Positions 1-64,000 of a DNA stretch of 64,000 bases are shown here, one piece after another. A program made the translations under genes and the position numbers. The stretch is taken from the NCBI GenBank assembly GCA_002898275.1, contig BEIQ01000001.1, positions 62,001 through 126,000 on the forward strand, written 5' to 3'. Under the pieces are notes generated by a model, which worked only from the letters and a program-made list of their open reading frames with translations, was not told the DNA's origin and searched no databases. This DNA comes from a bacterium HR40. Lineage in GTDB: Bacteria > Pseudomonadota > Alphaproteobacteria > Geminicoccales > Geminicoccaceae. Numbering within the stretch: position 1 is the stretch's first letter; each line of letters opens with the position of its first letter.

Positions 1-456
1 AAAGCCAGCGAATGCCCGGGCGACGAGTTCGGGCAGGACCTCCGGCACGAGCGCGGTCTCGGCGAAGCCCGCGAGCGCGCGGCAGAGCTCGCGCTGGCGT
101 GGGATCTCGTGCAGCCGCCCGCGGCCCAAGCCGAGATCGGCGCGCTCCACCACGGTCGCGATCACCAACATCGGGAGGGAGTCCGAGTTCGCCTGGCCGA
201 GGGCGGTGGCGATGTTGGTGACCCCGGGACCGGTGATGACGAAGCAGGCGGCCGGGCGACCGGAAACCCGGGCGTAGCCGTCGGCCATGAAGCCGGCCGC
301 TTGTTCGTGGCGCGGCAGCACGTGCCTGGGGGTGCCGTCCTGCAGACCCCGGTAGAGGGCGAGGTTGTGCACGCCTGGAATGCCGAACACCGTATCGATG
401 CCATAGGCTTGCAGCAGTTCGACGAGAGCTTCGGCTGCGGTGCGTTGGCCTGCCAC
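1..456 (-). CDS. ThDP-dependent decarboxylase, N-terminal part (cut by window edge)
   Basis: A GTG start at 456 sits behind AGGGGAGA and the frame stays open to the window edge (152 residues seen). The N-terminal ThDP-binding (PYR) domain is clear: VFGIPGVHN near residue 23, the canonical RHEQ glutamate near residue 48, then MADGYARVSG and ITGPGVTN. The GRGRLHEIPRQ stretch resembles the proteins annotated as 5-guanidino-2-oxopentanoate decarboxylase or acetolactate-synthase-like. It follows an amino-acid ABC permease gene after 12 bp, so it probably decarboxylates a 2-oxo acid derived from the imported compound. The exact substrate is inference, and the C-terminal two thirds are not visible. 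Confidence 0.85.
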   Translation of the reverse strand, partial: MAGQRTAAEALVELLQAYGIDTVFGIPGVHNLALYRGLQDGTPRHVLPRHEQAAGFMADGYARVSGRPAACFVITGPGVTNIATALGQANSDSLPMLVIATVVERADLGLGRGRLHEIPRQRELCRALAGFAETALVPEVLPELVARAFAGF

Positions 457-468
457 GGAGGTTCTCCC

Positions 469-1470
469 CTAGCGTCGGTCGGACCTGCCGAAGTGACGTT
501 CGATGCGCGCTTGCGCCAATTCGAAGACGAACGACAGGAACCAATAAATGAGTGCCGCGGCGATCAGCATTTCGAAGTGCCGGAACTCCGCCCGACCCTG
601 GGTTCGGGCGAGGAACATGAGCTCCCACACTCCGAGAATGGAGACGAGGGAACTGTCCTTGAGCATGGCGATGAACTGGTTGCCGATGGGCGGGATCACC
701 ACCCGGATCGCCTGCGGTAGCACGATCTTGCGGAGGATGAGACGGCGCGTGAGACCGAGCGCCTCGCCAGCCTCCCATTGGCCGCGGGGGATGCTCTCGA
801 TGCCGGCGCGGAAGATTTCGGCCATATAGGCGCCGTAGCAGAGGGAAAGGGCGATCACTCCCGAGGGCACGGGCGCGAGGGTGAGGCCGAGCTGGGGCAG
901 ACCGAGATAGATGATGTAGACTTGGAGCAGCAGCGGCGTGCCGCGGAAAAAGGACGTGTAGAAGGTGGCGAGCCCGAAGGCGGTGGGGTTGCCCGAGAGC
1001 CGGCCGAGGGCGGCGACGAGGGCGATCAGCGAGGCGACGGCGATGGAGATCGAGGAAACATAGAGGGTCGTCGTGGCACCGATGCCGACGAGGATCGGTA
1101 GCCGCGCCCAGAGGAACCCGAAATCGAGTTCGAAGGACAAGAAGAAGGCGGCGAAGAGGAGCAGCAGCTCGCCCCAGACGATACCGATCTGCAAGCGCCG
1201 CGGCAGCCGGGCGAGGAAGAGCGAGTTGAGGACGAGCGCGACCGCGAGCGGAAGGGCGAGCAGCAAGCGCGCGAGCCAGCTGCCCACCCACGCCTGGTCG
1301 AGACCGAATAGGGCGAGCAGGGCTTCAGCGAGCGGCCCGGTGCCCGAGACGAGCGAAGCCCCGAGCCCGGTGAGGAGAAGGACGGCCACCGCGCGGCGGA
1401 TGGCGTCGCGTCGCAGGATTCCGGAAAACCCACCCGCAGCCCGCGCCCGTACCGGCACCGCCCGGCTCAC
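469..1470 (-). CDS. Polar amino-acid ABC transporter permease (HisM/GlnP type)
   Basis: A 333-residue inner-membrane permease with five to eight hydrophobic segments. The EAA loop (SIPRGQWEAGEALGLT, then IVLPQAIRVVIPPIGNQ) is the contact for the ATPase subunit and defines the HisM/GlnP family. The start is GTG at 1470, with GAGGTG just upstream and only 6 bp after the binding-protein stop, so the two are one operon. The first 100 residues hold an extra hydrophobic region before the core domain, as in longer alphaproteobacterial members. No ATPase gene for this system lies in the window; it may lie beyond the left edge. Substrate unknown. Confidence 0.9.
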   Translation of the reverse strand: MSRAVPVRARAAGGFSGILRRDAIRRAVAVLLLTGLGASLVSGTGPLAEALLALFGLDQAWVGSWLARLLLALPLAVALVLNSLFLARLPRRLQIGIVWGELLLLFAAFFLSFELDFGFLWARLPILVGIGATTTLYVSSISIAVASLIALVAALGRLSGNPTAFGLATFYTSFFRGTPLLLQVYIIYLGLPQLGLTLAPVPSGVIALSLCYGAYMAEIFRAGIESIPRGQWEAGEALGLTRRLILRKIVLPQAIRVVIPPIGNQFIAMLKDSSLVSILGVWELMFLARTQGRAEFRHFEMLIAAALIYWFLSFVFELAQARIERHFGRSDRR

Positions 1471-1476
1471 GACACC

Positions 1477-2301
1477 TCATGGCACCCTGGTGAGATCGAC
1501 CCCGTACCATTTGAGGGACAGCTTGGAGAGCGTCCCCTCTTCGCGGAGAGCCTCGACGATGCGGGCGATCTCGGCGGCGAACTCAGGGTCGCCCTTGTCG
1601 ATGGCAACCGCGAGCGGCTCGTAGAAGACCGGGTCGCCCACGATGCGCATCGGATAACCTGCCTTGATCGCCTCGCGGATGGTCGGCAGTGCCGAGATTC
1701 CGGCATCGAGCCGGGTGCCGCAGCCGAGACGGAGGTCGTCGAAGACGTTGGTGTCCGTCTCGTAGGTCCGGATTTCGCCCGGGGTCACGCGATAGGTAAA
1801 CGGCGGCACACCTTCGGCATCGATCTTGAGATCGTGCCGCAGGTAGAACTCGTAGGTGCACGCCCCGCAGGTGCCGATCACCTTACCATCGAGTTCCTCC
1901 AGGTTCTGGTAAGGGCAGCTCTCGTGCACCGCGAAGGCAGCGGGCGTGTAGTAATAGATCGCGGGAAAATCGAGCACCTCTGCCCGCTCGCGGGTCGGGG
2001 TCATGGAGCCGACCGAGATGTCCCAGCGGTCTCCCCAACGGCCGGAGGTGATGATTTCCCAGGCGGGAGTGACGAACTCGACTCTGACGCCGAGGCGGTT
2101 CGCGATTTCGCTCGCCACGTCGATGTCGAAACCCTCGAAGCTGCCGTCCGGCTTCTGCATCGATTGGGGCGGATAGGCCGGGTCGGTCGCCACTCTGAGC
2201 ACGCCTCGCTGTTTGACACGGTCGAGCACAGGCCCCGCCAGAGCGGGCTGCGTGGCGGCCACGGCGACGGTGGCGGCGATGGCGACGAGCCAGACCTTCA
2301 T
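1477..2301 (-). CDS. Extracellular amino-acid-binding protein (SBP_bac_3)
   Basis: A 274-residue periplasmic binding protein of the type feeding polar amino acids to ABC importers. The start at 2301 is set by AGGAGGGAAGTC before ATG and by a classic signal peptide (MKVWLVAIAATVAVAATQPALA). Family signatures follow: GVLRVATDPAYPPQS, FEGFDIDVASEIANRLG and WDISVGSMTPTRERAEVLDF. Two cysteines in GTCGACTYEF could form a local disulfide. It is first of three co-oriented genes with the permease and the ThDP enzyme, so the ligand is probably an amino acid or guanidino compound that the enzyme then processes (inference). Confidence 0.92.
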   Translation of the reverse strand: MKVWLVAIAATVAVAATQPALAGPVLDRVKQRGVLRVATDPAYPPQSMQKPDGSFEGFDIDVASEIANRLGVRVEFVTPAWEIITSGRWGDRWDISVGSMTPTRERAEVLDFPAIYYYTPAAFAVHESCPYQNLEELDGKVIGTCGACTYEFYLRHDLKIDAEGVPPFTYRVTPGEIRTYETDTNVFDDLRLGCGTRLDAGISALPTIREAIKAGYPMRIVGDPVFYEPLAVAIDKGDPEFAAEIARIVEALREEGTLSKLSLKWYGVDLTRVP

Positions 2302-2456
2302 GACTTCCCTCCTCGGCAGCGGTGATTCCCGTTTATCCGAACGCTCTGCCGTTGCGGCCCCGGAAAGCGGCGGGCAGTGTAGGAACCGTTGGCGCCGGGC
2401 ACAAGCGCGTGCCGCCGAGACCATCCGGCAACTCCTCCCTTCGGGAGACGCGAGAC

Positions 2457-2924
2457 ATGATCGACACGGCAGGGGTCCACGTCCATCCCGCGCATGGCAC
2501 GGTGATCGCCTGCGAAACCGGCAAGAGCCGCTTCGCCCTCGAGATCCTGGCCGGCCGGCACCGGCTTTCGGCCGACGAACCGCGGGAAGCCGGCGGCGAG
2601 GACAGTGGAGCGTCGCCCTACGAGCTGCTCGCAGCGGCCCTTGCCAGCTGTACCGTCATGACGCTGCGGCTATACGCGGAACGCCAGAACTGGGCGATCG
2701 GACGCATCAGCGTGGCGGTCCGGCACGAAAGGATCCATGCCCGCGACTGTGCCGATTGCGCGGCGGGCGAGGCCCGCATCGACCGCTTCGAGCGAAGGAT
2801 CGCCATCGAAGGCGAGCTTTCCGAAGACCAGCGCCAGCGGTTGCTGGAGATCGCGGAGCGCTGTCCGGTCCATCGCACGCTGACAGGCCGGGTCCGGATC
2901 GACACCCGGCTCGTGGGCGGTTGA
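2457..2924 (+). CDS. OsmC/Ohr-family protein
   Basis: A 155-residue OsmC-like protein. The ATG at 2457 is chosen because the family fold begins directly after it and GGAGA precedes it; longer upstream frames read through non-coding sequence. Family features are the GASPYELLAAALASCTVMTLRLYAER segment with the first redox cysteine (quoted in part: LAAALASCTVMTLR) and a second cysteine in AERCPVHRTL. OsmC/Ohr proteins reduce organic hydroperoxides through this cysteine pair. An extra CADC pair lies in between (DCADCAAGEAR), which is not required in the family. It is divergent from the ABC importer and convergent with the ABC-2 permease gene. Confidence 0.9.
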   Translation: MIDTAGVHVHPAHGTVIACETGKSRFALEILAGRHRLSADEPREAGGEDSGASPYELLAAALASCTVMTLRLYAERQNWAIGRISVAVRHERIHARDCADCAAGEARIDRFERRIAIEGELSEDQRQRLLEIAERCPVHRTLTGRVRIDTRLVGG

Positions 2925-2930
2925 GCCTCC

Positions 2931-3755
2931 TCACTCGCCCACCTGCAACAGCAACCCATGGCGGCGCGCCGAAGCGAAGAGGGCGAGAAAGGTCGCGGCC
3001 GCGATCCCCATCCAGGCGGCATCGAGGGCGTAGGCCGAGAGCAGCGCGCTCCCGTCGAACCGTCCTTCGAGCAGCAGGGCCCGCATGCCCTCGAACACAT
3101 GGACGGAGGGAAGGATCGTGGCCAGCTGCTGCAGCCACGGCGGCAGCACCTCGAGCGGATAGTAAACCGCACTCACGGGCTGGATCAGAAAGACGAGCGC
3201 CCAGGCGAGATTCTCCGCCGCCAGCCCGAGGCGCAACACCAGTCCGCAGACGATGAGTCCGAGCGCCCAGCCGAACAGCAGATTGCCGCCAAAGAACAGC
3301 ACGAGCAGCGGTCCCAAGACTTCGGTGACATCGAAGCCGTGGATGGGTACGGCGAGCAGGGCTGCACCGCCGACCCCGATCGAAGTGCGCACGAGGCTCA
3401 TGGCGAAGAGAGCGGCGACGAGCTCGTAGGGGCGCAGGGGGCTGATGAAGAGATGGCCGAGATTGCGCGCCCACAGCTCCTCGAGCAGGCTCGTCGAGAC
3501 TCCGAGCTGGCTGCGAAAAAAGGTGTCCCAGAGCAACACCGCCGAGAGGAAGAGTCCGCTCGCCTCGGCGAAGGGCGAGTCCCGCCGGGCGAGCCAGAGG
3601 GCGATGAAACCCCACAAGACCACCTGTACGGTCGGCCAATAAACGATCTCGAGCACCCGCGGCCAGGAACTCGTCATCAAGTAGAAATGGCGCAGGAACA
3701 TGGCAGCGATGCGGCCAAACGAAGCCGCAGGGCCGCGAGCGGGGACGTCACGCAC
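2931..3755 (-). CDS. ABC-2 type transporter permease
   Basis: A 274-residue ABC-2 membrane protein with about six transmembrane segments, alignable with the NodJ/DrrB exporter permeases (LEELWARNLGHLFISPL, then FLIQPVSAVYYPLEVLP). I chose GTG at 3755: it overlaps the ATPase stop by 8 bp and has GGGAG seven bases upstream. A later ATG at 3701 is possible. It is the last gene of a five-gene run whose members overlap or almost touch. ABC-2 permeases normally export lipids, polysaccharides or drugs; the cargo cannot be read from sequence. Confidence 0.88.
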   Translation of the reverse strand: MRDVPARGPAASFGRIAAMFLRHFYLMTSSWPRVLEIVYWPTVQVVLWGFIALWLARRDSPFAEASGLFLSAVLLWDTFFRSQLGVSTSLLEELWARNLGHLFISPLRPYELVAALFAMSLVRTSIGVGGAALLAVPIHGFDVTEVLGPLLVLFFGGNLLFGWALGLIVCGLVLRLGLAAENLAWALVFLIQPVSAVYYPLEVLPPWLQQLATILPSVHVFEGMRALLLEGRFDGSALLSAYALDAAWMGIAAATFLALFASARRHGLLLQVGE

Positions 3756-4485
3756 CGGTGTTCTCCCAGCCGCGAGCCACGGCGAGGAACACTTCCTCGA
3801 GATTGCGGCGGCCAAAGCGACGGATCAGGGCTTGCGGGCTGCCGCGTTCCACCAGTCGGCCACCGTGGACGAGCAGCACCTCGTCGCACAGACGCTCCAC
3901 TTCCTGCATATTGTGCGACGCCATGAGAATCGTCTTGTCGCCTCTGCGGGCATAGCGCTCGAGATAGCCCCGTAGCTGATCGGCGGTGTCGGGATCGAGG
4001 GAGGCCGTGGGCTCGTCGAGGATCAACAGGTCGGGCTGGTTGACCAGGGCTTTGGCCAGAGCCAAGCGAGTCTTCTGTCCCGCCGACAGCCGGTTGGTCG
4101 GCCGATCGAGGAGATCGGCGAGGAGGAGATCGTGGGCGAGTTCGGCCAGTCGTCGGTGTCGGTCGGGAACGCCATAGAGGCGCGCATAGACCTCGAGGTT
4201 CTGGCGAACCGTGAGCCGCCCCGGCAGATCGACATAAGGGCTCGAGAAGTTGAGGCGATGCAGGACGCGATAGCGGTGCTCGGGTACGCGCTCGCCAAAC
4301 ACCCGGATCTCGCCCTCGGTCGGTTCGAGCAGACCCAAGATCATGGCGATGGTGGTGGTCTTGCCGGCGCCGTTCGCCCCGAGCAAGGCCACCGTGCGCC
4401 CGACCTCGACCGCGAAGTCGAGGTGGCGGACTGCCCAGTTGGCCCCGTAGCGCTTGCCGAGACCACGCACCCGGATCGCGTCCAT
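3748..4485 (-). CDS. ABC transporter ATP-binding protein (ABC-2 exporter partner)
   Basis: A 245-residue ATPase. Walker A is GANGAGKTTT near residue 37, the ABC signature is LSAGQKTRLALAKAL, Walker B is LLILDEPTASLD, and the switch histidine lies in ILMASHNMQEVERLC. The signature reads LSAGQ rather than LSGGQ, common in DrrA/CcmA-like exporters. The start at 4485 lies one base from the stop of the TAXI gene, indicating translational coupling. It energises the permease encoded immediately downstream. Confidence 0.93.
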   Translation of the reverse strand: MDAIRVRGLGKRYGANWAVRHLDFAVEVGRTVALLGANGAGKTTTIAMILGLLEPTEGEIRVFGERVPEHRYRVLHRLNFSSPYVDLPGRLTVRQNLEVYARLYGVPDRHRRLAELAHDLLLADLLDRPTNRLSAGQKTRLALAKALVNQPDLLILDEPTASLDPDTADQLRGYLERYARRGDKTILMASHNMQEVERLCDEVLLVHGGRLVERGSPQALIRRFGRRNLEEVFLAVARGWENTGA

Positions 4486-4486
4486 G

Positions 4487-5512
4487 TCAGGGCAAAAGTC
4501 CCTGTTCGTGATACCAGCGCTCGGCACCGGGATGGAGGGGAATGCTCACCCCATCGAGCGCGTCCTCGGCCGAGATGTCCCGTGCCCTCGGATGGCCGCC
4601 GCGCAGCAGCTGGCGCGAGACGGGGTGGAAGAGGGCGCTGGTGATGGCGTAGACGAGATCGCTCTCGAGCCTTTCGTGTACCAAAAACAGGGCGCTCACG
4701 CCGATGGTCTCGATGGCGGGCTGGCCCGGATAGGTGGCAAAGGGGATCAGGTCGTAGGTGAAAAAGGGCCATCTGCGGATGAGTGCCGCAGCTTCCCGGC
4801 CGCGCAGCGGCAGCAGCCGCGCGTCGGCTCCGCGTATCGCCTCGTTCACCGGCGAAGCGGGATAGCCGGCGACCAGGAAAAAGGCGTCGATCTCGGCTCG
4901 GCTCATGCGCTGGACCGCGTCGTCGGCACCGACGAAAAAGGGCTCGATATCGCGTTCCGACAGCCCATAGGCAGCGAGCACCAGCCGGGCGTCGACGAGG
5001 GTACCGGAACCCCGCTCGCCGACAGCCACCCGATGACGCCGCAGATCCCGTACGGCTTGGATTCCGCTCTCTCGGCGCACCACGAGATGCAGGCTCTCGA
5101 GGAACAGCCGGCAGATCGCTCGCAACTCGCGCGCCGGCTGTCTGCCGGCGAACGGACCTTCGCGGTGGAACGCCCAGAAGGCCACATCGGCCTGAACGAA
5201 ACCCCCCTCGAGTTCACCGGCCAGCATGGCCTCGATGTTGGCCACCGAACCGTTCGAGGACTGGACCACAGCCAGCAATCCCGGCACGCCGCAGTTGCCG
5301 CCGCGCTCGCACGCGCGTGCGCCCGGCGGCTGGCCGATCGCGGCTGCCACCAACAACCCGACGGGATAATAGGTGCCGGTCACCGCTCCGGTGCCGATGC
5401 GAAAGAGGCGAGTCTGCTGGCCCGCGGCCGGCCAGGACCGTGTACCCGCCGCCGCGAGCAGGAGCGGCAGAGCGAGCAGACGACGGCGGGACAGGCGCGG
5501 CCCGCTGGCCAT
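4487..5512 (-). CDS. TAXI-family solute-binding protein
   Basis: A 341-residue exported protein with an Arg-rich n-region and hydrophobic core (RRRLLALPLLLAAAGT), possibly Tat-like. TAXI signatures are FRIGTGAVTGTYYPVGLLVAAAIG near residue 37 (quoted in part: GTGAVTGTYYPVG), the NGSVANIEAMLAGELEGGFVQAD region, and VGERGSGTLVDARLVL. TAXI proteins normally deliver ligands to TRAP permeases with fused membrane subunits. No such permease gene is nearby. Instead the next two genes, separated by 1 bp and an 8-bp overlap, are an ABC ATPase and an ABC-2 permease. C-terminal YHEQGLLP is a family-like ending. Ligand unknown. Confidence 0.9.
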   Translation of the reverse strand: MASGPRLSRRRLLALPLLLAAAGTRSWPAAGQQTRLFRIGTGAVTGTYYPVGLLVAAAIGQPPGARACERGGNCGVPGLLAVVQSSNGSVANIEAMLAGELEGGFVQADVAFWAFHREGPFAGRQPARELRAICRLFLESLHLVVRRESGIQAVRDLRRHRVAVGERGSGTLVDARLVLAAYGLSERDIEPFFVGADDAVQRMSRAEIDAFFLVAGYPASPVNEAIRGADARLLPLRGREAAALIRRWPFFTYDLIPFATYPGQPAIETIGVSALFLVHERLESDLVYAITSALFHPVSRQLLRGGHPRARDISAEDALDGVSIPLHPGAERWYHEQGLLP

Positions 5513-5519
5513 CGCCAGC

Positions 5520-6068
5520 CTATTCGGCGCGCACCGCACGCCCCTCGATTCGCCGTACCACCGTCCCATCCTCGATCCGCTCGAACACGAGCCGCAGGCC
5601 GTCGCCATCCGGCGCCCGCAGATAGCTCTGCAGCTCGAAGCGGCCATCGTCGAGCACCACGAAACTGTGCACCCACAGACCTTTTTCGTCGAGGAGTGCC
5701 CAGCGCAGAGGCTGTCCCTGCGTGACCGGTACCTCCTCCCGTTCGCGGAACGGGTCGTAGGCGGGAGCTTCGACGAAATGTTCTCCCATCGGCACAAAGG
5801 CGAGGGCGAGCGCTCGCCGGCGGCCCCCCGGGACATCGCGCCGGCCGTCGACGAGGGTCACGTTCACCCACTCGATCGCGAAGCCGGAGTGGCGGAACGG
5901 GCGGATCACGACGTCCATCTCCCGCTCCTCGATCGCTCGTCCCGAGCCGTCGAGAACCCGGGCGTAGCCCGTCCATGCGCCAAAGAATCGGGAAAGCTCG
6001 AGGGCGGTAGCCGGCGCGCCGCAAAGTCCGACTGCCGAGAGGGTGAACAACAGGCGAAGGCACCTCAC
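5520..6068 (-). CDS. Exported protein of unknown function (paralogue B)
   Basis: A 182-residue protein with an N-terminal signal peptide (LRLLFTLSAVGLCGAPATA). The GTG start at 6068 overlaps the upstream stop as GTGA, a coupling signature. The mature part is probably beta-rich, with repeated alternating hydrophobic stretches (GFAIEWVNVTLVDGRR, then PLRWALLDEKGLWVHSFVVL). Its layout matches the preceding gene product in order and spacing (DGRR, then a P-x-x-WA step, then a G-K/R-F strand), so the two look like diverged tandem duplicates. I recognise no known family. Context ties it to the TAXI/ABC-2 cassette. Confidence 0.75.
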   Translation of the reverse strand: MRCLRLLFTLSAVGLCGAPATALELSRFFGAWTGYARVLDGSGRAIEEREMDVVIRPFRHSGFAIEWVNVTLVDGRRDVPGGRRRALALAFVPMGEHFVEAPAYDPFREREEVPVTQGQPLRWALLDEKGLWVHSFVVLDDGRFELQSYLRAPDGDGLRLVFERIEDGTVVRRIEGRAVRAE

Positions 6069-6613
6069 CGCACGATCGCCGCGGTCGGACGCAGCCGCTC
6101 GTCGCGACGGAGCAGCGGCTCTCCGTGGCGGGTCTCGATGGTCCGCACGGCCAGTCCTCCCGCCTCCGGCTCGAGCTCCAGGCGCAGGATGGAGAACTTG
6201 CCCGTGGGTTGGATTTCCAGGTGGTAGACGACGGTACGCCCATCCTGCGTGCGTGCCCAGTCGACGGGCTCGCGGTAGGCGGCGCGATGGCCTCGCCGGC
6301 CAGCGAACCAATCGAGGATGCCGGGCGCCTTCTCCGCCACGAAGACGCCAGACGAGGCAGTCGGGAAGAAGCTCCCCGCCCATCGCCGGCCGTCGGCGAG
6401 CACGATGTCGAAGCGAAAGCCCGAGGCTGCGGGCGCGAGGTCGAGGGTGCGCACGAAGCCGTCTCCGCTCGCCGCCACCCAGCGGCCGGCCAGTCGCTCC
6501 ACGATATCGGCCGCCCGGGCGGGGTCGGCGGCCAACAACCCGGCGAGGGCCAATGGGAAGGCGACCCACGGTGATCGGGTCGGCGAACCGCTGTGGACGG
6601 AAACGAACGGCAC
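6065..6613 (-). CDS. Exported protein of unknown function (paralogue A)
   Basis: A 182-residue protein starting at GTG 6613, with a signal-like segment (VAFPLALAGLLAADPARAA). The mature part begins LAGRWVAASGDGFVRTLDL, which resembles small lipocalin-like or calycin domains, followed by VLADGRRWAGSFF, PVDWARTQDGRTVVYHL and GKFSILRLELEPEAGGL. It heads the five-gene cassette reaching down to 2931 and is divergent from ald across about 73 bp, which probably holds both promoters. The function is not recognisable. The similarity to the next gene product was seen by eye only. Confidence 0.72.
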   Translation of the reverse strand: MPFVSVHSGSPTRSPWVAFPLALAGLLAADPARAADIVERLAGRWVAASGDGFVRTLDLAPAASGFRFDIVLADGRRWAGSFFPTASSGVFVAEKAPGILDWFAGRRGHRAAYREPVDWARTQDGRTVVYHLEIQPTGKFSILRLELEPEAGGLAVRTIETRHGEPLLRRDERLRPTAAIVR

Positions 6614-6686
6614 GGGTTATTCCGCTTCGCGAACGAGACCGAATCGGCGCGCCACCGGAGAGTGGCGGCAAAGGGAGATCGGAACC

Positions 6687-7805
6687 ATGCTGATCGGAGT
6701 GCCGAAGGAAATCAAGACTCACGAGTACCGGGTCGGTCTCGTGCCATCGAGCGTCCGCGAGCTCGTGCACCACGGTCACCGCGTGCTGGTGGAGACCGGG
6801 GCCGGAAACGGGATCGGCTGTGCGGATGCCGACTACGAGCGGGCCGGAGCCGAGATCGTGCCCGACGCCGCGACGGTCTTCGCCCGGGCGGAGATGATCG
6901 TGAAGGTGAAGGAGCCGCAGCCACAAGAGGTGGAGATGCTGCGGGAAGGGCAGGTGCTTTTCACCTATCTCCACCTCGCCGCGGACCGTAGGCTGACGGA
7001 AGGCCTCATGCAGAGCGGCTGTGTGGCCATCGCCTACGAGACGGTGACCGACGCTCGCGGTCGTCTCCCGCTCCTCGCGCCGATGAGCGAAGTGGCAGGT
7101 CGCATGAGCATCCAGGTGGGTGCCCACTATCTCGAGAAGATGAACGGCGGCGCCGGTATCCTGCTGGGCGGCGTGCCCGGGGTGCAAGCGGGACGGGTGG
7201 TCGTCATCGGCGGCGGCGTGGCTGGCACCAATGCCATCCGCGTGGCGATGGGCATGGAGGCGCAGGTCTACGTGCTCGATCGCTCGCTTTCCCGCCTGTA
7301 CGAGCTCGATCTGCAGTTCGGCGCGATGCTCAACACCATCTACGCTACCGTCGACGCCATCGAGACCCATGTGGTGATGGCGGACCTTCTGATCGGCGCA
7401 GTGCTCGTGCCCGGACACGCTGCACCCAAACTCATCAGCCGCGAGATGATCCGCGCCATGCGCCCGGGTTCCGTGTTCGTCGACATTTCCATCGACCAGG
7501 GCGGCTGTAGCGAGACGTCCCGACCAACGACCCACGCCGACCCGGTCTACGTGGAGGAAGGCGTCATCCATTATTGTGTCACCAACATGCCCGGAGCGGT
7601 TCCGCGCACCTCGACCTTCGCCCTCAACAATGCCACCCTGCCGTTCGTGCTGGCGCTCGCAACGAAGGGCTGGAAACAGGCCCTGCGCGACGATCCGCAT
7701 CTCGCGGATGGCCTCAATGTCTGCCATGGCCGGCTGGTCTACCAGGCGATCGCCGACGACCTCGGTCTTCCCTACACGCCGCGCGCGGCTGTGCTCGGGG
7801 CCTGA
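6687..7805 (+). CDS. ald: Alanine dehydrogenase
   Basis: A 372-residue NAD-dependent L-alanine dehydrogenase, converting alanine to pyruvate and ammonia in the cytosol. The N-terminus [20 protein letters not shown], the catalytic lysine in [14 protein letters not shown], the histidine in YLHLAAD and the Rossmann motif [14 protein letters not shown] are all in place. C-terminal [16 protein letters not shown] is typical. ATG at 6687 has AAGGGAGAT upstream. Its 3' end overlaps the convergent transporter gene by 34 bp. It probably links amino-acid nitrogen to the central pool. Confidence 0.97.
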
Positions 7806-8707
7806 CGGCGCGCGGCCAGTACCGCGTCGGCGGTGTGCACGGCGACCGCCGCCCAGACCAGGGCAAAGGTGAGGAGACGCGGCACCGGCAGGGGCTCGCC
7901 GAACAGCCACACCGCCTCGAGGAACACCGCGCTCGGTGGCAGATAGAGGAGAATGCCGACGGTGACATAGGGCAACCGCCGAGCGCCGAGGTGGAAGAGC
8001 CAGAGCGGGGCCACCGTGACGGCACCGGAAAGCAGGACCAGCACGAGCCCGAGGGTGCCGCCATGGGCGAAGGCCAGCCCTGCCGTCGCCGCCTCCCGTG
8101 CGAGCCAGAGGAGAGCGAAGGGTAGGGCCACCAGACACTCGACGAAAAGACCGGTCAGCGGTGGCACCTCGAGATGCTTGCGCAGGGCCCCATAGAGGCT
8201 AAAGGCGCAGGCGAGCACGAGGGCGAGGACCGAGATCGTCTGTGTCCGCCACAGCTCGAAAGCGACCGCCACGACCGCGAGGGCGAGGGCGACACGTTGC
8301 GCCGGGCGCAGGGGCTCGCGCAGGGCGAGCACGCCGACCGCTACGGCGGTGAGCGGCGAGAGGAAATAGCCGAGGCTGGCTTCCTGCACCCGGTCGGATG
8401 TGACCGCCCACACATAGGCGATCCAGGCGGCGAGGAGCAGGGCGCTGGACAGGACGAGGCCCAGGAGATCGCGGGGCCGACGGAAGAGGCGCAGGAGCGG
8501 GGCGATGCCCTCGGCGAGCGGCGCCCACACGGCGAGGAGCAGCGTCGACCACAGGATCCGATGGGCGGTGATCTCCCCCACCGGCACGAAGGCGACGAGA
8601 CGAAAGTAGAAAGGGTAGAGCGACCACAAGAGGAGCGCCGAAACGAGTGCCAAAACGCCGCCAGTGGGCCGCGCGGCAGCCCCGCCGGCTCCTCGCCCCG
8701 GGGCCAT
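7772..8707 (-). CDS. rarD: RarD-like EamA-family transporter
   Basis: A 311-residue, roughly ten-TM permease of the drug/metabolite superfamily. The opening ALLLWSLYPFYFRLVAFVP, the AHRILWS motif and the second-half PLWLFHLGARRLPYVTVG match RarD proteins. RarD transport substrates are poorly defined. The start at 8707 is the first ATG before the hydrophobic core and lies 15 bp after the sulfurtransferase stop, so the two may be cotranscribed. The 3' end overlaps ald on the opposite strand. Confidence 0.88.
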   Translation of the reverse strand: MAPGRGAGGAAARPTGGVLALVSALLLWSLYPFYFRLVAFVPVGEITAHRILWSTLLLAVWAPLAEGIAPLLRLFRRPRDLLGLVLSSALLLAAWIAYVWAVTSDRVQEASLGYFLSPLTAVAVGVLALREPLRPAQRVALALAVVAVAFELWRTQTISVLALVLACAFSLYGALRKHLEVPPLTGLFVECLVALPFALLWLAREAATAGLAFAHGGTLGLVLVLLSGAVTVAPLWLFHLGARRLPYVTVGILLYLPPSAVFLEAVWLFGEPLPVPRLLTFALVWAAVAVHTADAVLAARRQAPSTAARGV

Positions 8708-8721
8708 CTCGGGGCCCCGGC

Positions 8722-9570
8722 TCAGGTGGCGACCGGTGTGTCGGCGCGCCCGCCCCACTCGACCCAGGAGCCGTCATAGAGGGCGGCATCGGTCACCCCG
8801 ATGCGGGCCAGCGCAAGGTTGAGCACGGCGGCCGACACCCCCGAGCCGCAGGAGGTGACAACGGGACGCGCGAGGTCGACGCCCGCCTCGGTGAACCGCT
8901 TGTGGATCTCGGCCGCGGAAGCGAAGGTGCCGTCCGGGTGGACCAGCTGCAGATAGTGGAGATTGAGGCTGCCAGGAATGTGGCCCCTCTTGAGGCCGGG
9001 ACGGGGTTCCGGCTCGCTACCGCGAAAACGCCCGGGCGAGCGGGCATCGACGATTTGCTCGCGCCGGCTCGTGAGATTGGCGCGAATCTGGTCGAGCTCT
9101 CGCACCAGCAGATCGTGGCGGCGTGGCGTGAAGTGCCGTTCCCGCGGCCGCGGCTCGGCATCCGTCACCGGTCGACCCTCGGCCAGCCATTTGCCGAGTC
9201 CGCCGTCCAGCACATAGACTTCGGGATGGCCGAAAACGCGGAACAACCACCACACCCGCGCGCTCGCGCAATAGTTGTTGGCGTCGTAGAGCACGATCCG
9301 CACCCCGTCGCCGAGACCGAGCCGCCGCACGCGGCTCGCGAAGCGGACGGCATCCGGCAGCGGGTGGGGATGACCGTCGCGCGGCGGGCAAATCTCGTCG
9401 AGGTCGAAGAACACCGCGCCGGGGACGTGCCGCGTCCGATATTCGGCGCGCGCATCGCGGCCGACCGTGGGCAGGAACCAGGTGGCGTCGGCCACTCGGA
9501 TGTCGGGATCGTCGAGATGGCGGGCGAGCCACTCGGTCGAAACCAGGGGATCGGTGTTCGAGCTTGCCAT
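8722..9570 (-). CDS. sseA: Sulfurtransferase (3-mercaptopyruvate/thiosulfate type)
   Basis: A 282-residue tandem-rhodanese protein. The N-terminal inactive domain contains IRVADATWFLP and HVPGAVFFDLDEI; the C-terminal domain carries RGHIPGSLNL and the active-site loop CGSGVSA near residue 238. CGSGVSA is the loop of 3-mercaptopyruvate sulfurtransferases, unlike CRKGVT of thiosulfate rhodaneses. It transfers sulfane sulfur to thiols or cyanide. It lies just downstream of cysK (23 bp), which fits a role in cysteine metabolism. Confidence 0.93.
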   Translation of the reverse strand: MASSNTDPLVSTEWLARHLDDPDIRVADATWFLPTVGRDARAEYRTRHVPGAVFFDLDEICPPRDGHPHPLPDAVRFASRVRRLGLGDGVRIVLYDANNYCASARVWWLFRVFGHPEVYVLDGGLGKWLAEGRPVTDAEPRPRERHFTPRRHDLLVRELDQIRANLTSRREQIVDARSPGRFRGSEPEPRPGLKRGHIPGSLNLHYLQLVHPDGTFASAAEIHKRFTEAGVDLARPVVTSCGSGVSAAVLNLALARIGVTDAALYDGSWVEWGGRADTPVAT

Positions 9571-9593
9571 GGCGCTCCCCGTACCGGCAGTCT

Positions 9594-10595
9594 TCAGTCG
9601 AGCCAGGGCGGTGTCGGCAGTCCTCTCTCGCGCAAGAACGCCGGGTTGTACAGCTTGCTCTGGTAGCGCTGGCCATAGTCGCAGAGCACGGTGACGATGG
9701 TGTGGCCCGGCCCCAGCATCTCCGCCACTCGGATCGCCCCCGTGAGGTTGATGGCGGAGCTGCCGCCGAGCACGAGGCCTTCCTCGACCACGAGACGAAA
9801 GAGATGCGGCAGCGCTTCCTCGTCGCGGATCTGCACCGCATCGTCGATCGGCGCACCCTCGAGATTCTTGGTGATGCGGCTCTGTCCGATGCCCTCGGTG
9901 ATCGACGACCCCTCGGCGCGCAGTTCGCCGTGCTTGAACCAGTTGTAGAGCGCCGCGCCCATCGGATCGGCCAGCACGATCTTCACCTCGGGCTTGCGCT
10001 CCTTGAGGAACATCCCGACCCCGGCGAGGGTGCCGCCAGTGCCGACCGCGCAAGTGAAGGCGTCGATGCGGCCACCTGTCTGCTCCCAGATCTCGCGTCC
10101 GGTGGTCCGGTAGTGGCCCTCGCGATTGGCGACGTTGTCGAACTGGTTCGCCCAGATGACTCCGTTCGGTTCTGTCTTCGCTCTCTCCTCGGCGAGCCGG
10201 CGGGAATAGTGCACATAGTTGTTGGGGTCGCGATAGGGCACTGCCGGCACCAGAACGAGCTCCGCCCCGAGCAGACGGATCATGTCTTTCTTTTCTTGGC
10301 TCTGGTTCTCCGGCATGACAATGACGGTGCGATAGCCCTTGACATTGCCGACGAGAGCGAGACCGATCCCGGTGTTGCCCGCGGTGCCCTCGACGATCAC
10401 GCCACCCGGTCGGAGAAGCCCCTTCTTCTCCGCGTCCTCGATGATGGCGAGCGCTGCCCGGTCCTTGATGCTGCCGCCAGGATTGAGGAATTCGCACTTG
10501 CCGTAGATTTCGCAGCCGGTCATCTCCGAAGCCCGGCGGAGCCTGAGAAGAGGCGTATTGCCGATGAGCTCGACGACGCTGCGGGCAATGGACAT
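9594..10595 (-). CDS. cysK: Cysteine synthase A (O-acetylserine sulfhydrylase)
   Basis: A 333-residue fold-type II PLP enzyme forming cysteine from O-acetylserine and sulfide. The PLP lysine lies in NPGGSIKDRAAL, the phosphate loop is EGTAGNTGIGLAL, and the glycine loop VGTGGTLAGVGMFL follows. GTAGNTG instead of GTSGNTG is a small deviation seen in the longer alphaproteobacterial group. ATG at 10595 directly precedes the conserved VVELIGNTPLLRL start; longer upstream frames do not look coding. It is followed by sseA. Confidence 0.94.
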   Translation of the reverse strand: MSIARSVVELIGNTPLLRLRRASEMTGCEIYGKCEFLNPGGSIKDRAALAIIEDAEKKGLLRPGGVIVEGTAGNTGIGLALVGNVKGYRTVIVMPENQSQEKKDMIRLLGAELVLVPAVPYRDPNNYVHYSRRLAEERAKTEPNGVIWANQFDNVANREGHYRTTGREIWEQTGGRIDAFTCAVGTGGTLAGVGMFLKERKPEVKIVLADPMGAALYNWFKHGELRAEGSSITEGIGQSRITKNLEGAPIDDAVQIRDEEALPHLFRLVVEEGLVLGGSSAINLTGAIRVAEMLGPGHTIVTVLCDYGQRYQSKLYNPAFLRERGLPTPPWLD

Positions 10596-11251
10596 GCGAG
10601 GACTGTCCGTTCTGCGGTTGGACGTGTTCGCGGGCCGATTTAGGCCCTGCCCGAAGGGGTGGCAAGCTTCGCCCCATCGAGGCTGGCCGCACCCGGCAGG
10701 GATCCCATTGCCGACCGCGCGGCGGCGCAACGGACCGCTCGGGCGCTGTCGGCCGTCGCGGGCTCGAGCCGGCATCTCGCGCGACACCGCCTCGCAGCGA
10801 GGGGCGGGGGAACGGCCGCTTCTCCCGGATCGGGACGGGGAGGTGCTGGCGCGCGCACCGGTGGGAGGACTCCCCTTTCCTTCGACCGAGACGGTCCGTC
10901 GATCCACCACATGATCGAGAACGCACGCGCCATCGTTACGCAGGACGCGCGACACCCTGGCAGGAGCCCTCGGCCTGCGGCAGCGGCGCGATCCGCGCGA
11001 CTCGCACGGGCCGCCTGCGCGCCGGCAGCCGAGGCTCCGGCATGGACGCTCGGTAGCGAGTGCAGCTCGTCGCCGGAGGATGGGGAGACTCGATCCCTGG
11101 CAGCGGAGGCGGTCCGGAGCTCGAGGGCTCACTCCGTCGGCGCGGAAGTCTCTTGGCATCGCGGGCGAGAAGCCGGAAGGGAGAGGGGAACGGCGACGGT
11201 GCGACGGCCATGGGCGAGCTGGGAAAGCAGCCGCCGGCGGAGAGCGGCGCG
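10596..11251. other. Gene-free interval between cysK and the kinase-fusion gene
   Basis: About 650 bases between two divergent genes. Open frames exist on both strands but their products are low-complexity Arg/Pro/Ala sequence with no recognisable domain, so I do not call a gene. I see no tRNA, no clear terminator and no strong promoter match. It must hold the promoters of cysK and of the rightward kinase-fusion gene. Confidence 0.5.
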
Positions 11252-12790
11252 ATGGGGGAAGCGGACAAGCCGGGCCTTCAGGAGGAGGTGCTGGCCTTTC
11301 TTTGTGCGAGCCTGCCCGCTCCCATCGAGCGTGTGGACACGCATGCGGCCGTGGTGCTGCTCGCCGGAGATCGTGCGTTCAAGCTCAAGCGGGCCGTCCG
11401 GTACAGCTTTCTCGATTTCTCGACGCTCGAGCGGAGACGCCGGGCACTCGAGCGGGAACTGGAGCTCAACCGCCGTACCGCGCCCGATCTCTATCTCGGG
11501 ATCCTTCCCGTGGTCCGATGTCGAGATGGCTCGCTCGCGCTCGGCGGTGCGGGTGAACCCGTCGAGTTCCTTCTCGAAATGCGGCGTTTCCCGAGCGAGG
11601 CGCGGCTCGACCGCGTGGCCGCGCGGGGTGGCCTGACCGCGGAACTCCTCGACCAGCTGGCGGACGCCATCGTGCGCTTCCACCGGCAGGCCGAGGTACA
11701 CACGGAAGCAGGTGGGGTGGAGGGGATGCGGGCGGTGATCGCCGGCAATGCCACCGACCTGCGAGCGCTTGCCGGCACGGTGCTGGAAGCGGAAGCGGTC
11801 GAGGAGCTGATTGCCGAGACTGGCCGAACGCTCGCGCGGCTTTCGGGCGTGCTCGAATGCCGCCGCCTGGCGGGATGCGTGCGTCAGTGCCATGGCGATC
11901 TGCACCTCGAGAACATCGTGCTCCTCGACGGCCGACCGGTGCCGTTCGACTGCATCGAGTTCGACGACACCCTCGCCCGCATCGACGTCCTCTACGACCT
12001 CGCTTTCCTGCTCATGGACCTGCTGCGGCGGGGGCATGCCGAGGCGGCTTGGCGCCTGCTGCAGACCTGGCACGAAAAGGTCGGGGAGGACGTCGGTCTG
12101 GCCACCCTGCCCTTCTTCCTCTCGGTGCGCGCAGCCATACGGGCCAAGGTCGAAGGGCTCGCCTGCCGACTCGCCGAGGAACCGGATCGGGTGGCGGGAC
12201 ACCGGGCAGCGGCGGGAGCCTATCTCGATCTCGCCCGTAAGCTCCTCGAGCCGGCACCGCCGCGACTCGTGGTAGTCGGCGGGCTATCGGGGACCGGCAA
12301 ATCCTCGGTCGCCCGGAGCCTCGCCCCCAAGCTCCTGCCGGAGCCGGGCGCTCTCGTGTTGCGCAGCGACGTGCTGCGCAAGCGCCTCTTCGGTCGATGC
12401 CCGCAGGAGCGTCTGCCGGAGATCGCCTACCGGGCCGAGATCTCGCAGCGGGTGTTCGCTGCCCTTGCTCGTCGCGCCCGTCGGCTCCTGATGGCCGGCC
12501 GCAGTGTCGTTTGCGATGCCGTCTATGGCGAGCCCTGGCAGCGGCAACAGATCGAAGCCGTCGCCCGCGACCTCGGGGTATCCTTCGCCGCCTTTTGGCT
12601 CGAAGCCCCGGTCGAGGTGCTCGAACGGCGCGTCGCGAGCCGCGCCGGCGATGCCTCGGATGCCGATATCGCGGTCCTGCGTCGCCAGCTCGACCATCTC
12701 GATACCGAGGCGGTCGCCTGGCCCCGGATCGATGCCGCGCGCCCTGTCTTCGAGGTGGTTGCCGATGTCGCGAGCCGCCTAGGGCTCTGA
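11252..12790 (+). CDS. Bifunctional aminoglycoside-phosphotransferase-like / P-loop kinase protein
   Basis: A 512-residue two-domain protein. Residues 1-330 are an APH-like kinase (RVDTHAAVVLLAGDRAFKLK, Brenner motif CHGDLHLENIVL, metal site DCIEFDD). Residues 335-512 are a P-loop domain with Walker A GLSGTGKSS of the gluconokinase/Zeta-like type. This fusion is widespread in proteobacteria and its substrate is not known; despite the name it need not confer drug resistance. ATG at 11252 is preferred because GGAGAG lies 8 bases upstream; ATG at 11210 is the alternative. It overlaps arsC convergently by 12 bp. Confidence 0.88.
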   Translation: MGEADKPGLQEEVLAFLCASLPAPIERVDTHAAVVLLAGDRAFKLKRAVRYSFLDFSTLERRRRALERELELNRRTAPDLYLGILPVVRCRDGSLALGGAGEPVEFLLEMRRFPSEARLDRVAARGGLTAELLDQLADAIVRFHRQAEVHTEAGGVEGMRAVIAGNATDLRALAGTVLEAEAVEELIAETGRTLARLSGVLECRRLAGCVRQCHGDLHLENIVLLDGRPVPFDCIEFDDTLARIDVLYDLAFLLMDLLRRGHAEAAWRLLQTWHEKVGEDVGLATLPFFLSVRAAIRAKVEGLACRLAEEPDRVAGHRAAAGAYLDLARKLLEPAPPRLVVVGGLSGTGKSSVARSLAPKLLPEPGALVLRSDVLRKRLFGRCPQERLPEIAYRAEISQRVFAALARRARRLLMAGRSVVCDAVYGEPWQRQQIEAVARDLGVSFAAFWLEAPVEVLERRVASRAGDASDADIAVLRRQLDHLDTEAVAWPRIDAARPVFEVVADVASRLGL

Positions 12791-13267
12791 CGGATCGGCG
12801 GGTTCTCCGTCGCTGTCCGGCCCGCTCGTCGCGGCGAGCTCGGCGAGGAGGGCTGGGATCCGCCGCTCCAGCTCGTCCGCCACCCGTTCGAAGGCGGCGC
12901 GCATTTCGGTCTCCCCGCCAGCTACCGCTGCCGGGTCGGGTAGGCTCCAGTGGACACGATGACAGGCACCGGGGAACGCCGGGCAGGACTCGGCTGCAGC
13001 GGCATCGCATACCGTCACCACGAGGTCGAAGGCGGGTGCCTCCGGCCCGGTGAAGACATCCCAGCTCTTCGATGCGAGCCCCTCGGTCGGCACGCCGCGC
13101 TCCCGCAAGATGGCGAGGGCCAAAGGATGGACCTCACCCCGCGGCTGGCTGCCGGCAGAATGGACGACCACGCGGTCGCCGCCGCGCGCTCGGCAGATCG
13201 CTTCGGCGAGGATGCTGCGGGCCGAATTCCCAGTGCAGAGAAAGAGGATGCGCACGGGTGCGGGCAC
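12779..13267 (-). CDS. arsC: Arsenate reductase, LMW-phosphatase type
   Basis: A 162-residue protein with the P-loop LCTGNSARS near residue 10, the arsenate-reductase version of the low-molecular-weight phosphatase loop. VVTVCDAAAAESCPAFPG supplies the further cysteines used in the thioredoxin-coupled disulfide cascade, and SLPDPAA carries the catalytic aspartate. It reduces arsenate to arsenite. No arsB, acr3 or arsR gene lies nearby, so it is an orphan here. GTG at 13267 follows GGGAGAT. It lies 67 bp downstream of the MotB-like gene on the same strand. Confidence 0.9.
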   Translation of the reverse strand: MPAPVRILFLCTGNSARSILAEAICRARGGDRVVVHSAGSQPRGEVHPLALAILRERGVPTEGLASKSWDVFTGPEAPAFDLVVTVCDAAAAESCPAFPGACHRVHWSLPDPAAVAGGETEMRAAFERVADELERRIPALLAELAATSGPDSDGEPADPSEP

Positions 13268-13334
13268 GAGAGCGATCTCCCTCTCTACGCGCCGGATGGC
13301 GGTGCGAGACTCGTCGCACCTCTCCCGAGGCGTT

Positions 13335-14537
13335 CTAGCGGGTGGTGAGCTTGATCTCGATGCGTCGGTTGCGGCGGTACGCTTCCTCGGTGTCTCCGGG
13401 ATCCAACGGCTGGAACTCGGCGAAGCCGCGCGCGGCCACCCGCTGCGGCGGAATGCCCTGCGAAATCAAGAAATTCGCGACGGCGATAGCGCGCGCCGTC
13501 GACAGTTCCCAGTTCGACGGAAAGCGTGGCGTATTGATCGGCCGCCGGTCGGTGTGGCCGTCGACCTGCAGCACCCAGGGCAGTTCCTCGGGGATGCCGG
13601 TCATGATCTCGCGGAAGGCCGTGGCGAACTGCGCGAGCTGCCTGCGACCTTCCGGGTTGATCTCGGCTTCCCCGGTGGCGAACAGCACCTCGGCCTGGAA
13701 CACGAAGCGATCGCCCACCACCCGCACGTCCGGCCGGTCGCCCAGGAGCTGCCGCAGCTTTCCGAAGAAGTCGCTGCGATAGCGCGACAGTTCCTCGACT
13801 TTGCTCGCCAGAGCGAGGTTGAGGCGGGTGCCGAGATCGGCGATGACTGCCGCCTGCCGATCGATCTCCGCTTGCCGCGCATCGAGGGCCTCGCTCACCA
13901 CCCGGAGCTGATCGCTGAGCGTCGCGATTTGCTCGGAGAGCGAGCGGATACGCTCGGCCGAGCGGCCGCTTTCGGCCACCGCCGCATCGCGCTCGCTCTG
14001 GAGCTGCTGGACGAGCGCCGCGAGCTCCGCGAGCTTTTGCTCGCGTTCTCGGATCCGATCCTCGAGGGTCCGGCGAAGGCGTTCGAGGTCGGCCTCGAGT
14101 TGCTGGCTCCGCCGGACCATCTGCTCGCGCTGCTCGCGCGTTTCGGTCAACGCCTGCTCCAGCATCTGGCGCTCGCCGGAAAGCTGCAAAAGCTTGCGGT
14201 CGAGTTCGTCGCGCGCGGACTCGCTCTCGGCGAGCCGGGCAGCGACCCGCTCGCGCTCGGCCATGGCCGATTGCAGGTCGGCGGCGGCACGGGCGAGGCT
14301 GCGGCGGAGCTCTTCGGCCCCGCTCCGTTCGCTCTCCAGCGCTCGGGCGAGGGTCGCGACCTCGGCTCGCAACCGCTCCACCACGACGTCGCGGCTCTGC
14401 AGCATGCGACCGAGGAAGAACTGGGCGAGTACGAACACGACGAGCAGGAAGATGAAGACGAGGAGCAGCGTCGACAGGGCGTCGACGAAGCCGGGCCAGA
14501 TGTCGACGCGCTCGCGCAGTGAGCGGTTGCGGGCCAC
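13335..14537 (-). CDS. MotB/OmpA-type peptidoglycan-binding motor protein
   Basis: A 400-residue protein with one TM helix (residues 17-40) carrying the likely proton-binding Asp19 in WPGFVDALSTLLLV, an unusually long coiled coil (about 45-240) and a C-terminal OmpA/MotB domain (VDGHTDRRPINTP, NWELSTARAIAVANFL, AYRRNRRIEIKL). This is the stator-B plan with a far longer periplasmic stalk than MotB. GTG at 14537 lies 3 bp after the MotA-like gene, so the two are coupled. No flagellar genes are nearby. It probably uses proton flow to exert force on the cell wall; the biological role is unknown. Confidence 0.88.
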   Translation of the reverse strand: MARNRSLRERVDIWPGFVDALSTLLLVFIFLLVVFVLAQFFLGRMLQSRDVVVERLRAEVATLARALESERSGAEELRRSLARAAADLQSAMAERERVAARLAESESARDELDRKLLQLSGERQMLEQALTETREQREQMVRRSQQLEADLERLRRTLEDRIREREQKLAELAALVQQLQSERDAAVAESGRSAERIRSLSEQIATLSDQLRVVSEALDARQAEIDRQAAVIADLGTRLNLALASKVEELSRYRSDFFGKLRQLLGDRPDVRVVGDRFVFQAEVLFATGEAEINPEGRRQLAQFATAFREIMTGIPEELPWVLQVDGHTDRRPINTPRFPSNWELSTARAIAVANFLISQGIPPQRVAARGFAEFQPLDPGDTEEAYRRNRRIEIKLTTR

Positions 14538-14540
14538 GGC

Positions 14541-15707
14541 TCACTCGGCCATCAATTGCGGTTCGCCGGCGGCGACCGCGATGGTGCGGGCAATGATGCG
14601 GAGCTCGTTGCGCAGCTCCCGCGTCATCTCCTCGCGCCCGCGCACGGTTTCCTCGAGCAGTCGCTGCAGCTGCACGTCGAGACTGCGCAGATGGTTGCGC
14701 GTCGCCTCGTCCACAGCCGGCACCGCTGCCCGACTCCGTTCGGCGAGCTGCTGAGCGAGACTGTGCTGGGCTTCCGCCAGCCGGGTCAAGACCTCCTGGT
14801 CCCGCCGCATGCGGTCATCGAGCCCGGCCAGGGCGCGGGCGATGTGGCCAATGTGGGTGGCGAGCTGTTCGCGCGCCGCGTCATCGCGCTCGAGGTTGCG
14901 CTGCAGGCGATCGAGGTTCTCGGCGGTCTGCTCGAGCAACGCCTGCACATAGGCGGGAACCGGTTCGGAGGCGGCGAGGCGCCGCCGCCCCTCCGGGCTC
15001 GCGGTCGGACCCTCGTCGCGCGCGAGTCCGGTGAGCCACTCTTCGACGTCGTTGTAGAAGGCGTTCTGCGCCTGGGTTGCCTGGAGGTCGGCGAAACCGA
15101 GAACGAGCGAGCCCGCGAGCCCGAACAGCGACGAGCTGAAGGACGTGCCCATGCCGGAGAGGGGTGCGGTCAGCCCGGCCTTGAGTTCGGCGAACACGTC
15201 GGCGAGCTCGGAGGAGGTGACTTCGAGCCCGGCGATCACCCCGGCGATCGCTTGGATGGTCTCGATCAGGCCCCAGAACGTGCCGAGCAGGCCGAGAAAG
15301 ATCAAGAGCCCTGTTTGGTAGCGCGCGATGTCGCGGCTCTCGTCGAGCCGGGAGCTCAGACTGTCGAGCATGTGGCGGACGCCGAGAGTGCCGAATTCCA
15401 CCCCCGCTCTCGGCCCGCGCGTGGCGAGAGCATGGGCCACCGGACCGAGGAGCCGTGGCGGTTCCTCGCCCGGCACCGGACCGCGTCCCTGCCGCACCTC
15501 CTCGAGCCAGGCAATCTCGCGCTTGAGCATCAGGATGCGGCGGAAGCCGTGGACCAGGCCCACCAACAGCACCCCGAGGATCAGCCCGTTGAGCGCCGGA
15601 TTGTACAGAAAGGCCCGCCAGATGGTCGCGTAGAGAGCAGCGACGACGGCAAGCGCGACGATCAGGAACACGATCAGGCGATTGAGAAAACGCTGGGGGT
15701 TGGTCAT
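14541..15707 (-). CDS. MotA/TolQ/ExbB-like proton-channel protein
   Basis: A 388-residue protein with two N-terminal hydrophobic segments, a cytoplasmic loop, then the MotA/ExbB core helices (GLLIFLGLLGTFWGLIETIQ near 131-150 and MGTSFSSSLFGLAGSLVLGF near 186-205). The TFWGL and GMGTSFSSS motifs are the family hallmark. A helical cytoplasmic tail of about 160 residues follows (230-388), longer than in MotA or TolQ. It pairs with the MotB-like gene 3 bp downstream. The start at 15707 has a weak ribosome site; the divergent neighbour begins at 15862. Confidence 0.88.
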   Translation of the reverse strand: MTNPQRFLNRLIVFLIVALAVVAALYATIWRAFLYNPALNGLILGVLLVGLVHGFRRILMLKREIAWLEEVRQGRGPVPGEEPPRLLGPVAHALATRGPRAGVEFGTLGVRHMLDSLSSRLDESRDIARYQTGLLIFLGLLGTFWGLIETIQAIAGVIAGLEVTSSELADVFAELKAGLTAPLSGMGTSFSSSLFGLAGSLVLGFADLQATQAQNAFYNDVEEWLTGLARDEGPTASPEGRRRLAASEPVPAYVQALLEQTAENLDRLQRNLERDDAAREQLATHIGHIARALAGLDDRMRRDQEVLTRLAEAQHSLAQQLAERSRAAVPAVDEATRNHLRSLDVQLQRLLEETVRGREEMTRELRNELRIIARTIAVAAGEPQLMAE

Positions 15708-15861
15708 GGACGCTGGTGACCTCGGCGACGACTGCGGCGCGGCAAACGTGCGTGGCAGCGCTTATGATAATGTTCGACGGCCGAGGATTCGAGGGCGACG
15801 CTTGCCCTCGCACGCCGGTTTTGCCATTGCAGGTGCGTGTCGCGCCCGGGGAGATGGAAGA

Positions 15862-16260
15862 ATGGCCACGCTCGGCATCGATCCCGACAAGGTGTGCCAG
15901 ATCATCGTCGAGGCGCGGGCCCTCAATGCCCGCGAGGACGTGCTCGAGGACGAGGAGGAAGGCTCCAACCCGATCGACGACGAGATGTTGGAGGTGCTCG
16001 AGGAGCCCGAGGGGGAGGACGCCGTCTACGAGGAGCTCAAACAGTTCATCGAGGCCCTCAACGAGGAGGAGCAGATCGAACTGGTGGCCCTGGCCTGGCT
16101 CGGCCGCGGCAGCTTCTCCATCGAAGAATGGGAGGATGCCAAGGCGGAGGCTCAGCGCGCCCACAATGACCGCACCGCCGACTATCTCCTCGGCATGCCC
16201 ATGCTCGCCGACTATCTCGCCGAAGGGCTCGCCGCCTTCGGCATCAGCTGCGAGGATTGA
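15862..16260 (+). CDS. DUF3775 domain protein
   Basis: A 132-residue acidic cytosolic protein. The whole length resembles the small alphaproteobacterial DUF3775 family: LGIDPDKVCQIIVEAR, then the NPIDDEMLEVLE stretch, FIEALNEEEQIELVALAWLGRGSF (quoted in part: LNEEEQIELVALAWLGRG) and a C-terminal DYLLGMPMLADYLAEGL. No enzymatic motif is visible and the function is unknown. ATG at 15862 has GGGGAG and GGAAG upstream. Its 3' end overlaps glcF convergently by 49 bp. Confidence 0.88.
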   Translation: MATLGIDPDKVCQIIVEARALNAREDVLEDEEEGSNPIDDEMLEVLEEPEGEDAVYEELKQFIEALNEEEQIELVALAWLGRGSFSIEEWEDAKAEAQRAHNDRTADYLLGMPMLADYLAEGLAAFGISCED

Positions 16261-17609
16261 ACCCCGGCCGGGACCGCGCCGCGCTCGTCTCCCAGGGCGA
16301 GGCTCCGCTCCGACCAGTTCGCTGCGGCGAGGGCCGGCGGCAGGGGGCCGCCGGTCGCCCAGTCCAAAAGCTCCACCGTGTGGCAGACCGGGAGCCGGGT
16401 CAGTCGGCCGATCTGCACGAGGCAGCCGATGTTGCCGGAAGCCACCACATCGGCGGCCACCGCTTCGATGTTCGCGACTTTGCGTTCGGCGAGGCGACGG
16501 GCGATCTGCGGCTGCAGGATGTTGTAGGTGCCGGCGGAACCGCAACAGAGATGGGCTTCAGCCGGCTCGCGCACCATAAAGCCAGCCGCCGCTAGCAGCT
16601 GTTTGGGCAGGGTGGTGATGCGCTGGCCGTGCTGCAAGGAGCAGGCGGCATGATAGGCCACGGTCAGGCCGCTTTCCCGCACCGGCTGCGGCAGACCGAG
16701 GTCGCGCACGATCTCGCTCACGTCGCGGGCGAGCCGGGCGATGGTCGCGGCCTTCTCGCGCAACTTGGGGTCGTCCCGGAACATGAAGCCATAATCGCGG
16801 ACCGTGGTGCCGCATCCCGAGGCGTTGACGATCACGGCATCGAGCGGCTCGCGCTGGTGCTCGCGCCAAAAGGCTTCGATCGCGGCGGCAGCGGCGCGCT
16901 TCGCCGCCCCCTCCTTGCCCATGTGGTGGGTGAGGGCACCGCAGCAACCCGCATCTGCGGGTACCACGACCTCGGCGCCGAGACGCTGGAGCAGCCGGAT
17001 GGTGGCGTCGTTGATGCTCGGGGCGATCACGCGTTGCACGCATCCCGCGAGCAGCGCCACCCGCGCCCGCCTCGCGCCCTCGGGGCGATGGACAGCCAGT
17101 CGGCGACTCGCGGAAGGAGCCGGTCGCGTCTCGGGGGCGAGCTCCAGCATGGCGGCGAGCCGCCCGGGAAAAAGGTCGGCAACCGGTCGAGCCAGGCGGG
17201 CCGCCGAAAGCGCGAGCCGGAAGAGCCACGGCCGCGGCAGCACGGTAGCGAGGAGGGTGCGCAGCAAACGCTCCGGCAACGGCCGGCGGTGATGGAGTTC
17301 GATCCACGCCCGCGCATGATCCACGAGGTGCATATAGTGCACGCCCGAGGGACAGGTGGTCATGCAGGAAAGGCAGGACAGGCAGCGGTCGATGTGCTTC
17401 ACGGTGGCTGGCGACGGCGGACCACCGCTCTCCAGCATCTCCTTGATCAAATAGATGCGGCCGCGCGGGCTATCGAGCTCGTCGCCGAGCAGGACGTAGG
17501 TGGGGCAAGTGGCGGTGCAGAAGCCGCAGTGCACGCAGCTGCGCAAGATGCGGTCGCTCTCCCGCACATCGGGATCGCGCAGCTGCTCGGGGCGGAATCG
17601 GGTCTGCAT
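16212..17609 (-). CDS. glcF: Glycolate oxidase iron-sulfur subunit GlcF
   Basis: A 465-residue subunit with two [4Fe-4S] clusters bound by CVHCGFCTATCP (near 25) and CLSCLSCMTTCP (near 76), and two CCG-type motifs (DAGCCGALTHHMG and HLCCGSAGTYN) typical of heterodisulfide-reductase-like electron carriers. It passes electrons from the flavin subunits to quinone during glycolate oxidation. ATG at 17609 follows GAGGAT. It is last of glcD-glcE-glcF with 3- and 7-bp gaps. The C-terminal 30 residues (after LALGDERG) are low complexity. Confidence 0.96.
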   Translation of the reverse strand: MQTRFRPEQLRDPDVRESDRILRSCVHCGFCTATCPTYVLLGDELDSPRGRIYLIKEMLESGGPPSPATVKHIDRCLSCLSCMTTCPSGVHYMHLVDHARAWIELHHRRPLPERLLRTLLATVLPRPWLFRLALSAARLARPVADLFPGRLAAMLELAPETRPAPSASRRLAVHRPEGARRARVALLAGCVQRVIAPSINDATIRLLQRLGAEVVVPADAGCCGALTHHMGKEGAAKRAAAAAIEAFWREHQREPLDAVIVNASGCGTTVRDYGFMFRDDPKLREKAATIARLARDVSEIVRDLGLPQPVRESGLTVAYHAACSLQHGQRITTLPKQLLAAAGFMVREPAEAHLCCGSAGTYNILQPQIARRLAERKVANIEAVAADVVASGNIGCLVQIGRLTRLPVCHTVELLDWATGGPLPPALAAANWSERSLALGDERGAVPAGVQSSQLMPKAASPSAR

Positions 17610-17616
17610 CCTATCC

Positions 17617-18831
17617 TCACAGGCCGGCGACCATGCGCCCGCGATTGAGAATGCGCAGCGGATCGAAGCTCAGCTTGATCCGCTCGCCCAGTCTCTGCAG
17701 TGCCGGCGGCTGCGGCTCGAACACCTCGATGCGTTCGCGGATCTCGCGCGGCGCCCGCACGAGGGTGGCATGGCCATCGCGACCGGCGAGCGCTCGCCTG
17801 AGCTCGGCCGCGCGAAAGGCATAGGCCGCAGGTGGCGCGAGCCAGACGAGACCGCCAGCCCAGTCGAGCAACCATTCCGCCCCGAGATCGCGATACCAAG
17901 GGATGAGCTCGGCACCCGCGGTGGGCGGGAGCGACAACCGCCAGAGGGCGCGCCCGCGCGAGAGCAGCGCCACGTCCCGGATTTCTCGCCACAGCCGCTG
18001 CGACTGTTCGGGATCGAGGCGGTGGGCTTCGATATCCGGCTGCACCAGCGCTCCTTGGAGTCGCGACAGACGGTAGTCGGTCGACGCCGGCGGTCCCTCG
18101 ACGCGGATCGCCGCGACCGGTCGCCCGGCCCGGCGCACCGCCGGCACCTGCGACCGTCCGGCGGCGAGGGCGGGAAGGAGCGCTGCCCCCGAGGGCTCGA
18201 AGGGGGTGCCGGTCGCCCGACGCAGCAGTCCGGCGAGGGTCCGCTCGTCGCTTCCGCAGAGCAGCAGTGTACCCTCCGCCGCTGCCGCCGGCAGCACTTT
18301 GAAGGTGATCTCGGTGAGGACCGCGAGGGTGCCGAACGAACCGCAGAGCAGCTTGGGCAGATCGTAGCCGGTGACGTTCTTCATGACCCGGCCGCCTGCC
18401 TTCATCTCCTCGGCGAACCCGGTCACGCAGCGCACACCGAGGATATGGTCGCGTGCAGCCCCCGCCTGCAGGCGGCGCGGTCCCGAGAGGTTGCAGGCGA
18501 AAACGCCGCCGATCGTCTGTCGGCCGGCTTCGCCGCCCAAGAGCGGACCATAGTCTGGTGGTTCGAAGGCGAGCTGCTGCCGGTGTTCCGCCAGCACGGC
18601 CTCGATCTCGGTAAGGGGCGTGCCGGCCAATGCCGACATCACCAGCTCTTCCGGCTCGTAGAGGGTGATGCCGCGCAGCTCGGCCGTCGACACCGCCGCC
18701 TCCGCCTCGACCGGACGGCCGTAGTCCCGCTTGCTGCCCCCACCGAGAATCTCGAGCGGGCGGCGGGCAGCGACCGCCTCCGCCACGATCTCGCGCAACT
18801 CCGCGGCCGATGCGGGAAAAAGGGTGTGCAC
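17617..18831 (-). CDS. glcE: Glycolate oxidase FAD-binding subunit GlcE
   Basis: A 404-residue FAD_binding_4 protein with RRPLEILGGGSKRDYGRP, the FAD-loop GRQTIGGVFACNLSGPRR and VMKNVTGYDLPKLLCGSFG, all typical of GlcE. GTG at 18831 lies 3 bp after the glcD stop. It forms the glycolate oxidase complex with GlcD and GlcF at the membrane and makes glyoxylate. The order D-E-F matches E. coli and most alphaproteobacteria. Confidence 0.95.
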   Translation of the reverse strand: MHTLFPASAAELREIVAEAVAARRPLEILGGGSKRDYGRPVEAEAAVSTAELRGITLYEPEELVMSALAGTPLTEIEAVLAEHRQQLAFEPPDYGPLLGGEAGRQTIGGVFACNLSGPRRLQAGAARDHILGVRCVTGFAEEMKAGGRVMKNVTGYDLPKLLCGSFGTLAVLTEITFKVLPAAAAEGTLLLCGSDERTLAGLLRRATGTPFEPSGAALLPALAAGRSQVPAVRRAGRPVAAIRVEGPPASTDYRLSRLQGALVQPDIEAHRLDPEQSQRLWREIRDVALLSRGRALWRLSLPPTAGAELIPWYRDLGAEWLLDWAGGLVWLAPPAAYAFRAAELRRALAGRDGHATLVRAPREIRERIEVFEPQPPALQRLGERIKLSFDPLRILNRGRMVAGL

Positions 18832-18834
18832 GGG

Positions 18835-20322
18835 TCAAAAGCGCGGCAGGTGGGCAAAGCGCAGCTCGCCCCGATGCACGTGCACGCGCCCGAGCTCGGC
18901 ACAGCGGTGCAATGTCGGGAACACCTTGCCCGGATTGAGGATCTGTTGGGGGTCGAAGGCGCACTTCAGGCGCTGCTGCTGAGCGAGCTCGGATTCCGTG
19001 AACATCACGGGCATGAGATCTCGCTTTTCGATCCCGACCCCATGCTCACCGGTGAGCACTCCTCCCACTTCCACGCACAGCCGGAGGATATCGGCGCCGA
19101 ACGCCTCCGCCTTTTCGAGTTCCCCCGGCACGTTGGCATCGTAGAGAATGAGCGGATGGAGATTGCCGTCGCCGGCATGGAAGACGTTGGCCACCCGCAG
19201 CCCGTAGGTTTGGCTCATTTCGCGCATGCGCGCGAGCACCTCGGCGAGGCGCCGGCGCGGGATGGTGCCGTCCATGCAGTAATAGTCGGGCGAGATGCGG
19301 CCGACCGCCGGAAAGGCGTTCTTGCGCCCGGCCCAGAAACGCAGCCGCTCCTCTTCGCTTTCGCTCGCCCGCACCAGGAAGGCACCGTGCTGGCGGGCGA
19401 TGGCCGCAACCACGCCGATCGAATCCTCGACCTCGGCGGCGGGACCATCGAGCTCGCAGATGAGCAGGGCCTCCGCCTCGCGCGGATAGCCTGCGGCGCA
19501 GAAATCCTCGGCGGCGAGGATCGCCGGCCGGTCCATCATCTCGAGGCCGGCCGGGATGATGCCGTTGGCGATGATGGAGGCGACACAGTCTCCGGCCGCT
19601 TCCACCGAGGCAAACGCCATGAGCACCGCCCGCGCCGTCTCGGGCTTCGGCAAGATGCGCACGACGACCTCGGTGACCACACCGAGCAGCCCTTCCGAAC
19701 CCGTGACCACACCCAAGAGATCGTAGCCCCCGGCATCGAGATGCTTGCCGCCGAGGCGGACGATCTCGCCATCCGGCAACACGAGTTCGACCCCGAGCAC
19801 ATTGTTCGTGGTCAGACCGTATTTGAGACAGTGCACCCCGCCCGAGTTCTCGGCGACGTTGCCGCCGATGGTGCAGGCGATCTGCGAGGAGGGGTCGGGG
19901 GCATAGTAGAAGCCGAGGTGCTCGACCGCCCGGGTGATCGCCAGGTTGGTCACCCCGGGCTGGCAGGTGACGGTCCGGTTGTCGACGTCGATCTCGAGGA
20001 TGCGGTTGAACTTGCTCATCCCGAGTACGATGCCGTCGGCGACCGGGAGAGCTCCGCCGGAGAGGGAGGTGCCGGCGCCTCGGGGCACCACCTTGACACC
20101 CTCGGCGTTGCAGAATCGCAGCACGGCCGCCACCTGCTCTCGGGTCTCTGGCAGGACCACCGCGAGCGGCCGATTGCGATAGGCGGTGAGCCCGTCGCAC
20201 TCGTAGGCGGCGAGCTCGGAAGGATCGTCGATCACTCCCTCGCCCGGGACGATCCGCCGCAGTTCGGCGACAATGCGCGTTCGCGCCGCGAGGATTCGCT
20301 CGTCCGGTTCGGGCAACCGCAT
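18835..20322 (-). CDS. glcD: Glycolate oxidase catalytic subunit GlcD
   Basis: A 495-residue flavoprotein with VVPRGAGTSLSGGALPVADG, IACTIGGNVAENSGGVHCLK and the C-terminal HAGDGNLHPLI, GGVLTGEHGVGIEKRDLM motifs of the GlcD/D-lactate dehydrogenase family. The second of two nearby ATGs is chosen: GGGAGG lies seven bases before 20322 but abuts the one at 20328. Oxidation of glycolate to glyoxylate feeds gcl upstream in the same orientation. Confidence 0.96.
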   Translation of the reverse strand: MRLPEPDERILAARTRIVAELRRIVPGEGVIDDPSELAAYECDGLTAYRNRPLAVVLPETREQVAAVLRFCNAEGVKVVPRGAGTSLSGGALPVADGIVLGMSKFNRILEIDVDNRTVTCQPGVTNLAITRAVEHLGFYYAPDPSSQIACTIGGNVAENSGGVHCLKYGLTTNNVLGVELVLPDGEIVRLGGKHLDAGGYDLLGVVTGSEGLLGVVTEVVVRILPKPETARAVLMAFASVEAAGDCVASIIANGIIPAGLEMMDRPAILAAEDFCAAGYPREAEALLICELDGPAAEVEDSIGVVAAIARQHGAFLVRASESEEERLRFWAGRKNAFPAVGRISPDYYCMDGTIPRRRLAEVLARMREMSQTYGLRVANVFHAGDGNLHPLILYDANVPGELEKAEAFGADILRLCVEVGGVLTGEHGVGIEKRDLMPVMFTESELAQQQRLKCAFDPQQILNPGKVFPTLHRCAELGRVHVHRGELRFAHLPRF

Positions 20323-20382
20323 GCCCATACCTCCCGCTCACGCTCCCAATCTAGCGCGGCGGCCGTGCCGGACGAGGCAGGC

Positions 20383-21270
20383 TCAACGCTCGGGGACCAT
20401 CGTCTGACCCGCCAGGAACTCGAGCGCTCGCACCAGCGCCGAATGGTCCCAGCCAGCACCGCCGTGGGCGCGGCAGGCATTGAACAGCTGTTGCGTGGAG
20501 GCGGTGTTGGGTAGCGACAGGCCGAGCTGACGCGCCCCCTCGAGGGCGAGGTTGAGATCCTTTTGGTGCAGCTCGATGCGGAATCCTGGCTCGAAGCTGC
20601 GCCGGATCATGCGCTCGCCGTGTACCTCGAGGATCCGCGAGCCGGCAAAGCCGCCCATGAGCGCCTGCCGGACCTTCGCCGGATCGGCGCCGGCACGGGC
20701 GGCGAACAGCAAGCCCTCGGCCACCGCCTCGATGGTGAGCGCGACGATGATCTGGTTGGCCACTTTGGCGGTCTGGCCATCGCCGTTGGGGCCGACGAGG
20801 GTGATGTTCTTGCCCATGAGTTCGAAGAGGGGCTTGGCCCGTGCGAAGGCTTCCTCGCTGCCGCCTACCATGATGGTCAAGGTGGCGTTCTTCGCTCCCA
20901 CCTCGCCACCCGACACCGGCGCATCGAGGTAATCGCAACCGAGGGCGTTGATGCGCCGGGCGAACTCCTTGGTGGCGATCGGGCTGATGGAGCTCATATC
21001 GATGACGAGCTTTCCCGGACTGAGCCCGGCCGCGACCCCGTCGGGCCCGAAGAGCACCTTTTCGACATCGGGTGTGTCCGGCACCATGGTGATCACCGCC
21101 TCGGCCCGTTCGGCGACCTCCTGCGGCGTGCGGTGCGGGATGCCGCCGAGATCCACCAGTTCCTGCGGCACGCCGCTGCGACTCATGAGGTGCACCTCGT
21201 GGCCACCGCGAATGAGATGGCTCGCCATGGGCCGTCCCATGATCCCGAGTCCGATGAAACCGACCTTCAT
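20383..21270 (-). CDS. glxR: Tartronate semialdehyde reductase (2-hydroxy-3-oxopropionate reductase)
   Basis: A 295-residue beta-hydroxyacid dehydrogenase: N-terminal Rossmann motif GFIGLGIMGRPMASHL, substrate motif DAPVSGGEVGAKNATLTIMVGG (quoted in part: DAPVSGGEVGA), catalytic lysine in GQTAKVANQI, and the C-terminal LHQKDLNLAL typical of GarR/GlxR. It reduces tartronate semialdehyde, the Gcl product, to glycerate. GGGGGAGG precedes the ATG at 21270. It sits 99 bp after gcl and before glcD, completing a glycolate-to-glycerate route. Confidence 0.94.
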   Translation of the reverse strand: MKVGFIGLGIMGRPMASHLIRGGHEVHLMSRSGVPQELVDLGGIPHRTPQEVAERAEAVITMVPDTPDVEKVLFGPDGVAAGLSPGKLVIDMSSISPIATKEFARRINALGCDYLDAPVSGGEVGAKNATLTIMVGGSEEAFARAKPLFELMGKNITLVGPNGDGQTAKVANQIIVALTIEAVAEGLLFAARAGADPAKVRQALMGGFAGSRILEVHGERMIRRSFEPGFRIELHQKDLNLALEGARQLGLSLPNTASTQQLFNACRAHGGAGWDHSALVRALEFLAGQTMVPER

Positions 21271-21369
21271 TCCATACCTCCCCCAAAAGCTCGCATCGCG
21301 GCGCGTGTTGTGCGCCGGCCGCGCCCTTCCGGCAAGCCCAGCGCGAAGCCGCTGGGTTGCCGTCGATCC

Positions 21370-23118
21370 TCAGGCCGCCTCCGCGACAGTCACCCCCTCG
21401 TCGAACTCGACGATACGGTCGATCTCTGGCCCCATGGCCATGTCGGTGACCCGCTCGGTGATCACCTCGACGAGCACCGGCAGTTGTCGCCGTGCCGCCT
21501 CCTCGCGGGCCCAGCGCAGGGCCGGCTCGATCTCCTCCGGACGGGTCACCCGCCGGGCCACGCCACCGAACCCCTCGAATATCCGGACGTGGTCGACTCC
21601 GTAGGCGCCGAGTTCCGGTGCGTGCACATTCTCGAAGGACAGTTGCACCTCGAAGTCCATTCCGTAGGGCTTCTCGCCCTGCCGGATGAGCCCGAGATAA
21701 GCGTTATTGAGCAGGACCGTCACGAAGGGGATGCGGTATTGGGCGGCTACGGCCACTTCTTCGGCGAGGAACTGGAAGGAGTAATCGCCAGCGATCGCTA
21801 CCACCTCCCGCGTCGGATCGGACAGTTTGGCGCCGATGGCGGCTGGCACCTCCCAGCCGAGCGGGCCGGCCTGGCCACAGACGAGATACTGCCGCGGCCA
21901 ATGCATGCGCTGGAACTGGCCGGACGCGATCTGGTAGAGGCCGATGGCGGTGACGAAGCGGGCGTCGCGGCCGAACACCCGATCGATTTCGCGGAACACC
22001 CGCTGCGGCTTGATCGGTACGTCGGGGAAGTCGGTTCGCCGCGACAGGGTGCGCTTGCGCTGCTCGACGGTGCGAAGCCAGGCCCCGCGATCGGGTAGCC
22101 GACCCGCTTTTGCCTCTTCTTCGGCAAGAGCTACGAGCGCCGAAAGCGCCTCGCGCGCATCGGCGACGATCCCGAGATCGGGAGCGAAGACGCGGCCGAT
22201 CTGCGTCGGCTCGATGTCGATGTGCACGAAGCGCCGGCCGCGCGTATAGACGGGAATACTGCCGGTGTGGCGGTTGGCGAAACGGTTGCCGATGCCGAGC
22301 ACGAAGTCGGCATCGAGGAAGTTGGCATTGCCATAGCGGTGTTGGGTTTGCAGCCCGACCATGCCGGCCATGAGCGGATGGTCGTCGTCGATAGCCCCCC
22401 AACCCATCAAGGTCGGCACCACCGGTGTGGCGGTGAGTTCGGCGAAGCGCACGAGCAGATCGGCGGCATCGGCGAGGATCACGCCGCCGCCGGCAACGAT
22501 GAGCGGGCGCTCGGCCGCGCGCAGCATCGCGAAGGCCTGCTCTATGGCGCGGGGGTGCGGCATCGGCCGATGGACGGCGAGGGGTGCGTCGCACTCCGGA
22601 TCGTAGCTGATGGTCGCCTGCTGCACATCGATCGGCAGGTCGATGTGCACGGGTCCCGGTCGGCCGGAGCGCATCACCCGAAAGGCCTCGCGGAAGACCC
22701 CCGGGATCTGGCCCGGTTCGAGCACGCACACCGACCATTTGGTGACCGGGCGAGTGATGGCGGCGACGTCCACCGCTTGGAAATACTCGCGGTGGAGTTC
22801 GGCGCGCGGGGCTTGGCCGGTGATGCAGAGGATGGGGATGCTGTCCGCCATCGCCGAATAGAGGCCCGTGACCATGTTGGTGCCGGCTGGCCCCGAGGTC
22901 CCGACGCATACGCCGATCGCCCCCGAGCGGGCCCGGCTGTAGCCCTCGGCGGCATGGGTACCACCCTCCTCGTGGCGGACCAGGATGTGACGGATGCGGC
23001 TTTGGCGCAGCGCGGCGTAGAAGGGCAGGATGTTGGCGCCGGGAACGCCGAAGACGTGGGTGACCCCCTCGCTCTCGAGGATGTGCACGGCAGCCTGCAT
23101 GGTGCTCATTCGCGGCAT
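21370..23118 (-). CDS. gcl: Glyoxylate carboligase (tartronate-semialdehyde synthase)
   Basis: A 582-residue ThDP and FAD enzyme joining two glyoxylates to tartronate semialdehyde and CO2. Colinearity with E. coli Gcl is strong throughout: [60 protein letters not shown], and [11 protein letters not shown] with [10 protein letters not shown] for ThDP-Mg. ATG 23118 follows GGAGGT. Oddity: E. coli has Val51 (RHVEG) where this protein has Glu50 (RHEEG), the canonical activating glutamate of other ThDP enzymes. Activity as true Gcl is therefore likely but not certain. Confidence 0.92.
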
Positions 23119-23192
23119 GGCCCACCTCCGGGATTCTGGAGCGAAGGCGAGATGGGACGGTGACCGGCCAGGGCGAGCGAATTTCGATAACA

Positions 23193-23210
23193 TTTCCCGG
23201 ATCGTGGAAA
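23193..23210. promoter_or_regulatory. Inverted repeat in the gcl upstream region
   Basis: TTTCC and GGAAA arms flank an 8-base spacer, about 75-90 bases upstream of the gcl start, between gcl and the IclR-type regulator gene. IclR-family operators are short palindromes of this size, so this is a plausible binding site, but no conserved consensus could be compared. Confidence 0.35.
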
Positions 23211-23229
23211 GACATGCGCGCGGCCGCGT

Positions 23230-23244
23230 CGATGCAATGCATCG
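23230..23244. promoter_or_regulatory. Second inverted repeat in the gcl upstream region
   Basis: A perfect 6-3-6 palindrome, CGATGC-AAT-GCATCG, lies 20 bases beyond the TTTCC/GGAAA repeat and 28 bases downstream of the regulator stop codon. It may be a regulator site for the gcl-glx-glc genes. Its role is inferred from position only. Confidence 0.35.
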
Positions 23245-23271
23245 AGCACCGTCTAGGCTCGGAAAGGCCGA

Positions 23272-24099
23272 TCAGGATGCGGGAGGGCGGCCGCCATAGG
23301 CAGCGGTCAGGCTCGCTGCCGCCTCGCGCACGAGATTGCCGAGGGCGGGGATTCGCGCGTCCGGGATCCTCACCGTCGGCCCCGAGATGGACAGGCCGGC
23401 AAACGGGGTGCCGTGTTCGTCGAAGACGGCTGCCGCCACACAGCGCAGACCCAGCGCGTACTCCTCGTCGTCGATGGCATAGCCGCGCTCGCGGATGCGG
23501 GCGAGTTCGGCGCGCAGGGCGCGCGGGCTCGTGAGGGTGCGGGTGGTCATCGCCGGTAGACCGTGACGCTGCAAGACGGCCGTCAGGGCCTCGTCGGGCA
23601 GCCAGGCCAGCACGGCCTTGCCGAGAGCGGAACAGTGCATCTTCACTCGGCCGCCGCGGCGGGCGATCGCCCGCATCATCTCCCGGCTCTCGATTTGCGC
23701 GAGATAGACCGCCTCGCCCTCGTCCTCGATCGCGAGATTGCACGTCTCCCCCGTTTCCAGCACGAGCCGGCGCATGATCGGGCGGGCGAGCAGAGCCAGA
23801 TCGCGGCTGCGGGCGAAGGCGCTGCCGACGGTGAATGCCTCGACTCCGACCTGCCAGACCCCTGTCGTCGTCTCGAAACGCACGAAGCGCTGCGCTTCGA
23901 GGGTGACCAGCAACCGGTGGGTAGTGGCGAGCGGCAGACCCGAGAGTTCCGCCAGCTCGCTCAGGGTGAGGCCGTCACCAGTGCCGGCCAGGGTCCGCAG
24001 CAGCGACAGGGCCCGCACCACCGAGCGTACCGTCCCCGTCTCTCGGCGCGTCGCCGCTTTGGCATCCCCTTGCCGACGCCGCAATGCCGTCTTCGCCAT
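23272..24099 (-). CDS. IclR-family transcriptional regulator
   Basis: A 275-residue regulator. The N-terminal winged helix is SVVRALSLLRTLAGTGDGLTLSELAELSGLPLATTHRLL (quoted in part: LSELAELSGLPLATTHRLL), and the C-terminal IclR effector domain includes RGGRVKMHCSALGKAVLAWL, GYAIDDEEYALGLRCVAAAVFD and GLSISGP. The Arg-rich first 20 residues are poorly conserved and the true start may be slightly later. It lies immediately upstream of gcl on the same strand. IclR proteins such as AllR control glyoxylate genes in other bacteria, so local control of gcl-glxR-glcDEF is a reasonable inference. Confidence 0.92.
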   Translation of the reverse strand: MAKTALRRRQGDAKAATRRETGTVRSVVRALSLLRTLAGTGDGLTLSELAELSGLPLATTHRLLVTLEAQRFVRFETTTGVWQVGVEAFTVGSAFARSRDLALLARPIMRRLVLETGETCNLAIEDEGEAVYLAQIESREMMRAIARRGGRVKMHCSALGKAVLAWLPDEALTAVLQRHGLPAMTTRTLTSPRALRAELARIRERGYAIDDEEYALGLRCVAAAVFDEHGTPFAGLSISGPTVRIPDARIPALGNLVREAAASLTAAYGGRPPAS

Positions 24100-24255
24100 G
24101 GACCGTCTATCTCCGTCCCGGGCGCGTTCGCCGCCGTCCCCTCGTCGCGCTTCTCCCTAGGCGCGCTGGCAGCGCGGTGTCATGCGCTAGCCAACCCGTG
24201 GCAGGACCCGCGGGTACGCCCCGCCCAGCGGCAGATGCGGCAGAGGGCGGCGGCG

Positions 24256-24978
24256 TCACCGGCCGCCGGCCGCGATCGCCACCAGGGCCTCGGGGCGGCA
24301 GATGGTGATTCGCCGTTGGTCCAGGCGGAGGATGCCGCGGCCGCGCCAGTCCGACAGATGCCGGTTCACGTTCTCCCGGCTGAGACCGACGATGGAGCCG
24401 AGCTCGCGCTGGGAAAGGGGCAGCTCGATCCGAATCCCCTCCGCGCAGTTCTGACCGTAGATGCGCGACAGGCGGAGCAGCGCCCGTGCGAGCAGGGTCG
24501 CCATGTCCACGGTGAGATGGTCCTCGAGCATTTCCGTGGTATAGCGCAGGCGCGCGCACAACATCCCCATGATCCTGAGAGCGATGTCGGGATGCCGCTC
24601 GACGAAGCTGAGCACGTCGCGGCGGCGCAGGACGAAGAGCTCGGTCGCCTCCACGGCGGTGGCGTCGGCGCTCCGCGGTTTGCCGTCGAGGAGCGCGATC
24701 TCTCCGAAGCTTTGGCAAGGGCCCACATAGTTGAGCACCGCCTCCCTGCCGTCCGTCGACAGGGTGCCGATCTTGACCCGCCCGGAAACGACGACCATCA
24801 GGCTGTCGCCGGGATCACCCTTTTGGAAGATCGTGCGACCGGCCTCGTAGTGCAGGGTTTGGCCGCACAGAGCGAGCTTGTCGATTTCCTCCTCCTCGAG
24901 CGCGCCGAAGACGTCGCTGTCCATGAGGGCGTCCCGAATCACCCGCTCGCGACGCACCACCGGCTCGGCATCGTGCAT
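24256..24978 (-). CDS. CRP/FNR-family transcriptional regulator
   Basis: A 240-residue protein: cyclic-nucleotide-binding domain (residues 25-140) with the phosphate cassette FGEIALLDGKPRSADATA, then a C-terminal helix-turn-helix LSQRELGSIVGLSRENVNRHL. The Glu, Arg and Ser of the cassette are retained, so cAMP or cGMP binding is possible; the N-terminal cysteine cluster of FNR is absent. GGGGAGG precedes ATG at 24978. It lies downstream of the alcohol dehydrogenase gene with a 45-bp gap on the same strand. Confidence 0.9.
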   Translation of the reverse strand: MHDAEPVVRRERVIRDALMDSDVFGALEEEEIDKLALCGQTLHYEAGRTIFQKGDPGDSLMVVVSGRVKIGTLSTDGREAVLNYVGPCQSFGEIALLDGKPRSADATAVEATELFVLRRRDVLSFVERHPDIALRIMGMLCARLRYTTEMLEDHLTVDMATLLARALLRLSRIYGQNCAEGIRIELPLSQRELGSIVGLSRENVNRHLSDWRGRGILRLDQRRITICRPEALVAIAAGGR

Positions 24979-25023
24979 GCGATTCCCTCCCCTGTCCGGC
25001 CTTCCCTTCGCCCTCGTTTTCCC

Positions 25024-26007
25024 TCAGGGTACGAGAACCGCAGCACCGTGCAACTGTCCGCATCGGAGGGCGGCGAGTGCCCGATTCGCCTGGTCGAGGG
25101 GCATGGCGGTGGTGGTGGTGCGCACCGGCAGGCGCAGGGCCCGCTCGAGGAACTCCTCGCCGTCGCGACGGGTGAGATTGGCGACCGAGCGCACCGTCCG
25201 TTCCTCCCACAGCAGGCGGTAGGGAAAGGCAGGGATGTCGCTCATGTGGATACCGCCACACACGACGATGCCACCCTTCTCGACCGTTTCCAAGGCGCGC
25301 GGCACGAGGGCGCCGACCGGTGCGAAGAGGATAGCCGCATCGAGCCTCTCGGGCGGCCGTTCGTCGGATCCTCCCGCCCACGCGCAGCCGAGGGAGCGGG
25401 CGAACGCCTGTCCAGCGATGTCGCCAGGTCGGGTGAAGGCGAAGACCTTCCGTCCCTCGGCGATGGCGAGCTGGGCGAGGATGTGGGCGGCGGCGCCAAA
25501 ACCATAGATGCCGAGCCGTTCGCCGTCGCCGGCGAGACGGTATGCCCGCCAGCCGATGAGCCCGGCACAGAGGAGCGGGGCGCTGGCCACCGGATCGATG
25601 TCCTCCGGCAGGCGGAAGGTGTAGCGGGCATCGGCCACCGCGTACTCGGCAAAACCACCGTCCCGCGTGTAGCCGGTAAAGAGGGGTTCGTCGCAGAGGT
25701 TCTCGTGGCCGCTCCGGCAGAACCGGCAGCGGCCGCAGGTGCGGCCGAGCCACGGGATGCCGACCCGCGTACCGAGCGCCAAATCCACGACCCCCGGACC
25801 CACCGCCTCGACCCGTCCGACGATCTCGTGGCCAGGCACGACAGGGAGCTTCGGCTGTGGCAGTTCCCCATCGACCAGATGGAGGTCGGTGCGGCACACC
25901 CCGCAGGCTTCGATCCGCACCAGCACCTCGTCCCGTCCCGGCCGCGGCACGGGCAGCTCGCGCATGACGAGAGGAGTTTGTGGTCGCTCGAGGACCATAG
26001 CCCGCAT
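25024..26007 (-). CDS. Zinc-dependent alcohol dehydrogenase family protein
   Basis: A 327-residue MDR-type dehydrogenase. Catalytic zinc ligands lie in ACGVCRTDLH and GHEIVG, and the structural zinc cluster is CGRCRFCRSGHENLC. The nucleotide-binding motif is degenerate, GIYGFGAAAHILAQL rather than GxGxxG with a long following helix, as in the AdhA subgroup. It oxidises alcohols or reduces aldehydes with NAD(P); the substrate is not clear. GGGAGGATGAG precedes the start. The CRP-type gene follows 45 bp later. Confidence 0.9.
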   Translation of the reverse strand: MRAMVLERPQTPLVMRELPVPRPGRDEVLVRIEACGVCRTDLHLVDGELPQPKLPVVPGHEIVGRVEAVGPGVVDLALGTRVGIPWLGRTCGRCRFCRSGHENLCDEPLFTGYTRDGGFAEYAVADARYTFRLPEDIDPVASAPLLCAGLIGWRAYRLAGDGERLGIYGFGAAAHILAQLAIAEGRKVFAFTRPGDIAGQAFARSLGCAWAGGSDERPPERLDAAILFAPVGALVPRALETVEKGGIVVCGGIHMSDIPAFPYRLLWEERTVRSVANLTRRDGEEFLERALRLPVRTTTTAMPLDQANRALAALRCGQLHGAAVLVP

Positions 26008-26067
26008 CTCATCCTCCCCTGTCTGGACCGGACCCGGCTGCGAGGCTGACGGTGGTCCCGATGGCGG

Positions 26068-26883
26068 TCAACGCTGGCAACGGGGACAGAAAAAGGTGGA
26101 CCGTCCCGACTGGACGATCCGCCGGATGGCGGTGCCGCAGCCGGGGCAGGGCTCGCCCTCGCGGTCGTAGACCCGAAAGCCGTTCTGGAAACTGCCGAGC
26201 GTGCCATCGATACCGACATAGTCGCGCAAGCTCGAACCCCCCGCTTCGATGGCCCGCAGCAGCACCCGCGGGAGCGCGGCGGCGAGCCGGGCGATCCGGC
26301 GCGGGCCGAGCGTGGCACTCTCGCGTCGCGGGTCGATGCCGGCGTCGAACAGGGCCTCGCAGGCATAGATATTGCCGATCCCGGCCACCAGCTTCTGGTC
26401 GAGGAGGGCCATCTTGATCGGGCTCCGGCGTCCGGCCAGGCACGCCGCCAGCACCCTCGGCGTGAAGCCGGGGTCGAGGGGTTCGGGGCCGAGGCCGCGC
26501 AGCCGCGGATGATCGGCGAGCGAGGCGGTCGGCCACAGATCGAGCAGGCCGAAGCGACGCGGATCGACGAAGCGCAAGATCCGACCGCCCTCGAAGCTGA
26601 ACGTCAGATGTTCGTGGACGCCACAGGGCGGCGCATCGAGCAGGAGCCTTCCCGACATCCCGAGATGGAAAAGGAGCGTGTCGCCGCCCTCGAGGTCGAC
26701 GAGGGCGTATTTCGCGCGTCGCCGGAAGCCGAGCCAACGGCGGCCGCGGATGCGCGATGGGAGATCGGGCGGAAGCGCTCGACGGAGGTCGCTCCGCCGC
26801 ACGGTGACTTCCGTCAGCCTGAGTCCGCCAAGTCGGGCGCGGAGCGCCCGCACGATGGTCTCGACCTCGGGGAGTTCGGGCAC
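26068..26883 (-). CDS. mutM: Formamidopyrimidine-DNA glycosylase
   Basis: A 271-residue DNA repair enzyme. The N-terminus MPELPEVETIVRAL gives the catalytic proline and Glu; the lysine lies in RRRAKYALVDL; the H2TH region is KLVAGIGNIYACEALFDAGI (quoted in part: GIGNIYACEALF); the C-terminal zinc finger is CPGCGTAIRR...FFCPRC. It excises oxidised purines such as 8-oxoguanine and cleaves the AP site. It is divergent from ubiE, a frequent arrangement in alphaproteobacteria. Confidence 0.97.
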   Translation of the reverse strand: MPELPEVETIVRALRARLGGLRLTEVTVRRSDLRRALPPDLPSRIRGRRWLGFRRRAKYALVDLEGGDTLLFHLGMSGRLLLDAPPCGVHEHLTFSFEGGRILRFVDPRRFGLLDLWPTASLADHPRLRGLGPEPLDPGFTPRVLAACLAGRRSPIKMALLDQKLVAGIGNIYACEALFDAGIDPRRESATLGPRRIARLAAALPRVLLRAIEAGGSSLRDYVGIDGTLGSFQNGFRVYDREGEPCPGCGTAIRRIVQSGRSTFFCPRCQR

Positions 26884-26973
26884 GAACGCTCTCCACCTGC
26901 CAGCCTCGCTTGCCGCTCGCCCGTGCGCCCCCTAGAACCCCAACCGGGCGGACGGGCCGCCCGGGTGTTGTCC

Positions 26974-27771
26974 ATGAGCGACTACGACCCCGCAAGGGGA
27001 CGCACGCAACCTGCGCCTCTCGTCGTCGAACGCCTCGCCTCCTCCTTTGGCGACGAGCCGGTGGACCCGGCCGAAAAAGCCCGCCGTGTCGCCGAGGTGT
27101 TCCGGCGGGTCGCCAACCGCTACGACCTCATGAACGATCTCATGAGCCTTGGCGTGCACCGCCTGTGGAAGGAGGCGATGCTCGACTGGCTCTATCCGCG
27201 CCCGGGACTCAGGCTCTTGGATCTTGCCGGAGGCACGGGGGATATCGCCTTCCGCCTGCTCGAGCGGTTGCAGGGCCAGGCGGAGGTGGTGCTGTGCGAC
27301 ATCAACCCCGAGATGCTCGCGGTCGGACGCGACCGCGCCCTCGATGGCGGTTGGCTGGCGGAGGTGCAGTGGGTGTGCGGGGATGCCGAGCAGCTGCCGT
27401 TCCCCGACCGCAGTTTCGAGGCGGTGACCATCGCCTTTGGCATCCGCAACGTCACCCGCATCGACCGTGCGCTCGCCGAGATCTACCGGGTGCTGGTGCC
27501 GGGCGGTCGTTTCCTCTGCCTCGAATTCTCGCGCTTGACCGCACCCTTCTTCGAGCCCCTCTACGATGCCTGGTCGTTCACGGTGGTGCCGCTGCTCGGC
27601 CGTGTCGTCGCCGGAGACGAGGCGAGCTACCGTTATTTGGTCGAGAGCATTCGGCGATTCCCCGATCAGGTCACCTTCGCCCGGCTGATCGAACAGGCGG
27701 GTTTCTCCCAGGTGAGGTGGCGCAATCTCTCGACCGGGATCGCCGCCTTGCATTCCGCCTGGCGCCTGTGA
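26974..27771 (+). CDS. ubiE: Ubiquinone/menaquinone biosynthesis C-methyltransferase
   Basis: A 265-residue SAM-dependent methyltransferase. Motif I is LLDLAGGTGDIAFRLL, followed by CDINPEMLAVGRDRA, GDAEQLPFPDRSFEAVTIAFGIRNVT (quoted in part: GDAEQLPFPDRSFEAV) and CLEFSRL. It C-methylates the quinone ring at the membrane surface. ATG at 26974 gives MSDYDPARG; the N-terminal 35 residues are longer than in E. coli. It is followed after 9 bp by ubiB, forming the first part of a ubiE-ubiB-coaBC-dut run. Confidence 0.96.
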   Translation: MSDYDPARGRTQPAPLVVERLASSFGDEPVDPAEKARRVAEVFRRVANRYDLMNDLMSLGVHRLWKEAMLDWLYPRPGLRLLDLAGGTGDIAFRLLERLQGQAEVVLCDINPEMLAVGRDRALDGGWLAEVQWVCGDAEQLPFPDRSFEAVTIAFGIRNVTRIDRALAEIYRVLVPGGRFLCLEFSRLTAPFFEPLYDAWSFTVVPLLGRVVAGDEASYRYLVESIRRFPDQVTFARLIEQAGFSQVRWRNLSTGIAALHSAWRL

Positions 27772-27780
27772 ACGCTGGCC

Positions 27781-29283
27781 ATGCTGCGCGCCCTTCGCCA
27801 CGGCTCGAGGCTAGCGCGCGCGGCCCGCATCCTCGCCCGCCACAACGCCCTCTTTCCGCTCCAGGTGCTGCCGCAGACACAGCCTCTCTTGCGCTTCCTC
27901 GACCGTTTCCAGGACAAGACGGCTCCGGGCCGGCCGGGCGAGCGGCTCGCCGCGGCTCTGCAGGAACTCGGTCCGAGCTTTATCAAGTTCGGCCAGTCCC
28001 TCTCGACCCGCGCCGATCTGCTCGGCGAGGCGGTGGCCCGCGACCTGTCGCTGCTGCAGGACCGGCTGCCACCCTTTCCCGCTCATGAAGCGCGCGCGAC
28101 CGTCGAGGCGGAGCTCGAGGCACCCATCGGCGATCTGTTCGCCCGCTTCGAGGATGTGCCGGTAGCGGCGGCGTCCATCGCCCAGGTCCATCGGGCGCGC
28201 ACTCCCGACGGCCGCGACGTCGCGGTCAAGGTGCTCCGCCCGGGGATCGAGAAGGCGATGGAAGAGGATATCGACTTCTTCCTGTGGCTCGCCCACACCG
28301 CCGAGTGGCTCCACCCGCCGCTGCGCCGCTTCAAACCGGTCGAGGCGGTGCAGATCTTCGCCGCCACCGCCCGGCGTGAAATGGATCTCCGGCTGGAGGC
28401 GGCCGCTGCTGCGGAGTTCGCCGAGAACAACGCCGATCAGGAGGGCTTCCGGGTACCGGCGGTGGACTGGCAGCGTACGGCGCGCCGGGTGGTGACCTTC
28501 GAATGGGTCGAAGGGTTGCCCCTCGACGAGCGCGATCGGCTGCTCGCCGCCGGCTTCGACCCCGATGCGATTCTCGAAACGGCCACTCGGGTGTTCTTCA
28601 ACCAGGTGTTTCGCGACGGTTTCTTTCATGCCGACATGCACCCCGGCAACATGCTGCTCGATGCCGAAGGGCGGATCGTTGCCCTCGACTTCGGCATCAT
28701 GGGGCGCCTCGATCTCGACACGCGGATCCAACTCGCCCGCATGCTCATGGGTTTCCTCTCGGGCGACTATGCGACGGTGGCGGATGTCTTCTACGAGGCT
28801 GGCTTTCTTCCCGATCCCCAGGCCCGACCGACCTTCGTCCAGGCCTGCCGGGCGATCGGCGAGCCCATTCGCGGCCAGCCGCTCTCGCGCATTTCCTTCG
28901 CCCGCTTGCTCGGTCAGCTGCTGTCGGTGGCCCAGGAATTCGAGATGGAGACCCAACCGCAGTTGCTGCTCTTGCAAAAGACCATGGTGATGGCGGAGGG
29001 TGTCGGTCGCGCCCTCAATCCCGACGTCAATATGTGGACGCTCGCCCAGCCTCTCGTCGAACGATGGGTGCGCGAGAACATGGGACCGGAAGCGGAGCTC
29101 AAACGCGCGCTTGCCGAGGGCGGGGAAGCGCTGCGGCGGCTGCCGGCGCTCATCAACCGCGGCGAGAAACTCCTGCAGGCGCTTCCGCTCGCCAGCGCCC
29201 CGCAGCCAGCGGGCGGAGCCAGCGCGGTGCCCGCCTGGCTGTGGTGGGTCCTAGGTCTCGCTGTCGGTCTTGCCCTCCACTGA
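27781..29283 (+). CDS. ubiB: Ubiquinone biosynthesis regulatory kinase-like protein UbiB
   Basis: A 500-residue ABC1/ADCK-type atypical kinase. The KxGQ motif is SFIKFGQSLSTRADLL, the Ala-rich loop VAAASIAQVHRA replaces the Gly-rich loop, VAVKVLRPG holds the ATP lysine, and DMHPGNM with LDFGIMG form the metal site. A C-terminal TM anchor is visible (VPAWLWWVLGLAVGLALH). It supports ubiquinone synthesis, probably as an ATPase extracting lipid intermediates. It is coupled to ubiE. Confidence 0.96.
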   Translation: MLRALRHGSRLARAARILARHNALFPLQVLPQTQPLLRFLDRFQDKTAPGRPGERLAAALQELGPSFIKFGQSLSTRADLLGEAVARDLSLLQDRLPPFPAHEARATVEAELEAPIGDLFARFEDVPVAAASIAQVHRARTPDGRDVAVKVLRPGIEKAMEEDIDFFLWLAHTAEWLHPPLRRFKPVEAVQIFAATARREMDLRLEAAAAAEFAENNADQEGFRVPAVDWQRTARRVVTFEWVEGLPLDERDRLLAAGFDPDAILETATRVFFNQVFRDGFFHADMHPGNMLLDAEGRIVALDFGIMGRLDLDTRIQLARMLMGFLSGDYATVADVFYEAGFLPDPQARPTFVQACRAIGEPIRGQPLSRISFARLLGQLLSVAQEFEMETQPQLLLLQKTMVMAEGVGRALNPDVNMWTLAQPLVERWVRENMGPEAELKRALAEGGEALRRLPALINRGEKLLQALPLASAPQPAGGASAVPAWLWWVLGLAVGLALH

Positions 29284-29347
29284 GGCAAGTCCATCTAGCT
29301 CCAGTGAAATGCCGTGCGCCCGTTCGGCGCCCCGGAGGACAGGCGTG

Positions 29348-30562
29348 ATGCCCGGCAGGCGCATCCTGCTCGTCGTTGGCGGCGGAATCGCCGCCTATAA
29401 ATGCCTCGAGCTCATCCGCCGCGGTCGCGAGCGCGGCCTGACGTTCCGCTGCGTGACCACGCGGGCAGCCGAACAGTTCGTGACGCCGCTCGCCCTCGAA
29501 AGCCTCTCGGGACATCGGGTGTGGCGCGACCTCTTCGCCTTGGGCGAGGAGGCGGAGATGGGTCACATTCGCCTTTCGCGCGACGCCGACCTGGTGGTGG
29601 TGGCGCCGGCCACCGCCGATCTCCTCGCCAAGATGGCCAACGGCCACGCCGACGACCTCGCCTCGACCTTGCTCTTGGCCACCGACAAGCCGGTACTCGC
29701 GGCTCCGGCCATGAACCCGCGGATGTGGGAACACCCGGCCACACGGCGCAATGTCGCCCAGCTGCGGACCGACGGTGTGGCCTTCGTCGGTCCGGAGCCT
29801 GGAGAGCTGGCCTGCGGCGAGCAGGGGTTCGGCCGTATGGCCGAGCCCCAGGCCATTCTCGAGGCCATCGAAGCCCTGCTCGCACCGCGAGCCAAACCGC
29901 TCGCCGGGGTGCGGGCGTTGGTGACGAGCGGTCCCACCCACGAACCGATCGACCCGGTGCGCTATCTCGCGAACCGCTCCTCCGGCCGGCAGGGGCATGC
30001 CATCGCCGCCGCGCTCGCGGAGGCCGGTGCCGAGGTCGAGCTGGTGACCGGGCCGGTGGCGCTCGCCGATCCGCCGGGGGTGCGCACCGAGCACGTCGAG
30101 ACCGCACGCGAGATGCTCGAGCGCTGTTTGGACGCCCTTCCCGTCGACGTCGCGGTATGCGCCGCGGCGGTATGCGACTGGCGGCCGGCGCGCACCGCCG
30201 CGAGCAAACTCAAGAAGGAGGAAGGCTGCCCGCCGCCGGTCTTGGAACTCGAGGAAAATCCCGACATCTTGCGCACCCTCGCCACCCATCCCCGAAGCCG
30301 GCCTCGGCTGGTCATCGGGTTCGCCGCGGAAACGGGGGATGTGCTGGCGATGGCGCGGAGCAAACTCGCCCGCAAGAACTGCGACTGGATCCTCGCCAAC
30401 GACGTGAGTCCCGGCAGCGGGGTGTTCGGCGGCGAGCGCAACCGCATCCTGTGGCTGCGCCGCGACGGCACGATCGAGGCGTGGCCGGAGCTCGACAAGC
30501 TTGAAGTCGGGCGGCGCCTCGCAAAGTTGATAGCCGAAGAGTTGGGAGGTGCGCGCGCGTGA
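29348..30562 (+). CDS. coaBC: Bifunctional phosphopantothenoylcysteine decarboxylase/synthase
   Basis: A 404-residue fusion. The CoaC half has [36 protein letters not shown], the PAMNPRMW clamp and the flexible-loop cysteine in [13 protein letters not shown]. The CoaB half has [23 protein letters not shown] (quoted in part: [20 protein letters not shown]) and AAAVCDWRP. It makes 4'-phosphopantetheine for coenzyme A. ATG 29348 follows GGAGGAC; a GTG lies 3 bp earlier. It overlaps dut by 4 bp. Confidence 0.96.
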
Positions 30563-31074
30563 GCGAGCCCGTGGTCGCCGTCGAGCGACTGCCGCACGCC
30601 CTCGACCTGCCTTTGCCCGCCTATGCGACGGCCGGTGCTGCCGGCATGGACCTGTTGGCCGCGGTTTCCGACGGGCGGCCGGTCACCCTGCGGCCGGGCG
30701 AGCGGACGCTCGTGCCCACCGGCATCCGGCTCGCCATTCCCGACGGCTTCGAAGGGCAGGTGAGACCGCGGTCCGGGTTAGCGCTGCGACACGGGGTAAC
30801 GCTGCTCAATGCGCCCGGGACCATCGACAGCGACTATCGCGGCGAGGTCGGCGTCGTACTCGTGAACTTGGGCGCGGCTCCGTTCGTCGTGCACCGGGGC
30901 ATGCGCATCGCTCAACTGGTGGTCGCTCCCGTGAGCCGGGTCCGGCTCGTCGAGCGGCCGATCCTCCCGGACGAGACCCGGCGAGCCGAAGGCGGCTTCG
31001 GTTCCACCGGCACCGGGGTACGTTCCGGCACGGACAACGGCGGATTTCCCGCCAGCGAGGACAGGGAATGCTGA
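30559..31074 (+). CDS. dut: dUTP diphosphatase
   Basis: A 171-residue trimeric dUTPase with all five motifs: [32 protein letters not shown] (quoted in part: [15 protein letters not shown]), [22 protein letters not shown] and the C-terminal GGFGSTGTG arm. It hydrolyses dUTP to dUMP. GTG at 30559 overlaps the coaBC stop as GTGA. A tail of about 20 residues after motif V is longer than usual, and its last codons overlap the start of the Rrf2 gene. Confidence 0.96.
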
Positions 31075-31520
31075 AACCCCCGAAGAAGATGGCGCTTGCG
31101 GTCGAGGCGGTGGTCGACATCGCTTTCCACGGCGCTGCCAACCCGGTGCAGAGCCAGGACATTGCCCGGCGGCTGGGACTGCCGCGCCGCTATCTCGAAC
31201 AGGTCATGCAGCAGCTCGTGCGGGCGGGCATCCTGCGCGGCGTGCGCGGTCCGCGCGGCGGCTACCGGCTCGCGCGCGAGCGGCGGCGGATCACCGTGGG
31301 CGAGATCCTGCGGGTGCTCGCCGGACAGGAGGAGGAAGGCGGCGCACCACCGGCCTCGGGCTCGGCGCTCGGGCGCGAGGTGATGGCACCCCTGTGGCAA
31401 TCGATCGAGAGCGAGGCCATGCACCGGCTGGACGCCATCACCATCGAGGATCTGTGCGTCGAGGCCGAGCGCAAGGGTCTGGAGAGCGAGAGTCGCGCCC
31501 ACGTCGACTTCGTCATCTGA
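31068..31520 (+). CDS. Rrf2-family transcriptional regulator without Fe-S cysteines
   Basis: A 150-residue regulator with the Rrf2 winged helix: [39 protein letters not shown] (quoted in part: [30 protein letters not shown]). IscR-type members bind an iron-sulfur cluster through three closely spaced cysteines; here that region ([15 protein letters not shown]) has none, and the only cysteine is in EDLCVEA. It therefore resembles the cluster-free CymR-like subgroup linked to sulfur metabolism. ATG 31068 overlaps dut by 7 bp. Target unknown. Confidence 0.88.
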
Positions 31521-31535
31521 CCTCCGTCGTCGGGT

Positions 31536-31551
31536 TGGCATCGTCCTTGCA
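31536..31551 (+). promoter_or_regulatory. Sigma-54 promoter upstream of amtB
   Basis: The element TGGCAT-CGTCC-TTGCA matches the -24/-12 consensus in every core position, with correct spacing between GG and GC. It lies about 50 bases upstream of the amtB start and 15 bases after the preceding gene. Ammonium-transporter genes are classic NtrC/sigma-54 targets, so nitrogen control is expected. Confidence 0.8.
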
Positions 31552-31601
31552 TCCATCCGTGCGGATGCCGGCTGCAGCCGGTCTTCTACGGGTGGGAGCC
31601 G

Positions 31602-32900
31602 ATGACGGACAAAAACGCGAAGCTTGCCCTTTGGCTCGGGATCGTCGCGGGGCTCGCGAGCGCACCAGGCGCATGGGCGCAGGAAACGGCCCAGCCGACG
31701 CTGGATACCGGTGATACCGCCTGGATGCTGACCTCGACCGCACTCGTCCTCATGATGACCGTCCCCGGTGTGGCGCTCTTCTACGGCGGGATGGTCCGCA
31801 AGAAGAACGTGCTCTCGGTCCTCATGCAGGTCTTCGCGACCTGTTGCGTCGCCACCATCGTCTGGATGGTCATCGGCTACAGCCTCGCCTTTTCCGAGGG
31901 CAATGCCTATTTCGGCGGGCTTTCCAAGGCCATGCTCGCCGGGCTCGGGAAGGATGTGCTCTCCGGGACCATTCCGGAGACGGTGTTCATGACGTTCCAG
32001 ATGACCTTCGCCATCATCACCCCGGCCCTGATCGTCGGGGCCTTTGTCGAGCGCATGCATTTCGGCGCGACCCTGCTGTTCATGACCCTGTGGTCGATCT
32101 TCGTCTACGCTCCTGTTGCGCACTGGGTGTGGGGCGGCGGCTTCCTCGCCAATGCCGGCGTCCTCGACTTCGCCGGCGGTACTGTGGTGCATCTCAACGC
32201 CGGCATCGCCGGCCTCGTGGTGGCCCTCATGCTCGGCAAGCGGCACGGCTACGGCAGCGAGCCCATGCCACCGCACAATCTCACCTTCACCCTCATCGGC
32301 GCCGCGCTTTTGTGGGTCGGATGGTTCGGCTTCAATGCCGGCTCGGCTGTGGCGGCCAACGGCCTTGCGGGCATGGCCATGGCCGTCACGCAGATCGCCA
32401 CCGCCGCGGCGGCCCTCTCCTGGATGGCAGCGGAATGGGTATTCCGGGGCAAGCCGAGCCTCCTCGGCATCGCCTCGGGCGCCGTCGCTGGCTTGGTCGC
32501 GATCACCCCCGCCTCGGGCTTCGTGCTGCCGGGTGGGGCGCTGGCGATTGGGCTCGTCGCCGGCGTCGTCTGCTGGTGGAGTGCGAGCTGGCTCAAAATC
32601 AAGCTCGGCTACGACGACAGTCTCGACGTCTTCGGCGTGCACGGAGTAGGCGGCTTTCTCGGCGCCTTGCTCACCGGCGTCTTCGCCGCCGAGTCGGTGG
32701 GTGGCAAGCCCGGGTTGCTCGAGGGTCATCCCGAGCAGGTCCTGACCCAACTGTGGGGGACCGTTGCCACCATCGTCTGGTGCGCCATCGCGACCGCCGC
32801 GATCCTCAAGCTCGTCGACCTCCTGGTTGGCCTCCGGGTGCCGCGCGAGATCGAGATCGAGGGCCTGGATCTCGGCCTCCACGGCGAAGCCGTGCACTGA
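31602..32900 (+). CDS. amtB: Ammonium transporter
   Basis: A 432-residue Amt protein with a cleavable signal peptide (ending near APGAWAQ) and eleven TM helices. Diagnostic segments are FYGGMVRKKNVLSVLMQ, the DFAGGTVVHLNAGIAGL segment with the first pore histidine, WFGFNAGSA and DVFGVHGVGG with the second pore histidine. It moves ammonia across the inner membrane. GGGAG precedes the ATG. A sigma-54 promoter lies upstream and a strong terminator follows. No glnK gene is adjacent, which is unusual since glnK-amtB is the common pair. Confidence 0.96.
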   Translation: MTDKNAKLALWLGIVAGLASAPGAWAQETAQPTLDTGDTAWMLTSTALVLMMTVPGVALFYGGMVRKKNVLSVLMQVFATCCVATIVWMVIGYSLAFSEGNAYFGGLSKAMLAGLGKDVLSGTIPETVFMTFQMTFAIITPALIVGAFVERMHFGATLLFMTLWSIFVYAPVAHWVWGGGFLANAGVLDFAGGTVVHLNAGIAGLVVALMLGKRHGYGSEPMPPHNLTFTLIGAALLWVGWFGFNAGSAVAANGLAGMAMAVTQIATAAAALSWMAAEWVFRGKPSLLGIASGAVAGLVAITPASGFVLPGGALAIGLVAGVVCWWSASWLKIKLGYDDSLDVFGVHGVGGFLGALLTGVFAAESVGGKPGLLEGHPEQVLTQLWGTVATIVWCAIATAAILKLVDLLVGLRVPREIEIEGLDLGLHGEAVH

Positions 32901-32918
32901 GTCGTGCTGCGGCCTGTC

Positions 32919-32950
32919 GGGGAGCGTCTACGGACGCTCCCCTTTTTTTT
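32919..32950 (+). terminator. Rho-independent terminator after amtB
   Basis: A perfect 10-bp stem (GGGGAGCGTC pairing with GACGCTCCCC) with a TACG loop is followed directly by eight T residues, 18 bases past the amtB stop. The T-run abuts the stop codon of the convergent ubiquinone hydroxylase gene. Confidence 0.95.
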
Positions 32951-34164
32951 CACAGCGGTTCGCCACGCATGGTGCGCGGCAGCTCGCCGAGAAGCCCCAT
33001 GGCGTGGCGCATGAAGAGGCGCTTGAGGGGCGGCAGCTGTTCCACGACCAACAGGCCGAAGTTGCGGACGAGCCCCAGCCACCACTGTTCGTTGGCGAAC
33101 AGGCGGTTGATGCCATCGGTGACCGCGACCAGCACGAGACTGTCGAACCGCCGCCACGACTCGTAGGTGGCGAGCGCGAGCGGGTCGCCGGGATCGAGCC
33201 CGAGCCGCAGCCGGTCGACCAGCGTCTCGGCGAGGGCGGCCACGTCGCGCAGGGCGAGGTTCCAGCCCTGGCCGGCGATGGGGTGAATGCCTCGTGCCGT
33301 GTCGCCGACCAAGACCACCCGGTGGTCGGTGTAGCGTTCCGCCATCACCAGGACGAGGGGATAATGCCAGCGCGGGCCCTCGAGCGCGATCTCGCCCAGA
33401 TGATCGCCGAAGCGCTCGGCTACCTCGGCGAGGAATGCGGCATCCTCGAGGAGGCACACCGCCTCCGCCCGCTGCTGCTCGAGCGCCCACACGATCGACG
33501 AACGGTGGCCCTGCATGGGCAGGAGCGCGAACGGCCCGTCCGGGAAAAAGCGTTCGATGGCGAGGCCGCGATGCGGCTTCTCGTGGGCCAGGGTACAAAC
33601 GATGGCAGTCTGTCGGTAGGGGAAGCGGCGGGCCGGGATGCCGAGACGCTCGCGAGTGGCCGACAGTCTGCCCTCGCAGACGGCCAAAAGCGCCCCCCGC
33701 AGCCGCTCGCCGCCTGCGAGGGTCACGGTTGCCGCAGTGGCCTCCCGCTCGATCGCGAGCACCTGCGCCCGCGACTGTAGCCGTACCGTCGGCAACCGGG
33801 TCACCCGTTCGAAGAGCGCGCGACGGATCGCGCGGTTCTCGACGATCCAGCCGAGCGGTTTCCCGTCGATCTCCCGGCCCTCGTAGCAAACCCGAACGGG
33901 ACTTCCTGCCTCGTGCACCACGATGTCGCGGATCGGCTCGGCGGCGCCGGCCATGTCGCGCCAGGCGCCGATCGCATCGAGGAAGAGCTGGGGGCCACGG
34001 GCGATCGCCGTGACCCGGCCATCGTAAGGGGCAGAAAGCAACTCCTGCCAATCTTCCTGCTCGAGGACGGCCACCTCGACTCCGGCGCTGCCAAGGGCGG
34101 CGGCCAGCGACAGCCCGGTGAGTCCGCCTCCCAGCACGATCACATCGGCGGATGTGCTCCTCAC
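32950..34164 (-). CDS. UbiH/UbiF-family FAD-dependent hydroxylase
   Basis: A 404-residue flavin monooxygenase. The FAD dinucleotide motif is VIVLGGGLTGLSLAAAL, a middle motif is PYRQTAIVCTLAHEKPHRG, and the second FAD motif is LVGDTARGIHPIAGQGWNLALRD (quoted in part: GDTARGIHPIAGQGWNL). This family hydroxylates the ubiquinone ring; which position cannot be read here (UbiH, UbiF, UbiI and UbiL are alike). GTG at 34164 follows GAGG. It is near but not within the ubiE-ubiB operon. Confidence 0.92.
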   Translation of the reverse strand: MRSTSADVIVLGGGLTGLSLAAALGSAGVEVAVLEQEDWQELLSAPYDGRVTAIARGPQLFLDAIGAWRDMAGAAEPIRDIVVHEAGSPVRVCYEGREIDGKPLGWIVENRAIRRALFERVTRLPTVRLQSRAQVLAIEREATAATVTLAGGERLRGALLAVCEGRLSATRERLGIPARRFPYRQTAIVCTLAHEKPHRGLAIERFFPDGPFALLPMQGHRSSIVWALEQQRAEAVCLLEDAAFLAEVAERFGDHLGEIALEGPRWHYPLVLVMAERYTDHRVVLVGDTARGIHPIAGQGWNLALRDVAALAETLVDRLRLGLDPGDPLALATYESWRRFDSLVLVAVTDGINRLFANEQWWLGLVRNFGLLVVEQLPPLKRLFMRHAMGLLGELPRTMRGEPL

Positions 34165-34207
34165 GCTTCTGCCTCTTTCGTGTGCAACTGCCTATGATTC
34201 AGGCAAT

Positions 34208-34233
34208 CCAGCCGTCGCGCTTGCGACGGCTGG
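34208..34233 (-). terminator. Strong hairpin after the small basic gene
   Basis: An 11-bp perfect stem (CCAGCCGTCGC with GCGACGGCTGG) and a 4-base loop begin 4 bases past the stop at 34237. No clear T-run follows on the minus strand, so it may be a weak terminator or an mRNA-end stabiliser. Confidence 0.5.
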
Positions 34234-34236
34234 TCG

Positions 34237-34419
34237 TCAGCGGCCGCGCCGGACACGATATTTGTTGATGTAATGCTTGGTCAAAAGGCGGCGCCGCTGA
34301 GCCGCGAGCCGTTCCTCCGGGACCGGGGACGGTGGCCGCATCGGCTTTGCCGGGCTTGGCGGCGCCGAGGGCACGGTCGGCATCCTGCCTTCGCTCGTCC
34401 GCTTTCGTCGCCCGCTCAT
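34237..34419 (-). CDS. Small basic protein, unknown
   Basis: A 60-residue Arg/Pro-rich protein ending ERLAAQRRRLLTKHYINKYRVRRGR (quoted in part: LLTKHYINKYRVRRG). The ATG at 34419 overlaps the stop of the DUF2905 gene as ATGA, which argues for real, coupled translation. A strong hairpin follows the stop. I recognise no family; the basic C-terminus could bind nucleic acid or acidic lipid. It may still be a spurious frame. Confidence 0.5.
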   Translation of the reverse strand: MSGRRKRTSEGRMPTVPSAPPSPAKPMRPPSPVPEERLAAQRRRLLTKHYINKYRVRRGR

Positions 34420-34628
34420 CGGTTGGTGAGCCAGAAGAGGATGCTGAGGACCAGGCTCAGCACGATGCTGACGAGGATCGAGGTGGCGATCGGGATGTAG
34501 ATCTGTACCCCGTCGCGCTCGATCAGCACGTCACCGGGAAGCCGGCCGAGGCCGAGCTTACCGAGAAAGGACCACAGCACGCCGGCGAGGATCAGGAGGA
34601 TGCCGAGAAGGATCAGGAACTTCGACAT
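34416..34628 (-). CDS. DUF2905 family small membrane protein
   Basis: A 70-residue protein with two TM helices (residues 3-24 and 46-68) separated by the family-typical GKLGLGRLPGDVLIERDGVQIYIPIATSI loop (quoted in part: LGLGRLPGDVLIERDG). This matches DUF2905 over its whole length. Function unknown. The gene lies alone except for the overlapping small basic gene downstream. Confidence 0.9.
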   Translation of the reverse strand: MSKFLILLGILLILAGVLWSFLGKLGLGRLPGDVLIERDGVQIYIPIATSILVSIVLSLVLSILFWLTNR

Positions 34629-34712
34629 AGGCGCTCGCTCCCGCCGTGCTTCCCAGACCCTGTCCCACACATAGGCACGCTTCCGCCGCCCTGCAAACCG
34701 CGATCCCCGGCG

Positions 34713-35732
34713 CTAGGCGCGCGCTCGCGACCGGACCGCGACCAGCGCCAGTGCGACCCCAGCGACGAGCGCGCACGACGCTGCGAGCCATCCACCCGAG
34801 AGGACTGCCGTTTCGAAGAGGAGCAGGCGCGCTGCCGCCGCCGAAACGGTTGCGGCGGCGAGCCACCTCGCGGCTGGCCATGGCCGTCGCATGGCGAGGC
34901 CCTGACAAGCGAGGGCAAAAAGGAGCCAGGCCGCGAGCGCGGCGAAGCGCTCCGCCATCGACGCCGGTGCGACGATCACGGCCCCCCGGAACAGCTGGCG
35001 GATGGCGAGGTCGAGGAAGGCGAGGGCGAACAGCAGGGCGCTTCCTCCCGCTGCGGTGCGCGCCCAGCCTCCGGGGAACTGGCGGGCCAGCCGGAAGAGG
35101 AGGAGCGCTGGAACCAGGAAGGCCGGAAGGAGAGCGTTCACGAGCGGCAGTATGCCGACGTCGATGGCCGTCTCGGTGGGTGCGGCATCGCCGCAGAAAA
35201 GCCGCCAGGCTTGGCGCGCGGCGAAAAACGCCGGTACGAGCGTGGCCCCGTAAACGAGCCGCGCAGCCGGAAGCCACCGCCGCAGCCCGCAGAGCAGTTC
35301 GAGCGAGAGCAGCCCGGCCGATAGCGCTATGGCCGCTTCCAACATCGGATGGGTCGATGGCCTCGGGCCCAGGCCATTGACGACCAGGACCGCGCAGGCC
35401 GTGGCCAGCACGAGCGCGAGGTCGCGAGCCCTCGCCAGGAGGAGGCGGAGCGCCGATGCCTCGTCGACGAGGCGCTGGCCCATGTCGAGGAGGAGGGCGG
35501 GGAAGAGATAGGCCGGCAGGATAGCGGCGAGGGTGATCGGCTCGCCCTCCGCCAAAGCGTAGCGGACGAGCTGCAGCGCGAGCGGCCCCGAGAGCGCGAC
35601 CAGCACGCCGGAAGCGACGGGCATGGCCGTGCGATCCGCGAGCAGGGCGACTGCGGCGCAGATTGCCGCCCACGCCGCGTGCAGCCACGGCGGCGCGAGG
35701 ACGAGGACGGGGAGGAGGAGCGGCTCGGGCAC
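34713..35732 (-). CDS. Multi-pass membrane protein, possibly a DUF2339 remnant
   Basis: About 339 hydrophobic residues forming roughly nine to ten TM segments. The stretch [20 protein letters not shown], then [11 protein letters not shown] and [15 protein letters not shown], resembles the C-terminal part of the large DUF2339 membrane proteins, but the long N-terminal part is absent. The start is uncertain: GTG at 35732 is the first usable codon before the hydrophobic region and lacks a good ribosome site; TTG at 35747 is an alternative. It could be a truncated relic. Confidence 0.55.
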
Positions 35733-35861
35733 CGCCAAGGGGCTCAAGGGACCGACGCTCCATCGCCGGCCGCTCGACAGCGAGCGCCGCCCCCGTATAG
35801 TCGGAGGCAGGCCCCGGCGCCGCTTTGCAGGCGGGCGGCCGGCCAGCATAGGGGGAGAGCC

Positions 35862-36302
35862 ATGCGGTATTTGCACACCATGGTGCGGATCAGCGACATC
35901 GACCAGTCGCTGGACTTCTACTGCAACAAGCTCGGACTGCGCGAGGTGCGGCGGATGGAGAACGAGAAGGGCCGCTATACCCTCATCTTCCTCGCCGCTC
36001 CCGAGGACTTCGAGAGTGCGCGCGAGCGGCGCGCGCCCATGCTCGAGCTCACCTATAACTGGGATCCCGAGGTCTACACCGGCGGGCGCAACTTCGGTCA
36101 CCTCGCCTACGAGGTGGACGACATCTACGCCCTCTGCCAGCGGCTCATGGATGCCGGGGTCACGATCAACCGGCCGCCGCGCGACGGCCGAATGGCGTTC
36201 ATCCGCTCGCCCGACGGGATTTCCATCGAGCTTCTGCAGAAGGGGGATCCCCTGCCGGTGCGCGAACCCTGGGCATCGATGCCGAACGTCGGCACCTGGT
36301 GA
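35862..36302 (+). CDS. gloA: Lactoylglutathione lyase (glyoxalase I)
   Basis: A 146-residue VOC-fold enzyme converting the methylglyoxal-glutathione adduct to S-lactoylglutathione. The four metal ligands are visible: His5 in [10 protein letters not shown], Glu in MLELTYNWD, His in [10 protein letters not shown] and Glu in GISIELLQ. Length and motifs match GloA. GGGGGAGAG precedes ATG 35862. It is divergent from the membrane-protein gene. Confidence 0.95.
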
Positions 36303-36318
36303 CGGCGCAACCGTGTCC

Positions 36319-36338
36319 GGGCCGGCTGTAGCCGGCCC
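36319..36338. terminator. Hairpin between gloA and the CBS-BON gene
   Basis: An 8-bp GC stem (GGGCCGGC with GCCGGCCC) and TGTA loop between two convergent genes. There is no T-run, so termination is only suggested by position. A similar GCCGGCTGYAGCCGG core occurs near 31567. Confidence 0.4.
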
Positions 36339-36347
36339 TCTCCGGGA

Positions 36348-37034
36348 TCAGAGGCCGGTAGCCAGCGGCCGGATGGCGAGGTGGCTCTCGACGGCCTTCA
36401 CACCCTCGACGTTTTCCGCTGCGACCCGCAGCGCGTCGGCTTCGGATTGGCTCGACACGATGCCCCAAAGGTGCACCACCCCCTCGGTGACCACGATGTT
36501 GACGAAGGGGTGATAGTCGAGTCCGGCCTTCTCGAGCTCGCGGATGAGCCGCTCGCGCAGCACTCGGTCGTCGGCCGAGACCGTCTCCGGTTGGCGTGCC
36601 GCGAGGGCTCGCAGCAGATCGGCCCGACTGACGATGCCGACCACCTTGCCCTGATGGACCACCGGCACCCGCTTGATGTGCCGCTCCTCGAGCAGCCGTG
36701 CGATGGTCCCGACGGGGGTGTCGGGAGCGACCGTCACCACCTCCCGGGTCATGATGTCCGAGGCCCTCCGGCCATGCGCCCGGACGTAGCCTTGGGCTCG
36801 CTCCTCCGGAGTGGCGAGGAGGTCGAGCCACCAGGAGCGGCGCCGGCCGTCATCCTCCTCTTCCAGTCGGCGCACCAAGTCGCCCTCGCTGACGATGCCG
36901 AGCAGATGGCCTTCGGCATCGACCACCGGTACGCCGCTGATGCGTTTGTCGACGAGCAGCCGGGCGATCTCGTGGACCGGAGTGTCGGGCGATACCGTGA
37001 TCACACCCGTGGTCATCACGTCACATGCCTGCAT
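36348..37034 (-). CDS. CBS-domain pair with C-terminal BON domain
   Basis: A 228-residue cytosolic protein. Two CBS motifs (CDVMTTGVITVSPDTPVHEIARLL and SDIMTREVVTVAPDTPVGTIARLL, quoted in part: VMTTGVITVSPDTPV, IMTREVVTVAPDTPV) form a Bateman module that usually binds adenosyl nucleotides. Residues 150-222 are a BON domain (VVTEGVVHLWGIVSSQSEADA, quoted in part: VVHLWGIVSSQSEADA). Such proteins are stress or energy sensors of unclear output. GGGGGAGG precedes the start. Confidence 0.92.
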   Translation of the reverse strand: MQACDVMTTGVITVSPDTPVHEIARLLVDKRISGVPVVDAEGHLLGIVSEGDLVRRLEEEDDGRRRSWWLDLLATPEERAQGYVRAHGRRASDIMTREVVTVAPDTPVGTIARLLEERHIKRVPVVHQGKVVGIVSRADLLRALAARQPETVSADDRVLRERLIRELEKAGLDYHPFVNIVVTEGVVHLWGIVSSQSEADALRVAAENVEGVKAVESHLAIRPLATGL

Positions 37035-37101
37035 GGACCTCCCCCTTTTCGCACCTTCGAACCCGAAATTCTCGTCAGCTGCGGTGGCGATGACCCGGGT
37101 A

Positions 37102-37176
37102 TGGAGCGGGCGATGGGAGTCGAACCCACGACATCCAGCTTGGGAAGCTGGCGTTCTACCGCTGAACTACGCCCGC
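37102..37176 (-). tRNA. tRNA-Gly (anticodon CCC)
   Basis: A full cloverleaf can be folded: acceptor GCGGGCG with CGCCCGC, D-arm GTAGTTCAGCGGTAGAAC, anticodon stem CCAGC with GCTGG around loop TTCCCAA, and T-arm GTGGGTTCGACTCCCAT. The loop gives anticodon CCC, reading GGG. The CCA tail (37102-37104) is encoded. Confidence 0.97.
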
Positions 37177-37330
37177 GCGAACGTCATGGATAGTCGATGC
37201 GCTGCCCTCGTCAAGTCCGCTCGACGGTCTCCCGACCCTGTGGAAAAAGGGCGGTCGAGCCGACGGCGCCGTCGCGACCCGCCGAGAGACGGACCGAGCG
37301 GCGTCCACGCGCATCGCTGGTCCCCCGTCC

Positions 37331-38794
37331 ATGCACCGGATCATCCGCACGAACATCCACAGAACGCACGAGAACGCTTGCGAAACCTTCGCCTGTCCGC
37401 GGCGGGCCTTTCTGGCCCGGTCCCTGGCCCTCGGCGGCCTCGCTGCGACCCCGCACGGCCCGCTGGCGACCAGCGGTCCGCCCACCGGCACCTTCGCGTG
37501 GCTCGTCCTCGAAGCGGAAACCGGACGGGAGCTCGCCCAGGAAAAGGCCGATACCCCGCTTGCACCGGCCTCTTGCCTCAAGTTGCTGACCGCCGTGTTC
37601 GCTCTCGCCGTGCTCGGACCCGAGCATCGCTTCCGCACTCGTCTGCTCGCCACGGGTGCCCTGCGGGACGACGCTCTTGCGGGCGATCTCGTGCTGCGCG
37701 GGGAAGGCGATCCGCTCCTCGACCTCGACCATCTCCTCGCGCTCGCCCTCGCCCTGAAGCGTGCCGGCGTGCGCCGGATCCTGGGCCGGTTTTTCGTCGA
37801 CGAGAGCGCCTTTCCCGTCGTCCCCCGGCTTTCCTCCGAGGAACCCGAATGGGCGCCTTGGAACGCTGGCGTCGGTCCCCTCGGCGTGGCCTTCGATCGC
37901 GTGTCGCTGGGCGAGGGCGAAGGTGGTCCGTTCAGCATCCCGCCGCTCGTCGCCCGGCTCCAGCGGGTCCCGGTTTCGCGGACGGGAGCAGAGGGCATCC
38001 GAGCGGTGCGGAGCGCCGATGGCACCCTAAAGGCGTGGCTTTTGGCCGACGATCGGCCGTTGCCAGAGGCGTTGCCGGTCGAGGATCCGGGTTTGCACGC
38101 GGCGCGCCTTTTTGCCCGCTTCGCTGCCGGCTGCGGGATCGTACTTCCCGAGCCGCAGTCGGGTGCGCCATCCGCGCCGGCACGGGAGATCGCGGTCCAC
38201 ACCGGGCTTCCTCTGCGCGATGGTGTGCGCGCAATGCTGCACCACTCCAACAACCAGGTCGCCGAGCGCCTCGGCCTGGCCGCCGCAGCGGCTCTTCTCG
38301 GTCAGGCGCCGCGCGGGCGTCGGCACTCGGCCGCGGTCATGGCCGAATATCTCGCCCAGAGGATCGCCGATTTCCCCGCACGAGGGCTGAACGTCGCCGA
38401 TCATTGCGGGCTCTCGCGCGACAATCGTCTCACCGCCCGCGCTCTCGCGGCCGTGCTGCGGGAGGGACTGCGGCGCTTCGAGCTCCCGGCTCTGCTGCCG
38501 CTTGCCGGCTGGTCCGGTACCCTCGCGCGCCGCTTCCGCGCGCCCGATCGGGCTCTCGGACTCGCCGCCAAGACCGGCAGCCTCGACTATGCGAGTGCGC
38601 TCGCGGGGTATCTCGTGGTGCCCGGAAGGGCGCTGCGGATCGTCGCGATGCTGGCCGACGATGCCGCGGCGCGCGCCGCCTTCCGCAGCCGCCAGCGCGC
38701 CGGCGAGCCCGACCGGCGAGCGGCCCAGCTATGGCTACGGCTTGCCCGGGCGCGCGAGGAGGAGACCATCGCCCGCCTGCTCGCTGGCTCTTAG
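37331..38794 (+). CDS. dacB: D-alanyl-D-alanine carboxypeptidase/endopeptidase, PBP4 type
   Basis: A 487-residue class C penicillin-binding protein (peptidase S13). The three active-site motifs are intact: SxxK in PASCLKLLTAVF near residue 80, SxN in HHSNNQVAERLG and KTG in AAKTGSLDYASAL. An N-terminal Arg-Arg signal (PRRAFLARSLALGG) suggests export, perhaps by Tat. It trims peptidoglycan peptides in the periplasm. The start at 37331 gives a long n-region; a later start near the RR is possible. Confidence 0.9.
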   Translation: MHRIIRTNIHRTHENACETFACPRRAFLARSLALGGLAATPHGPLATSGPPTGTFAWLVLEAETGRELAQEKADTPLAPASCLKLLTAVFALAVLGPEHRFRTRLLATGALRDDALAGDLVLRGEGDPLLDLDHLLALALALKRAGVRRILGRFFVDESAFPVVPRLSSEEPEWAPWNAGVGPLGVAFDRVSLGEGEGGPFSIPPLVARLQRVPVSRTGAEGIRAVRSADGTLKAWLLADDRPLPEALPVEDPGLHAARLFARFAAGCGIVLPEPQSGAPSAPAREIAVHTGLPLRDGVRAMLHHSNNQVAERLGLAAAAALLGQAPRGRRHSAAVMAEYLAQRIADFPARGLNVADHCGLSRDNRLTARALAAVLREGLRRFELPALLPLAGWSGTLARRFRAPDRALGLAAKTGSLDYASALAGYLVVPGRALRIVAMLADDAAARAAFRSRQRAGEPDRRAAQLWLRLARAREEETIARLLAGS

Positions 38795-38826
38795 CGGGCG
38801 AGCAGGCGGCCGCGGGAGCGGGGGGA

Positions 38827-39252
38827 TCAGTCGATGCGGACGACCTCGACCTCGAAGGTCAAGTCCATGCCGGCGAGGGGATGGTTGGCATCGAGCACCA
38901 CTTCCTCGTCGGTGACCTCGACCACCGTCAACAGGACGCGATTGCCGGCCCGATCCCGCGCTTCGAGTCGCGCGCCCGGATCGAGCTCGACCTGCGGTGG
39001 CACCTCGCTGCGGGCGATGCGATGCACGAGCTCGGGACGGTGCGGCCCATAGGCCTCTTCGGCGGGAACGGTGAAGGTGCGGATCTCGCCCTCCTCCATG
39101 CCCTCGATCGCCCGTTCGAAGCCCGGGATCACCTGACCAGCGCCGAGGGTGAACGCGATGGGTTCGCGCCCCTCGGAGGTGTCGAATACGGTGCCGTCGT
39201 CGAGCCTGCCCGTGTAGTGCACGGTGACCCGGTCGCCTTGTCTCGCTGCCAT
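38827..39252 (-). CDS. FKBP-type peptidyl-prolyl isomerase, SlyD-like
   Basis: A 141-residue protein. The FKBP core (GDRVTVHYTGRLDDGTVFDTS, quoted in part: VTVHYTGRLDDGTVFDTS, and FTLGAGQVIPGFERAIEGM) is interrupted by an insert-in-flap domain (YGPHRPELVHRIARSEVP to VLDANHPLAGMDLTFEV), as in SlyD and FkpB. It lacks the His-rich metal tail of E. coli SlyD. It acts as a proline isomerase and chaperone in the cytosol. AAGGA lies before ATG 39252. Confidence 0.94.
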   Translation of the reverse strand: MAARQGDRVTVHYTGRLDDGTVFDTSEGREPIAFTLGAGQVIPGFERAIEGMEEGEIRTFTVPAEEAYGPHRPELVHRIARSEVPPQVELDPGARLEARDRAGNRVLLTVVEVTDEEVVLDANHPLAGMDLTFEVEVVRID

Positions 39253-39376
39253 GGAGCGTCCTTTCGTCGGAGAGGTGACACCGGAAGAGCGCACCGATGG
39301 CCGCCAGGCCCGGTCGACACGCCTTCCGCCCCGCATCGTCCTCGGTGACGAGCGGCGGAAGGCGACGGCGTTCGGA

Positions 39377-39424
39377 CCGGAAACAATGCGGAAGCCGGAT
39401 ACCCTTACGGTACCCGGCTTCCGC
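39377..39424 (-). terminator. Long hairpin after the MTHFR-like gene
   Basis: A 16-bp stem with a single mismatch (39388-39403 with 39409-39424) and 5-base loop, 57 bases past the stop at 39481. On the minus strand it is followed by ATTGTTTCC, a weak T-rich tail. It is probably the transcription terminator separating this gene from the FKBP gene. Confidence 0.65.
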
Positions 39425-39480
39425 TGTCAACGGTCCGCTGGAGGCAGCCTGGCGGAACGATCGGACCGTCGAAAAATCGC

Positions 39481-40428
39481 TCAATGCGGTTCGGCAACGA
39501 CAAAGCCGCTGCCATCGCTGGCGAGCTCGAAGCGCCCTTCCGCCGTCGCCCGCGCCCAGGCAGCGGTGACGGCGAAACCGCCGAAGGGATAGTAGTGGAG
39601 AGCGTGGATGCGCCGCCCCTCTTCCTGGGCGACCGCAGCCGCGATCTCGACGATCAGCCGGTCCGGGGTGGCGTGCCCGAGCATTTGCAGCATGCGGCCG
39701 CCGTGCTTTTGCAAAAACCCCAGCGAGGCCCGCACGCCGCACATCTTGGCATATTTGAGCAGGCTGGCGATCGACGCCGGACCGGCGACCCCGACCCGCA
39801 CCGGAAGGTCGACACCGATCCCTTTTAGCTCGCGTTCCCAGGCGAGGATACGCTCGGCGTCGAAGCCGAACTGGGTCACGATCTCGAGGGGAATGCCCGT
39901 GCGCTTCGACCAGTCGTTCTTGCAGGCGAGGGCACGCGCCAGCTCGTCCGGGGGAATGTCCGGGCTGCCCTCGGGATGCCCGGCCACGTACAATCGTTCG
40001 TAGCCCAAGGTCTCGAAGAGACCCGTTTGCAGGAGGTCCATCGAGCTCGTGAACGGCCCGGCCGGCTGGGCGCTGCCGCCGGCGATCACCAGGGCCTCGC
40101 GCGCCCCGGCGGCGAAACTGCCGCGCACGAGGTGCTCGAAGGTCGCCCGTGCCCGGAGGTTGCGCGCGGCGACATGGGGGACCGGACGCATGCCCGCCGC
40201 CGCGAGGCGGTGGATCGTGGCGATCACCGCATCGACCGTCTCGCCCGGCACGAAGGTCACGAACACCCGCGTGGCGCGCGGCAGCAGCGCCGCGAAGTCC
40301 TCGACCTTGGCCGCCTGCTTCGGCGTGATCTCGATCGAGAACCGACGGGCGAGGGCGAGGACGGCCTCGCGCAGCTGCTCGCCGTCGAACGGCTGGGCGG
40401 GCTGAAAGCGCTGGAAGGCGAAGCCCAT
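39481..40428 (-). CDS. Methylenetetrahydrofolate-reductase-like protein
   Basis: A 315-residue TIM-barrel protein of the MetF superfamily: FSIEITPKQAAKVEDFAALLP at the first strand (quoted in part: FSIEITPKQAAKVEDF), PHVAARNLR, VIAGGSAQPAGPF, YVAGHPEGSPDIP with conserved Gly-His-Pro-Glu, and ITQFGFD-like TQFGFDAERI. It could reduce methylene-THF or, as in C1-metabolising bacteria, act on a related C1-folate. It is shorter and less conserved than MetF; ATG 40446 is an alternative start. A hairpin follows. Confidence 0.82.
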   Translation of the reverse strand: MGFAFQRFQPAQPFDGEQLREAVLALARRFSIEITPKQAAKVEDFAALLPRATRVFVTFVPGETVDAVIATIHRLAAAGMRPVPHVAARNLRARATFEHLVRGSFAAGAREALVIAGGSAQPAGPFTSSMDLLQTGLFETLGYERLYVAGHPEGSPDIPPDELARALACKNDWSKRTGIPLEIVTQFGFDAERILAWERELKGIGVDLPVRVGVAGPASIASLLKYAKMCGVRASLGFLQKHGGRMLQMLGHATPDRLIVEIAAAVAQEEGRRIHALHYYPFGGFAVTAAWARATAEGRFELASDGSGFVVAEPH

Positions 40429-40658
40429 GGACGGTCCCCATGGCATCCCGTGGACGCCTCTCATATGATGGACCGGCCTGCCCGCTGCCACCTGCCGCGG
40501 CGACAGCTACTTGTGCCGGGGCGACACCGGGGCGGGATGCGATTCCGCTTCGGCATTCCCCCCGACCAGGGGCGATGGGCGGGCTCGCCGGAGGATATCG
40601 AGCTTTCTCCATGCGACACGACCGGCGGATCACCGCTGCGGTCGTCGGAGGCGGAGGC

Positions 40659-41096
40659 ATGGCCGAGCGCGATTACCCCACCCGCCCCTATGTCGGGGTC
40701 GGCGTCGTGGTCTGGCGCGGCGAGCGAGTCTTGCTGATCCGCCGCGGCCATCCACCGCGCGCTGGCAGTTGGTCGCTGCCAGGGGGAATCCAGGAACTGG
40801 GCGAGACGGTGCGAGACGCCGCCCGGCGCGAGGTGCGGGAAGAAACCGGCCTCGAGCTGGGCGAACTCGTCCTCGTCGATGTCGTCGATTCGCTCGAGCG
40901 CGACGCGTTCGGAGAGGTGGTCCGCCACTATACCCTCGTCGACTTCACCGCCGAGGCAGCCGCGGGCGAGGCCCGCCCCGGCGGCGATGCCGCCGCGATT
41001 GGCTGGTTTCTGCCGCAGGATCTCGACCATCTGCCACTGTGGTCGGAGACCCGGCGGATCGTCGCCGCCGCCCGACGGCTGAGAGAACAGCGTTAG
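40659..41096 (+). CDS. Nudix hydrolase
   Basis: A 145-residue Nudix protein. The Nudix box is GGIQELGETVRDAARREVREETGLELGE (quoted in part: GETVRDAARREVREETGL), complete in all catalytic Glu and Gly positions. The opening YPTRPYVGVGVVVWRGERVLLIRRG resembles the ADP-ribose pyrophosphatase-like alphaproteobacterial group (quoted in part: VGVGVVVWRGERVLLIRRG). GGAGGCGGAGGC precedes ATG 40659. It overlaps the XRE gene convergently by 4 bp. Confidence 0.93.
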   Translation: MAERDYPTRPYVGVGVVVWRGERVLLIRRGHPPRAGSWSLPGGIQELGETVRDAARREVREETGLELGELVLVDVVDSLERDAFGEVVRHYTLVDFTAEAAAGEARPGGDAAAIGWFLPQDLDHLPLWSETRRIVAAARRLREQR

Positions 41097-41539
41097 TCGA
41101 CCGCCTGGCGCTCGCCTTCCGCGGCTTCCGCACTGGCGAGGGCGCGGGCGAGGTTGCAGAGCGCCTCTTGGTGACGGCGGTTGGCGATGTTGGCGAAATG
41201 ACGGGCGAGTTCGAGCAGCAGCCGCTGCTGCGGCATCAGGCGGCGTTCGCTGACGCGCCCCTGGGTGCCGTCGTCCAGCCCCTCGAAGAAGTAGTTGACG
41301 TCGACGCCGAGCGCCTTGGCGATATGGTAGAGCCGACCGGCCGAAATGCGGTTGACTCCGGTCTCGTACTTATGTGCCTGCTGGTAGGTCACCCCGATGA
41401 GGTCTGCCATCTGCTGCTGGGTCAGACCGAGGGTGATCCGGCGCTGCCGGATCCGCAGGCTCACGTGCATGTCGACGTCGTGTGCGCGTGTCCGCCCCTC
41501 CGTCAATGGCTCGTCGAACTTCCTTGCCGGCTCGCTCAT
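41093..41539 (-). CDS. XRE-family helix-turn-helix regulator
   Basis: A 148-residue protein with an HTH at residues 30-85 (LGLTQQQMADLIGVTYQQAHKYETGVNRI, quoted in part: TQQQMADLIGVTYQQAHKYE) and a helical C-terminal half. This is the common alphaproteobacterial small XRE type (PraR-like), often controlling biofilm or quorum functions. GGAGAGG precedes ATG 41539. Its upstream gap of about 170 bases is markedly AT-rich and carries an inverted repeat, a possible auto-operator. Confidence 0.9.
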   Translation of the reverse strand: MSEPARKFDEPLTEGRTRAHDVDMHVSLRIRQRRITLGLTQQQMADLIGVTYQQAHKYETGVNRISAGRLYHIAKALGVDVNYFFEGLDDGTQGRVSERRLMPQQRLLLELARHFANIANRRHQEALCNLARALASAEAAEGERQAVD

Positions 41540-41635
41540 CCGCCCCTCTCCTCCGATCGATCGCATTCCCGTGACATCCCGTCGGTACGGATCACCACCC
41601 TAGCTGGGCCCGGACTGCATTTACTAAAATACCCA

Positions 41636-41671
41636 GGAATTTTTAAACTTCCAGACGAGACGCGAAATTCC
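41636..41671. promoter_or_regulatory. AT-rich upstream region with inverted repeat
   Basis: Arms GGAATTT and AAATTCC are separated by 22 bases within a stretch (about 41615-41695) far richer in A+T than the rest of the window. It lies upstream of the XRE gene. It is a plausible promoter or operator; no binding consensus could be tested. Confidence 0.4.
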
Positions 41672-41713
41672 CATCAACCATAAGAGAATGGCCCGAACCG
41701 ACTGCCGGTGGCC

Positions 41714-42316
41714 TCAAGCGGCGAACGCCTGTCGGTGCAGGAATCCCACGACCGGCCGCACCGACCGGACCTCGACCGCCTGGAGCGGCGGTGCATTCCA
41801 GGCCACCAGATCGTATCGTCCGGTGCTGGCGGATGGGAACAGCCGCCGCAGCACCACCCGTCCATCGGCCAGTTCGGCCAGCGCCTCCCGTCCGAAGAGC
41901 TCTTCGTGCACCGCCTGCGGCGCCGCCTCGACGACCGCGAATCCCCCAGGCCTGTGGACCGGTGCCATACTGTCGTCCTCGATCGCCACCAACATCAGCG
42001 CCTCGTGCCGCAGCCCGAGCAGCGCGACCTCATGGTGCCCGGTACGCAGCACACCGGCCGGCCCGAGACTGCCCAGCTGCGGCAGATGGCCGCGCTGCGG
42101 ACTGCGTCCGAAGAGCAGGTATTCCGGGCTCGTGCCTAGCACCGCTGCCAGCCGCTCGAGCACCGGGCGGGCAGGCAGGAACTCGTCGCGCTCATAGGGG
42201 CCGATGACGCTGTGGTGGCGGCCGATGGCCCGGGCGAGCTGCACTTGGCTCAGGCCGCGGGCGCGGCGAAGGGCACGCAGACGGGCACCGAAGGTCGCGA
42301 GTTCGAGCGCCTGCAC
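41714..42316 (-). CDS. XRE regulator with S24 (LexA/CI-like) domain lacking the catalytic lysine
   Basis: A 200-residue repressor-like protein. The N-terminal HTH is GLSQVQLARAIGRHHSVIGPYERDE (quoted in part: LSQVQLARAIGRHHSVIGPY) and the C-terminal S24 fold keeps the nucleophile region IEDDSMAP. Where autocleaving members have VxKRL, this one reads VVLRRLF, so the general-base lysine is an arginine. It should bind DNA without RecA-type self-cleavage. Start is GTG 42316 or TTG 42328; neither has a strong ribosome site. No prophage genes are nearby. Confidence 0.85.
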   Translation of the reverse strand: MQALELATFGARLRALRRARGLSQVQLARAIGRHHSVIGPYERDEFLPARPVLERLAAVLGTSPEYLLFGRSPQRGHLPQLGSLGPAGVLRTGHHEVALLGLRHEALMLVAIEDDSMAPVHRPGGFAVVEAAPQAVHEELFGREALAELADGRVVLRRLFPSASTGRYDLVAWNAPPLQAVEVRSVRPVVGFLHRQAFAA

Positions 42317-42366
42317 CGCTTCACCCAACGGTAGGGCTATGAGACCAACTCGATACTAACTCTGGT

Positions 42367-44736
42367 TCAACGCGATGTCGAGATCGAGGCCGGGTGGAGC
42401 CACGTGCGGTGGCATTTCTTCGGCGGCTCCAGCTCGCATACCCCGATACGCAGATACCCGCCCGACTGCCAGTGCGGCAGCATGTCGCGTGCATGGGGCG
42501 ACAGCGGACTGCCCGACTGACCACCGGCAATCACCCAGAGACTGCGCGGCGGACGGTCGAGGGCGACGAGCATCCGTAGACCTGCCGCGAACCGAACCTC
42601 GAAGGGCCTGTCCTCCATCCAGGCGGCGACATTGACGGTCGTCCGATCGCCCGGCACGGCAGCGCGGAGCGCGAACAGGCCCGAGAGTCCCGGCACCTCG
42701 CCCAACACCGGATCGGCGAGCCGCGCCTGGTGCAGCTCGCCCCAAGACAGCTCCTCGACCGGTCGTCCCGTCCGCTGCTCGAGTGCCGCCACCGCCCGGG
42801 CGAAGGCGAGGGCGAGTCGGCTCGCGCAGTCTTCGAGTTCCGCGGTCCGCCGGTCGTCGCACCATATCGGTCGGCTCCTCAGGATGCGCAGGAGCAGGCG
42901 GGGCTGGTGGCGCCAGGCGTCGAACAGCGGACCGAGTTCATCGGCGTAGAGAGTGGCCGCGACCTCCCGCGACCAGGCGGCGAAGAGCGCTGGCTCGAAG
43001 CGGTCGGTGCGCATCTCCCGGTCCCAGAGGAGAAGGGCTTCCCGCAGTCGCTCCAGCCGAGGGTCGGAAAACGCAACGCTCCCTAAATGGGGGAGGAGGA
43101 CGTCGGCGAGGTTCGAACGGATGTCGTTCTGGATGCGAGCGTGGGTGACAAGATCGGCCTTTCCAGCGGCGGTCAAAAGCGCCGTGATCCGACGTGCCCG
43201 CAGATCGTCGGGGAACAGTCGAGCGATGCGATCGCCGGCCGGGCCAGCCAGTGGCCGGTTGTTGGCGTTGACCGAAAAGCCCGCCGGCGGATCCTCGATC
43301 GCCGGCAGGTCGGCCGGGTCGAGAACATCGTTCCAGGCCGCGGAAGGGTCCGTGGCCGCTGTCGGCAGCAGGCCGTCGCGACCGTGGCGTCGCGGAATGC
43401 GACCGAGCACGCGAAAGCCGATGTGACCCGAGACCGATGCCCAAGTGAGATTGTGCGCCGGTGCAACGAACGAGCGCGCGGCCTGCACCAAATCCTCGCC
43501 GCTGCGGGCATGCGGCAGCCGCAGACCGAAGGCGAGGGTGGTATCGTCGGTGGCGAGGGCCGTCCAAGCGAGGGCAAAGCCGCGGTCACTGTCGGCACTC
43601 CCGGGTGCGAGGTCCGAGACGAGTGGCCCGAAGCGAGTCTCGCGCACCCGCAACCACTCGGTTTGGCCTCCGCGCACGAGGATCCGCTCCACCCGCACGA
43701 CCAGTGGTTCGCGGCCGTTCGCGGTGACATAGGAGGCGCCATCGGGCGTCACCTCGATGCCGATCACATCTTGCGTGTCGGCGTGGGTGGTGGTGAGGCC
43801 CCAGGCGAGATCGCGATTGTGGCCGACCACCACCGCGGGGAGCCCGGGAAGGGTGCCTCCGCTGACCGCGAAGGCCGGCGTCTCGATGCGGGCGAGATAC
43901 CAAGCCACGGGCCACTCGAGCGGCAGATGGGGGTCGTTGGCGAGGAGGGGCGAACCGGTGACGGTGCGACTGCCGGAGACGGCCCAGGCGTTCGAGGCAC
44001 CGCGCCCGGGCTGCGGCAATCGGGCGAGGAGCGCAGCCGAGCGCTCGGCTACTCCGTCGAGGAAGGCGCGGCGCTCGTCGGAAATGGTGGCGAGTTCGTC
44101 CGCCGCAGCTTCGGGAAAGAGGTCGGCGAACAGCTCGGGCCCGAGGCGGGCGAGGAGCTGCGCGCGCTGCATCTCGGCGCGCCACTCGTCCTCGAGGTCG
44201 AAGGCGAAGAGCTTTTGGATGGCGATGGGGTCGCTGGCCTGCCAGTGCTCTGGCCGGACATCGAGCAGCAGGAAGGGAAGGGGACGCAAGGGGCGCAGGT
44301 CGATGGCGGCATTGATGCCGGCGACATAGGCTGCGAGCCGATCGCGATCCTCCGGCGTCCACGCGGCGAGCGACCGCTCGGCCCGCCAGGCGAGGCCGAG
44401 GGTGCGCAGGAGGCGGTCCGAGGGCAGGGCCTCGGGCCCGAGGATCTCGGCGAGCCGTCCCCGCGCGGCCCGGCGTCGGAGTTCCATCTGCCAGAGGCGG
44501 TCACGGGCGTGCACGAACCCGAGGGCGAACCAGGCATCCCTGTCGTTCGCGGCCCGAATGGTGGGGATACCATGGCCATCCCAGAGGATCTCGACCGGAG
44601 CGAGCAGACCTTCGAGCTCGAGGGTCCGGCCGAGGGGAGCGATCTCCAACAGCAGGAGCAGGGCGAGGGCGCCCATCACCGTCGAGCCGAGCCAGGCGAG
44701 AAGGCGGAATGGCAAAAGAAGGGCAGCGCGGATCAC
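42367..44736 (-). CDS. Penicillin-acylase-family (Ntn) amidohydrolase
   Basis: A 789-residue precursor with an N-terminal TM/signal segment (LLAWLGSTVMGALALLLLLE), an alpha region (GHGIPTIRAANDRDAWFALGFVHARDRLWQME, quoted in part: GFVHARDRLWQME), and the autocleavage site before the nucleophilic Ser in RGASNAWAVSG. Later VNANNRPLAG holds the oxyanion Asn and the C-terminal GGQSGSPLSPHARDML is typical. Family members cleave beta-lactam side chains or acyl-homoserine lactones; specificity cannot be told. GTG 44736 overlaps the preceding stop as GTGA. Confidence 0.9.
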   Translation of the reverse strand: MIRAALLLPFRLLAWLGSTVMGALALLLLLEIAPLGRTLELEGLLAPVEILWDGHGIPTIRAANDRDAWFALGFVHARDRLWQMELRRRAARGRLAEILGPEALPSDRLLRTLGLAWRAERSLAAWTPEDRDRLAAYVAGINAAIDLRPLRPLPFLLLDVRPEHWQASDPIAIQKLFAFDLEDEWRAEMQRAQLLARLGPELFADLFPEAAADELATISDERRAFLDGVAERSAALLARLPQPGRGASNAWAVSGSRTVTGSPLLANDPHLPLEWPVAWYLARIETPAFAVSGGTLPGLPAVVVGHNRDLAWGLTTTHADTQDVIGIEVTPDGASYVTANGREPLVVRVERILVRGGQTEWLRVRETRFGPLVSDLAPGSADSDRGFALAWTALATDDTTLAFGLRLPHARSGEDLVQAARSFVAPAHNLTWASVSGHIGFRVLGRIPRRHGRDGLLPTAATDPSAAWNDVLDPADLPAIEDPPAGFSVNANNRPLAGPAGDRIARLFPDDLRARRITALLTAAGKADLVTHARIQNDIRSNLADVLLPHLGSVAFSDPRLERLREALLLWDREMRTDRFEPALFAAWSREVAATLYADELGPLFDAWRHQPRLLLRILRSRPIWCDDRRTAELEDCASRLALAFARAVAALEQRTGRPVEELSWGELHQARLADPVLGEVPGLSGLFALRAAVPGDRTTVNVAAWMEDRPFEVRFAAGLRMLVALDRPPRSLWVIAGGQSGSPLSPHARDMLPHWQSGGYLRIGVCELEPPKKCHRTWLHPASISTSR

Positions 44737-45101
44737 GGCAGCAGCTGCCCTCGGCGCGACTCCGCCGCACCCACCCCGGGCGAGGAGGGGACGCGGGTGC
44801 GAGAGCCGAACCGTTCCGTCGTCCCCGCATGCGCGGCCGCCGCGCCAATGGCGAGACAATGCCCTGCCGGCACGCCGAGTTCGACCCGAAGGGGCGGGAA
44901 GAACGCCGGATCGATCCGGGCTATTCCGAGGTGGCCGGAGAGGGGGAGCCGCCGGAGGCGGTCGAGCAAGGCGGAGGCGAGCAGGCTGCGGGGCCGCGCG
45001 AGGTTCCGGGCGGCCCGATTGCCGAGGGCGACGGGCGGAACGCCGCTCCACGCGAGGACATGGAAGAGAGCCACCGTGCGCGGACCGGGCCTGCTCGACA
45101 T
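44733..45101 (-). CDS. Unknown protein coupled to the penicillin acylase gene
   Basis: A possible 122-residue product with high GC3 and one hydrophobic N-terminal segment (VALFHVLAWSGVPPVALG). Its stop overlaps the acylase GTG as GTGA, the coupling pattern seen repeatedly in this genome, and GGACGGAG lies at the start. The sequence is Arg/Ala-rich and I recognise no family. It may be an exported accessory protein or a spurious frame; 45102-45349 upstream holds nothing I can support. Confidence 0.35.
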   Translation of the reverse strand: MSSRPGPRTVALFHVLAWSGVPPVALGNRAARNLARPRSLLASALLDRLRRLPLSGHLGIARIDPAFFPPLRVELGVPAGHCLAIGAAAAHAGTTERFGSRTRVPSSPGVGAAESRRGQLLP

Positions 45102-45349
45102 CTCCGTCCAGCGATCGCACGAGGCACCGATTGTCGCCTCGCCGACGGGCTGGCGCATGACAGGCCCGGCCACTGCCGCGGCTATCCGCTTGCCGGCATC
45201 CCTATCGGCATTCCTTTCGGAGGGAGGAATGCGGTCCAGGGCCCCTCTCGAGTGCGTCGCGTCGCCGCGAAAGACCTCGCGGGAGGGATCGCGCCGGTTC
45301 CGGGCGATCCGCACCCCGCCGAGAGCGCGGACGAGGATTCTAGGCGGAC

Positions 45350-46192
45350 TCATGCCCGCTCCCCGCTTCCCTCCATGGCGACCCGCCCGTCTTCGCCGAC
45401 CACCCGGGCGAGGATGCGTCCGTCACCCCCGTGACCCGCTTCGACGGTCAGCGGGCGATCGGCGAAGAGCGGGGAGCGCGCCCGGAAGCGGAAGCGGGTG
45501 AGCTCGCCGCCCGCGAGTTCGGCGGCGAGCAGGCACATGAGGGTGGCAAGGAGCGGCCCATGCACCACGAGACCGGGATAACCCTCGACCCCGGTGGCGT
45601 AGGCATGATCGTAATGGATGCGGTGGCCGTTCCACGTCAGGGCGGAGTAGCGAAAGAGCAGCACCGGATCGGGATGGAAGCGGCGGGCGAGGGCCGGGGC
45701 GAAGGCCAGCTCGGGCGAGCTCGCCGCCGGCGAGAGCGGGCGCGTCTCGCGATAGACGAGATCGCGTTCCTCGACGAGGAGCGGACCGAGGGAGTCCTCG
45801 AACCGCTCCTCGACGGTGACGAAAACGAGCCGACCGCTGCGTCCCTCTTTGGCGACGATGTCGCGGATGGTGATGCGCTTGCGCAGCCGTTCGCCGAGCC
45901 GCAGAGGGCGAACGCAGGTGAGCCGACCACCCGCCCACATCCGGCGGCTCAGGGGCAGGGGCGGGAGATGGAGCCCGAGCCGGGGATGGCCATCGGCTCC
46001 GGTATCGCGCGCGCACACCGGTTCATGGCCGTAGAGCCAGTGCCAGGAAAGCGGCAGCGGGTCTCCCGGCGCGAACGCGCGCTCGAGATCGAGGGCCGCC
46101 GCAAGCGCATTGGCCGGAAACGGGTCGAGGTGGAGGTCGAGTTCCCGCGACCGTCCGATCCAGGCCTGCGCGACGCGATCGAGGTCCTCCAT
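45350..46192 (-). CDS. MaoC/HTD2-like hydratase (mesaconyl- or itaconyl-CoA hydratase type)
   Basis: A 280-residue double-hotdog protein. The C-terminal hotdog contains the active loop LTWNGHRIHYDHAYAT and GYPGLVVHGPLLATLM, the MaoC hydratase pattern seen in mesaconyl-C4-CoA hydratases and HTD2. Helix residues LSWHWLYGHEPV lie in the N-terminal half. It hydrates an enoyl-CoA. It follows metZ by 15 bp, so it may be expressed with it although the pathways differ; a CoA-transferase of the matching class is encoded at 56751. Confidence 0.88.
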   Translation of the reverse strand: MEDLDRVAQAWIGRSRELDLHLDPFPANALAAALDLERAFAPGDPLPLSWHWLYGHEPVCARDTGADGHPRLGLHLPPLPLSRRMWAGGRLTCVRPLRLGERLRKRITIRDIVAKEGRSGRLVFVTVEERFEDSLGPLLVEERDLVYRETRPLSPAASSPELAFAPALARRFHPDPVLLFRYSALTWNGHRIHYDHAYATGVEGYPGLVVHGPLLATLMCLLAAELAGGELTRFRFRARSPLFADRPLTVEAGHGGDGRILARVVGEDGRVAMEGSGERA

Positions 46193-46207
46193 CCCTCCCT
46201 CCGCCGG

Positions 46208-47380
46208 TCAGCGCAGAGCCTGGTCGAGATCGGCGACCAGATCGTCGAGATCCTCGAGGCCGACCGAAAGCCGTAGGAGATCCTCGGAAATACCGAGGGC
46301 TTCGCGCTCCGCCGGCGCCATCTTGGAATGGGTGGTGCTCGCCGGATGGGTCGCGAGGCTCCGCACATCGCCCAGATTGTTGGAGATGCGGACGATCCGC
46401 AGCCGGTCGAGCACTTCGAAGGCACGCCGCCGACCGCCGCCGACGCGGAAGGCGAGGATGGGTCCACCCGCCCGCATCTGGCGCATGGCGAGCGCGTGAG
46501 CGGGATGGCTCTCGAGACCCGGATAGAGGACTTCGGCGACTCCCGGATGGCTGGCGAGAAAGCGGGCGAGGGCGAGGGCGCTTCGGCTTTCCGCTTCCAC
46601 CCGCAAGGCCAGGGTCTCGAGCCCCTTGAGGAGCAACCACGCGTTGAAGGGCGACAGCGACGGGCCGGTATGGCGCAGCCAGGGTACGAGGATGTCGCGC
46701 TTCACCTTTTCGCTCGACAGGATCACCCCGCCCAGACAGCGGCCCTGACCGTCGATGTGCTTGGTCGCCGAATAGACGACGATATCGGCGCCCAAGGCCA
46801 AGGGCTTCTGCAGGACCGGAGTGGCGACGACATTGTCCACCACCACGATCGCCCCGGCGGCATGGGCGAGCTCGGCCACCGCCGCGATGTCGATGATCTC
46901 GAGGGTCGGATTGCCCGGTGTCTCGAACAGCACGATTCGCGCGGGACGGGCGAGCGCTCGCTCCCAGGCAGCGAGGTCGGTGCCGTCGACGAGCTCGACG
47001 GCGATCCCGAAGCGCGGCAGGAACTGGTCGAGGACGATTCGCGTCGAGCCGAAGAGCAGGCGGCTCGCCACCACGCGGTCGCCGACCTGGAGATGCGCCA
47101 TGAGGGTGCCGAAAATGGCGGCCATGCCGGAGGCCGTGGCGCAGGCGGCCTCCGCCCCTTCGAGCAGTGCCATGCGCTCCTCGAACATCTGGCTCGTCGG
47201 ATTGCCGAGCCGCGAGTAGGTGAAACCTTCCTCGCGTTCGGCGAACCGCGCCTCGGCGACCTCGGCCCGTTCGTAGACGAACCCCGAAGTGAGGAAGATG
47301 GCTTCGCTGGTCTCGCCAAAGGGCGTGCGGCGACTGCCGCCGTGCACGAGAAGCGTCGAAAGCCCGCGCGCTCCGTCCAT
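46208..47380 (-). CDS. metZ: O-succinylhomoserine sulfhydrylase
   Basis: A 390-residue PLP enzyme of the Cys/Met gamma-family, making homocysteine from O-succinylhomoserine and sulfide. It has GFTYSRLGNPTSQMFEERMALLEGAE (quoted in part: YSRLGNPTSQMFEER), ASGMAAIFG, FETPGNPTLEI, the PLP lysine in YSATKHIDGQGR, and NLGDVRSLATHPASTTHS. The Asp-Gly-Gln after the lysine is a MetZ trait. The 5' leader carries a SAM-II riboswitch and a terminator, so SAM represses it. Confidence 0.94.
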   Translation of the reverse strand: MDGARGLSTLLVHGGSRRTPFGETSEAIFLTSGFVYERAEVAEARFAEREEGFTYSRLGNPTSQMFEERMALLEGAEAACATASGMAAIFGTLMAHLQVGDRVVASRLLFGSTRIVLDQFLPRFGIAVELVDGTDLAAWERALARPARIVLFETPGNPTLEIIDIAAVAELAHAAGAIVVVDNVVATPVLQKPLALGADIVVYSATKHIDGQGRCLGGVILSSEKVKRDILVPWLRHTGPSLSPFNAWLLLKGLETLALRVEAESRSALALARFLASHPGVAEVLYPGLESHPAHALAMRQMRAGGPILAFRVGGGRRRAFEVLDRLRIVRISNNLGDVRSLATHPASTTHSKMAPAEREALGISEDLLRLSVGLEDLDDLVADLDQALR

Positions 47381-47391
47381 AGACCGCTCCG

Positions 47392-47421
47392 AAAAACGAC
47401 GCCCCGGCCGCGGGCCGGGGC
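47392..47421 (-). terminator. Attenuator terminator between SAM-II riboswitch and metZ
   Basis: On the minus strand a 9-bp GC stem (GCCCCGGCC with GGCCGGGGC) and CGC loop is followed by GTCG and five T residues, ending 12 bases before the metZ ATG. With the upstream riboswitch this suggests transcription termination as the off state. A competing pairing with the GGCCGGG just upstream is possible. Confidence 0.75.
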
Positions 47422-47432
47422 GCTCGCTCCCG

Positions 47433-47493
47433 GCCTTTTAGCGGTTTCTTTAACGTGGTCCGCAAGCCGGCCGGCCCAAATCCCCACGTGGAA
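47433..47493 (-). promoter_or_regulatory. SAM-II riboswitch (metA motif) of metZ
   Basis: The minus strand reads CACGTGG, GATTTG, GGCTTGC, CCACGTTAAA and CCGCTAAA in order. This is the SAM-II consensus with helix P1 (ACGTGG with CCACGT), the conserved GATTTG and CTTGC loop, and the GCTAAA end that closes the pseudoknot. It binds S-adenosylmethionine. It is found mainly in alphaproteobacteria upstream of metZ, metA and metX. Confidence 0.93.
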
Positions 47494-47497
47494 CCAG

Positions 47498-47526
47498 CAG
47501 CTAGGGGAGCACGGGGGCGCGGTCAA
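47498..47526 (-). promoter_or_regulatory. Promoter of metZ leader
   Basis: On the minus strand TTGACC and TAGCTG are separated by 17 bases. This places the start of transcription a few bases before the riboswitch, where it should be. The -10 is weak. Confidence 0.55.
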
Positions 47527-47609
47527 GCCTGCGGGGCGACCGGATGGCCCTTGACCCCGCCGTCCGCCGGCAGACCTTGCCGAGCGAACCTGCGAGAAAA
47601 GCCGATTCC

Positions 47610-48584
47610 ATGGTCTCCCGCAAGCCCGTCCCGTCGCCCGGCCGCCGCAGCCCGGACCGCCTGTCGCCTCGCTTCGAGCTCGAAGCCGTGCTCGCGAGTG
47701 TGGTGGGCGTGCGTGCGCGCATTCCCGAGGACGCCACCACCGCCGCCACCCTCGGTACCGAACGCTCGGGGAGCGGGGTGTGCATCCACGAACGCGGACT
47801 CGTGCTCACCGTGAGCTATCTGATCTGCGAAGCGGAAGAGATCTGGCTGCGCACCGCCGACGGACGGGTGGTCCCCGGCCATGTGCTGGCCTGCGATTTC
47901 GAATCCGGTCTCGGATTGATCCAGGCCCACGGCGAGCTCGGCTGCGCGCCGAGCGAGTTCGGCTCGGCGGCAAGGCTGCGCGTAGGGGCGCGAGTGTGGC
48001 TCGCCGCTGCTGGGGGACGCGAAGCGGCCCTTTCCGGCGTCCTCGTGGCGCGCCGCGAATTCGCTGGCTACTGGGAGTACTGGCTCGAAGAGGCGCTGTT
48101 CGTCGCCCCGGCCCATCCTCACTGGGGCGGGGCGGGATTGTTCGACGAGGACGGCCACCTCGTGGGCATGGGCTTGCTGTTCGTGGAGACCGGGGAAGCG
48201 GCGCGGCCGGACCGTATGACGATGGCCGTACCGGTCGACTTGCTGCCGCCTATCCTCGACGATCTGGTCTACCGCGGTCGTCGCCGCACGCCGCCGGTCC
48301 CCTGGCTCGGGCTGCATGTGGCGGAGACGGCAAACGGACTCGTGATCGCTGCCGTTCTCCCCGGTAGTCCCGCCGAGCGCGCCGGCCTCGAGGTCGGTGA
48401 CCGGATCTTCGAGGTCGCGGGTGTGCCCGTCGCCGAGCTTGGCGACTTCCTGCGGCAGGTGCGGGCCCTCGGGCCCGCCGGCACGGCGGTCCCGCTGCGC
48501 ATTTTGCGCGACGACGCCCGCCTCACCGTCGAGGCGATCTCGGCCGATCGCAACGACTTCCTGCGTCGCCCCGACCTTCATTGA
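47610..48584 (+). CDS. HtrA/DegP-like protein with lost catalytic triad and one PDZ domain
   Basis: A 324-residue protein with a trypsin-like domain (residues 25-215) and a PDZ domain (about 225-315: LPGSPAERAGLEVGDRIFEV). Against HtrA the His (LTNNHVV) reads LTVSYLI, the Asp (TDLALL) reads SGLGLIQ, and the Ser (GNSGGP) reads HWGGAG, so all three catalytic residues are gone. It lacks a signal peptide. It is probably a scaffold or sensor. ATG 47544 is an earlier start option. Confidence 0.85.
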   Translation: MVSRKPVPSPGRRSPDRLSPRFELEAVLASVVGVRARIPEDATTAATLGTERSGSGVCIHERGLVLTVSYLICEAEEIWLRTADGRVVPGHVLACDFESGLGLIQAHGELGCAPSEFGSAARLRVGARVWLAAAGGREAALSGVLVARREFAGYWEYWLEEALFVAPAHPHWGGAGLFDEDGHLVGMGLLFVETGEAARPDRMTMAVPVDLLPPILDDLVYRGRRRTPPVPWLGLHVAETANGLVIAAVLPGSPAERAGLEVGDRIFEVAGVPVAELGDFLRQVRALGPAGTAVPLRILRDDARLTVEAISADRNDFLRRPDLH

Positions 48585-48596
48585 AGGGGGACGTGC

Positions 48597-48630
48597 GAAA
48601 ACACCGGCGGGGCCGCGGGACGGCCCCGCC
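48597..48630 (-). terminator. Terminator between convergent genes
   Basis: A perfect 10-bp stem (GGCGGGGCCG with CGGCCCCGCC) and 5-base loop. On the minus strand it is followed by GGTGTTTTCG. It ends the OmpA-type gene and may also serve the opposite strand. Confidence 0.7.
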
Positions 48631-48650
48631 GACGATGGCTGGCGTCGGGG

Positions 48651-49517
48651 CTACTTGAGGGTGATCTCGACCCGCCGGTTCTGCGGCTCCCGCACGCCGT
48701 CGGCCGTGGGCACCCGAGGTCTGCGCTCGCCGTACCACTCGAGCTGCATCGCCTCCATGGGGACACCTTTTTCGGCGAGATAGCCGGCGACGGCACGCGC
48801 CCGGCGCTCCGACAGGCGCTCGTTGTACGGCTCGGGACCGGAGCGGTCGGCATGACCCGCGAGAATGAGACGCGCCGCCTTGCCCTTGCCGTATTCGGCC
48901 GCCACCTGGTCGAGGACTTCGGCCGCTACCGGCGAGATGTCGGCGCGATCCCAGGCGAAGAACACGACGTAGACGTTCTGGATGCCGGCCGCGAGCTGCT
49001 GGTCGACCTCCTGCATCGCCTGCTCGAACTCGGCCTTGCAGGCGGCCGCCCCTTCGGCATCGCGCTCCTCCTCCTGCTCCAGCCAGCAGTCGAAGGCGGT
49101 CTGGGCCCGGGCCGAAGGCAGCGGTGCGATGCGGCGGGCATCCTGTTCGAAGGCCGCCATGAGCCGCGCCCGCGCGGCCGAGAGTTCGCCCACCCGCTCT
49201 TCGGGCAACTTGCGTAGCTCGAGGGCATCGGGCTGGACGAAGATTCCCTTGGCCGAGGCGACCGCCTTGCGGGCGAAATGGATGGCGTCGCGGTAGTCGG
49301 TGACGGCATATTCGGCGTCGGCGAGCGGCAGATATCCCGCCCTCAGACCCTGCACGAACGCCGGACCGTTCGGCTGCATGCCGCGCACTGCCTCGAGATC
49401 GTGCATATAGAGATCGACATCGTCCATGGCGTCGGGATTGATCGTCTGCAGCCCGGCGCAGCCGGCGAGAAACCCGCACAGCGCTCCCGCTGCTAGAAGT
49501 CTGACGCCCTTGCGCAT
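48651..49517 (-). CDS. OmpA-family lipoprotein
   Basis: A 288-residue outer-membrane lipoprotein: signal with lipobox LAGC at residues 18-21 and a C-terminal OmpA domain (VYVVFFAWDRADISPVAAEVL, quoted in part: FFAWDRADISPVAAEVL, LAGHADRSGPEPYNERLSERRA and PQNRRVEITLK). The 150-residue middle part is helical and not recognised. It should link the outer membrane to peptidoglycan. AAGGGA precedes ATG 49517. Downstream is a terminator. Confidence 0.93.
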   Translation of the reverse strand: MRKGVRLLAAGALCGFLAGCAGLQTINPDAMDDVDLYMHDLEAVRGMQPNGPAFVQGLRAGYLPLADAEYAVTDYRDAIHFARKAVASAKGIFVQPDALELRKLPEERVGELSAARARLMAAFEQDARRIAPLPSARAQTAFDCWLEQEEERDAEGAAACKAEFEQAMQEVDQQLAAGIQNVYVVFFAWDRADISPVAAEVLDQVAAEYGKGKAARLILAGHADRSGPEPYNERLSERRARAVAGYLAEKGVPMEAMQLEWYGERRPRVPTADGVREPQNRRVEITLK

Positions 49518-49739
49518 CGCAAATCCCTTCGCGTGCACGATGTTGCAGCTCGAGGCGATCGAGGAAGCCGTCGCCGCGGCGAGCCCGAGGCAACCAGCCT
49601 GCGCTCCGGCGCGCATAACAGGGCAAAGGGCGGCTGCGATCAAGCCGTTTCTAGCGGGTCGCGCGGCTCGATCCGCCACTGTTGCCGGCTTCCAACGACC
49701 CCCGCGAGCCGCACTCGAGGCCCAATCACCGACCAGGGA

Positions 49740-50522
49740 TCAGCGGCCGGTGACCGTGTAAGCGTCCGCCAGCACGTCGAAGTAGCGAGCGATCCGTTCC
49801 ACCTCTTCCCGCAGCGCCTGCAGCCGGGCCGCATCCCCTCCCTTCCGCTCCAGCTCTTCGGCCAACATCGCCGCCGTCACCGCGCCAATGTTGCGGCTCG
49901 CACCCTTGAGGGCATGTGCCGGTTCCCTCACCTCGTTGCCCGAGGCGAGGGCGTTCTCGATGCGCTCGAGATATTGGCGCGCGGTCGCGACATAGAGGGT
50001 GCCGATCTCCACCATCAGTTGCAGGTCCTCGCCTGTCGCGGCCTGCAGTCTCGCCAGATCGACTGGCGGACGATCGCGCATATCGGCAGGTAGCGGCCGC
50101 TGGCCGGATTCCCGCTCGGCCGCAGGTGCGAAACGCGGCTTCATGGTGAGCTCCCGGATCACCCCCAGCCAGCGTCCGATCGACAGCGGCTTGGCGAGAT
50201 AGCCCTGGAGACCGGCCTCCTCGCAGGCGCGCCGCACCGCCGCCTCGTCCCAAGCGTCCCCGAAGACCACGATCGGCACTTGCCGCAGAGGCCTCAGCTC
50301 GCGGCGCAGCCGTTTGGCGAACTCGAGACCGCTGCCGCCCGGTAGCTGCAGGGCGACAAAGATCAAGTCGTAACGGTTGGCGGCCAGCATGGCGCGAGTG
50401 TCATCGACGTCGAGGGTGCAATCGACCCGGTAGCGCAGGCGATTGAGGACGAGCTCCATGAGATTGCGGCTCAGAGCCGGATCGCCGACGATCAGCAGAC
50501 GCTTCGCGAGCTGGGCGGACAC
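49740..50522 (-). CDS. Degenerate receiver domain fused to an HPt domain
   Basis: A 260-residue protein. Residues 5-120 have the receiver fold (LLIVGDPALSRNLMELVLNRL, quoted in part: LLIVGDPALSRN; YDLIFVALQLPGGSG; YLAKPLSIGRW). The phospho-acceptor Asp is replaced by Ala (VALQLP) and the acidic pair reads GD, but the Lys is kept. Residues 160-250 form an HPt domain with the phospho-histidine in AHALKGASRNIGA. It could take phosphate on His without receiving it on the REC domain. No kinase is nearby. GTG start at 50522. Confidence 0.87.
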   Translation of the reverse strand: MSAQLAKRLLIVGDPALSRNLMELVLNRLRYRVDCTLDVDDTRAMLAANRYDLIFVALQLPGGSGLEFAKRLRRELRPLRQVPIVVFGDAWDEAAVRRACEEAGLQGYLAKPLSIGRWLGVIRELTMKPRFAPAAERESGQRPLPADMRDRPPVDLARLQAATGEDLQLMVEIGTLYVATARQYLERIENALASGNEVREPAHALKGASRNIGAVTAAMLAEELERKGGDAARLQALREEVERIARYFDVLADAYTVTGR

Positions 50523-50597
50523 GGTGCACTGCCCCCGGGCAGGTCGTCTCCCACGACGGCCGTTCTTACCTTCTTGATGAACGGTTTCAAGAAAATT

Positions 50598-51530
50598 TCA
50601 ACCACAAGGCGGATTCGCCGAGCCGGCGGCGCAGGCCACCGCCAATCGCGCCGCCAGTCGAGCATTGGCCGTCGCCAAAGCGATATTGAGACGCACCGTT
50701 CGCCCAGCGGTTGCGCGGGCGAGGAAGGCCAGCAGGAACGGCGTTTCCTCCGCCCCTGCCACCTCCGACCGACGTGCCTCGGCGAGGGCGGCCTCGAGCA
50801 GTCGGGCGAATTCGTCGGCCTCGAGCGCGAGGTCGGCGGGGGGTGGCTGGGTCACCACGAGGCTCGTGGGCTCGCCGAGGGCGAGATGGGCCCGCCACAG
50901 GCGAACGAACCCGGCCTCGTCGGCAACCGCCGGAATGCGCAGGCCGGTGCGGGCGACATAGAAGCCCGGCAGATCCGTCGTGCCGAAGCCGACGACCGTC
51001 ACTCCCAGGCTCTCGAGCATCTCGAGGGTGCGCGCGAGGTCGAGGATCGCCTTCGGGCCCGAGCACACGACGGTCACCGGCGAGCGGGCGAGCTCGAAGA
51101 GATCGGCCGAGACATCGAGGCTCAGTTCGCCGCCCCGGTGGACGCCGCCGATGCCGCCGGTGGCGGCGAAGCGGATCCCGCAGCGGCGGGCGACATGGAT
51201 GGTCGCGGCGACGGTTGTGCCGCCGATCGCTCCGTCGGCCACCGCTCGGGCGAGATCGCGCGTCGACGTCTTGCGGGGGTGGGCGGCCGTCGCCAGGCGC
51301 TCGAGCTCGGACTCTCTCAGGCCCACCCGCACCTGGCCATCGAGCACGGCGATCGTCGCCGGCACGGCACCGGCGTCCCGCACCGCCCGTTCGAGGGCGA
51401 GGGCCGTCTCGAGATTGGCAGGGCGCGGCAAGCCGTGGGTCGTGATCGCCGTCTCGAGGGCGACGACCGGATGACCACGGGCCAGGGCCGCCTCGACCTC
51501 GGCCGCGAGGACGACCACCTCGGGGGTCAT
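50598..51530 (-). CDS. psuG: Pseudouridine-5'-phosphate glycosidase
   Basis: A 310-residue PsuG/YeiN protein that splits pseudouridine phosphate into uracil and ribose 5-phosphate. Family segments are VVALETAITTHGLPRPANLE (active Glu and His), GGTTVAATIHVARRCGIRFAATGGIGGVHRG (quoted in part: TVAATIHVARRCGIRFATG-like; AATGGIGGVHRG) and VCSGPKAILDLARTLEML with the catalytic Lys. ATG 51530 overlaps the preceding stop as ATGA. No pseudouridine kinase gene is adjacent. Confidence 0.93.
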   Translation of the reverse strand: MTPEVVVLAAEVEAALARGHPVVALETAITTHGLPRPANLETALALERAVRDAGAVPATIAVLDGQVRVGLRESELERLATAAHPRKTSTRDLARAVADGAIGGTTVAATIHVARRCGIRFAATGGIGGVHRGGELSLDVSADLFELARSPVTVVCSGPKAILDLARTLEMLESLGVTVVGFGTTDLPGFYVARTGLRIPAVADEAGFVRLWRAHLALGEPTSLVVTQPPPADLALEADEFARLLEAALAEARRSEVAGAEETPFLLAFLARATAGRTVRLNIALATANARLAARLAVACAAGSANPPCG

Positions 51531-52684
51531 CCGACCAGCCCGGCAGCCTCGGCGCTCGCCAGGGCGGCGTCGAGATCGGCGAGGAGATCCGCCGGATCCT
51601 CGATACCGACCGAGAGCCGGAGGAGATCGTCGGGCACCGGGCTGTCCGGCCCCTCGACCGGCTTGCGATGCTCGATCAGGCTCTCGACCCCACCGAGCGA
51701 GGTCGCCTGCTTGAAGATGCGGGTCGCGGCTGCGACCGCGGCGGCTGCCGGCCCGCCGCCTCGCACTCGGATCGACAGCATGCCACCGAAACGCCCCTGC
51801 ATCTGGCATGCTGCCACCCTGTGGCCCGGATGGTCGGCGAGACCCGGGTAGAGCACCGCGACCACTCTCGGGTCGCCAGCGAGATGGCGGGCGATGGTCA
51901 TGGCGCTCGCGCAGGCACGTTCGAAGCGGAGGGCGAGGGTGCGCATGCCGCGCAGCAGAAGCCAGGCTTCGAAAGGTCCCAGCACCGCCCCGCGATCGTG
52001 GCGGAGGGCGCGCAGGCGGTCGAAGACCTCATCGGCGCATGCCGTCACCACGCCGCCGGCGACCAGGTCGCTGTGGCCGTTGAGGTACTTGCTCGCCGAG
52101 TGCACCACGAGATCGGCGCCGAGCGAAAGGGGACGGGTGGCAAGGGGAGTGGCGGCTGTCGAATCGACCGCGACCCGTGCTCCCGCCGCATGGGCGAGGC
52201 GCACTGCCGCGGCGATATCGGTGATCGTCCACAGCGGGTTGGCTGGAGTCTCGATCCACACCAGCGCCGTCGCCAGCCGGTCGAGGGCTGCGGCGAGCGC
52301 TCCGACATCGGACATATCGACGAAGCCGACCCGCAGGCGGCCCGAAGCATGCTGGTCGCGCAGCCAGCGGCGCAGGTTCCAGTACATGACTTCCGGCGCG
52401 AGCACTCCGGCGCCGGCCGGCAAAGCCTCGAAGACCGCGGTCGCCGCCGCCATACCGGAAGAAAACAGGAGCGCCTTCGAACCGCCCTCCAAGGTGGCGA
52501 GCAGGTCTTCCGCGATCGCCGCTACGGGATTGTCGTCCCGGAGATAGACGAGGCCACTTCCGCTGCGCCGCTCGAAGGTGGAGCTCGCCACGAGCGGCGG
52601 CACGAGCGCTCCGGTCGCCGGATCGACGTATCCGCCCGCTTGGGCGAGCAGGGTCGCGGCGTGAACGGTCCCGTCCGCGCTCAT
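51527..52684 (-). CDS. Cys/Met-metabolism PLP-dependent enzyme
   Basis: A 385-residue aminotransferase-fold enzyme of the cystathionine synthase/lyase family: FSSGMAAATAVFEALPAGA, ETPANPLWTITDIAAA, PLP lysine in VHSASKYLNGHSDLVAGG, and SLGGVESLIEHR. Unlike metZ at 46208 it lacks the Lys-His-x-Asp-Gly-Gln motif and reads Lys-Tyr-Leu-Asn-Gly-His, as in cystathionine gamma-lyase/synthase types. The exact reaction is not clear. It overlaps both neighbours by 4 bp. Confidence 0.88.
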   Translation of the reverse strand: MSADGTVHAATLLAQAGGYVDPATGALVPPLVASSTFERRSGSGLVYLRDDNPVAAIAEDLLATLEGGSKALLFSSGMAAATAVFEALPAGAGVLAPEVMYWNLRRWLRDQHASGRLRVGFVDMSDVGALAAALDRLATALVWIETPANPLWTITDIAAAVRLAHAAGARVAVDSTAATPLATRPLSLGADLVVHSASKYLNGHSDLVAGGVVTACADEVFDRLRALRHDRGAVLGPFEAWLLLRGMRTLALRFERACASAMTIARHLAGDPRVVAVLYPGLADHPGHRVAACQMQGRFGGMLSIRVRGGGPAAAAVAAATRIFKQATSLGGVESLIEHRKPVEGPDSPVPDDLLRLSVGIEDPADLLADLDAALASAEAAGLVG

Positions 52685-53058
52685 CCCCGCTCCACCCGCA
52701 CCGGCGCGCCGTCCGTCACTCCCGAAAGCGAGCGCACATCGCCGATCGCCCGTCCCCAGATGTTGCAACGGCTGGCGAGCCGGCATTCGCCGGCGCGCGA
52801 GATCGGCGTCGGGCCGAAGGCGATAGCGATGGCGTCGCCCTCCGGCCAAAAGGCGAGCTCTCCAGGGGCGACGATCTCGCGGGCATCGGGCTCGCGGGGC
52901 TGGCTCACCGGGGTCGTGAAATAGACCTCCTCCCCCCAGGTGTTGGCGACCGACTGAAACGGTGCGGCCTGCCAAAGGGCCTCGGCGGTGGGCGTGTCGA
53001 AGAGCTCGGCCTCGAGCGTGACACCGCCGATCTCCATACGCAGCCGACGCAAGGTCAT
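52681..53058 (-). CDS. Cyclophilin-like fold protein
   Basis: A 125-residue protein of the cyclophilin-like superfamily (TM1367/DUF369/DUF3830-like): LEAELFDTPTAEALWQAAPF near residue 15, WGEEVYFTTPV, GELAFWPEGDAIAIAFGPTP and NIWGRAIGDV. These resemble cyclophilins in fold but lack their active Arg, and they have no established function. GGAGGCGAGCG precedes ATG 53058. It overlaps both neighbouring genes by 4 bp (ATGA). Confidence 0.82.
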   Translation of the reverse strand: MTLRRLRMEIGGVTLEAELFDTPTAEALWQAAPFQSVANTWGEEVYFTTPVSQPREPDAREIVAPGELAFWPEGDAIAIAFGPTPISRAGECRLASRCNIWGRAIGDVRSLSGVTDGAPVRVERG

Positions 53059-53939
53059 CGCTCGCCTCCTTCCTGCGGGCCGGCCGCCGGCAGCGGGCCG
53101 ACCTCGAGCTCGACGGTCTCCTCGGTGCCGCGAACCGTCCCGTCGCGCCACGCTCGCCTGAGGGCGAGGAAACCTGCCTCGCTTCCCCCGCCGCGCGCCA
53201 GCAGCTCGCGCACCCGCTCGGATCCGCCCGCATCGACCGCCACACAGCGGACGACGACCACTCCCGGGGGCGGGGCAGCGACCGGTCGCGCCTCGCGCCC
53301 GGCAAACAGGCGTTCGACTCGGCCAGCTCGCAGGCGCCGAGGCTCGCTGCCGGGGCGCGGCACGAGCGGCTCGACCATTCCTTCCTGCTCGCCGAAGCAA
53401 TGGAGGATCGCCTCGAAGTTGGCAACTATCCGCAAGTCGATGGGCTCGCCGTAGCCATACCGCAGGTCCGGGCGGTTCGGCGCGTAGAGGAAGAGGTCGG
53501 GCGCCACCTCGGACATCAGCTGACGCTCGAGCGCGGCCGCCAGCTCCTCGCGGCAGCCGGCCCGGGCGAGTCTCTCGAGCCCAGCCTGTTCCGAGCAGCC
53601 AGCCGCCGACGCCGGCGCTGCGCCGCGCGTCGCCCCGGTGCGCAGGCCCGCGGGTGCGGGGGCGAACAGCTGGCGCACGAGGGCTCCGAGACGCTCCCAC
53701 TGCCGCGGGCCAGCCGCTCGCGAAGCCGCAGCAGCGCCGGCCTCGCCGCGGGTCAGAAGACGTCCGTCCTCGCCCATCAAGGTCACCGAGGCGCCTGCCT
53801 CGACGGTAAGGCGGGCCGGGTCCTCGACCAGCGTGCCGGGAGGTATGCCGGGCGAGCTCGAGGCGATCACCAGCCAGCCCGAGAGGGCTTGTGCGCCGAC
53901 GGGAAACCGGAACATGCTGAAGGCGAACCGTCGGCGCAT
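53055..53939 (-). CDS. FecR-like N-terminal domain protein, unknown
   Basis: A 294-residue protein. Residues 10-60 (SGWLVIASSSPGIPPGTLVEDPARLTVEAGASVTLMGEDGR, quoted in part: ASSSPGIPPGTLVED, LTVEAGASVTLMGEDGR) resemble the surface-layer FecR-type repeat often encoded beside CHASE2 cyclases. The rest contains three cysteines in a helical part and a domain with DLFLYAPNRPDLRYGYGEPIDLRIV (quoted in part: DLFLYAPNRPDLRYGYGEP). No signal peptide is obvious. Its start at 53939 nearly abuts the divergent cyclase gene. Confidence 0.7.
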   Translation of the reverse strand: MRRRFAFSMFRFPVGAQALSGWLVIASSSPGIPPGTLVEDPARLTVEAGASVTLMGEDGRLLTRGEAGAAAASRAAGPRQWERLGALVRQLFAPAPAGLRTGATRGAAPASAAGCSEQAGLERLARAGCREELAAALERQLMSEVAPDLFLYAPNRPDLRYGYGEPIDLRIVANFEAILHCFGEQEGMVEPLVPRPGSEPRRLRAGRVERLFAGREARPVAAPPPGVVVVRCVAVDAGGSERVRELLARGGGSEAGFLALRRAWRDGTVRGTEETVELEVGPLPAAGPQEGGER

Positions 53940-53991
53940 GCGGGACTCGCTGACTTCGCGGGCGCCGGCAGAGAAGCCGGTTGTCGGCGAC

Positions 53992-55914
53992 ATGCCGGAA
54001 CATCCTGCCGCGCTGGTGCGCTGGCTCGGCATGGCTGCCATCCTGGGCGTGGCAACGGGGGTCGCAGCCCTCGTCGACCTGTTCACGCCACTGCGCGCGC
54101 TCGAGAACGTGCTCGATGACCTTCGCCTAGTGTACCTCGACCGGCCGCGCTCGCAACATCCGTTTGTCGCCATGGTGGTCATCGACGAGCGCTCCCTCGC
54201 CGCTCGGTCGTGCCGCAGTCCGATCGACCGCGACCTGCTTGCCGACCTCGTGGCGGAGATCGCCAAACGCCAGCCGCTCGCCATCGGCCTCGACGTGCTG
54301 TTCGACCGCCCGGGCGAGCCGACGGCGGATGCGCGGCTGCGCGATCGGCTCGCCACCCTTGCTCCACCCGCGGTCCTCGCGGCGCCCGCCGTCCCCCCTG
54401 CCGACCCGGAACGGGCTGCCTTCCTCGCTTCCATGCTGGCGGTAGGGGAGATGGCCGATGCCTCGCTGCTGCTCGAGCCGGTCGACGGCTTCGTGCGGGC
54501 GGTGCCGCTGCGCGATGACGCGGGCCGGCTCGGATTCGCGGCAGCGCTGGCGGCACGGGCAGGGGTCGTGCTCCCCGAAGAGCGGGAGCTTCGCATTCGC
54601 TGGCGGCTCGGACCCGACCCGCGGACTCCGCCGTTTCGCGTCTACCCGGCGTTCGCGCTGCCATGGCTCCCGGCCGATTGGCTCGCCAACCGGATCGTAC
54701 TCGTCGGCGCCATTCTCGAGGACAGTGACCGGTGGCCGACGCTGCTGTCCCGTCTGCCAGGGGCGCCGTCGCTGACCGGGCTCGAAATCCACGCCCAGGC
54801 TCTCGCCCAGCTCCTGGACGGAGAGTCGCACCCCAGGGCTGCGCCGCTGCTCTCCGCTCTCGTCGTTTTGATGGCGGCAGCGAGCGGCCTGTGGCTCGCC
54901 GCGCGCACCCACCGACCTCGCACCCTTGCGTTCTCGCTCCCGCTCGTCGGCTGCGCTTGGCTGGCGGTCGGGCTCGCCGGCCAACCCCTGGGTCTCGGTC
55001 TCTTGCCGGTAGCGCCGACCCTATTGGCCCTCGCCATCGCCACCGGGTCGGGCATCGCCGTCTACCGGCGCGCCGAGTGGCGGCAACGCCGTCAGCTCGA
55101 GCGGGCGTTCGCCCACTATCTCGCCCCGGCGGTCGTGCGCCGGATCGCCGCCCGTCCCGACCGGCTCGAGCGCGCGGCGGAGCGTTCGGAGCTCACGGTG
55201 CTGTTCTCCGATCTCGAGGGGTTCACTCCGCTCAGCGAACAGCTCCCGCCCGAGCAGGTGGCGGAACTGCTCGCCGGCTATTTCGACGGCCTCGTCGAGA
55301 CGGTGTTCGCACACGAAGGGACCGTCGACAAAATCGTCGGCGACGGCATGCATGTGCTCTTCGGTGCGCCCGAGCCTCAACCCGACGACGCTGCTCGCGC
55401 CGTTCGTTGCGCTCTGGCCATGCTCGACGTCGCGGCGGGCCACCGGGCACTCTGGATGCGACGCGGCGTCGCCCTCGGCCGCACCCGCATCGGTATCGCC
55501 CGCGGGCCAGTGCTCGTCGGTCATTTCGGTGCGAGCCACCGCTTCGACTACACGGCCCATGGCGACGTGGTGAACACCGCCGCCCGTCTCGAGCAGGCCA
55601 ACAAGCTCCTGGGCACCGTTGCGCTGGTCAGCGAAAGCGTCGTCCTCCGCTGTCCGGAGCTCGTCTTCCGGCCGGTCGGGGTGCTGCAGTTGCGGGGCAA
55701 GCGCGAACCCGTGCGCGCCTTCGAGCCGCTCGCCAGCAGGCCGGAATGGCTCGCGGACTGGGAGCGCGCCTTTGCCGCGACTGCCGAGGGGCAGGAGGAT
55801 GCCCTCGCCCTCTTCCAGGAGCTGCTGCCGCGGCTGCCCGAGGATCCCGTGTTGCGTTTCGTCCTCGACCGTCTGACGCGCGGGCAAAGGGGCGAGCGGT
55901 TCGACCTGGCCTGA
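53992..55914 (+). CDS. CHASE2-domain adenylate/guanylate cyclase
   Basis: A 640-residue membrane sensor cyclase. An N-terminal TM helix, an extracytoplasmic CHASE2 domain (about 45-280) and three more TM segments (280-360) precede a class III cyclase domain. Metal aspartates are in FSDLEGFTPLSE and VGDGMHVLFG, the substrate Lys in TVDKIVGD, and the transition-state Asn in HGDVVNTAARLE. It should make cAMP or cGMP in response to an outside signal. The CRP-type regulator at 24256 is a possible reader. Start uncertain; ATG 53938 is the alternative. Confidence 0.92.
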   Translation: MPEHPAALVRWLGMAAILGVATGVAALVDLFTPLRALENVLDDLRLVYLDRPRSQHPFVAMVVIDERSLAARSCRSPIDRDLLADLVAEIAKRQPLAIGLDVLFDRPGEPTADARLRDRLATLAPPAVLAAPAVPPADPERAAFLASMLAVGEMADASLLLEPVDGFVRAVPLRDDAGRLGFAAALAARAGVVLPEERELRIRWRLGPDPRTPPFRVYPAFALPWLPADWLANRIVLVGAILEDSDRWPTLLSRLPGAPSLTGLEIHAQALAQLLDGESHPRAAPLLSALVVLMAAASGLWLAARTHRPRTLAFSLPLVGCAWLAVGLAGQPLGLGLLPVAPTLLALAIATGSGIAVYRRAEWRQRRQLERAFAHYLAPAVVRRIAARPDRLERAAERSELTVLFSDLEGFTPLSEQLPPEQVAELLAGYFDGLVETVFAHEGTVDKIVGDGMHVLFGAPEPQPDDAARAVRCALAMLDVAAGHRALWMRRGVALGRTRIGIARGPVLVGHFGASHRFDYTAHGDVVNTAARLEQANKLLGTVALVSESVVLRCPELVFRPVGVLQLRGKREPVRAFEPLASRPEWLADWERAFAATAEGQEDALALFQELLPRLPEDPVLRFVLDRLTRGQRGERFDLA

Positions 55915-55925
55915 GCCGCCGGCGG

Positions 55926-56600
55926 TCAGCGGACCGTCTCGAGCTCGCCGAAGCGCACCGGCATCACCGACCGAGAGCGTGCGTGCCCGTCGCGCGTCTT
56001 CTCGACCACGGTGAGGCGCTGGTCGTCGGGGGTGCCGGCAGGTAGCACGAGCCGGCCGCCCGGGGCCAGCTGAGCGAACAGGGCTTCTGGGACCCTCGGA
56101 GCTCCGGCGGTCACCAGGATGCGGTCGAAGGGGGCGTGTTCGGGCCAGCCCTGAGCACCGTCACCGACTCGGATCGCGATATTGTGGTAGCCGAGGAGCG
56201 AGAGGCGGGTGCTCGCTTCTTCTGCCAGCTCCTCGATGATCTCGACCGTCCACACGCGCTCCACGAGCTGGGCGAGCACGGCGGCGTGGTAGCCGAGCCC
56301 GGTTCCCACCTCGAGCACCTTGTGGGTCGGCTGGAGCTCCAAAAGGTCGGTCATCACGGCGACGATGAACGGCTGCGAGATCGTCTTGTCGAAGCCGATG
56401 GGCAGCGGCGAGTTGTTATAGGCGAACGGCCGCAACACCTCGGGCACGAATTCGTGCCGTGGCACGCGCAGCATCGCCTCCAGCACCCGCGGGTCGATCC
56501 TGTCCTTGCCGAGCTCTTCGCCCGACAGTTCGGCGTAGATCTCGATCACCTCCACCATATGGCGGCGGAGGATGGCGAAGTGCCGTTCCTGCATCTGCAT
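55926..56600 (-). CDS. pcm: Protein-L-isoaspartate O-methyltransferase
   Basis: A 224-residue PCMT enzyme repairing isoaspartyl residues with SAM. Motifs are VPRHEFVPEVLRPFAYNNSPLPIGFDKTISQP (quoted in part: YNNSPLPIGFDKTISQP), VLEVGTGLGYHAAVLAQL, GDGAQGWPEHAPFDRILVTAG (quoted in part: GDGAQGWPEHAPFDRI) and LAPGGRLVLP. The start at 56600 follows GGAGGAT. It is convergent with the cyclase gene, 11 bp apart, and divergent from the CoA-transferase gene. Confidence 0.95.
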   Translation of the reverse strand: MQMQERHFAILRRHMVEVIEIYAELSGEELGKDRIDPRVLEAMLRVPRHEFVPEVLRPFAYNNSPLPIGFDKTISQPFIVAVMTDLLELQPTHKVLEVGTGLGYHAAVLAQLVERVWTVEIIEELAEEASTRLSLLGYHNIAIRVGDGAQGWPEHAPFDRILVTAGAPRVPEALFAQLAPGGRLVLPAGTPDDQRLTVVEKTRDGHARSRSVMPVRFGELETVR

Positions 56601-56750
56601 GCCGCCAGATCCTCCCGTGCCGGCGCCGGCGCGCCGATGATGATCCAACATAGGGCGAAACCGCCGCCGGCCGCAACGCGCGAGACTCTCCGAGACTGGC
56701 GCGCGCCGCAGGGGCTGCTATAGGACGACGCCATCGCTGGGGGATGAGAG

Positions 56751-57908
56751 GTGGCACGCGATCTCGAGGGTGTCCTCGTCGTCTCGTTGGAACAGGCGGT
56801 GGCAGCGCCGCTGGCTTCGCGCCTGCTCGCCGATGCCGGCGCGCGCGTGATCAAGATCGAGCGCCCCGAAGGCGACTTTGCCCGCCGCTACGACGACTAT
56901 GTGGCGGGCGAGAGCGCCAATTTCGTGTGGCTCAACCGCGGCAAGCAGTCGATCGTGCTCGACCTCCGCGAGCAGGAGGATCGCGATCTCCTGCTGCGCA
57001 TGCTCGCCCGTGCCGATGTCTTCATCCAGAACCTCGCGCCGGGAGCGACCGAGCGCCTCGGTCTCGGCTCCAAGAGCTTGCGCGAACGGTTCCCGCAGCT
57101 CGTCACCTGCGACATCTCGGGTTACGGCAGCGACGGACCGCTGCGCGACATGAAGGCCTACGATCTTCTGGTGCAGGCCGAGAGTGGATTGGCTTGGGTC
57201 ACCGGGATCGAGGACTGCCCGACCCGAGTCGGGGTCTCGGTGTGCGACATCGGAGCCGGAATGGAGGCCTACGCGGCGATCCTTCGCGCCCTGCTCGCCC
57301 GGGTGCGCACGGGCCGTGGCCAGGGGATCGAAGTCTCGCTGTTCCATACCATCGGCGAGTGGATGAACATCCCCTACCTGTGCTATCGGTACGGCGGGCT
57401 CGTCCCGCCGCGACTCGGCCTGCATCACCCCTTCATCGCGCCCTATGGCCTCTATCGTTGTGCAGATGGCGAAGGCCTTCTCGTCGCCGTTCAGAACGAC
57501 CGCGAATGGCGCCGTTTCTGCAGCGACATCGTGGGCGATTCGGCGCTCGCCGAGGATCCGCGCTTCGCCACCAACACCGCGCGGGTCCGACATCGGCGCG
57601 AGCTCGACGCCATTCTCGAACCCGTCTTCGCACGCCTTCCCCGCGCCGACATGGCCGTTCGGCTGCAAGCCGCGGGCATCGCCTGGAGCCGGCTGTCGAC
57701 TCTCGCCGATCTCCTGGTCCACCCGCAGCTGCGAACCATCCCGGTGCGCCTGGAGTGCGGCGAGACCATCGAGATGCTGGCGCCAGGAGCGCGGTTCTCC
57801 GATACCGGCGAGTCGTCGGTCGGGCAGATCCCGCGGCTCGACGAGCACGGGGCCGTCATCCGTGCCGAATTCGCGGCTGCGGAAAAAGAGTCGGGAGGCG
57901 GAAGATGA
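56751..57908 (+). CDS. CaiB/BaiF-family CoA-transferase
   Basis: A 385-residue family III CoA-transferase. EQAVAAPLASRLLADAGARVIKIERPEGD (quoted in part: PLASRLLADAGARVIKIERP), LNRGKQSIVLDL, the catalytic Asp in MKAYDLLVQAESGL and GQGIEVSLFHTIGEWM identify it. Members move CoA between dicarboxylic or carnitine-type acids such as mesaconate, itaconate or malate. GTG 56751 follows GGGGGATGAG. It overlaps the SDR gene as ATGA and runs on into fumarase, suggesting dicarboxylic-acid metabolism. Confidence 0.92.
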   Translation: MARDLEGVLVVSLEQAVAAPLASRLLADAGARVIKIERPEGDFARRYDDYVAGESANFVWLNRGKQSIVLDLREQEDRDLLLRMLARADVFIQNLAPGATERLGLGSKSLRERFPQLVTCDISGYGSDGPLRDMKAYDLLVQAESGLAWVTGIEDCPTRVGVSVCDIGAGMEAYAAILRALLARVRTGRGQGIEVSLFHTIGEWMNIPYLCYRYGGLVPPRLGLHHPFIAPYGLYRCADGEGLLVAVQNDREWRRFCSDIVGDSALAEDPRFATNTARVRHRRELDAILEPVFARLPRADMAVRLQAAGIAWSRLSTLADLLVHPQLRTIPVRLECGETIEMLAPGARFSDTGESSVGQIPRLDEHGAVIRAEFAAAEKESGGGR

Positions 57909-58644
57909 GGCTCGTGAACAAGCGGGCGATCGTGACCGGCGGCGCCTCCGGCTTCGGCCGTGGCATCGCCGAGCGCTTCGCAAGGGAGGGGCGCTGGTGG
58001 CCGTTCTCGACATCCAGGAGACCGCCGCCCGCGAGTTCGCCCGCGCCATCGGCGGCCACGCCTTTGCCTGCGATGTCGCCTCCTTCGTCTCCGTGCAGGA
58101 GGCCGTACGGCGGGCGGTGGACGCCCTGGGCGGCCTCGACATTCTCGTCAACAATGCCGGAACGAGCCACCGGAATCGCCCGATGCTCGAGGTCGGGGAG
58201 GAGGAATTCGACCGGGTGTTCGCCGTCAATGTCAAATCGATCTTCAACACCGCTCACGCCTGCATCCCGGTGATGCGGCGCGGCGGTGGCGGGGTCATCC
58301 TCAACATCGGCTCGACCGCCGGCGTCCGTCCGCGACCGGGACTCGTCTGGTACAATGCGAGCAAGGGTGCCGTGAACACGCTGACCAAGGCGATGGCGGT
58401 GGAGCTCGCCAAGGATCGCATCCGGGTCTGCGGCATCGCGCCGGTCGCCGGCGAGACGCCGCTCCTTGCCACCTTTCTCGGCGAGGACACGCCGGAGCGG
58501 CGAGCTGCCTTCGTCGCCACGATTCCCTGGGGACGGCTGAGCCGCCCGGACGACATCGCCGCTGCCGCCGTCTACCTCGTCTCGGACGAAGCGGAGATGG
58601 TGACGGGAGCCGTGCTGGAGGTGGACGGTGGACGCTGCATCTGA
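57905..58644 (+). pseudogene. Short-chain dehydrogenase/reductase with one frameshift
   Basis: The reading frame starts at ATG 57905 (overlapping the CoA-transferase stop) with AIVTGGASGFGRGIAERFAREG, then shifts. The rest of a complete SDR is in another frame: LVAVLDIQETA, LDILVNNAGTSHRNRP, ILNIGSTAGVRP, catalytic YNASKGAVNTLTKAMA, and [12 protein letters not shown]. One extra G in the run at 57988-57991 would restore a normal 247-residue protein. This is either a real inactivating deletion or a sequencing error in a homopolymer. All catalytic residues are otherwise present. Confidence 0.85.
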
Positions 58645-60271
58645 ATTCGCGATCGCCCCTCTGTTCCAGACCGGTCCCGATCCAACCCCCTATCGCCGAC
58701 TGGCCCTCGACGGCGTGCGAGTGGAGCGGTGGAACGATCGGCGATTCACCGTGGTTCCGGCGGAGGTGCTGAGCGCCCTGGCCGAAGAGGCCTTCTTCGA
58801 CCTCCAGCATCTCTTCCGCAGCTCCCACCTCGCGCAGCTAGCGGACATCCTGCGCGACCCGGAGGCGTCCGCGAGCGATCGTTTCGTCGCCCTGGAGCTC
58901 CTCAAAAACGCGGTCATCGCAGCGGCGCGCGAGTTCCCGAGCTGCCAGGACACCGGTACGGCGATCGTGATCGCCAAGAAGGGGCAATTCGTTCTCACCG
59001 AGGGTGACGACGCTGCCGCGCTCTCGGCGGGCATCGCCCGCGCCTACCGGCGCTACAATCTGCGTTTCAGCCAACTCGCGCCCCTCTCGATGTACGAGGA
59101 ACGGAACACGGGCACCAATCTGCCCGCTCAGATCGACATCGAGGCGACCCCCGGCGACGGCTACGCCTTCCTGTTCATGGCCAAAGGCGGAGGGTCGGCG
59201 AACAAGACCTTTCTCTTCCAAGAAACGCCGCGGCTCCTCCATCCCGAGCGTTTGCGCGCCTTTCTCGAGGAGAAGGTGGCGAAGATCGGCACCACCGCCT
59301 GTCCGCCCTATCATCTGGCGATCGTGGTCGGCGGGCTCTCGGCGGAACAGACCCTGAAGACGGTGAAGCTGGCGAGTTGCCGCGATCTCGACGGGCTGCC
59401 GACGACAGGAGACGGGAGCGGCCGTGCCTTCCGCGATCCGGTCCTCGAGCAGGAGGTGCTGCGGCTCGCCCGCGAGCTGGGTATCGGCGCCCAGTTCGGC
59501 GGCAAGTACTTCTGCCACGACGTGCGGGTGATCCGACTGCCGCGCCACGGCGCCTCGTTGCCCATCGGCATCGGTGTTTCCTGCTCCGCCGACCGTCAGA
59601 TCCGGGCGAAGATCACGGCCGAGGGTGTGTTCCTCGAGCAGCTCGAGACCGATCCGGCAAAATACCTGCCCGAGGTGGCGGTGGACATCGGCGAGGCGAC
59701 GCCGATCGATCTCGATCGACCGATGGACGAGATCCGGGCAGCTCTGTCGAGGCTGCCGGTGGGCGCTCCGGTCTCGTTGTCGGGCCCGATGATCGTCGCG
59801 CGCGATCTCGTTCACCGGGCGATCGCCGAGCGGCTCGCCCGGGGCGGAAAGATGCCGGAATATTTCATCCATCACCCGATCTACTATGCCGGTCCGGCCA
59901 AGACCCCAGCCGGCCGTGCCTCTGGCTCCTTCGGCCCGACGACCGCGGCACGCATGGATCCCTATGTCGTCGAGTTCCAGAAGCTGGGCGGCTCTCTCGT
60001 GACTCTCGCCAAGGGCAACCGCACTCGCCAGGTAGTGGAGAGCTGCCGACGTCATGGCGGCTTTTATCTCGCCACCATCGGCGGAGCGGCCGCGCGCGTC
60101 GGGCGCGACATGATCCGCAAGGTCGAAGTGATCGATTTCCCCGAGTTCGGGATGGAGGCGGTGTGGCGGATCGAGGTCGAGGACATGCCGGCGTTCTTGG
60201 TCATCGATGACAAGGGTCATGACTTCTGGACGACGAAAGTGAGACTCCGGGTGCCCATGAGCGCCGACTGA
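58628..60271 (+). CDS. Class I fumarate hydratase
   Basis: A 547-residue [4Fe-4S] fumarase interconverting fumarate and malate. The cluster cysteines align with E. coli Fum[20 protein letters not shown] and [11 protein letters not shown]. Other family blocks are [23 protein letters not shown] (quoted in part: [20 protein letters not shown]) and [21 protein letters not shown] 58628 has GGAGGT upstream and overlaps the SDR end by 17 bp, so it is the third gene of the CoA-transferase operon. Confidence 0.96.
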
Positions 60272-60332
60272 CGGCAATGTGGCGCAGGCGGAACCCGGTG
60301 TCGGCGGCTCGGGCTTTTGGACGATTGCGGGG

Positions 60333-61265
60333 ATGTCGCGAGCGAGCATGAGTACCGACGGCTACGGTGAGGACACCCATCGGATCGCCCGCACCCTGAT
60401 CGAGGCGCTGCCCTATATGCGGCGCTACAGTGGGGCGACCTTCGTCGTCAAATACGGCGGTCACGCCATGGGCGAGGAGCAGCTCGCTCGCGACTTTGCC
60501 CGCGACATCGTGCTGCTCAAGCAGGTCGGCATCAATCCGGTGGTGGTGCATGGCGGCGGGCCACAGATCAAGGCGATGCTCGATCGGCTGCAGATCGAGA
60601 GCCGCTTTGTCGATGGCCTCAGGGTCACCGATGCCGCCACCGTGGAAGTGGTCGAGATGGTTCTCGCCGGTCGCATCAACAAGGAAATCGTCTCCGCCAT
60701 CCAGGCAGCCGGTGGCAAGGCGGTCGGCATCTGCGGCAAGGATGCTCGTCTCATCCGCGCGCGCCGCGTCCGCCGCACCCGCAGGATCGCCGATTCCGCC
60801 ATCGAGGAGGTGGTCGATCTCGGCTTCGTCGGCGAACCCGAGGAGATCGACCCGAGCATCCTCGAAGTGCTCTCGGGCAGCGAGATCATCCCGGTGATCG
60901 CTCCGATTGGCGCCGGACCCGACGGCGAAACCTACAACATCAACGCCGACACAGCGGCGGGGGCGATCGCGGCGGCGGTCCGCGCCCGCCGGCTGTTGAT
61001 GCTCACCGACGTCCCGGGGGTGCTCGATCGCGACGGCAAGCTGGTGCCCTGGCTCAGCGTCCATCAAGCGCGAGCAATGATCGCCGACGGCACGATCCGC
61101 GGCGGCATGATCCCCAAAGTCGAGACCTGCCTCGCCGCAGTCGAGCACGGCGTCAATGCCGCGACGATCCTCGACGGGCGGGTGCCCCACGCGGTGCTCC
61201 TGGAAGTCTTCACCGAACACGGCATCGGCACGCAAATCCGCCGCGACCCGCCAGTCGCGGCCTGA
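60333..61265 (+). CDS. argB: Acetylglutamate kinase
   Basis: A 310-residue amino-acid kinase phosphorylating N-acetylglutamate in arginine synthesis. Motifs are [12 protein letters not shown] near residue 38, [48 protein letters not shown] (quoted in part: [13 protein letters not shown]) and [18 protein letters not shown]. The N-terminal helix of arginine-sensitive forms is present ([20 protein letters not shown], 20 residues). ATG 60333 is taken; 60348 is also possible. It is 61 bp after fumarase. Confidence 0.95.
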
Positions 61266-61277
61266 GCCCGGCCCGCT

Positions 61278-63224
61278 TCAGGGACCGCGGAAACCGTCGA
61301 CGATCGCCTGCGACCCCTCCGCTCCCATCCCTCGCCGCTGCAGCCAGGCGATGAGGAAGAGCGAAGGCAGGGCGAACAGGCTCGAGGTGACGAAGAAGGC
61401 AGGCCAGCCGAGGGCCTCGACGAAAAAGCCCGAGGAAGGGACGAGTACGAACTTGCCGAAGAGCTGCATGAACGAGGTGAGGAGAGCGTACTGCACCGCC
61501 GTGTAGTGCGCGTTGCAGAGCGACGACAAATAGGCGACGAAGACCGTGGTCCCCAGCCCACCCGAGAGATTCTCGACGAGGATGACGAGATGGAAGAGGG
61601 CGAGCCGCCACAGGTCCGCGCCCATTTCCTGGTCCGCCGCCGGAGGGTGGGGGCTCCAGGCGAGGAGGAGGAAGGCGAGGTTGGATGCCGCCATCGCCAC
61701 CACCCCGAGGGCGAGGGAGCGTATCAGCCCGAGCCGATAGACGACCGCCCCGCCGAGGAGTCCGCCGAGAAGCGTCATCCATAGGCCGAAGGTCTTGCCG
61801 ACCCAGGCGATCTGGGCCTTCGAGAATCCCATGTCGATGTAGAAGGGATTGGCCATGAGGGTCAGCATGGCATCGCTCGCCTTGTAGAGCGAGATCAATG
61901 CGAGGATGGCCCCGGCCACGGCAACCCCGTGGCGATGGAAGAAATCGTGGAAGGGCTCGACCACGGCCTGCCGCACCCAGAGATGCACCCGTGCCACGCG
62001 GTGGGGGGAAAGCGGTCCGAAGATCGCAGCCATGCTGCGGTCGAAATGCACCAGGCCGTAGAGGAACACGGCGAAAGCGAAGCGCAGCCAGAAGCTCACC
62101 GCGACCAGCCAGAGCGGGCTCGAGAACAGGGAAGGGTCGAGGCTACCGCCAGCCAGCCGCGCCAGGCTGTCGGCGAGGAGGTGAGCGGCGCGCAAAACGA
62201 GCCAGGCGTAGCTCTCCGCGAGATACGGTCCCTCGGCGAGGAAGGCCCAAAGCGGGACCTGAAGGATGGCCAGAAGGAGGGACGACAGTGCCCAGTCGAG
62301 GAGAAGGCGCGGAGCTCGCGCACTGCGGGCGAGAAGGGCGCGTCCGGCGCCGATGCCGAGGACGGCGAGTCCGACCTCGGCGGCGACGAGGAGGATGTCG
62401 AGGCCACCGGTGAGCGGGCTGTGCAATCCGAAGGCGAGGGCGAAGAGGAGCGAAACGGGCTCGAGCAACAGAAGGCCGAGGAGGGCGAACCTCGGCATGA
62501 TGCCGAAGGGGCACGCCCGCCCATCCCCGATCCCCGAATCCCTGCCGACGGCTTCGTCCGCTCGGCGCATCCTCTCCGACCGAGCCCCGACCGTGGGTGA
62601 CGCCTCCGGTTCGGGGACGAGCAGGACGGTCCCGATGCCGACGAAGACGAGGAGCGCCATCGCCGTATAGGCCGTGGACCAACCGGCAGCCTCGGCGAGC
62701 AACAGTGCCCCGGCGGTCGCCACCCACATGCCGATGCGGTAGCCGAGCACCACCACACCGGCACCGGCGCCGAGCTTAGCCTCGGGCAGGATCTCGATGC
62801 GGAAGGCATCGACGACGATGTCCTGGCTGGCGGAGAAAAAGGCGACGAGCAGGGCGCATACCGCCGTCCGATAGAGATCGCTCGCCGGGTCGCTCTGACC
62901 GAGCGCCCAGATGGAGACGAGAAGGGCGAGTTGGGAAGCGAGCAGCCAGCCCCGTCTGCGGCCGAGAAGCGTGGTGAAGGGAGGAAGCGGCATCCGATCG
63001 ACGAGCGGCGCCCAGGCGAATTTGAAGGTGTAGGGTGCGAAGACATACGCGAAGAGGCCGATCGAAGCCTTCGACACCCCTTCCTCGGCGAGCCAGGTGG
63101 CGAGCGTGGTCGCGACCAGCATGATGGGCAGGCCGCTGGAGAAGCCGAGGGCGAAAATCGCGAGGACGCGGGGATCGGTATAGACCCGCCAGGCCTCGAG
63201 CCAGCGGCCGGAGGGACTCACCAT
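61278..63224 (-). CDS. AmpG-type MFS permease with an extra membrane domain
   Basis: A 648-residue permease. The N-terminal six helices (LAIFALGFSSGLPIMLVATTL, then FAYVFAPYTFKFAWAPLVDRM, quoted in part: FSSGLPIMLVATT, YTFKFAWAPLVDRM, SASQDIVVDAFRIE) and the C-terminal half (DMGFSKAQIAWVGKTFG, VAYLSSLCNAHYTAVQYALLTSFM quoted in part: YLSSLCNAHYTAVQYALL) match AmpG muropeptide permeases of about 430-500 residues. Between them, residues 240-415 hold an added hydrophobic region with about four TM segments. It probably recycles anhydromuropeptides. Confidence 0.88.
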   Translation of the reverse strand: MVSPSGRWLEAWRVYTDPRVLAIFALGFSSGLPIMLVATTLATWLAEEGVSKASIGLFAYVFAPYTFKFAWAPLVDRMPLPPFTTLLGRRRGWLLASQLALLVSIWALGQSDPASDLYRTAVCALLVAFFSASQDIVVDAFRIEILPEAKLGAGAGVVVLGYRIGMWVATAGALLLAEAAGWSTAYTAMALLVFVGIGTVLLVPEPEASPTVGARSERMRRADEAVGRDSGIGDGRACPFGIMPRFALLGLLLLEPVSLLFALAFGLHSPLTGGLDILLVAAEVGLAVLGIGAGRALLARSARAPRLLLDWALSSLLLAILQVPLWAFLAEGPYLAESYAWLVLRAAHLLADSLARLAGGSLDPSLFSSPLWLVAVSFWLRFAFAVFLYGLVHFDRSMAAIFGPLSPHRVARVHLWVRQAVVEPFHDFFHRHGVAVAGAILALISLYKASDAMLTLMANPFYIDMGFSKAQIAWVGKTFGLWMTLLGGLLGGAVVYRLGLIRSLALGVVAMAASNLAFLLLAWSPHPPAADQEMGADLWRLALFHLVILVENLSGGLGTTVFVAYLSSLCNAHYTAVQYALLTSFMQLFGKFVLVPSSGFFVEALGWPAFFVTSSLFALPSLFLIAWLQRRGMGAEGSQAIVDGFRGP

Positions 63225-63285
63225 GGGGGCGGAGCCGGCCTTGCCGGCGGCAGCAGGGTTGCCGTGGGGTGGCCGGCTGTCACTG

Positions 63286-63876
63286 TCAGAAGAAGCGTTC
63301 CTGGACGGTGATCACGTCGCCCGGCGCGATGCGGGTATTGCCGGTGACCGCCACGGGTGTCGCGTTGGCGCCGCCGCGTTGCAGGAGGAAAACGTCCTGC
63401 TTCGCGCGGTAGGTGAAGCCGCCGGCCAGCGCCACCGCATTGAGCACCGTCATGCCGTTCTCGTATTCGTAAGCGCCCGGCTTGTTGACTTCGCCCAGGA
63501 TGTAGAACGGCCGGTAGGTGAGGATTTCGACGCTCACCTTGGGTTCGACGAGATAGCCATCGCCGTAGCGCTGCTCGAGATGCTGCTCGAGCTCGCGAGC
63601 CGTGAAACCGTTGGCACGCACCTCGCCGATCAGGGGCATGGAGAAGCTGCCGGTGCCATCGAGGGCGAACTCGCCCGAAAGATCCTCGTGGCGGAAGACG
63701 ATGACACGGATCTTGTCGCCCGGACCCAGGCGGTAGACGACCTCCGGGAGTTCCACCGGAGCATTCGGCGCGGCAAGCTGGCTCGGGTCGACCGGCACTT
63801 GCGACGTGCCGCCGCAGCCAGCGAGCGCCATCACCGTCAACGCGACCGCCCACACACCCCGCAAGAATCGTCGCAT
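63286..63876 (-). CDS. Polysaccharide export lipoprotein (Wza/BexD type)
   Basis: A 196-residue lipoprotein with lipobox LAGC at residues 18-21. The Poly_export domain is VYRLGPGDKIRVIVFRHEDLSGEFALDGTGSFSMPLIGEV (quoted in part: YRLGPGDKIRVIVFRHEDLS), and a SLBB domain begins FYILGEVNKPGAYEYENGMTVLNAVALAGGF (quoted in part: ILGEVNKPGAYEYENGMTV). It is shorter than E. coli Wza because it has a single SLBB and no C-terminal helix. It should form an outer-membrane secretion channel; other export genes must lie elsewhere. Confidence 0.93.
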   Translation of the reverse strand: MRRFLRGVWAVALTVMALAGCGGTSQVPVDPSQLAAPNAPVELPEVVYRLGPGDKIRVIVFRHEDLSGEFALDGTGSFSMPLIGEVRANGFTARELEQHLEQRYGDGYLVEPKVSVEILTYRPFYILGEVNKPGAYEYENGMTVLNAVALAGGFTYRAKQDVFLLQRGGANATPVAVTGNTRIAPGDVITVQERFF

Positions 63877-63931
63877 GCCTTCGTCTTCCGCTGTCCGACA
63901 AGCGGGCGTTCGTTCCTTTCGCCCATCGACC

Positions 63932-63960
63932 GCCTCTCTTTCCTAGTAGGAAAGCGAGGC
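63932..63960. repeat. Inverted repeat upstream of the export lipoprotein gene
   Basis: CTTTCCTA and TAGGAAAG flank a single G (63938-63954), and GCCTC/GAGGC extend the symmetry outward after one mismatch. It lies about 55-85 bases upstream of the start at 63876. It may be an operator or part of the leader. Confidence 0.6.
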
Positions 63961-63987
63961 GCGCGAAACAAGGTCGTTTCGCGCGCC
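63958..63987. repeat. Second hairpin upstream of the export lipoprotein gene
   Basis: A perfect 12-bp inverted repeat, GGCGCGCGAAAC with GTTTCGCGCGCC, around a 6-base loop. It shares 3 bases with the neighbouring palindrome. There is no T-run on the plus strand; the minus strand continues TCGCTTTCC. It could be a terminator of an upstream gene beyond the window or a regulatory hairpin. Confidence 0.6.
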
Positions 63988-64000
63988 CGGGCAGTCTGGC

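Follow-up and report, generated by a model that had tools for sequence, protein, structure and literature searches.

Organization of the gcl locus in bacterium HR40

The DNA analyzed here, referred to as the window, is a 64,000-nt stretch from bacterium HR40 (Geminicoccaceae; GCA_002898275.1, contig BEIQ01000001.1, positions 62,001-126,000), and all coordinates are given within it. The window contains a gene, gcl, whose uninterrupted 582-aa frame encodes a protein of the glyoxylate carboligase (Gcl) family. Behind an IclR-family gene, gcl, glxR, glcD, glcE, and glcF follow one another in the same direction (Table 1). The first-pass annotation, made from the letters alone, had described this neighborhood as that of a true gcl, and the gene assignments bear this out. 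Several relatives likewise have an IclR homologue ahead of gcl. The nearest match of the HR40 regulator, although under its cut-off, is BhcR, which regulates the beta-hydroxyaspartate route of glyoxylate use.

Table 1. Features of the gcl locus in window coordinates. Val-type denotes Gcl proteins with valine at position 51 of E. coli Gcl.
Feature	Position	Strand	Evidence
glcF, glycolate oxidase iron-sulfur subunit	16212..17609	-	NF008434 457.3 vs cut-off 333
glcE, glycolate oxidase subunit	17617..18831	-	NF008439 298.1 vs cut-off 284
glcD-like, glycolate oxidase subunit	18835..20328	-	NF008408 711.9 (best; below cut-off 897); TIGR00387 537 vs 567.9
glxR, tartronate semialdehyde reductase (2-hydroxy-3-oxopropionate reductase)	20383..21270	-	TIGR01505 410.6 vs cut-off 340.75
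gcl, probable Glu-type glyoxylate carboligase, 582 aa	21370..23118	-	NF008431, TIGR01504; 60% identity to 2PAN
Ser447 codon (Asp448 in Val-type), co-varies with E/V site	21778..21780	-	
Glu423 codon (Thr424 in Val-type), co-varies with E/V site	21850..21852	-	
Tyr395 codon (Ser396 in Val-type), co-varies with E/V site	21934..21936	-	
Asn81 codon (Asp82 in Val-type), co-varies with E/V site	22876..22878	-	
Glu50 codon GAG, E. coli Val51 column	22969..22971	-	alignment, codon reading
Leu31 codon (Asn31 in Val-type), co-varies with E/V site	23026..23028	-	
IclR-family regulator	23272..24099	-	nearest NF045644 BhcR 318.1 vs cut-off 350; NF008601 IclR 272 vs 380

In the most likely reading, these genes belong to a glycolate-to-glycerate pathway in which GlcDEF would convert glycolate to glyoxylate, HR40 Gcl would turn two glyoxylate molecules into tartronate semialdehyde and CO2, and GlxR would convert tartronate semialdehyde to glycerate. 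A MOFRL-type glycerate kinase, whose gene is found on another contig of the HR40 genome, would then phosphorylate the glycerate. The HR40 hyi homologue lies ~50 kb from gcl. In close relatives, hyi sits between gcl and glxR (L240:9044-9811), and it is absent from that position in HR40 (20383-23118). The acetolactate synthase (AHAS) of HR40 is a different gene (G000:C1:343130) with its small subunit behind it, and no AHAS small subunit was found near gcl. The left window edge (1-441; G000:C1:60882-62441, L004) cuts into the gene of another ThDP enzyme, one that belongs to the same superfamily and has the ordinary Glu.

A glutamate in the Val51 column

ThDP enzymes require a glutamate at N1', a rule to which Gcl is the standard exception. 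In a survey of the ThDP decarboxylase superfamily, Glu occupied standard position 51 in 94% of sequences, and Val was called characteristic of the entire Gcl family (Vogel 2012, PMC3534367). Codon 50 of HR40 gcl encodes glutamate within the motif LVRHEEGGT. In a phmmer alignment with E. coli Gcl (PDB 2PAN), Glu50 falls on Val51 with no gap near the site; a one-residue gap at 'lrq.srirhil' explains why the two numberings differ by one. The placement of Glu50 at the Val51 site, proposed earlier by comparison with the E. coli motif RHVEG, was thus correct, as was the motif itself; a check on whether Glu50 might fall off this column confirmed the column. The PDB matches include one further Gcl species, Deinococcus metallilatus (7CT6), which also has Val. 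No solved structure was found here for any Gcl with Glu at this site.

In a predicted model of HR40 Gcl (mean pLDDT 85), Glu50 is the first residue of a helix. The seven solved chains nearest to the predicted fold are all Gcl and come ahead of AHAS: TM scores by query length are 0.89-0.92 for the E. coli and Deinococcus enzymes, with AHAS next at 0.85. It appears that ThDP would be activated in the ordinary way in the HR40 enzyme, by hydrogen bonding of Glu50 to the aminopyrimidine N1', unlike in classical Gcl.

Distribution of Glu-type and Val-type Gcl

A set of 196 distinct Gcl-family proteins comprised 104 with Glu (Glu-type) and 92 with Val (Val-type), and no third residue occurred at the site. 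The Glu-types consist of a main group of 101 and three deep-branching Chloroflexota proteins. They were found in Alpha-, Beta-, and Gammaproteobacteria, Actinomycetota, Chloroflexota, and Acidobacteriota. Within Geminicoccaceae, the family of HR40 itself, five other genomes carry a Glu-type and nine a Val-type. Scanning for the Glu-type, with each species represented by a single genome, gave 428 relatives, and all 80 that were kept and read have Glu. Their hosts include Inquilinus, Alsobacter, Propylenella, Sulfuricaulis, Actinophytocola, many Streptosporangiales, and metagenome-assembled genomes labelled Chloroflexi, Acidobacteria, Betaproteobacteria, and others.

The share of Glu-types varied with the sample. 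Among 49 Gcl-bearing genomes of Actinomycetes, 18 had a Glu-type and 31 a Val-type. In the class sample, three of nine Gcl-bearing genomes, HR40 included, had a Glu-type. HR40 was the only Glu-type genome in the phylum sample of 48, in which 38 of the other 47 read Val and nine were judged by score alone. All five matches in the Chloroflexota sample had Glu, two of them above the cut-off. Judged by their sequences, Glu-types are a large overlooked Gcl group across several phyla. No report of a Glu-type Gcl was found in a search of non-subscription literature. NCBI models already label Glu-type proteins glyoxylate carboligase, and so what is new is not the family name but the residue state and its history.

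Evidence for glyoxylate carboligase function

The family membership proposed in the first-pass annotation holds, as the HR40 protein passes both NCBI Gcl models (NF008431, 964 bits vs a cut-off of 791; TIGR01504, 892 vs 711.2). NF008431 was also passed by 10 of 10 further Glu-types that were scanned. Gene context was counted in loci with at least 3 kb of flank on each side, leaving out the deep Chloroflexota. Among 74 distinct Glu-type loci, glxR lies within 4.5 kb on the same strand in 71 and is joined by hyi in 68; the figures for Val-type loci are 9/10 and 8/10. The order in proteobacteria is gcl-hyi-glxR, at times followed by glcDEF. Actinobacteria have the order hyi-glxR-gcl, at times with glxK and allB.

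Furthermore, 40 positions are at least 95% conserved, identical in Glu-types and Val-types, and absent from eight AHAS sequences. These Gcl-signature positions include I393, L421, W423, and I479 (E. coli numbering). The pocket residues I393, L421, L478, I479, Q115, and R284 (E. coli numbering) are invariant in the 101 Glu-types and 92 Val-types. I479 and Q115 have been listed as Gcl residues (PMC13327070). The segment 482-489 (position 483 and the stretch 484-489) is variable among Glu-types.

The operon partners, the 40 signature positions, and the separate AHAS together make glyoxylate carboligation by far the likeliest activity of the HR40 protein. Gene context and the conserved pocket residues point to its substrate preference. 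The data show the residue position, the family scores, the distribution, the operon context, the single origin of Val, and the co-varying set, and we infer catalysis by the protein, the part played in it by Glu50, and a common ancestor that was already a Gcl. Very probably, the HR40 protein is a working glyoxylate carboligase with canonical Glu-N1' activation of ThDP, belonging to a widespread Glu-type group that kept the ancestral residue.

Three deep Chloroflexota proteins (L215-L217) do not reach the Gcl cut-offs and were for that reason excluded from the context and signature counts; neither of the two with sufficient flanking sequence has glxR or hyi beside it. Deep-branching Chloroflexota L245, L246, and L247 have Glu at the site. 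Their best-scoring models are those for Gcl, yet below the cut-offs, and the two with sufficient flank lack glxR and hyi alongside.

Phylogeny and the direction of change

Trees were built with the E/V column removed and with AHAS as the outgroup. Gcl as a whole split from AHAS with support of 100/99 or better, and Val-types formed a single clade (100/100). The Val-type clade was placed inside the Glu-types, beside beta- and gammaproteobacterial Glu-types (100/99 and 99/99 for the node). Glu-types formed one side of a branch in none of 200 bootstrap trees. In AU tests, which covered two choices of outgroup as well as omission of the deep Chloroflexota, an arrangement with Glu-types as one side was not rejected (p = 0.262, 0.292, and 0.316), and the root may therefore lie on the Val-type stem. 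In other words, nesting of Val-types within Glu-types is favored by the trees but not proven. The tree proposed in the first-pass annotation as a check for a clade of E-type proteins thus gives one clade for the Val-types, and the Glu-types are either a grade or its sister group.

The outgroup AHAS proteins all have Glu at the site. An all-Glu outgroup together with a single Val-type clade makes Glu ancestral by parsimony, as one Glu-to-Val change suffices. Under either rooting, the trees indicate that Val arose once and that Glu is ancestral. The first-pass annotation had suggested that the HR40 protein may represent an alternative catalytic solution. The roles are to be exchanged: Glu is the ancestral canonical state and the Val enzyme the alternative, and the Glu-type is a broad subfamily rather than an isolated oddity.

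Residues that changed with the glutamate

Five positions (E. coli numbering) separate the 101 main-group Glu-types from the 92 Val-types without exception: L31N, E51V, N82D, Y396S, and E424T, written from Glu-type to Val-type. Position 448 is S or G in Glu-types and D in Val-types, and position 173 is Y and F, respectively, with rare exceptions. At positions 31, 51, 82, and 448, the usual Glu-type residue is that of AHAS. N31 is already present in the deep Chloroflexota proteins. The branch leading to the Val-types is long (~0.4 changes per site). The co-varying set and this long branch indicate that loss of the glutamate went together with a wider remodelling of the protein.

One model, to which we give an even chance, is that Glu-free ThDP catalysis was invented once inside a working Glu-dependent Gcl and needed a fixed package of changes (L31N, E51V, N82D, Y396S, E424T, and S448D). 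In this model, the surviving Glu-types would share the overall reaction with the Val-types but differ from them in the step that limits its rate. Val51 in E. coli Gcl reportedly slows the first step of the reaction and helps later ones.

Alternative explanations

Could the Glu-types be Gcl-like enzymes with a different or wider substrate pair, such as glyoxylate plus another acceptor aldehyde or pyruvate, that kept the glutamate for this purpose? The co-varying differences and the variable segment 482-489 would fit such a shift, as would the identity to E. coli Gcl, which is only 46-66% for Glu-types compared to at least 67% within the Val-types. However, glxR and hyi adjoin nearly all Glu-types, the 40 signature residues are shared, pocket included, and a Glu-type is mostly the sole Gcl of its genome (no second Gcl in 34 of 37). 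This explanation is therefore unlikely. An altered substrate choice had also been raised in the first-pass annotation and finds no support, since no pocket residue varies within the main Glu-type group and the neighbors in the operon are genes of tartronate-semialdehyde metabolism. An acetolactate synthase that resembles Gcl is less probable still. The HR40 protein shares the Glu, L31, N81, and S447 with AHAS, and the AHAS model TIGR00118 gives it 468.3 bits, but this is under the cut-off of 538.35 whereas both Gcl models are passed. Furthermore, no small subunit lies alongside, the AHAS of HR40 is encoded at another site beside its own small subunit, and the tree places the protein with Gcl, away from all AHAS. 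An AHAS identity was rejected on scores, context, and tree, which also answers the earlier concern that E-type proteins might be a clade of acetolactate synthases.

The remaining alternatives concern the residue itself. A secondary return to Glu from a Val-type ancestor would need an extra change. No supporting points were found for it, and no tree was obtained with Glu-types nested inside Val-types. The all-Glu outgroup, the single Val-type clade, and the other AHAS-like states of Glu-types speak against it, leaving it as improbable as an AHAS identity. A sequencing or alignment artefact has a practically negligible probability. It is true that GAG and GTG differ by a single base, but 148 rows from many genomes have Glu in an alignment that is gapless around the site. 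Glu is also present in relatives L010-L014 (same family, 74-77% identical) and L038 (another family of the same class), so neither sequencing error nor chance accounts for Glu50; sequencing error is refuted by these relatives.

Relation to known enzymes

With these alternatives weighed, the preferred reading of the HR40 protein remains a Gcl that uses the canonical glutamate. It resembles characterized Gcl (EC 4.1.1.47; E. coli 2PAN/8I01, D. metallilatus 7CT6) in whole-length homology (~60% identity), fold, pocket residues, and an operon with glxR and usually hyi. It differs from classical Gcl in having Glu at position 51 along with L31, N82, Y396, E424, and S448 (E. coli numbering). It is like the AHAS catalytic subunit (IlvB/IlvI) in the canonical Glu, the ThDP-enzyme architecture, and a few AHAS-like residues, but identity is only ~38%, no small subunit accompanies the HR40 protein, the 40 Gcl-signature positions differ from AHAS, and the operon context is that of glyoxylate.

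Glu-type Gcl follows the superfamily rule and contradicts the statement that Val is characteristic of the whole Gcl family (PMC3534367). The missing Glu is not a whole-family property, and Val at position 51 is unfit as a defining feature of Gcl because it marks one derived clade. Motifs that recognize Gcl by an absent Glu would miss the Glu-types, which are found in more than one-third of the Gcl-bearing Actinomycetes genomes sampled. As enzymes that would catalyze the same reaction, Glu-types offer a natural 'before' state. They reveal which other residues were replaced when Glu was lost and would be a natural comparison for the effects of Val51 on the reaction steps. Why the glutamate was given up becomes testable by swaps in both directions. 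Three actinobacteria (L154, L155, and L156 with L241, L242, and L243) have a Val-type alongside a Glu-type, and one of them has two Glu-types; these genomes offer natural material for a side-by-side comparison.

Follow-up and report, generated by a model that had tools for sequence, protein, structure and literature searches.

The gene at 47610..48584 of the window, the whole 64,000-nucleotide stretch analysed here, probably encodes a repurposed HtrA pseudoprotease that stays in the cytosol and acts as a non-catalytic binding protein. All three catalytic residues are missing from it, and across its relatives triad loss is, judging by the sequences, a family-wide state and not a one-off decay. 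The sequence comparisons show that this loss is conserved, that the protein is under constraint, that it has no visible signal peptide and that the family is a single clade in which exported forms branch first. An earlier note on this DNA had suggested a cytosolic pseudoprotease with a PDZ domain; this description is supported by the family-wide loss of the triad and of Gly193, the absence of an invariant His or a visible signal peptide, and the strict retention of other residues.

The reading frame lies on the forward strand, begins with an ATG at 47610 and encodes 324 amino acids, its stop codon ending at 48584 (ORF list, Pfam and hydropathy); starting at the in-frame ATG at 47544 instead would lengthen the protein by 22 residues. 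Pfam finds a Trypsin_2 domain (E 1.3e-15), the catalytically degenerate HtrA protease fold, at 47769..48170 (+), residues 54–187 counted from the Met at 47610. A PDZ domain follows at 48303..48533 (+, PDZ_2; the best-scoring PDZ model is PDZ_6, E 6.3e-12). This is the HtrA/Deg (S1C) architecture of a trypsin-like domain followed by PDZ, and it was recovered by Pfam and by alignment to DegS, DegP and an HtrA of the same genome, with residues 47–309 aligning to DegS (phmmer E 2e-16). The NCBIfam Do and DegS models match weakly, the Do-family model TIGR02037 giving 72.3 bits, below its cut-off of 416.2, and no dedicated Pfam or NCBIfam model was found among the matches of the protein. Fold prediction from the single sequence of the window protein was unusable (mean pLDDT 32.9). 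The PDZ domain had been described as intact; this is true of the domain match and of the W-L-G loop, but the Arg that usually precedes this loop (Arg in 142 and Lys in 15 of 167 family members) is replaced by Val230.

Which residues occupy the catalytic positions? As the earlier note had stated, a Tyr stands at catalytic His57 (Tyr70, 47817..47819, +) and a Gly at catalytic Asp102 (Gly100, 47907..47909, +). The Trp that had been assigned to the catalytic Ser is probably off by one: Trp172 (48123..48125, +) falls at Asn194, just before the nucleophile position, and Gly173 (48126..48128, +) is most likely the residue that replaces Ser195. Four kinds of alignment give this register: (i) the first DegS alignment (chain 3gcn), with Trp172 under the Asn and Gly173 under the Ser of GNSGG; (ii) MAFFT alignments with three and then four triad-bearing HtrAs; (iii) the family profile against two DegP-like chains; and (iv) BLASTP against the HtrA of the same genome, in which the stretch is ungapped. 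The DegS chains 6ew9 and 1soz, which read HGNSGG, dissent and place Trp172 under Ser at the cost of extra gaps. We favour the former register because 36 family members then read Ser-Gly at 195–196, where Gly196 is present in 167/167; a Ser-to-Trp replacement is thus the less likely assignment. In both registers Ser is missing from the window protein, so that the loss of all three catalytic residues stands.

The surroundings of the former active site have changed as well. Position 193, a Gly in the four triad-bearing HtrAs, is His in the window protein, which thus lacks the oxyanion-hole Gly193; family-wide, Gly is found there in a single member, with a gap in 4 and another residue in 162 (n = 167), and an oxyanion hole is therefore unlikely. 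A displaced but complete triad was also rejected: no His column is invariant (the best reaches 138/168), and the sole Ser column above 90%, S189, is Leu in the window protein.

Conservation was counted over the 167 distinct members fetched, and the replacements proved to recur in related genomes. Position 57 is Tyr in 166 members and His in one, and position 102 is Gly in all 167. Position 194 varies more (Trp 137, Phe 22, His 6, Tyr 2), as does position 195 (Gly 114, Ser 36, Ala 11, Thr 2, Asn 2, Gln 1, Pro 1). The members that keep Ser195 (L016, L018, L019 and 33 others) carry Tyr57 and Gly102 in 36/36 cases; since Ser195 persists in 36/167 although His57 and Asp102 are gone, position 195 seems only weakly constrained. 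Other residues are strictly kept: R52, E74, W155, E156 and Y157 each reach 167/167. The last three form an invariant Trp-Glu-Tyr motif within FAGYWEY (48072..48080, +), at a site that reads (Y/F)-(D/E)-(D/E) in the four triad-bearing HtrAs; R52, E74, W155 and Y157 are not at equivalent places there, and the place of E156 is acidic there too. The window protein carries all of these family marks (Y57, G102, G196, R52, E74 and W155-E156-Y157, the last five numbered as in the window protein). No Cys column in the family reaches 60%.

As controls we took TIGR02037 and TIGR02038 matches from the class together with the four HtrAs used earlier, 51 rows of which 49 are distinct, and all 49 retain His, Asp and Ser. 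These are the best-scoring matches to curated protease models, a choice that favours intact enzymes; intact triads are the rule among the clear proteases of the class, but other HtrAs may still have lost theirs.

How widespread is the family? Relatives occur in 25 of the 31 genomes of the order, that of the window included (E <= 1e-25). A class-wide search of 386 genomes with a 30-row alignment as query (E <= 1e-30) gave matches in 101, or 100 once G326 is removed: its match (2e-31) is a triad-bearing HtrA (L172), and the best E-values of the other 100 genomes are all <= 9.4e-74. Two matches were found in 36 of the 101 class-search rows and three in one, some of them pieces of one gene. In a phylum-wide search 42 of 397 genomes matched, G326 among them, and two of the 42 belong to another class; around one of these two, 16 of 40 genomes, itself included, contain matches. 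The relatives with organism names come from plasmids of Rhizobium, Neorhizobium, Azospirillum, Phyllobacterium and Pararhizobium (26 records, each at less than 60% identity). Because these 26 bear alphaproteobacterial genus names, the family is likely to belong to the Alphaproteobacteria, and it is probably both large and old. A scan of viral contigs found no relatives, and the sole match in named genome contigs, a Bacillus locus, covers 60 residues of the PDZ region and was not counted as a member.

Some members deserve separate mention. Genome G118, about 1.2 million bases in size, retains an exported-type member (L153), and another genome of about that size (G364) also has a match. In the other class, five loci from genomes around G587 (L197-L201) branch off as a divergent group in which residue 194 is His and residue 195 is Ser, and four of them (not L199) also lack two residues ahead of 194. 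Three further HtrAs of the Do family lie above cut-off in the genome of the window, all with His, Asp and Ser. In a 2008 survey of 91 genomes, 42 of 966 serine proteases were counted as putative inactive homologues (PMC2605481). Among the open-licence literature matches listed, titles and abstract beginnings contained no description of the present family.

Bacterial HtrAs carry a signal peptide or a membrane anchor. Neither is seen in the window protein by hydropathy alone, from either start: the highest hydropathy of any 16-residue window within the 75 residues ahead of the domain is 1.19, against at least 1.77 in the members called exported (n = 37). A signal peptide hidden at the alternative start was considered and rejected, as the 22 extra residues from 47544 bring no hydrophobic segment. 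The absence of a signal peptide asserted in the earlier note is thus borne out, and we infer a cytosolic location, a call based on hydropathy. By this measure 96 of 140 members look cytosolic, 37 look exported and 7 are intermediate. Of the 96 cytosolic-looking members, 95 have Trp at position 194; the 37 exported-looking ones have Trp (17), Phe (17), Tyr (2) or His (1). An N-terminal Asn-Gly-His motif is found in several members (L088, L093, L094, L096, L097, L106, L167, L168 and some others), and the weakly hydrophobic stretch that follows it in some may be the remnant of a signal peptide. In one survey 11.16% of eubacterial PDZ proteins were predicted to be cytoplasmic (PMC6411480); on that figure, a cytosolic PDZ protein would be uncommon, yet not unheard of.

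In what order were the triad and the export signal lost? A FastTree phylogeny of 168 family rows and 51 control rows places the family in one clade with 0 control rows inside, on a stem of 1.54 substitutions per site with moderate support (0.81). In another tree, built from 144 sequences, a basal grade consists mostly of members whose N-terminus is hydrophobic, and the cytosolic type, including the window protein, is nested; support is low at several inner nodes, and some low-hydropathy members (e.g., L152 and L163) fall in the basal part. The simplest order compatible with this topology would begin with an exported HtrA that lost its triad. The dead, still exported form would then have acquired the new invariant residues and been retained, and one descendant line would later have lost the signal peptide and become cytosolic.

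The genomic context offered no guide to function. The gene stands alone, between the divergent metZ on its left (46208-47380, −; O-succinylhomoserine sulfhydrylase, TIGR01325 above cut-off) and a convergent gene with an OmpA domain on its right (48651-49679, −; Pfam). A hairpin lies between the pseudoprotease gene and the OmpA-domain gene, in a stretch that folds only slightly better than its shuffled versions (z −1.2). We clustered the ORFs neighbouring L068-L173 (106 stretches, of which one surrounds the intact HtrA L172) and those of the window: among the larger groups, those listed, none is a gene that adjoins the family throughout. What recurs with the window in these groups is the pseudoprotease gene itself, its antisense frame, matches to the PLP enzymes of the window and one large neighbour; some genomes have neighbours in common with each other, for example several exported-type loci and pairs of near kin. 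An operon or conserved neighbourhood as a clue to function was accordingly dropped, the clustering having produced no partner. Further features of the region include two Cys/Met-metabolism PLP enzymes of one homology group (46208-47380 and 51527-53425, about 4 kb apart, both on the reverse strand) and a fusion of a response-regulator receiver with an Hpt domain at 49740-50522 (−), in which the Pfam scan found no DNA-binding domain. A long ORF at 53638-55914 (+) appears from its translation to combine a membrane part with a C-terminal adenylate/guanylate cyclase-like part.

What could such a protein do? In the proposed mechanism, Tyr70, Trp172 and the Trp-Glu-Tyr motif have altered the former substrate groove, which would act with the PDZ domain to hold client peptides or C-termini, and the window protein would serve as a binding protein, an adaptor or a holding chaperone. 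We infer that groove and PDZ domain bind protein ligands, that the protein forms HtrA-like trimers and that it has a scaffold or adaptor role while staying in the cytosol. A bolder proposal, which we regard as tentative, extends this to the whole family, present in roughly one in four of the class genomes sampled: an exported dead copy would have come first and then lost its signal peptide, giving rise to a non-catalytic hub for peptide binding in the cytosol, and a pocket of Tyr57, Trp194 and Trp-Glu-Tyr would recognise a conserved cytosolic ligand.

The pseudoenzyme could instead regulate an active protease, by joining mixed trimers or by activating or titrating it, much as MamO activates MamE. 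MamO promotes MamE-dependent proteolysis, and according to its authors the pairing of active and inactive proteases recurs in magnetotactic bacteria (PMC4794232). Ordinary HtrAs match in 31/31 sampled genomes. However, Do-family HtrAs are periplasmic, and the three in the genome of the window all belong to this family, whereas the window protein looks cytosolic; mixed trimers are therefore unlikely for the cytosolic form, and the groups listed from neighbour clustering show no shared neighbourhood. We consider a regulatory function of this kind improbable for the window protein; exported members may form mixed trimers.

There is also a slim chance that the new invariant residues form a site for a small molecule or a metal instead of protein ligands. 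The protease domain of MamO binds metal through two surface histidines (PMC4794232), and the invariant Arg, Glu, Trp and Tyr residues of the family are unlike those of triad-bearing HtrAs. Yet a transition-metal site like that of MamO is unlikely with neither an invariant His nor a Cys column at 60%, and the PDZ domain favours peptide ligands.

At some near-invariant positions of the family the window copy has a different residue, as a decaying gene on its way out would: S189 is Leu (Ser in 164/167), N204 is Thr (Asn in 165/167) and W285 is Arg (Trp in 159/167). Decay is nevertheless very unlikely, with an open frame, the invariant motifs in place and relatives in most genomes of the order. 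Moreover, when the gene was compared with nine relatives (293 codons each), differences were in excess at the third codon position (0.47–0.60, against 0.31–0.38 at the first and 0.27–0.33 at the second). This excess and the invariant motifs suggest that the protein is under purifying selection. The departures, Val230 included, could mean that binding is weakened or shifted in this copy, so that it may have another PDZ ligand than most relatives have.

Finally, a protease with an unusual catalytic arrangement could draw on Ser195 in 36/167 members, Tyr57 in nearly all and Glu74, Glu156 and Tyr157 in every one, but is barely credible when 131/167 lack Ser195, when Gly takes its place in the window protein and Leu that of S189, and when both an invariant His and Gly193 are absent.

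A pseudoprotease family of this kind matters for annotation. Of four relatives whose annotation was opened, three are named 'S1C family serine protease' and one 'signal protein PDZ', so that proteins without a triad enter the count of proteases; the Trp-Glu-Tyr motif and the catalytic columns would tell the two apart. With exported and cytosolic branches side by side, the family may offer a natural test, on a large scale, of how a protease fold becomes a binding protein, and tractable organisms, among them Azospirillum brasilense Sp 7 (L070) and Rhizobium gallicum (L073), contain members.

How does the protein compare with known systems? HtrA/Deg proteases assemble as trimers. DegP, DegQ and DegS (HtrA, S1C) have the same trypsin fold followed by PDZ and are the best matches among solved chains; the window protein differs from them in lacking the triad, Gly193 and a visible signal peptide. 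Inactive Deg proteins of plants likewise combine Deg/HtrA domains with missing or substituted triad residues, but in the plant and algal cases covered by the part of the source drawn on here the losses are scattered and follow no common replacement pattern (PMC3473262). PflC of Campylobacter jejuni is another HtrA-like protein with a PDZ domain that has lost its triad and found a structural, scaffolding use; in contrast to the window protein, it is periplasmic, has a protease:PDZ:PDZ layout, has lost the His loop and forms part of the flagellar motor (PMC12222027). MamO of magnetotactic Alphaproteobacteria, whose chain is absent among the 60 listed of 206 PDB matches to the family profile, is likewise HtrA-like, with a degenerate triad, a bulky loop L1 Trp and a residue other than Gly at 193 (PMC4794232). 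It is a magnetosome protein that binds metal via two histidines; its Trp stands at 192 and is followed by Glu at 193 (PMC4794232), whereas that of the window protein stands at 194. No His is invariant in our family. MamO illustrates that the site of an HtrA fold can be closed by a loop L1 Trp and a residue other than Gly at 193 (PMC4794232).
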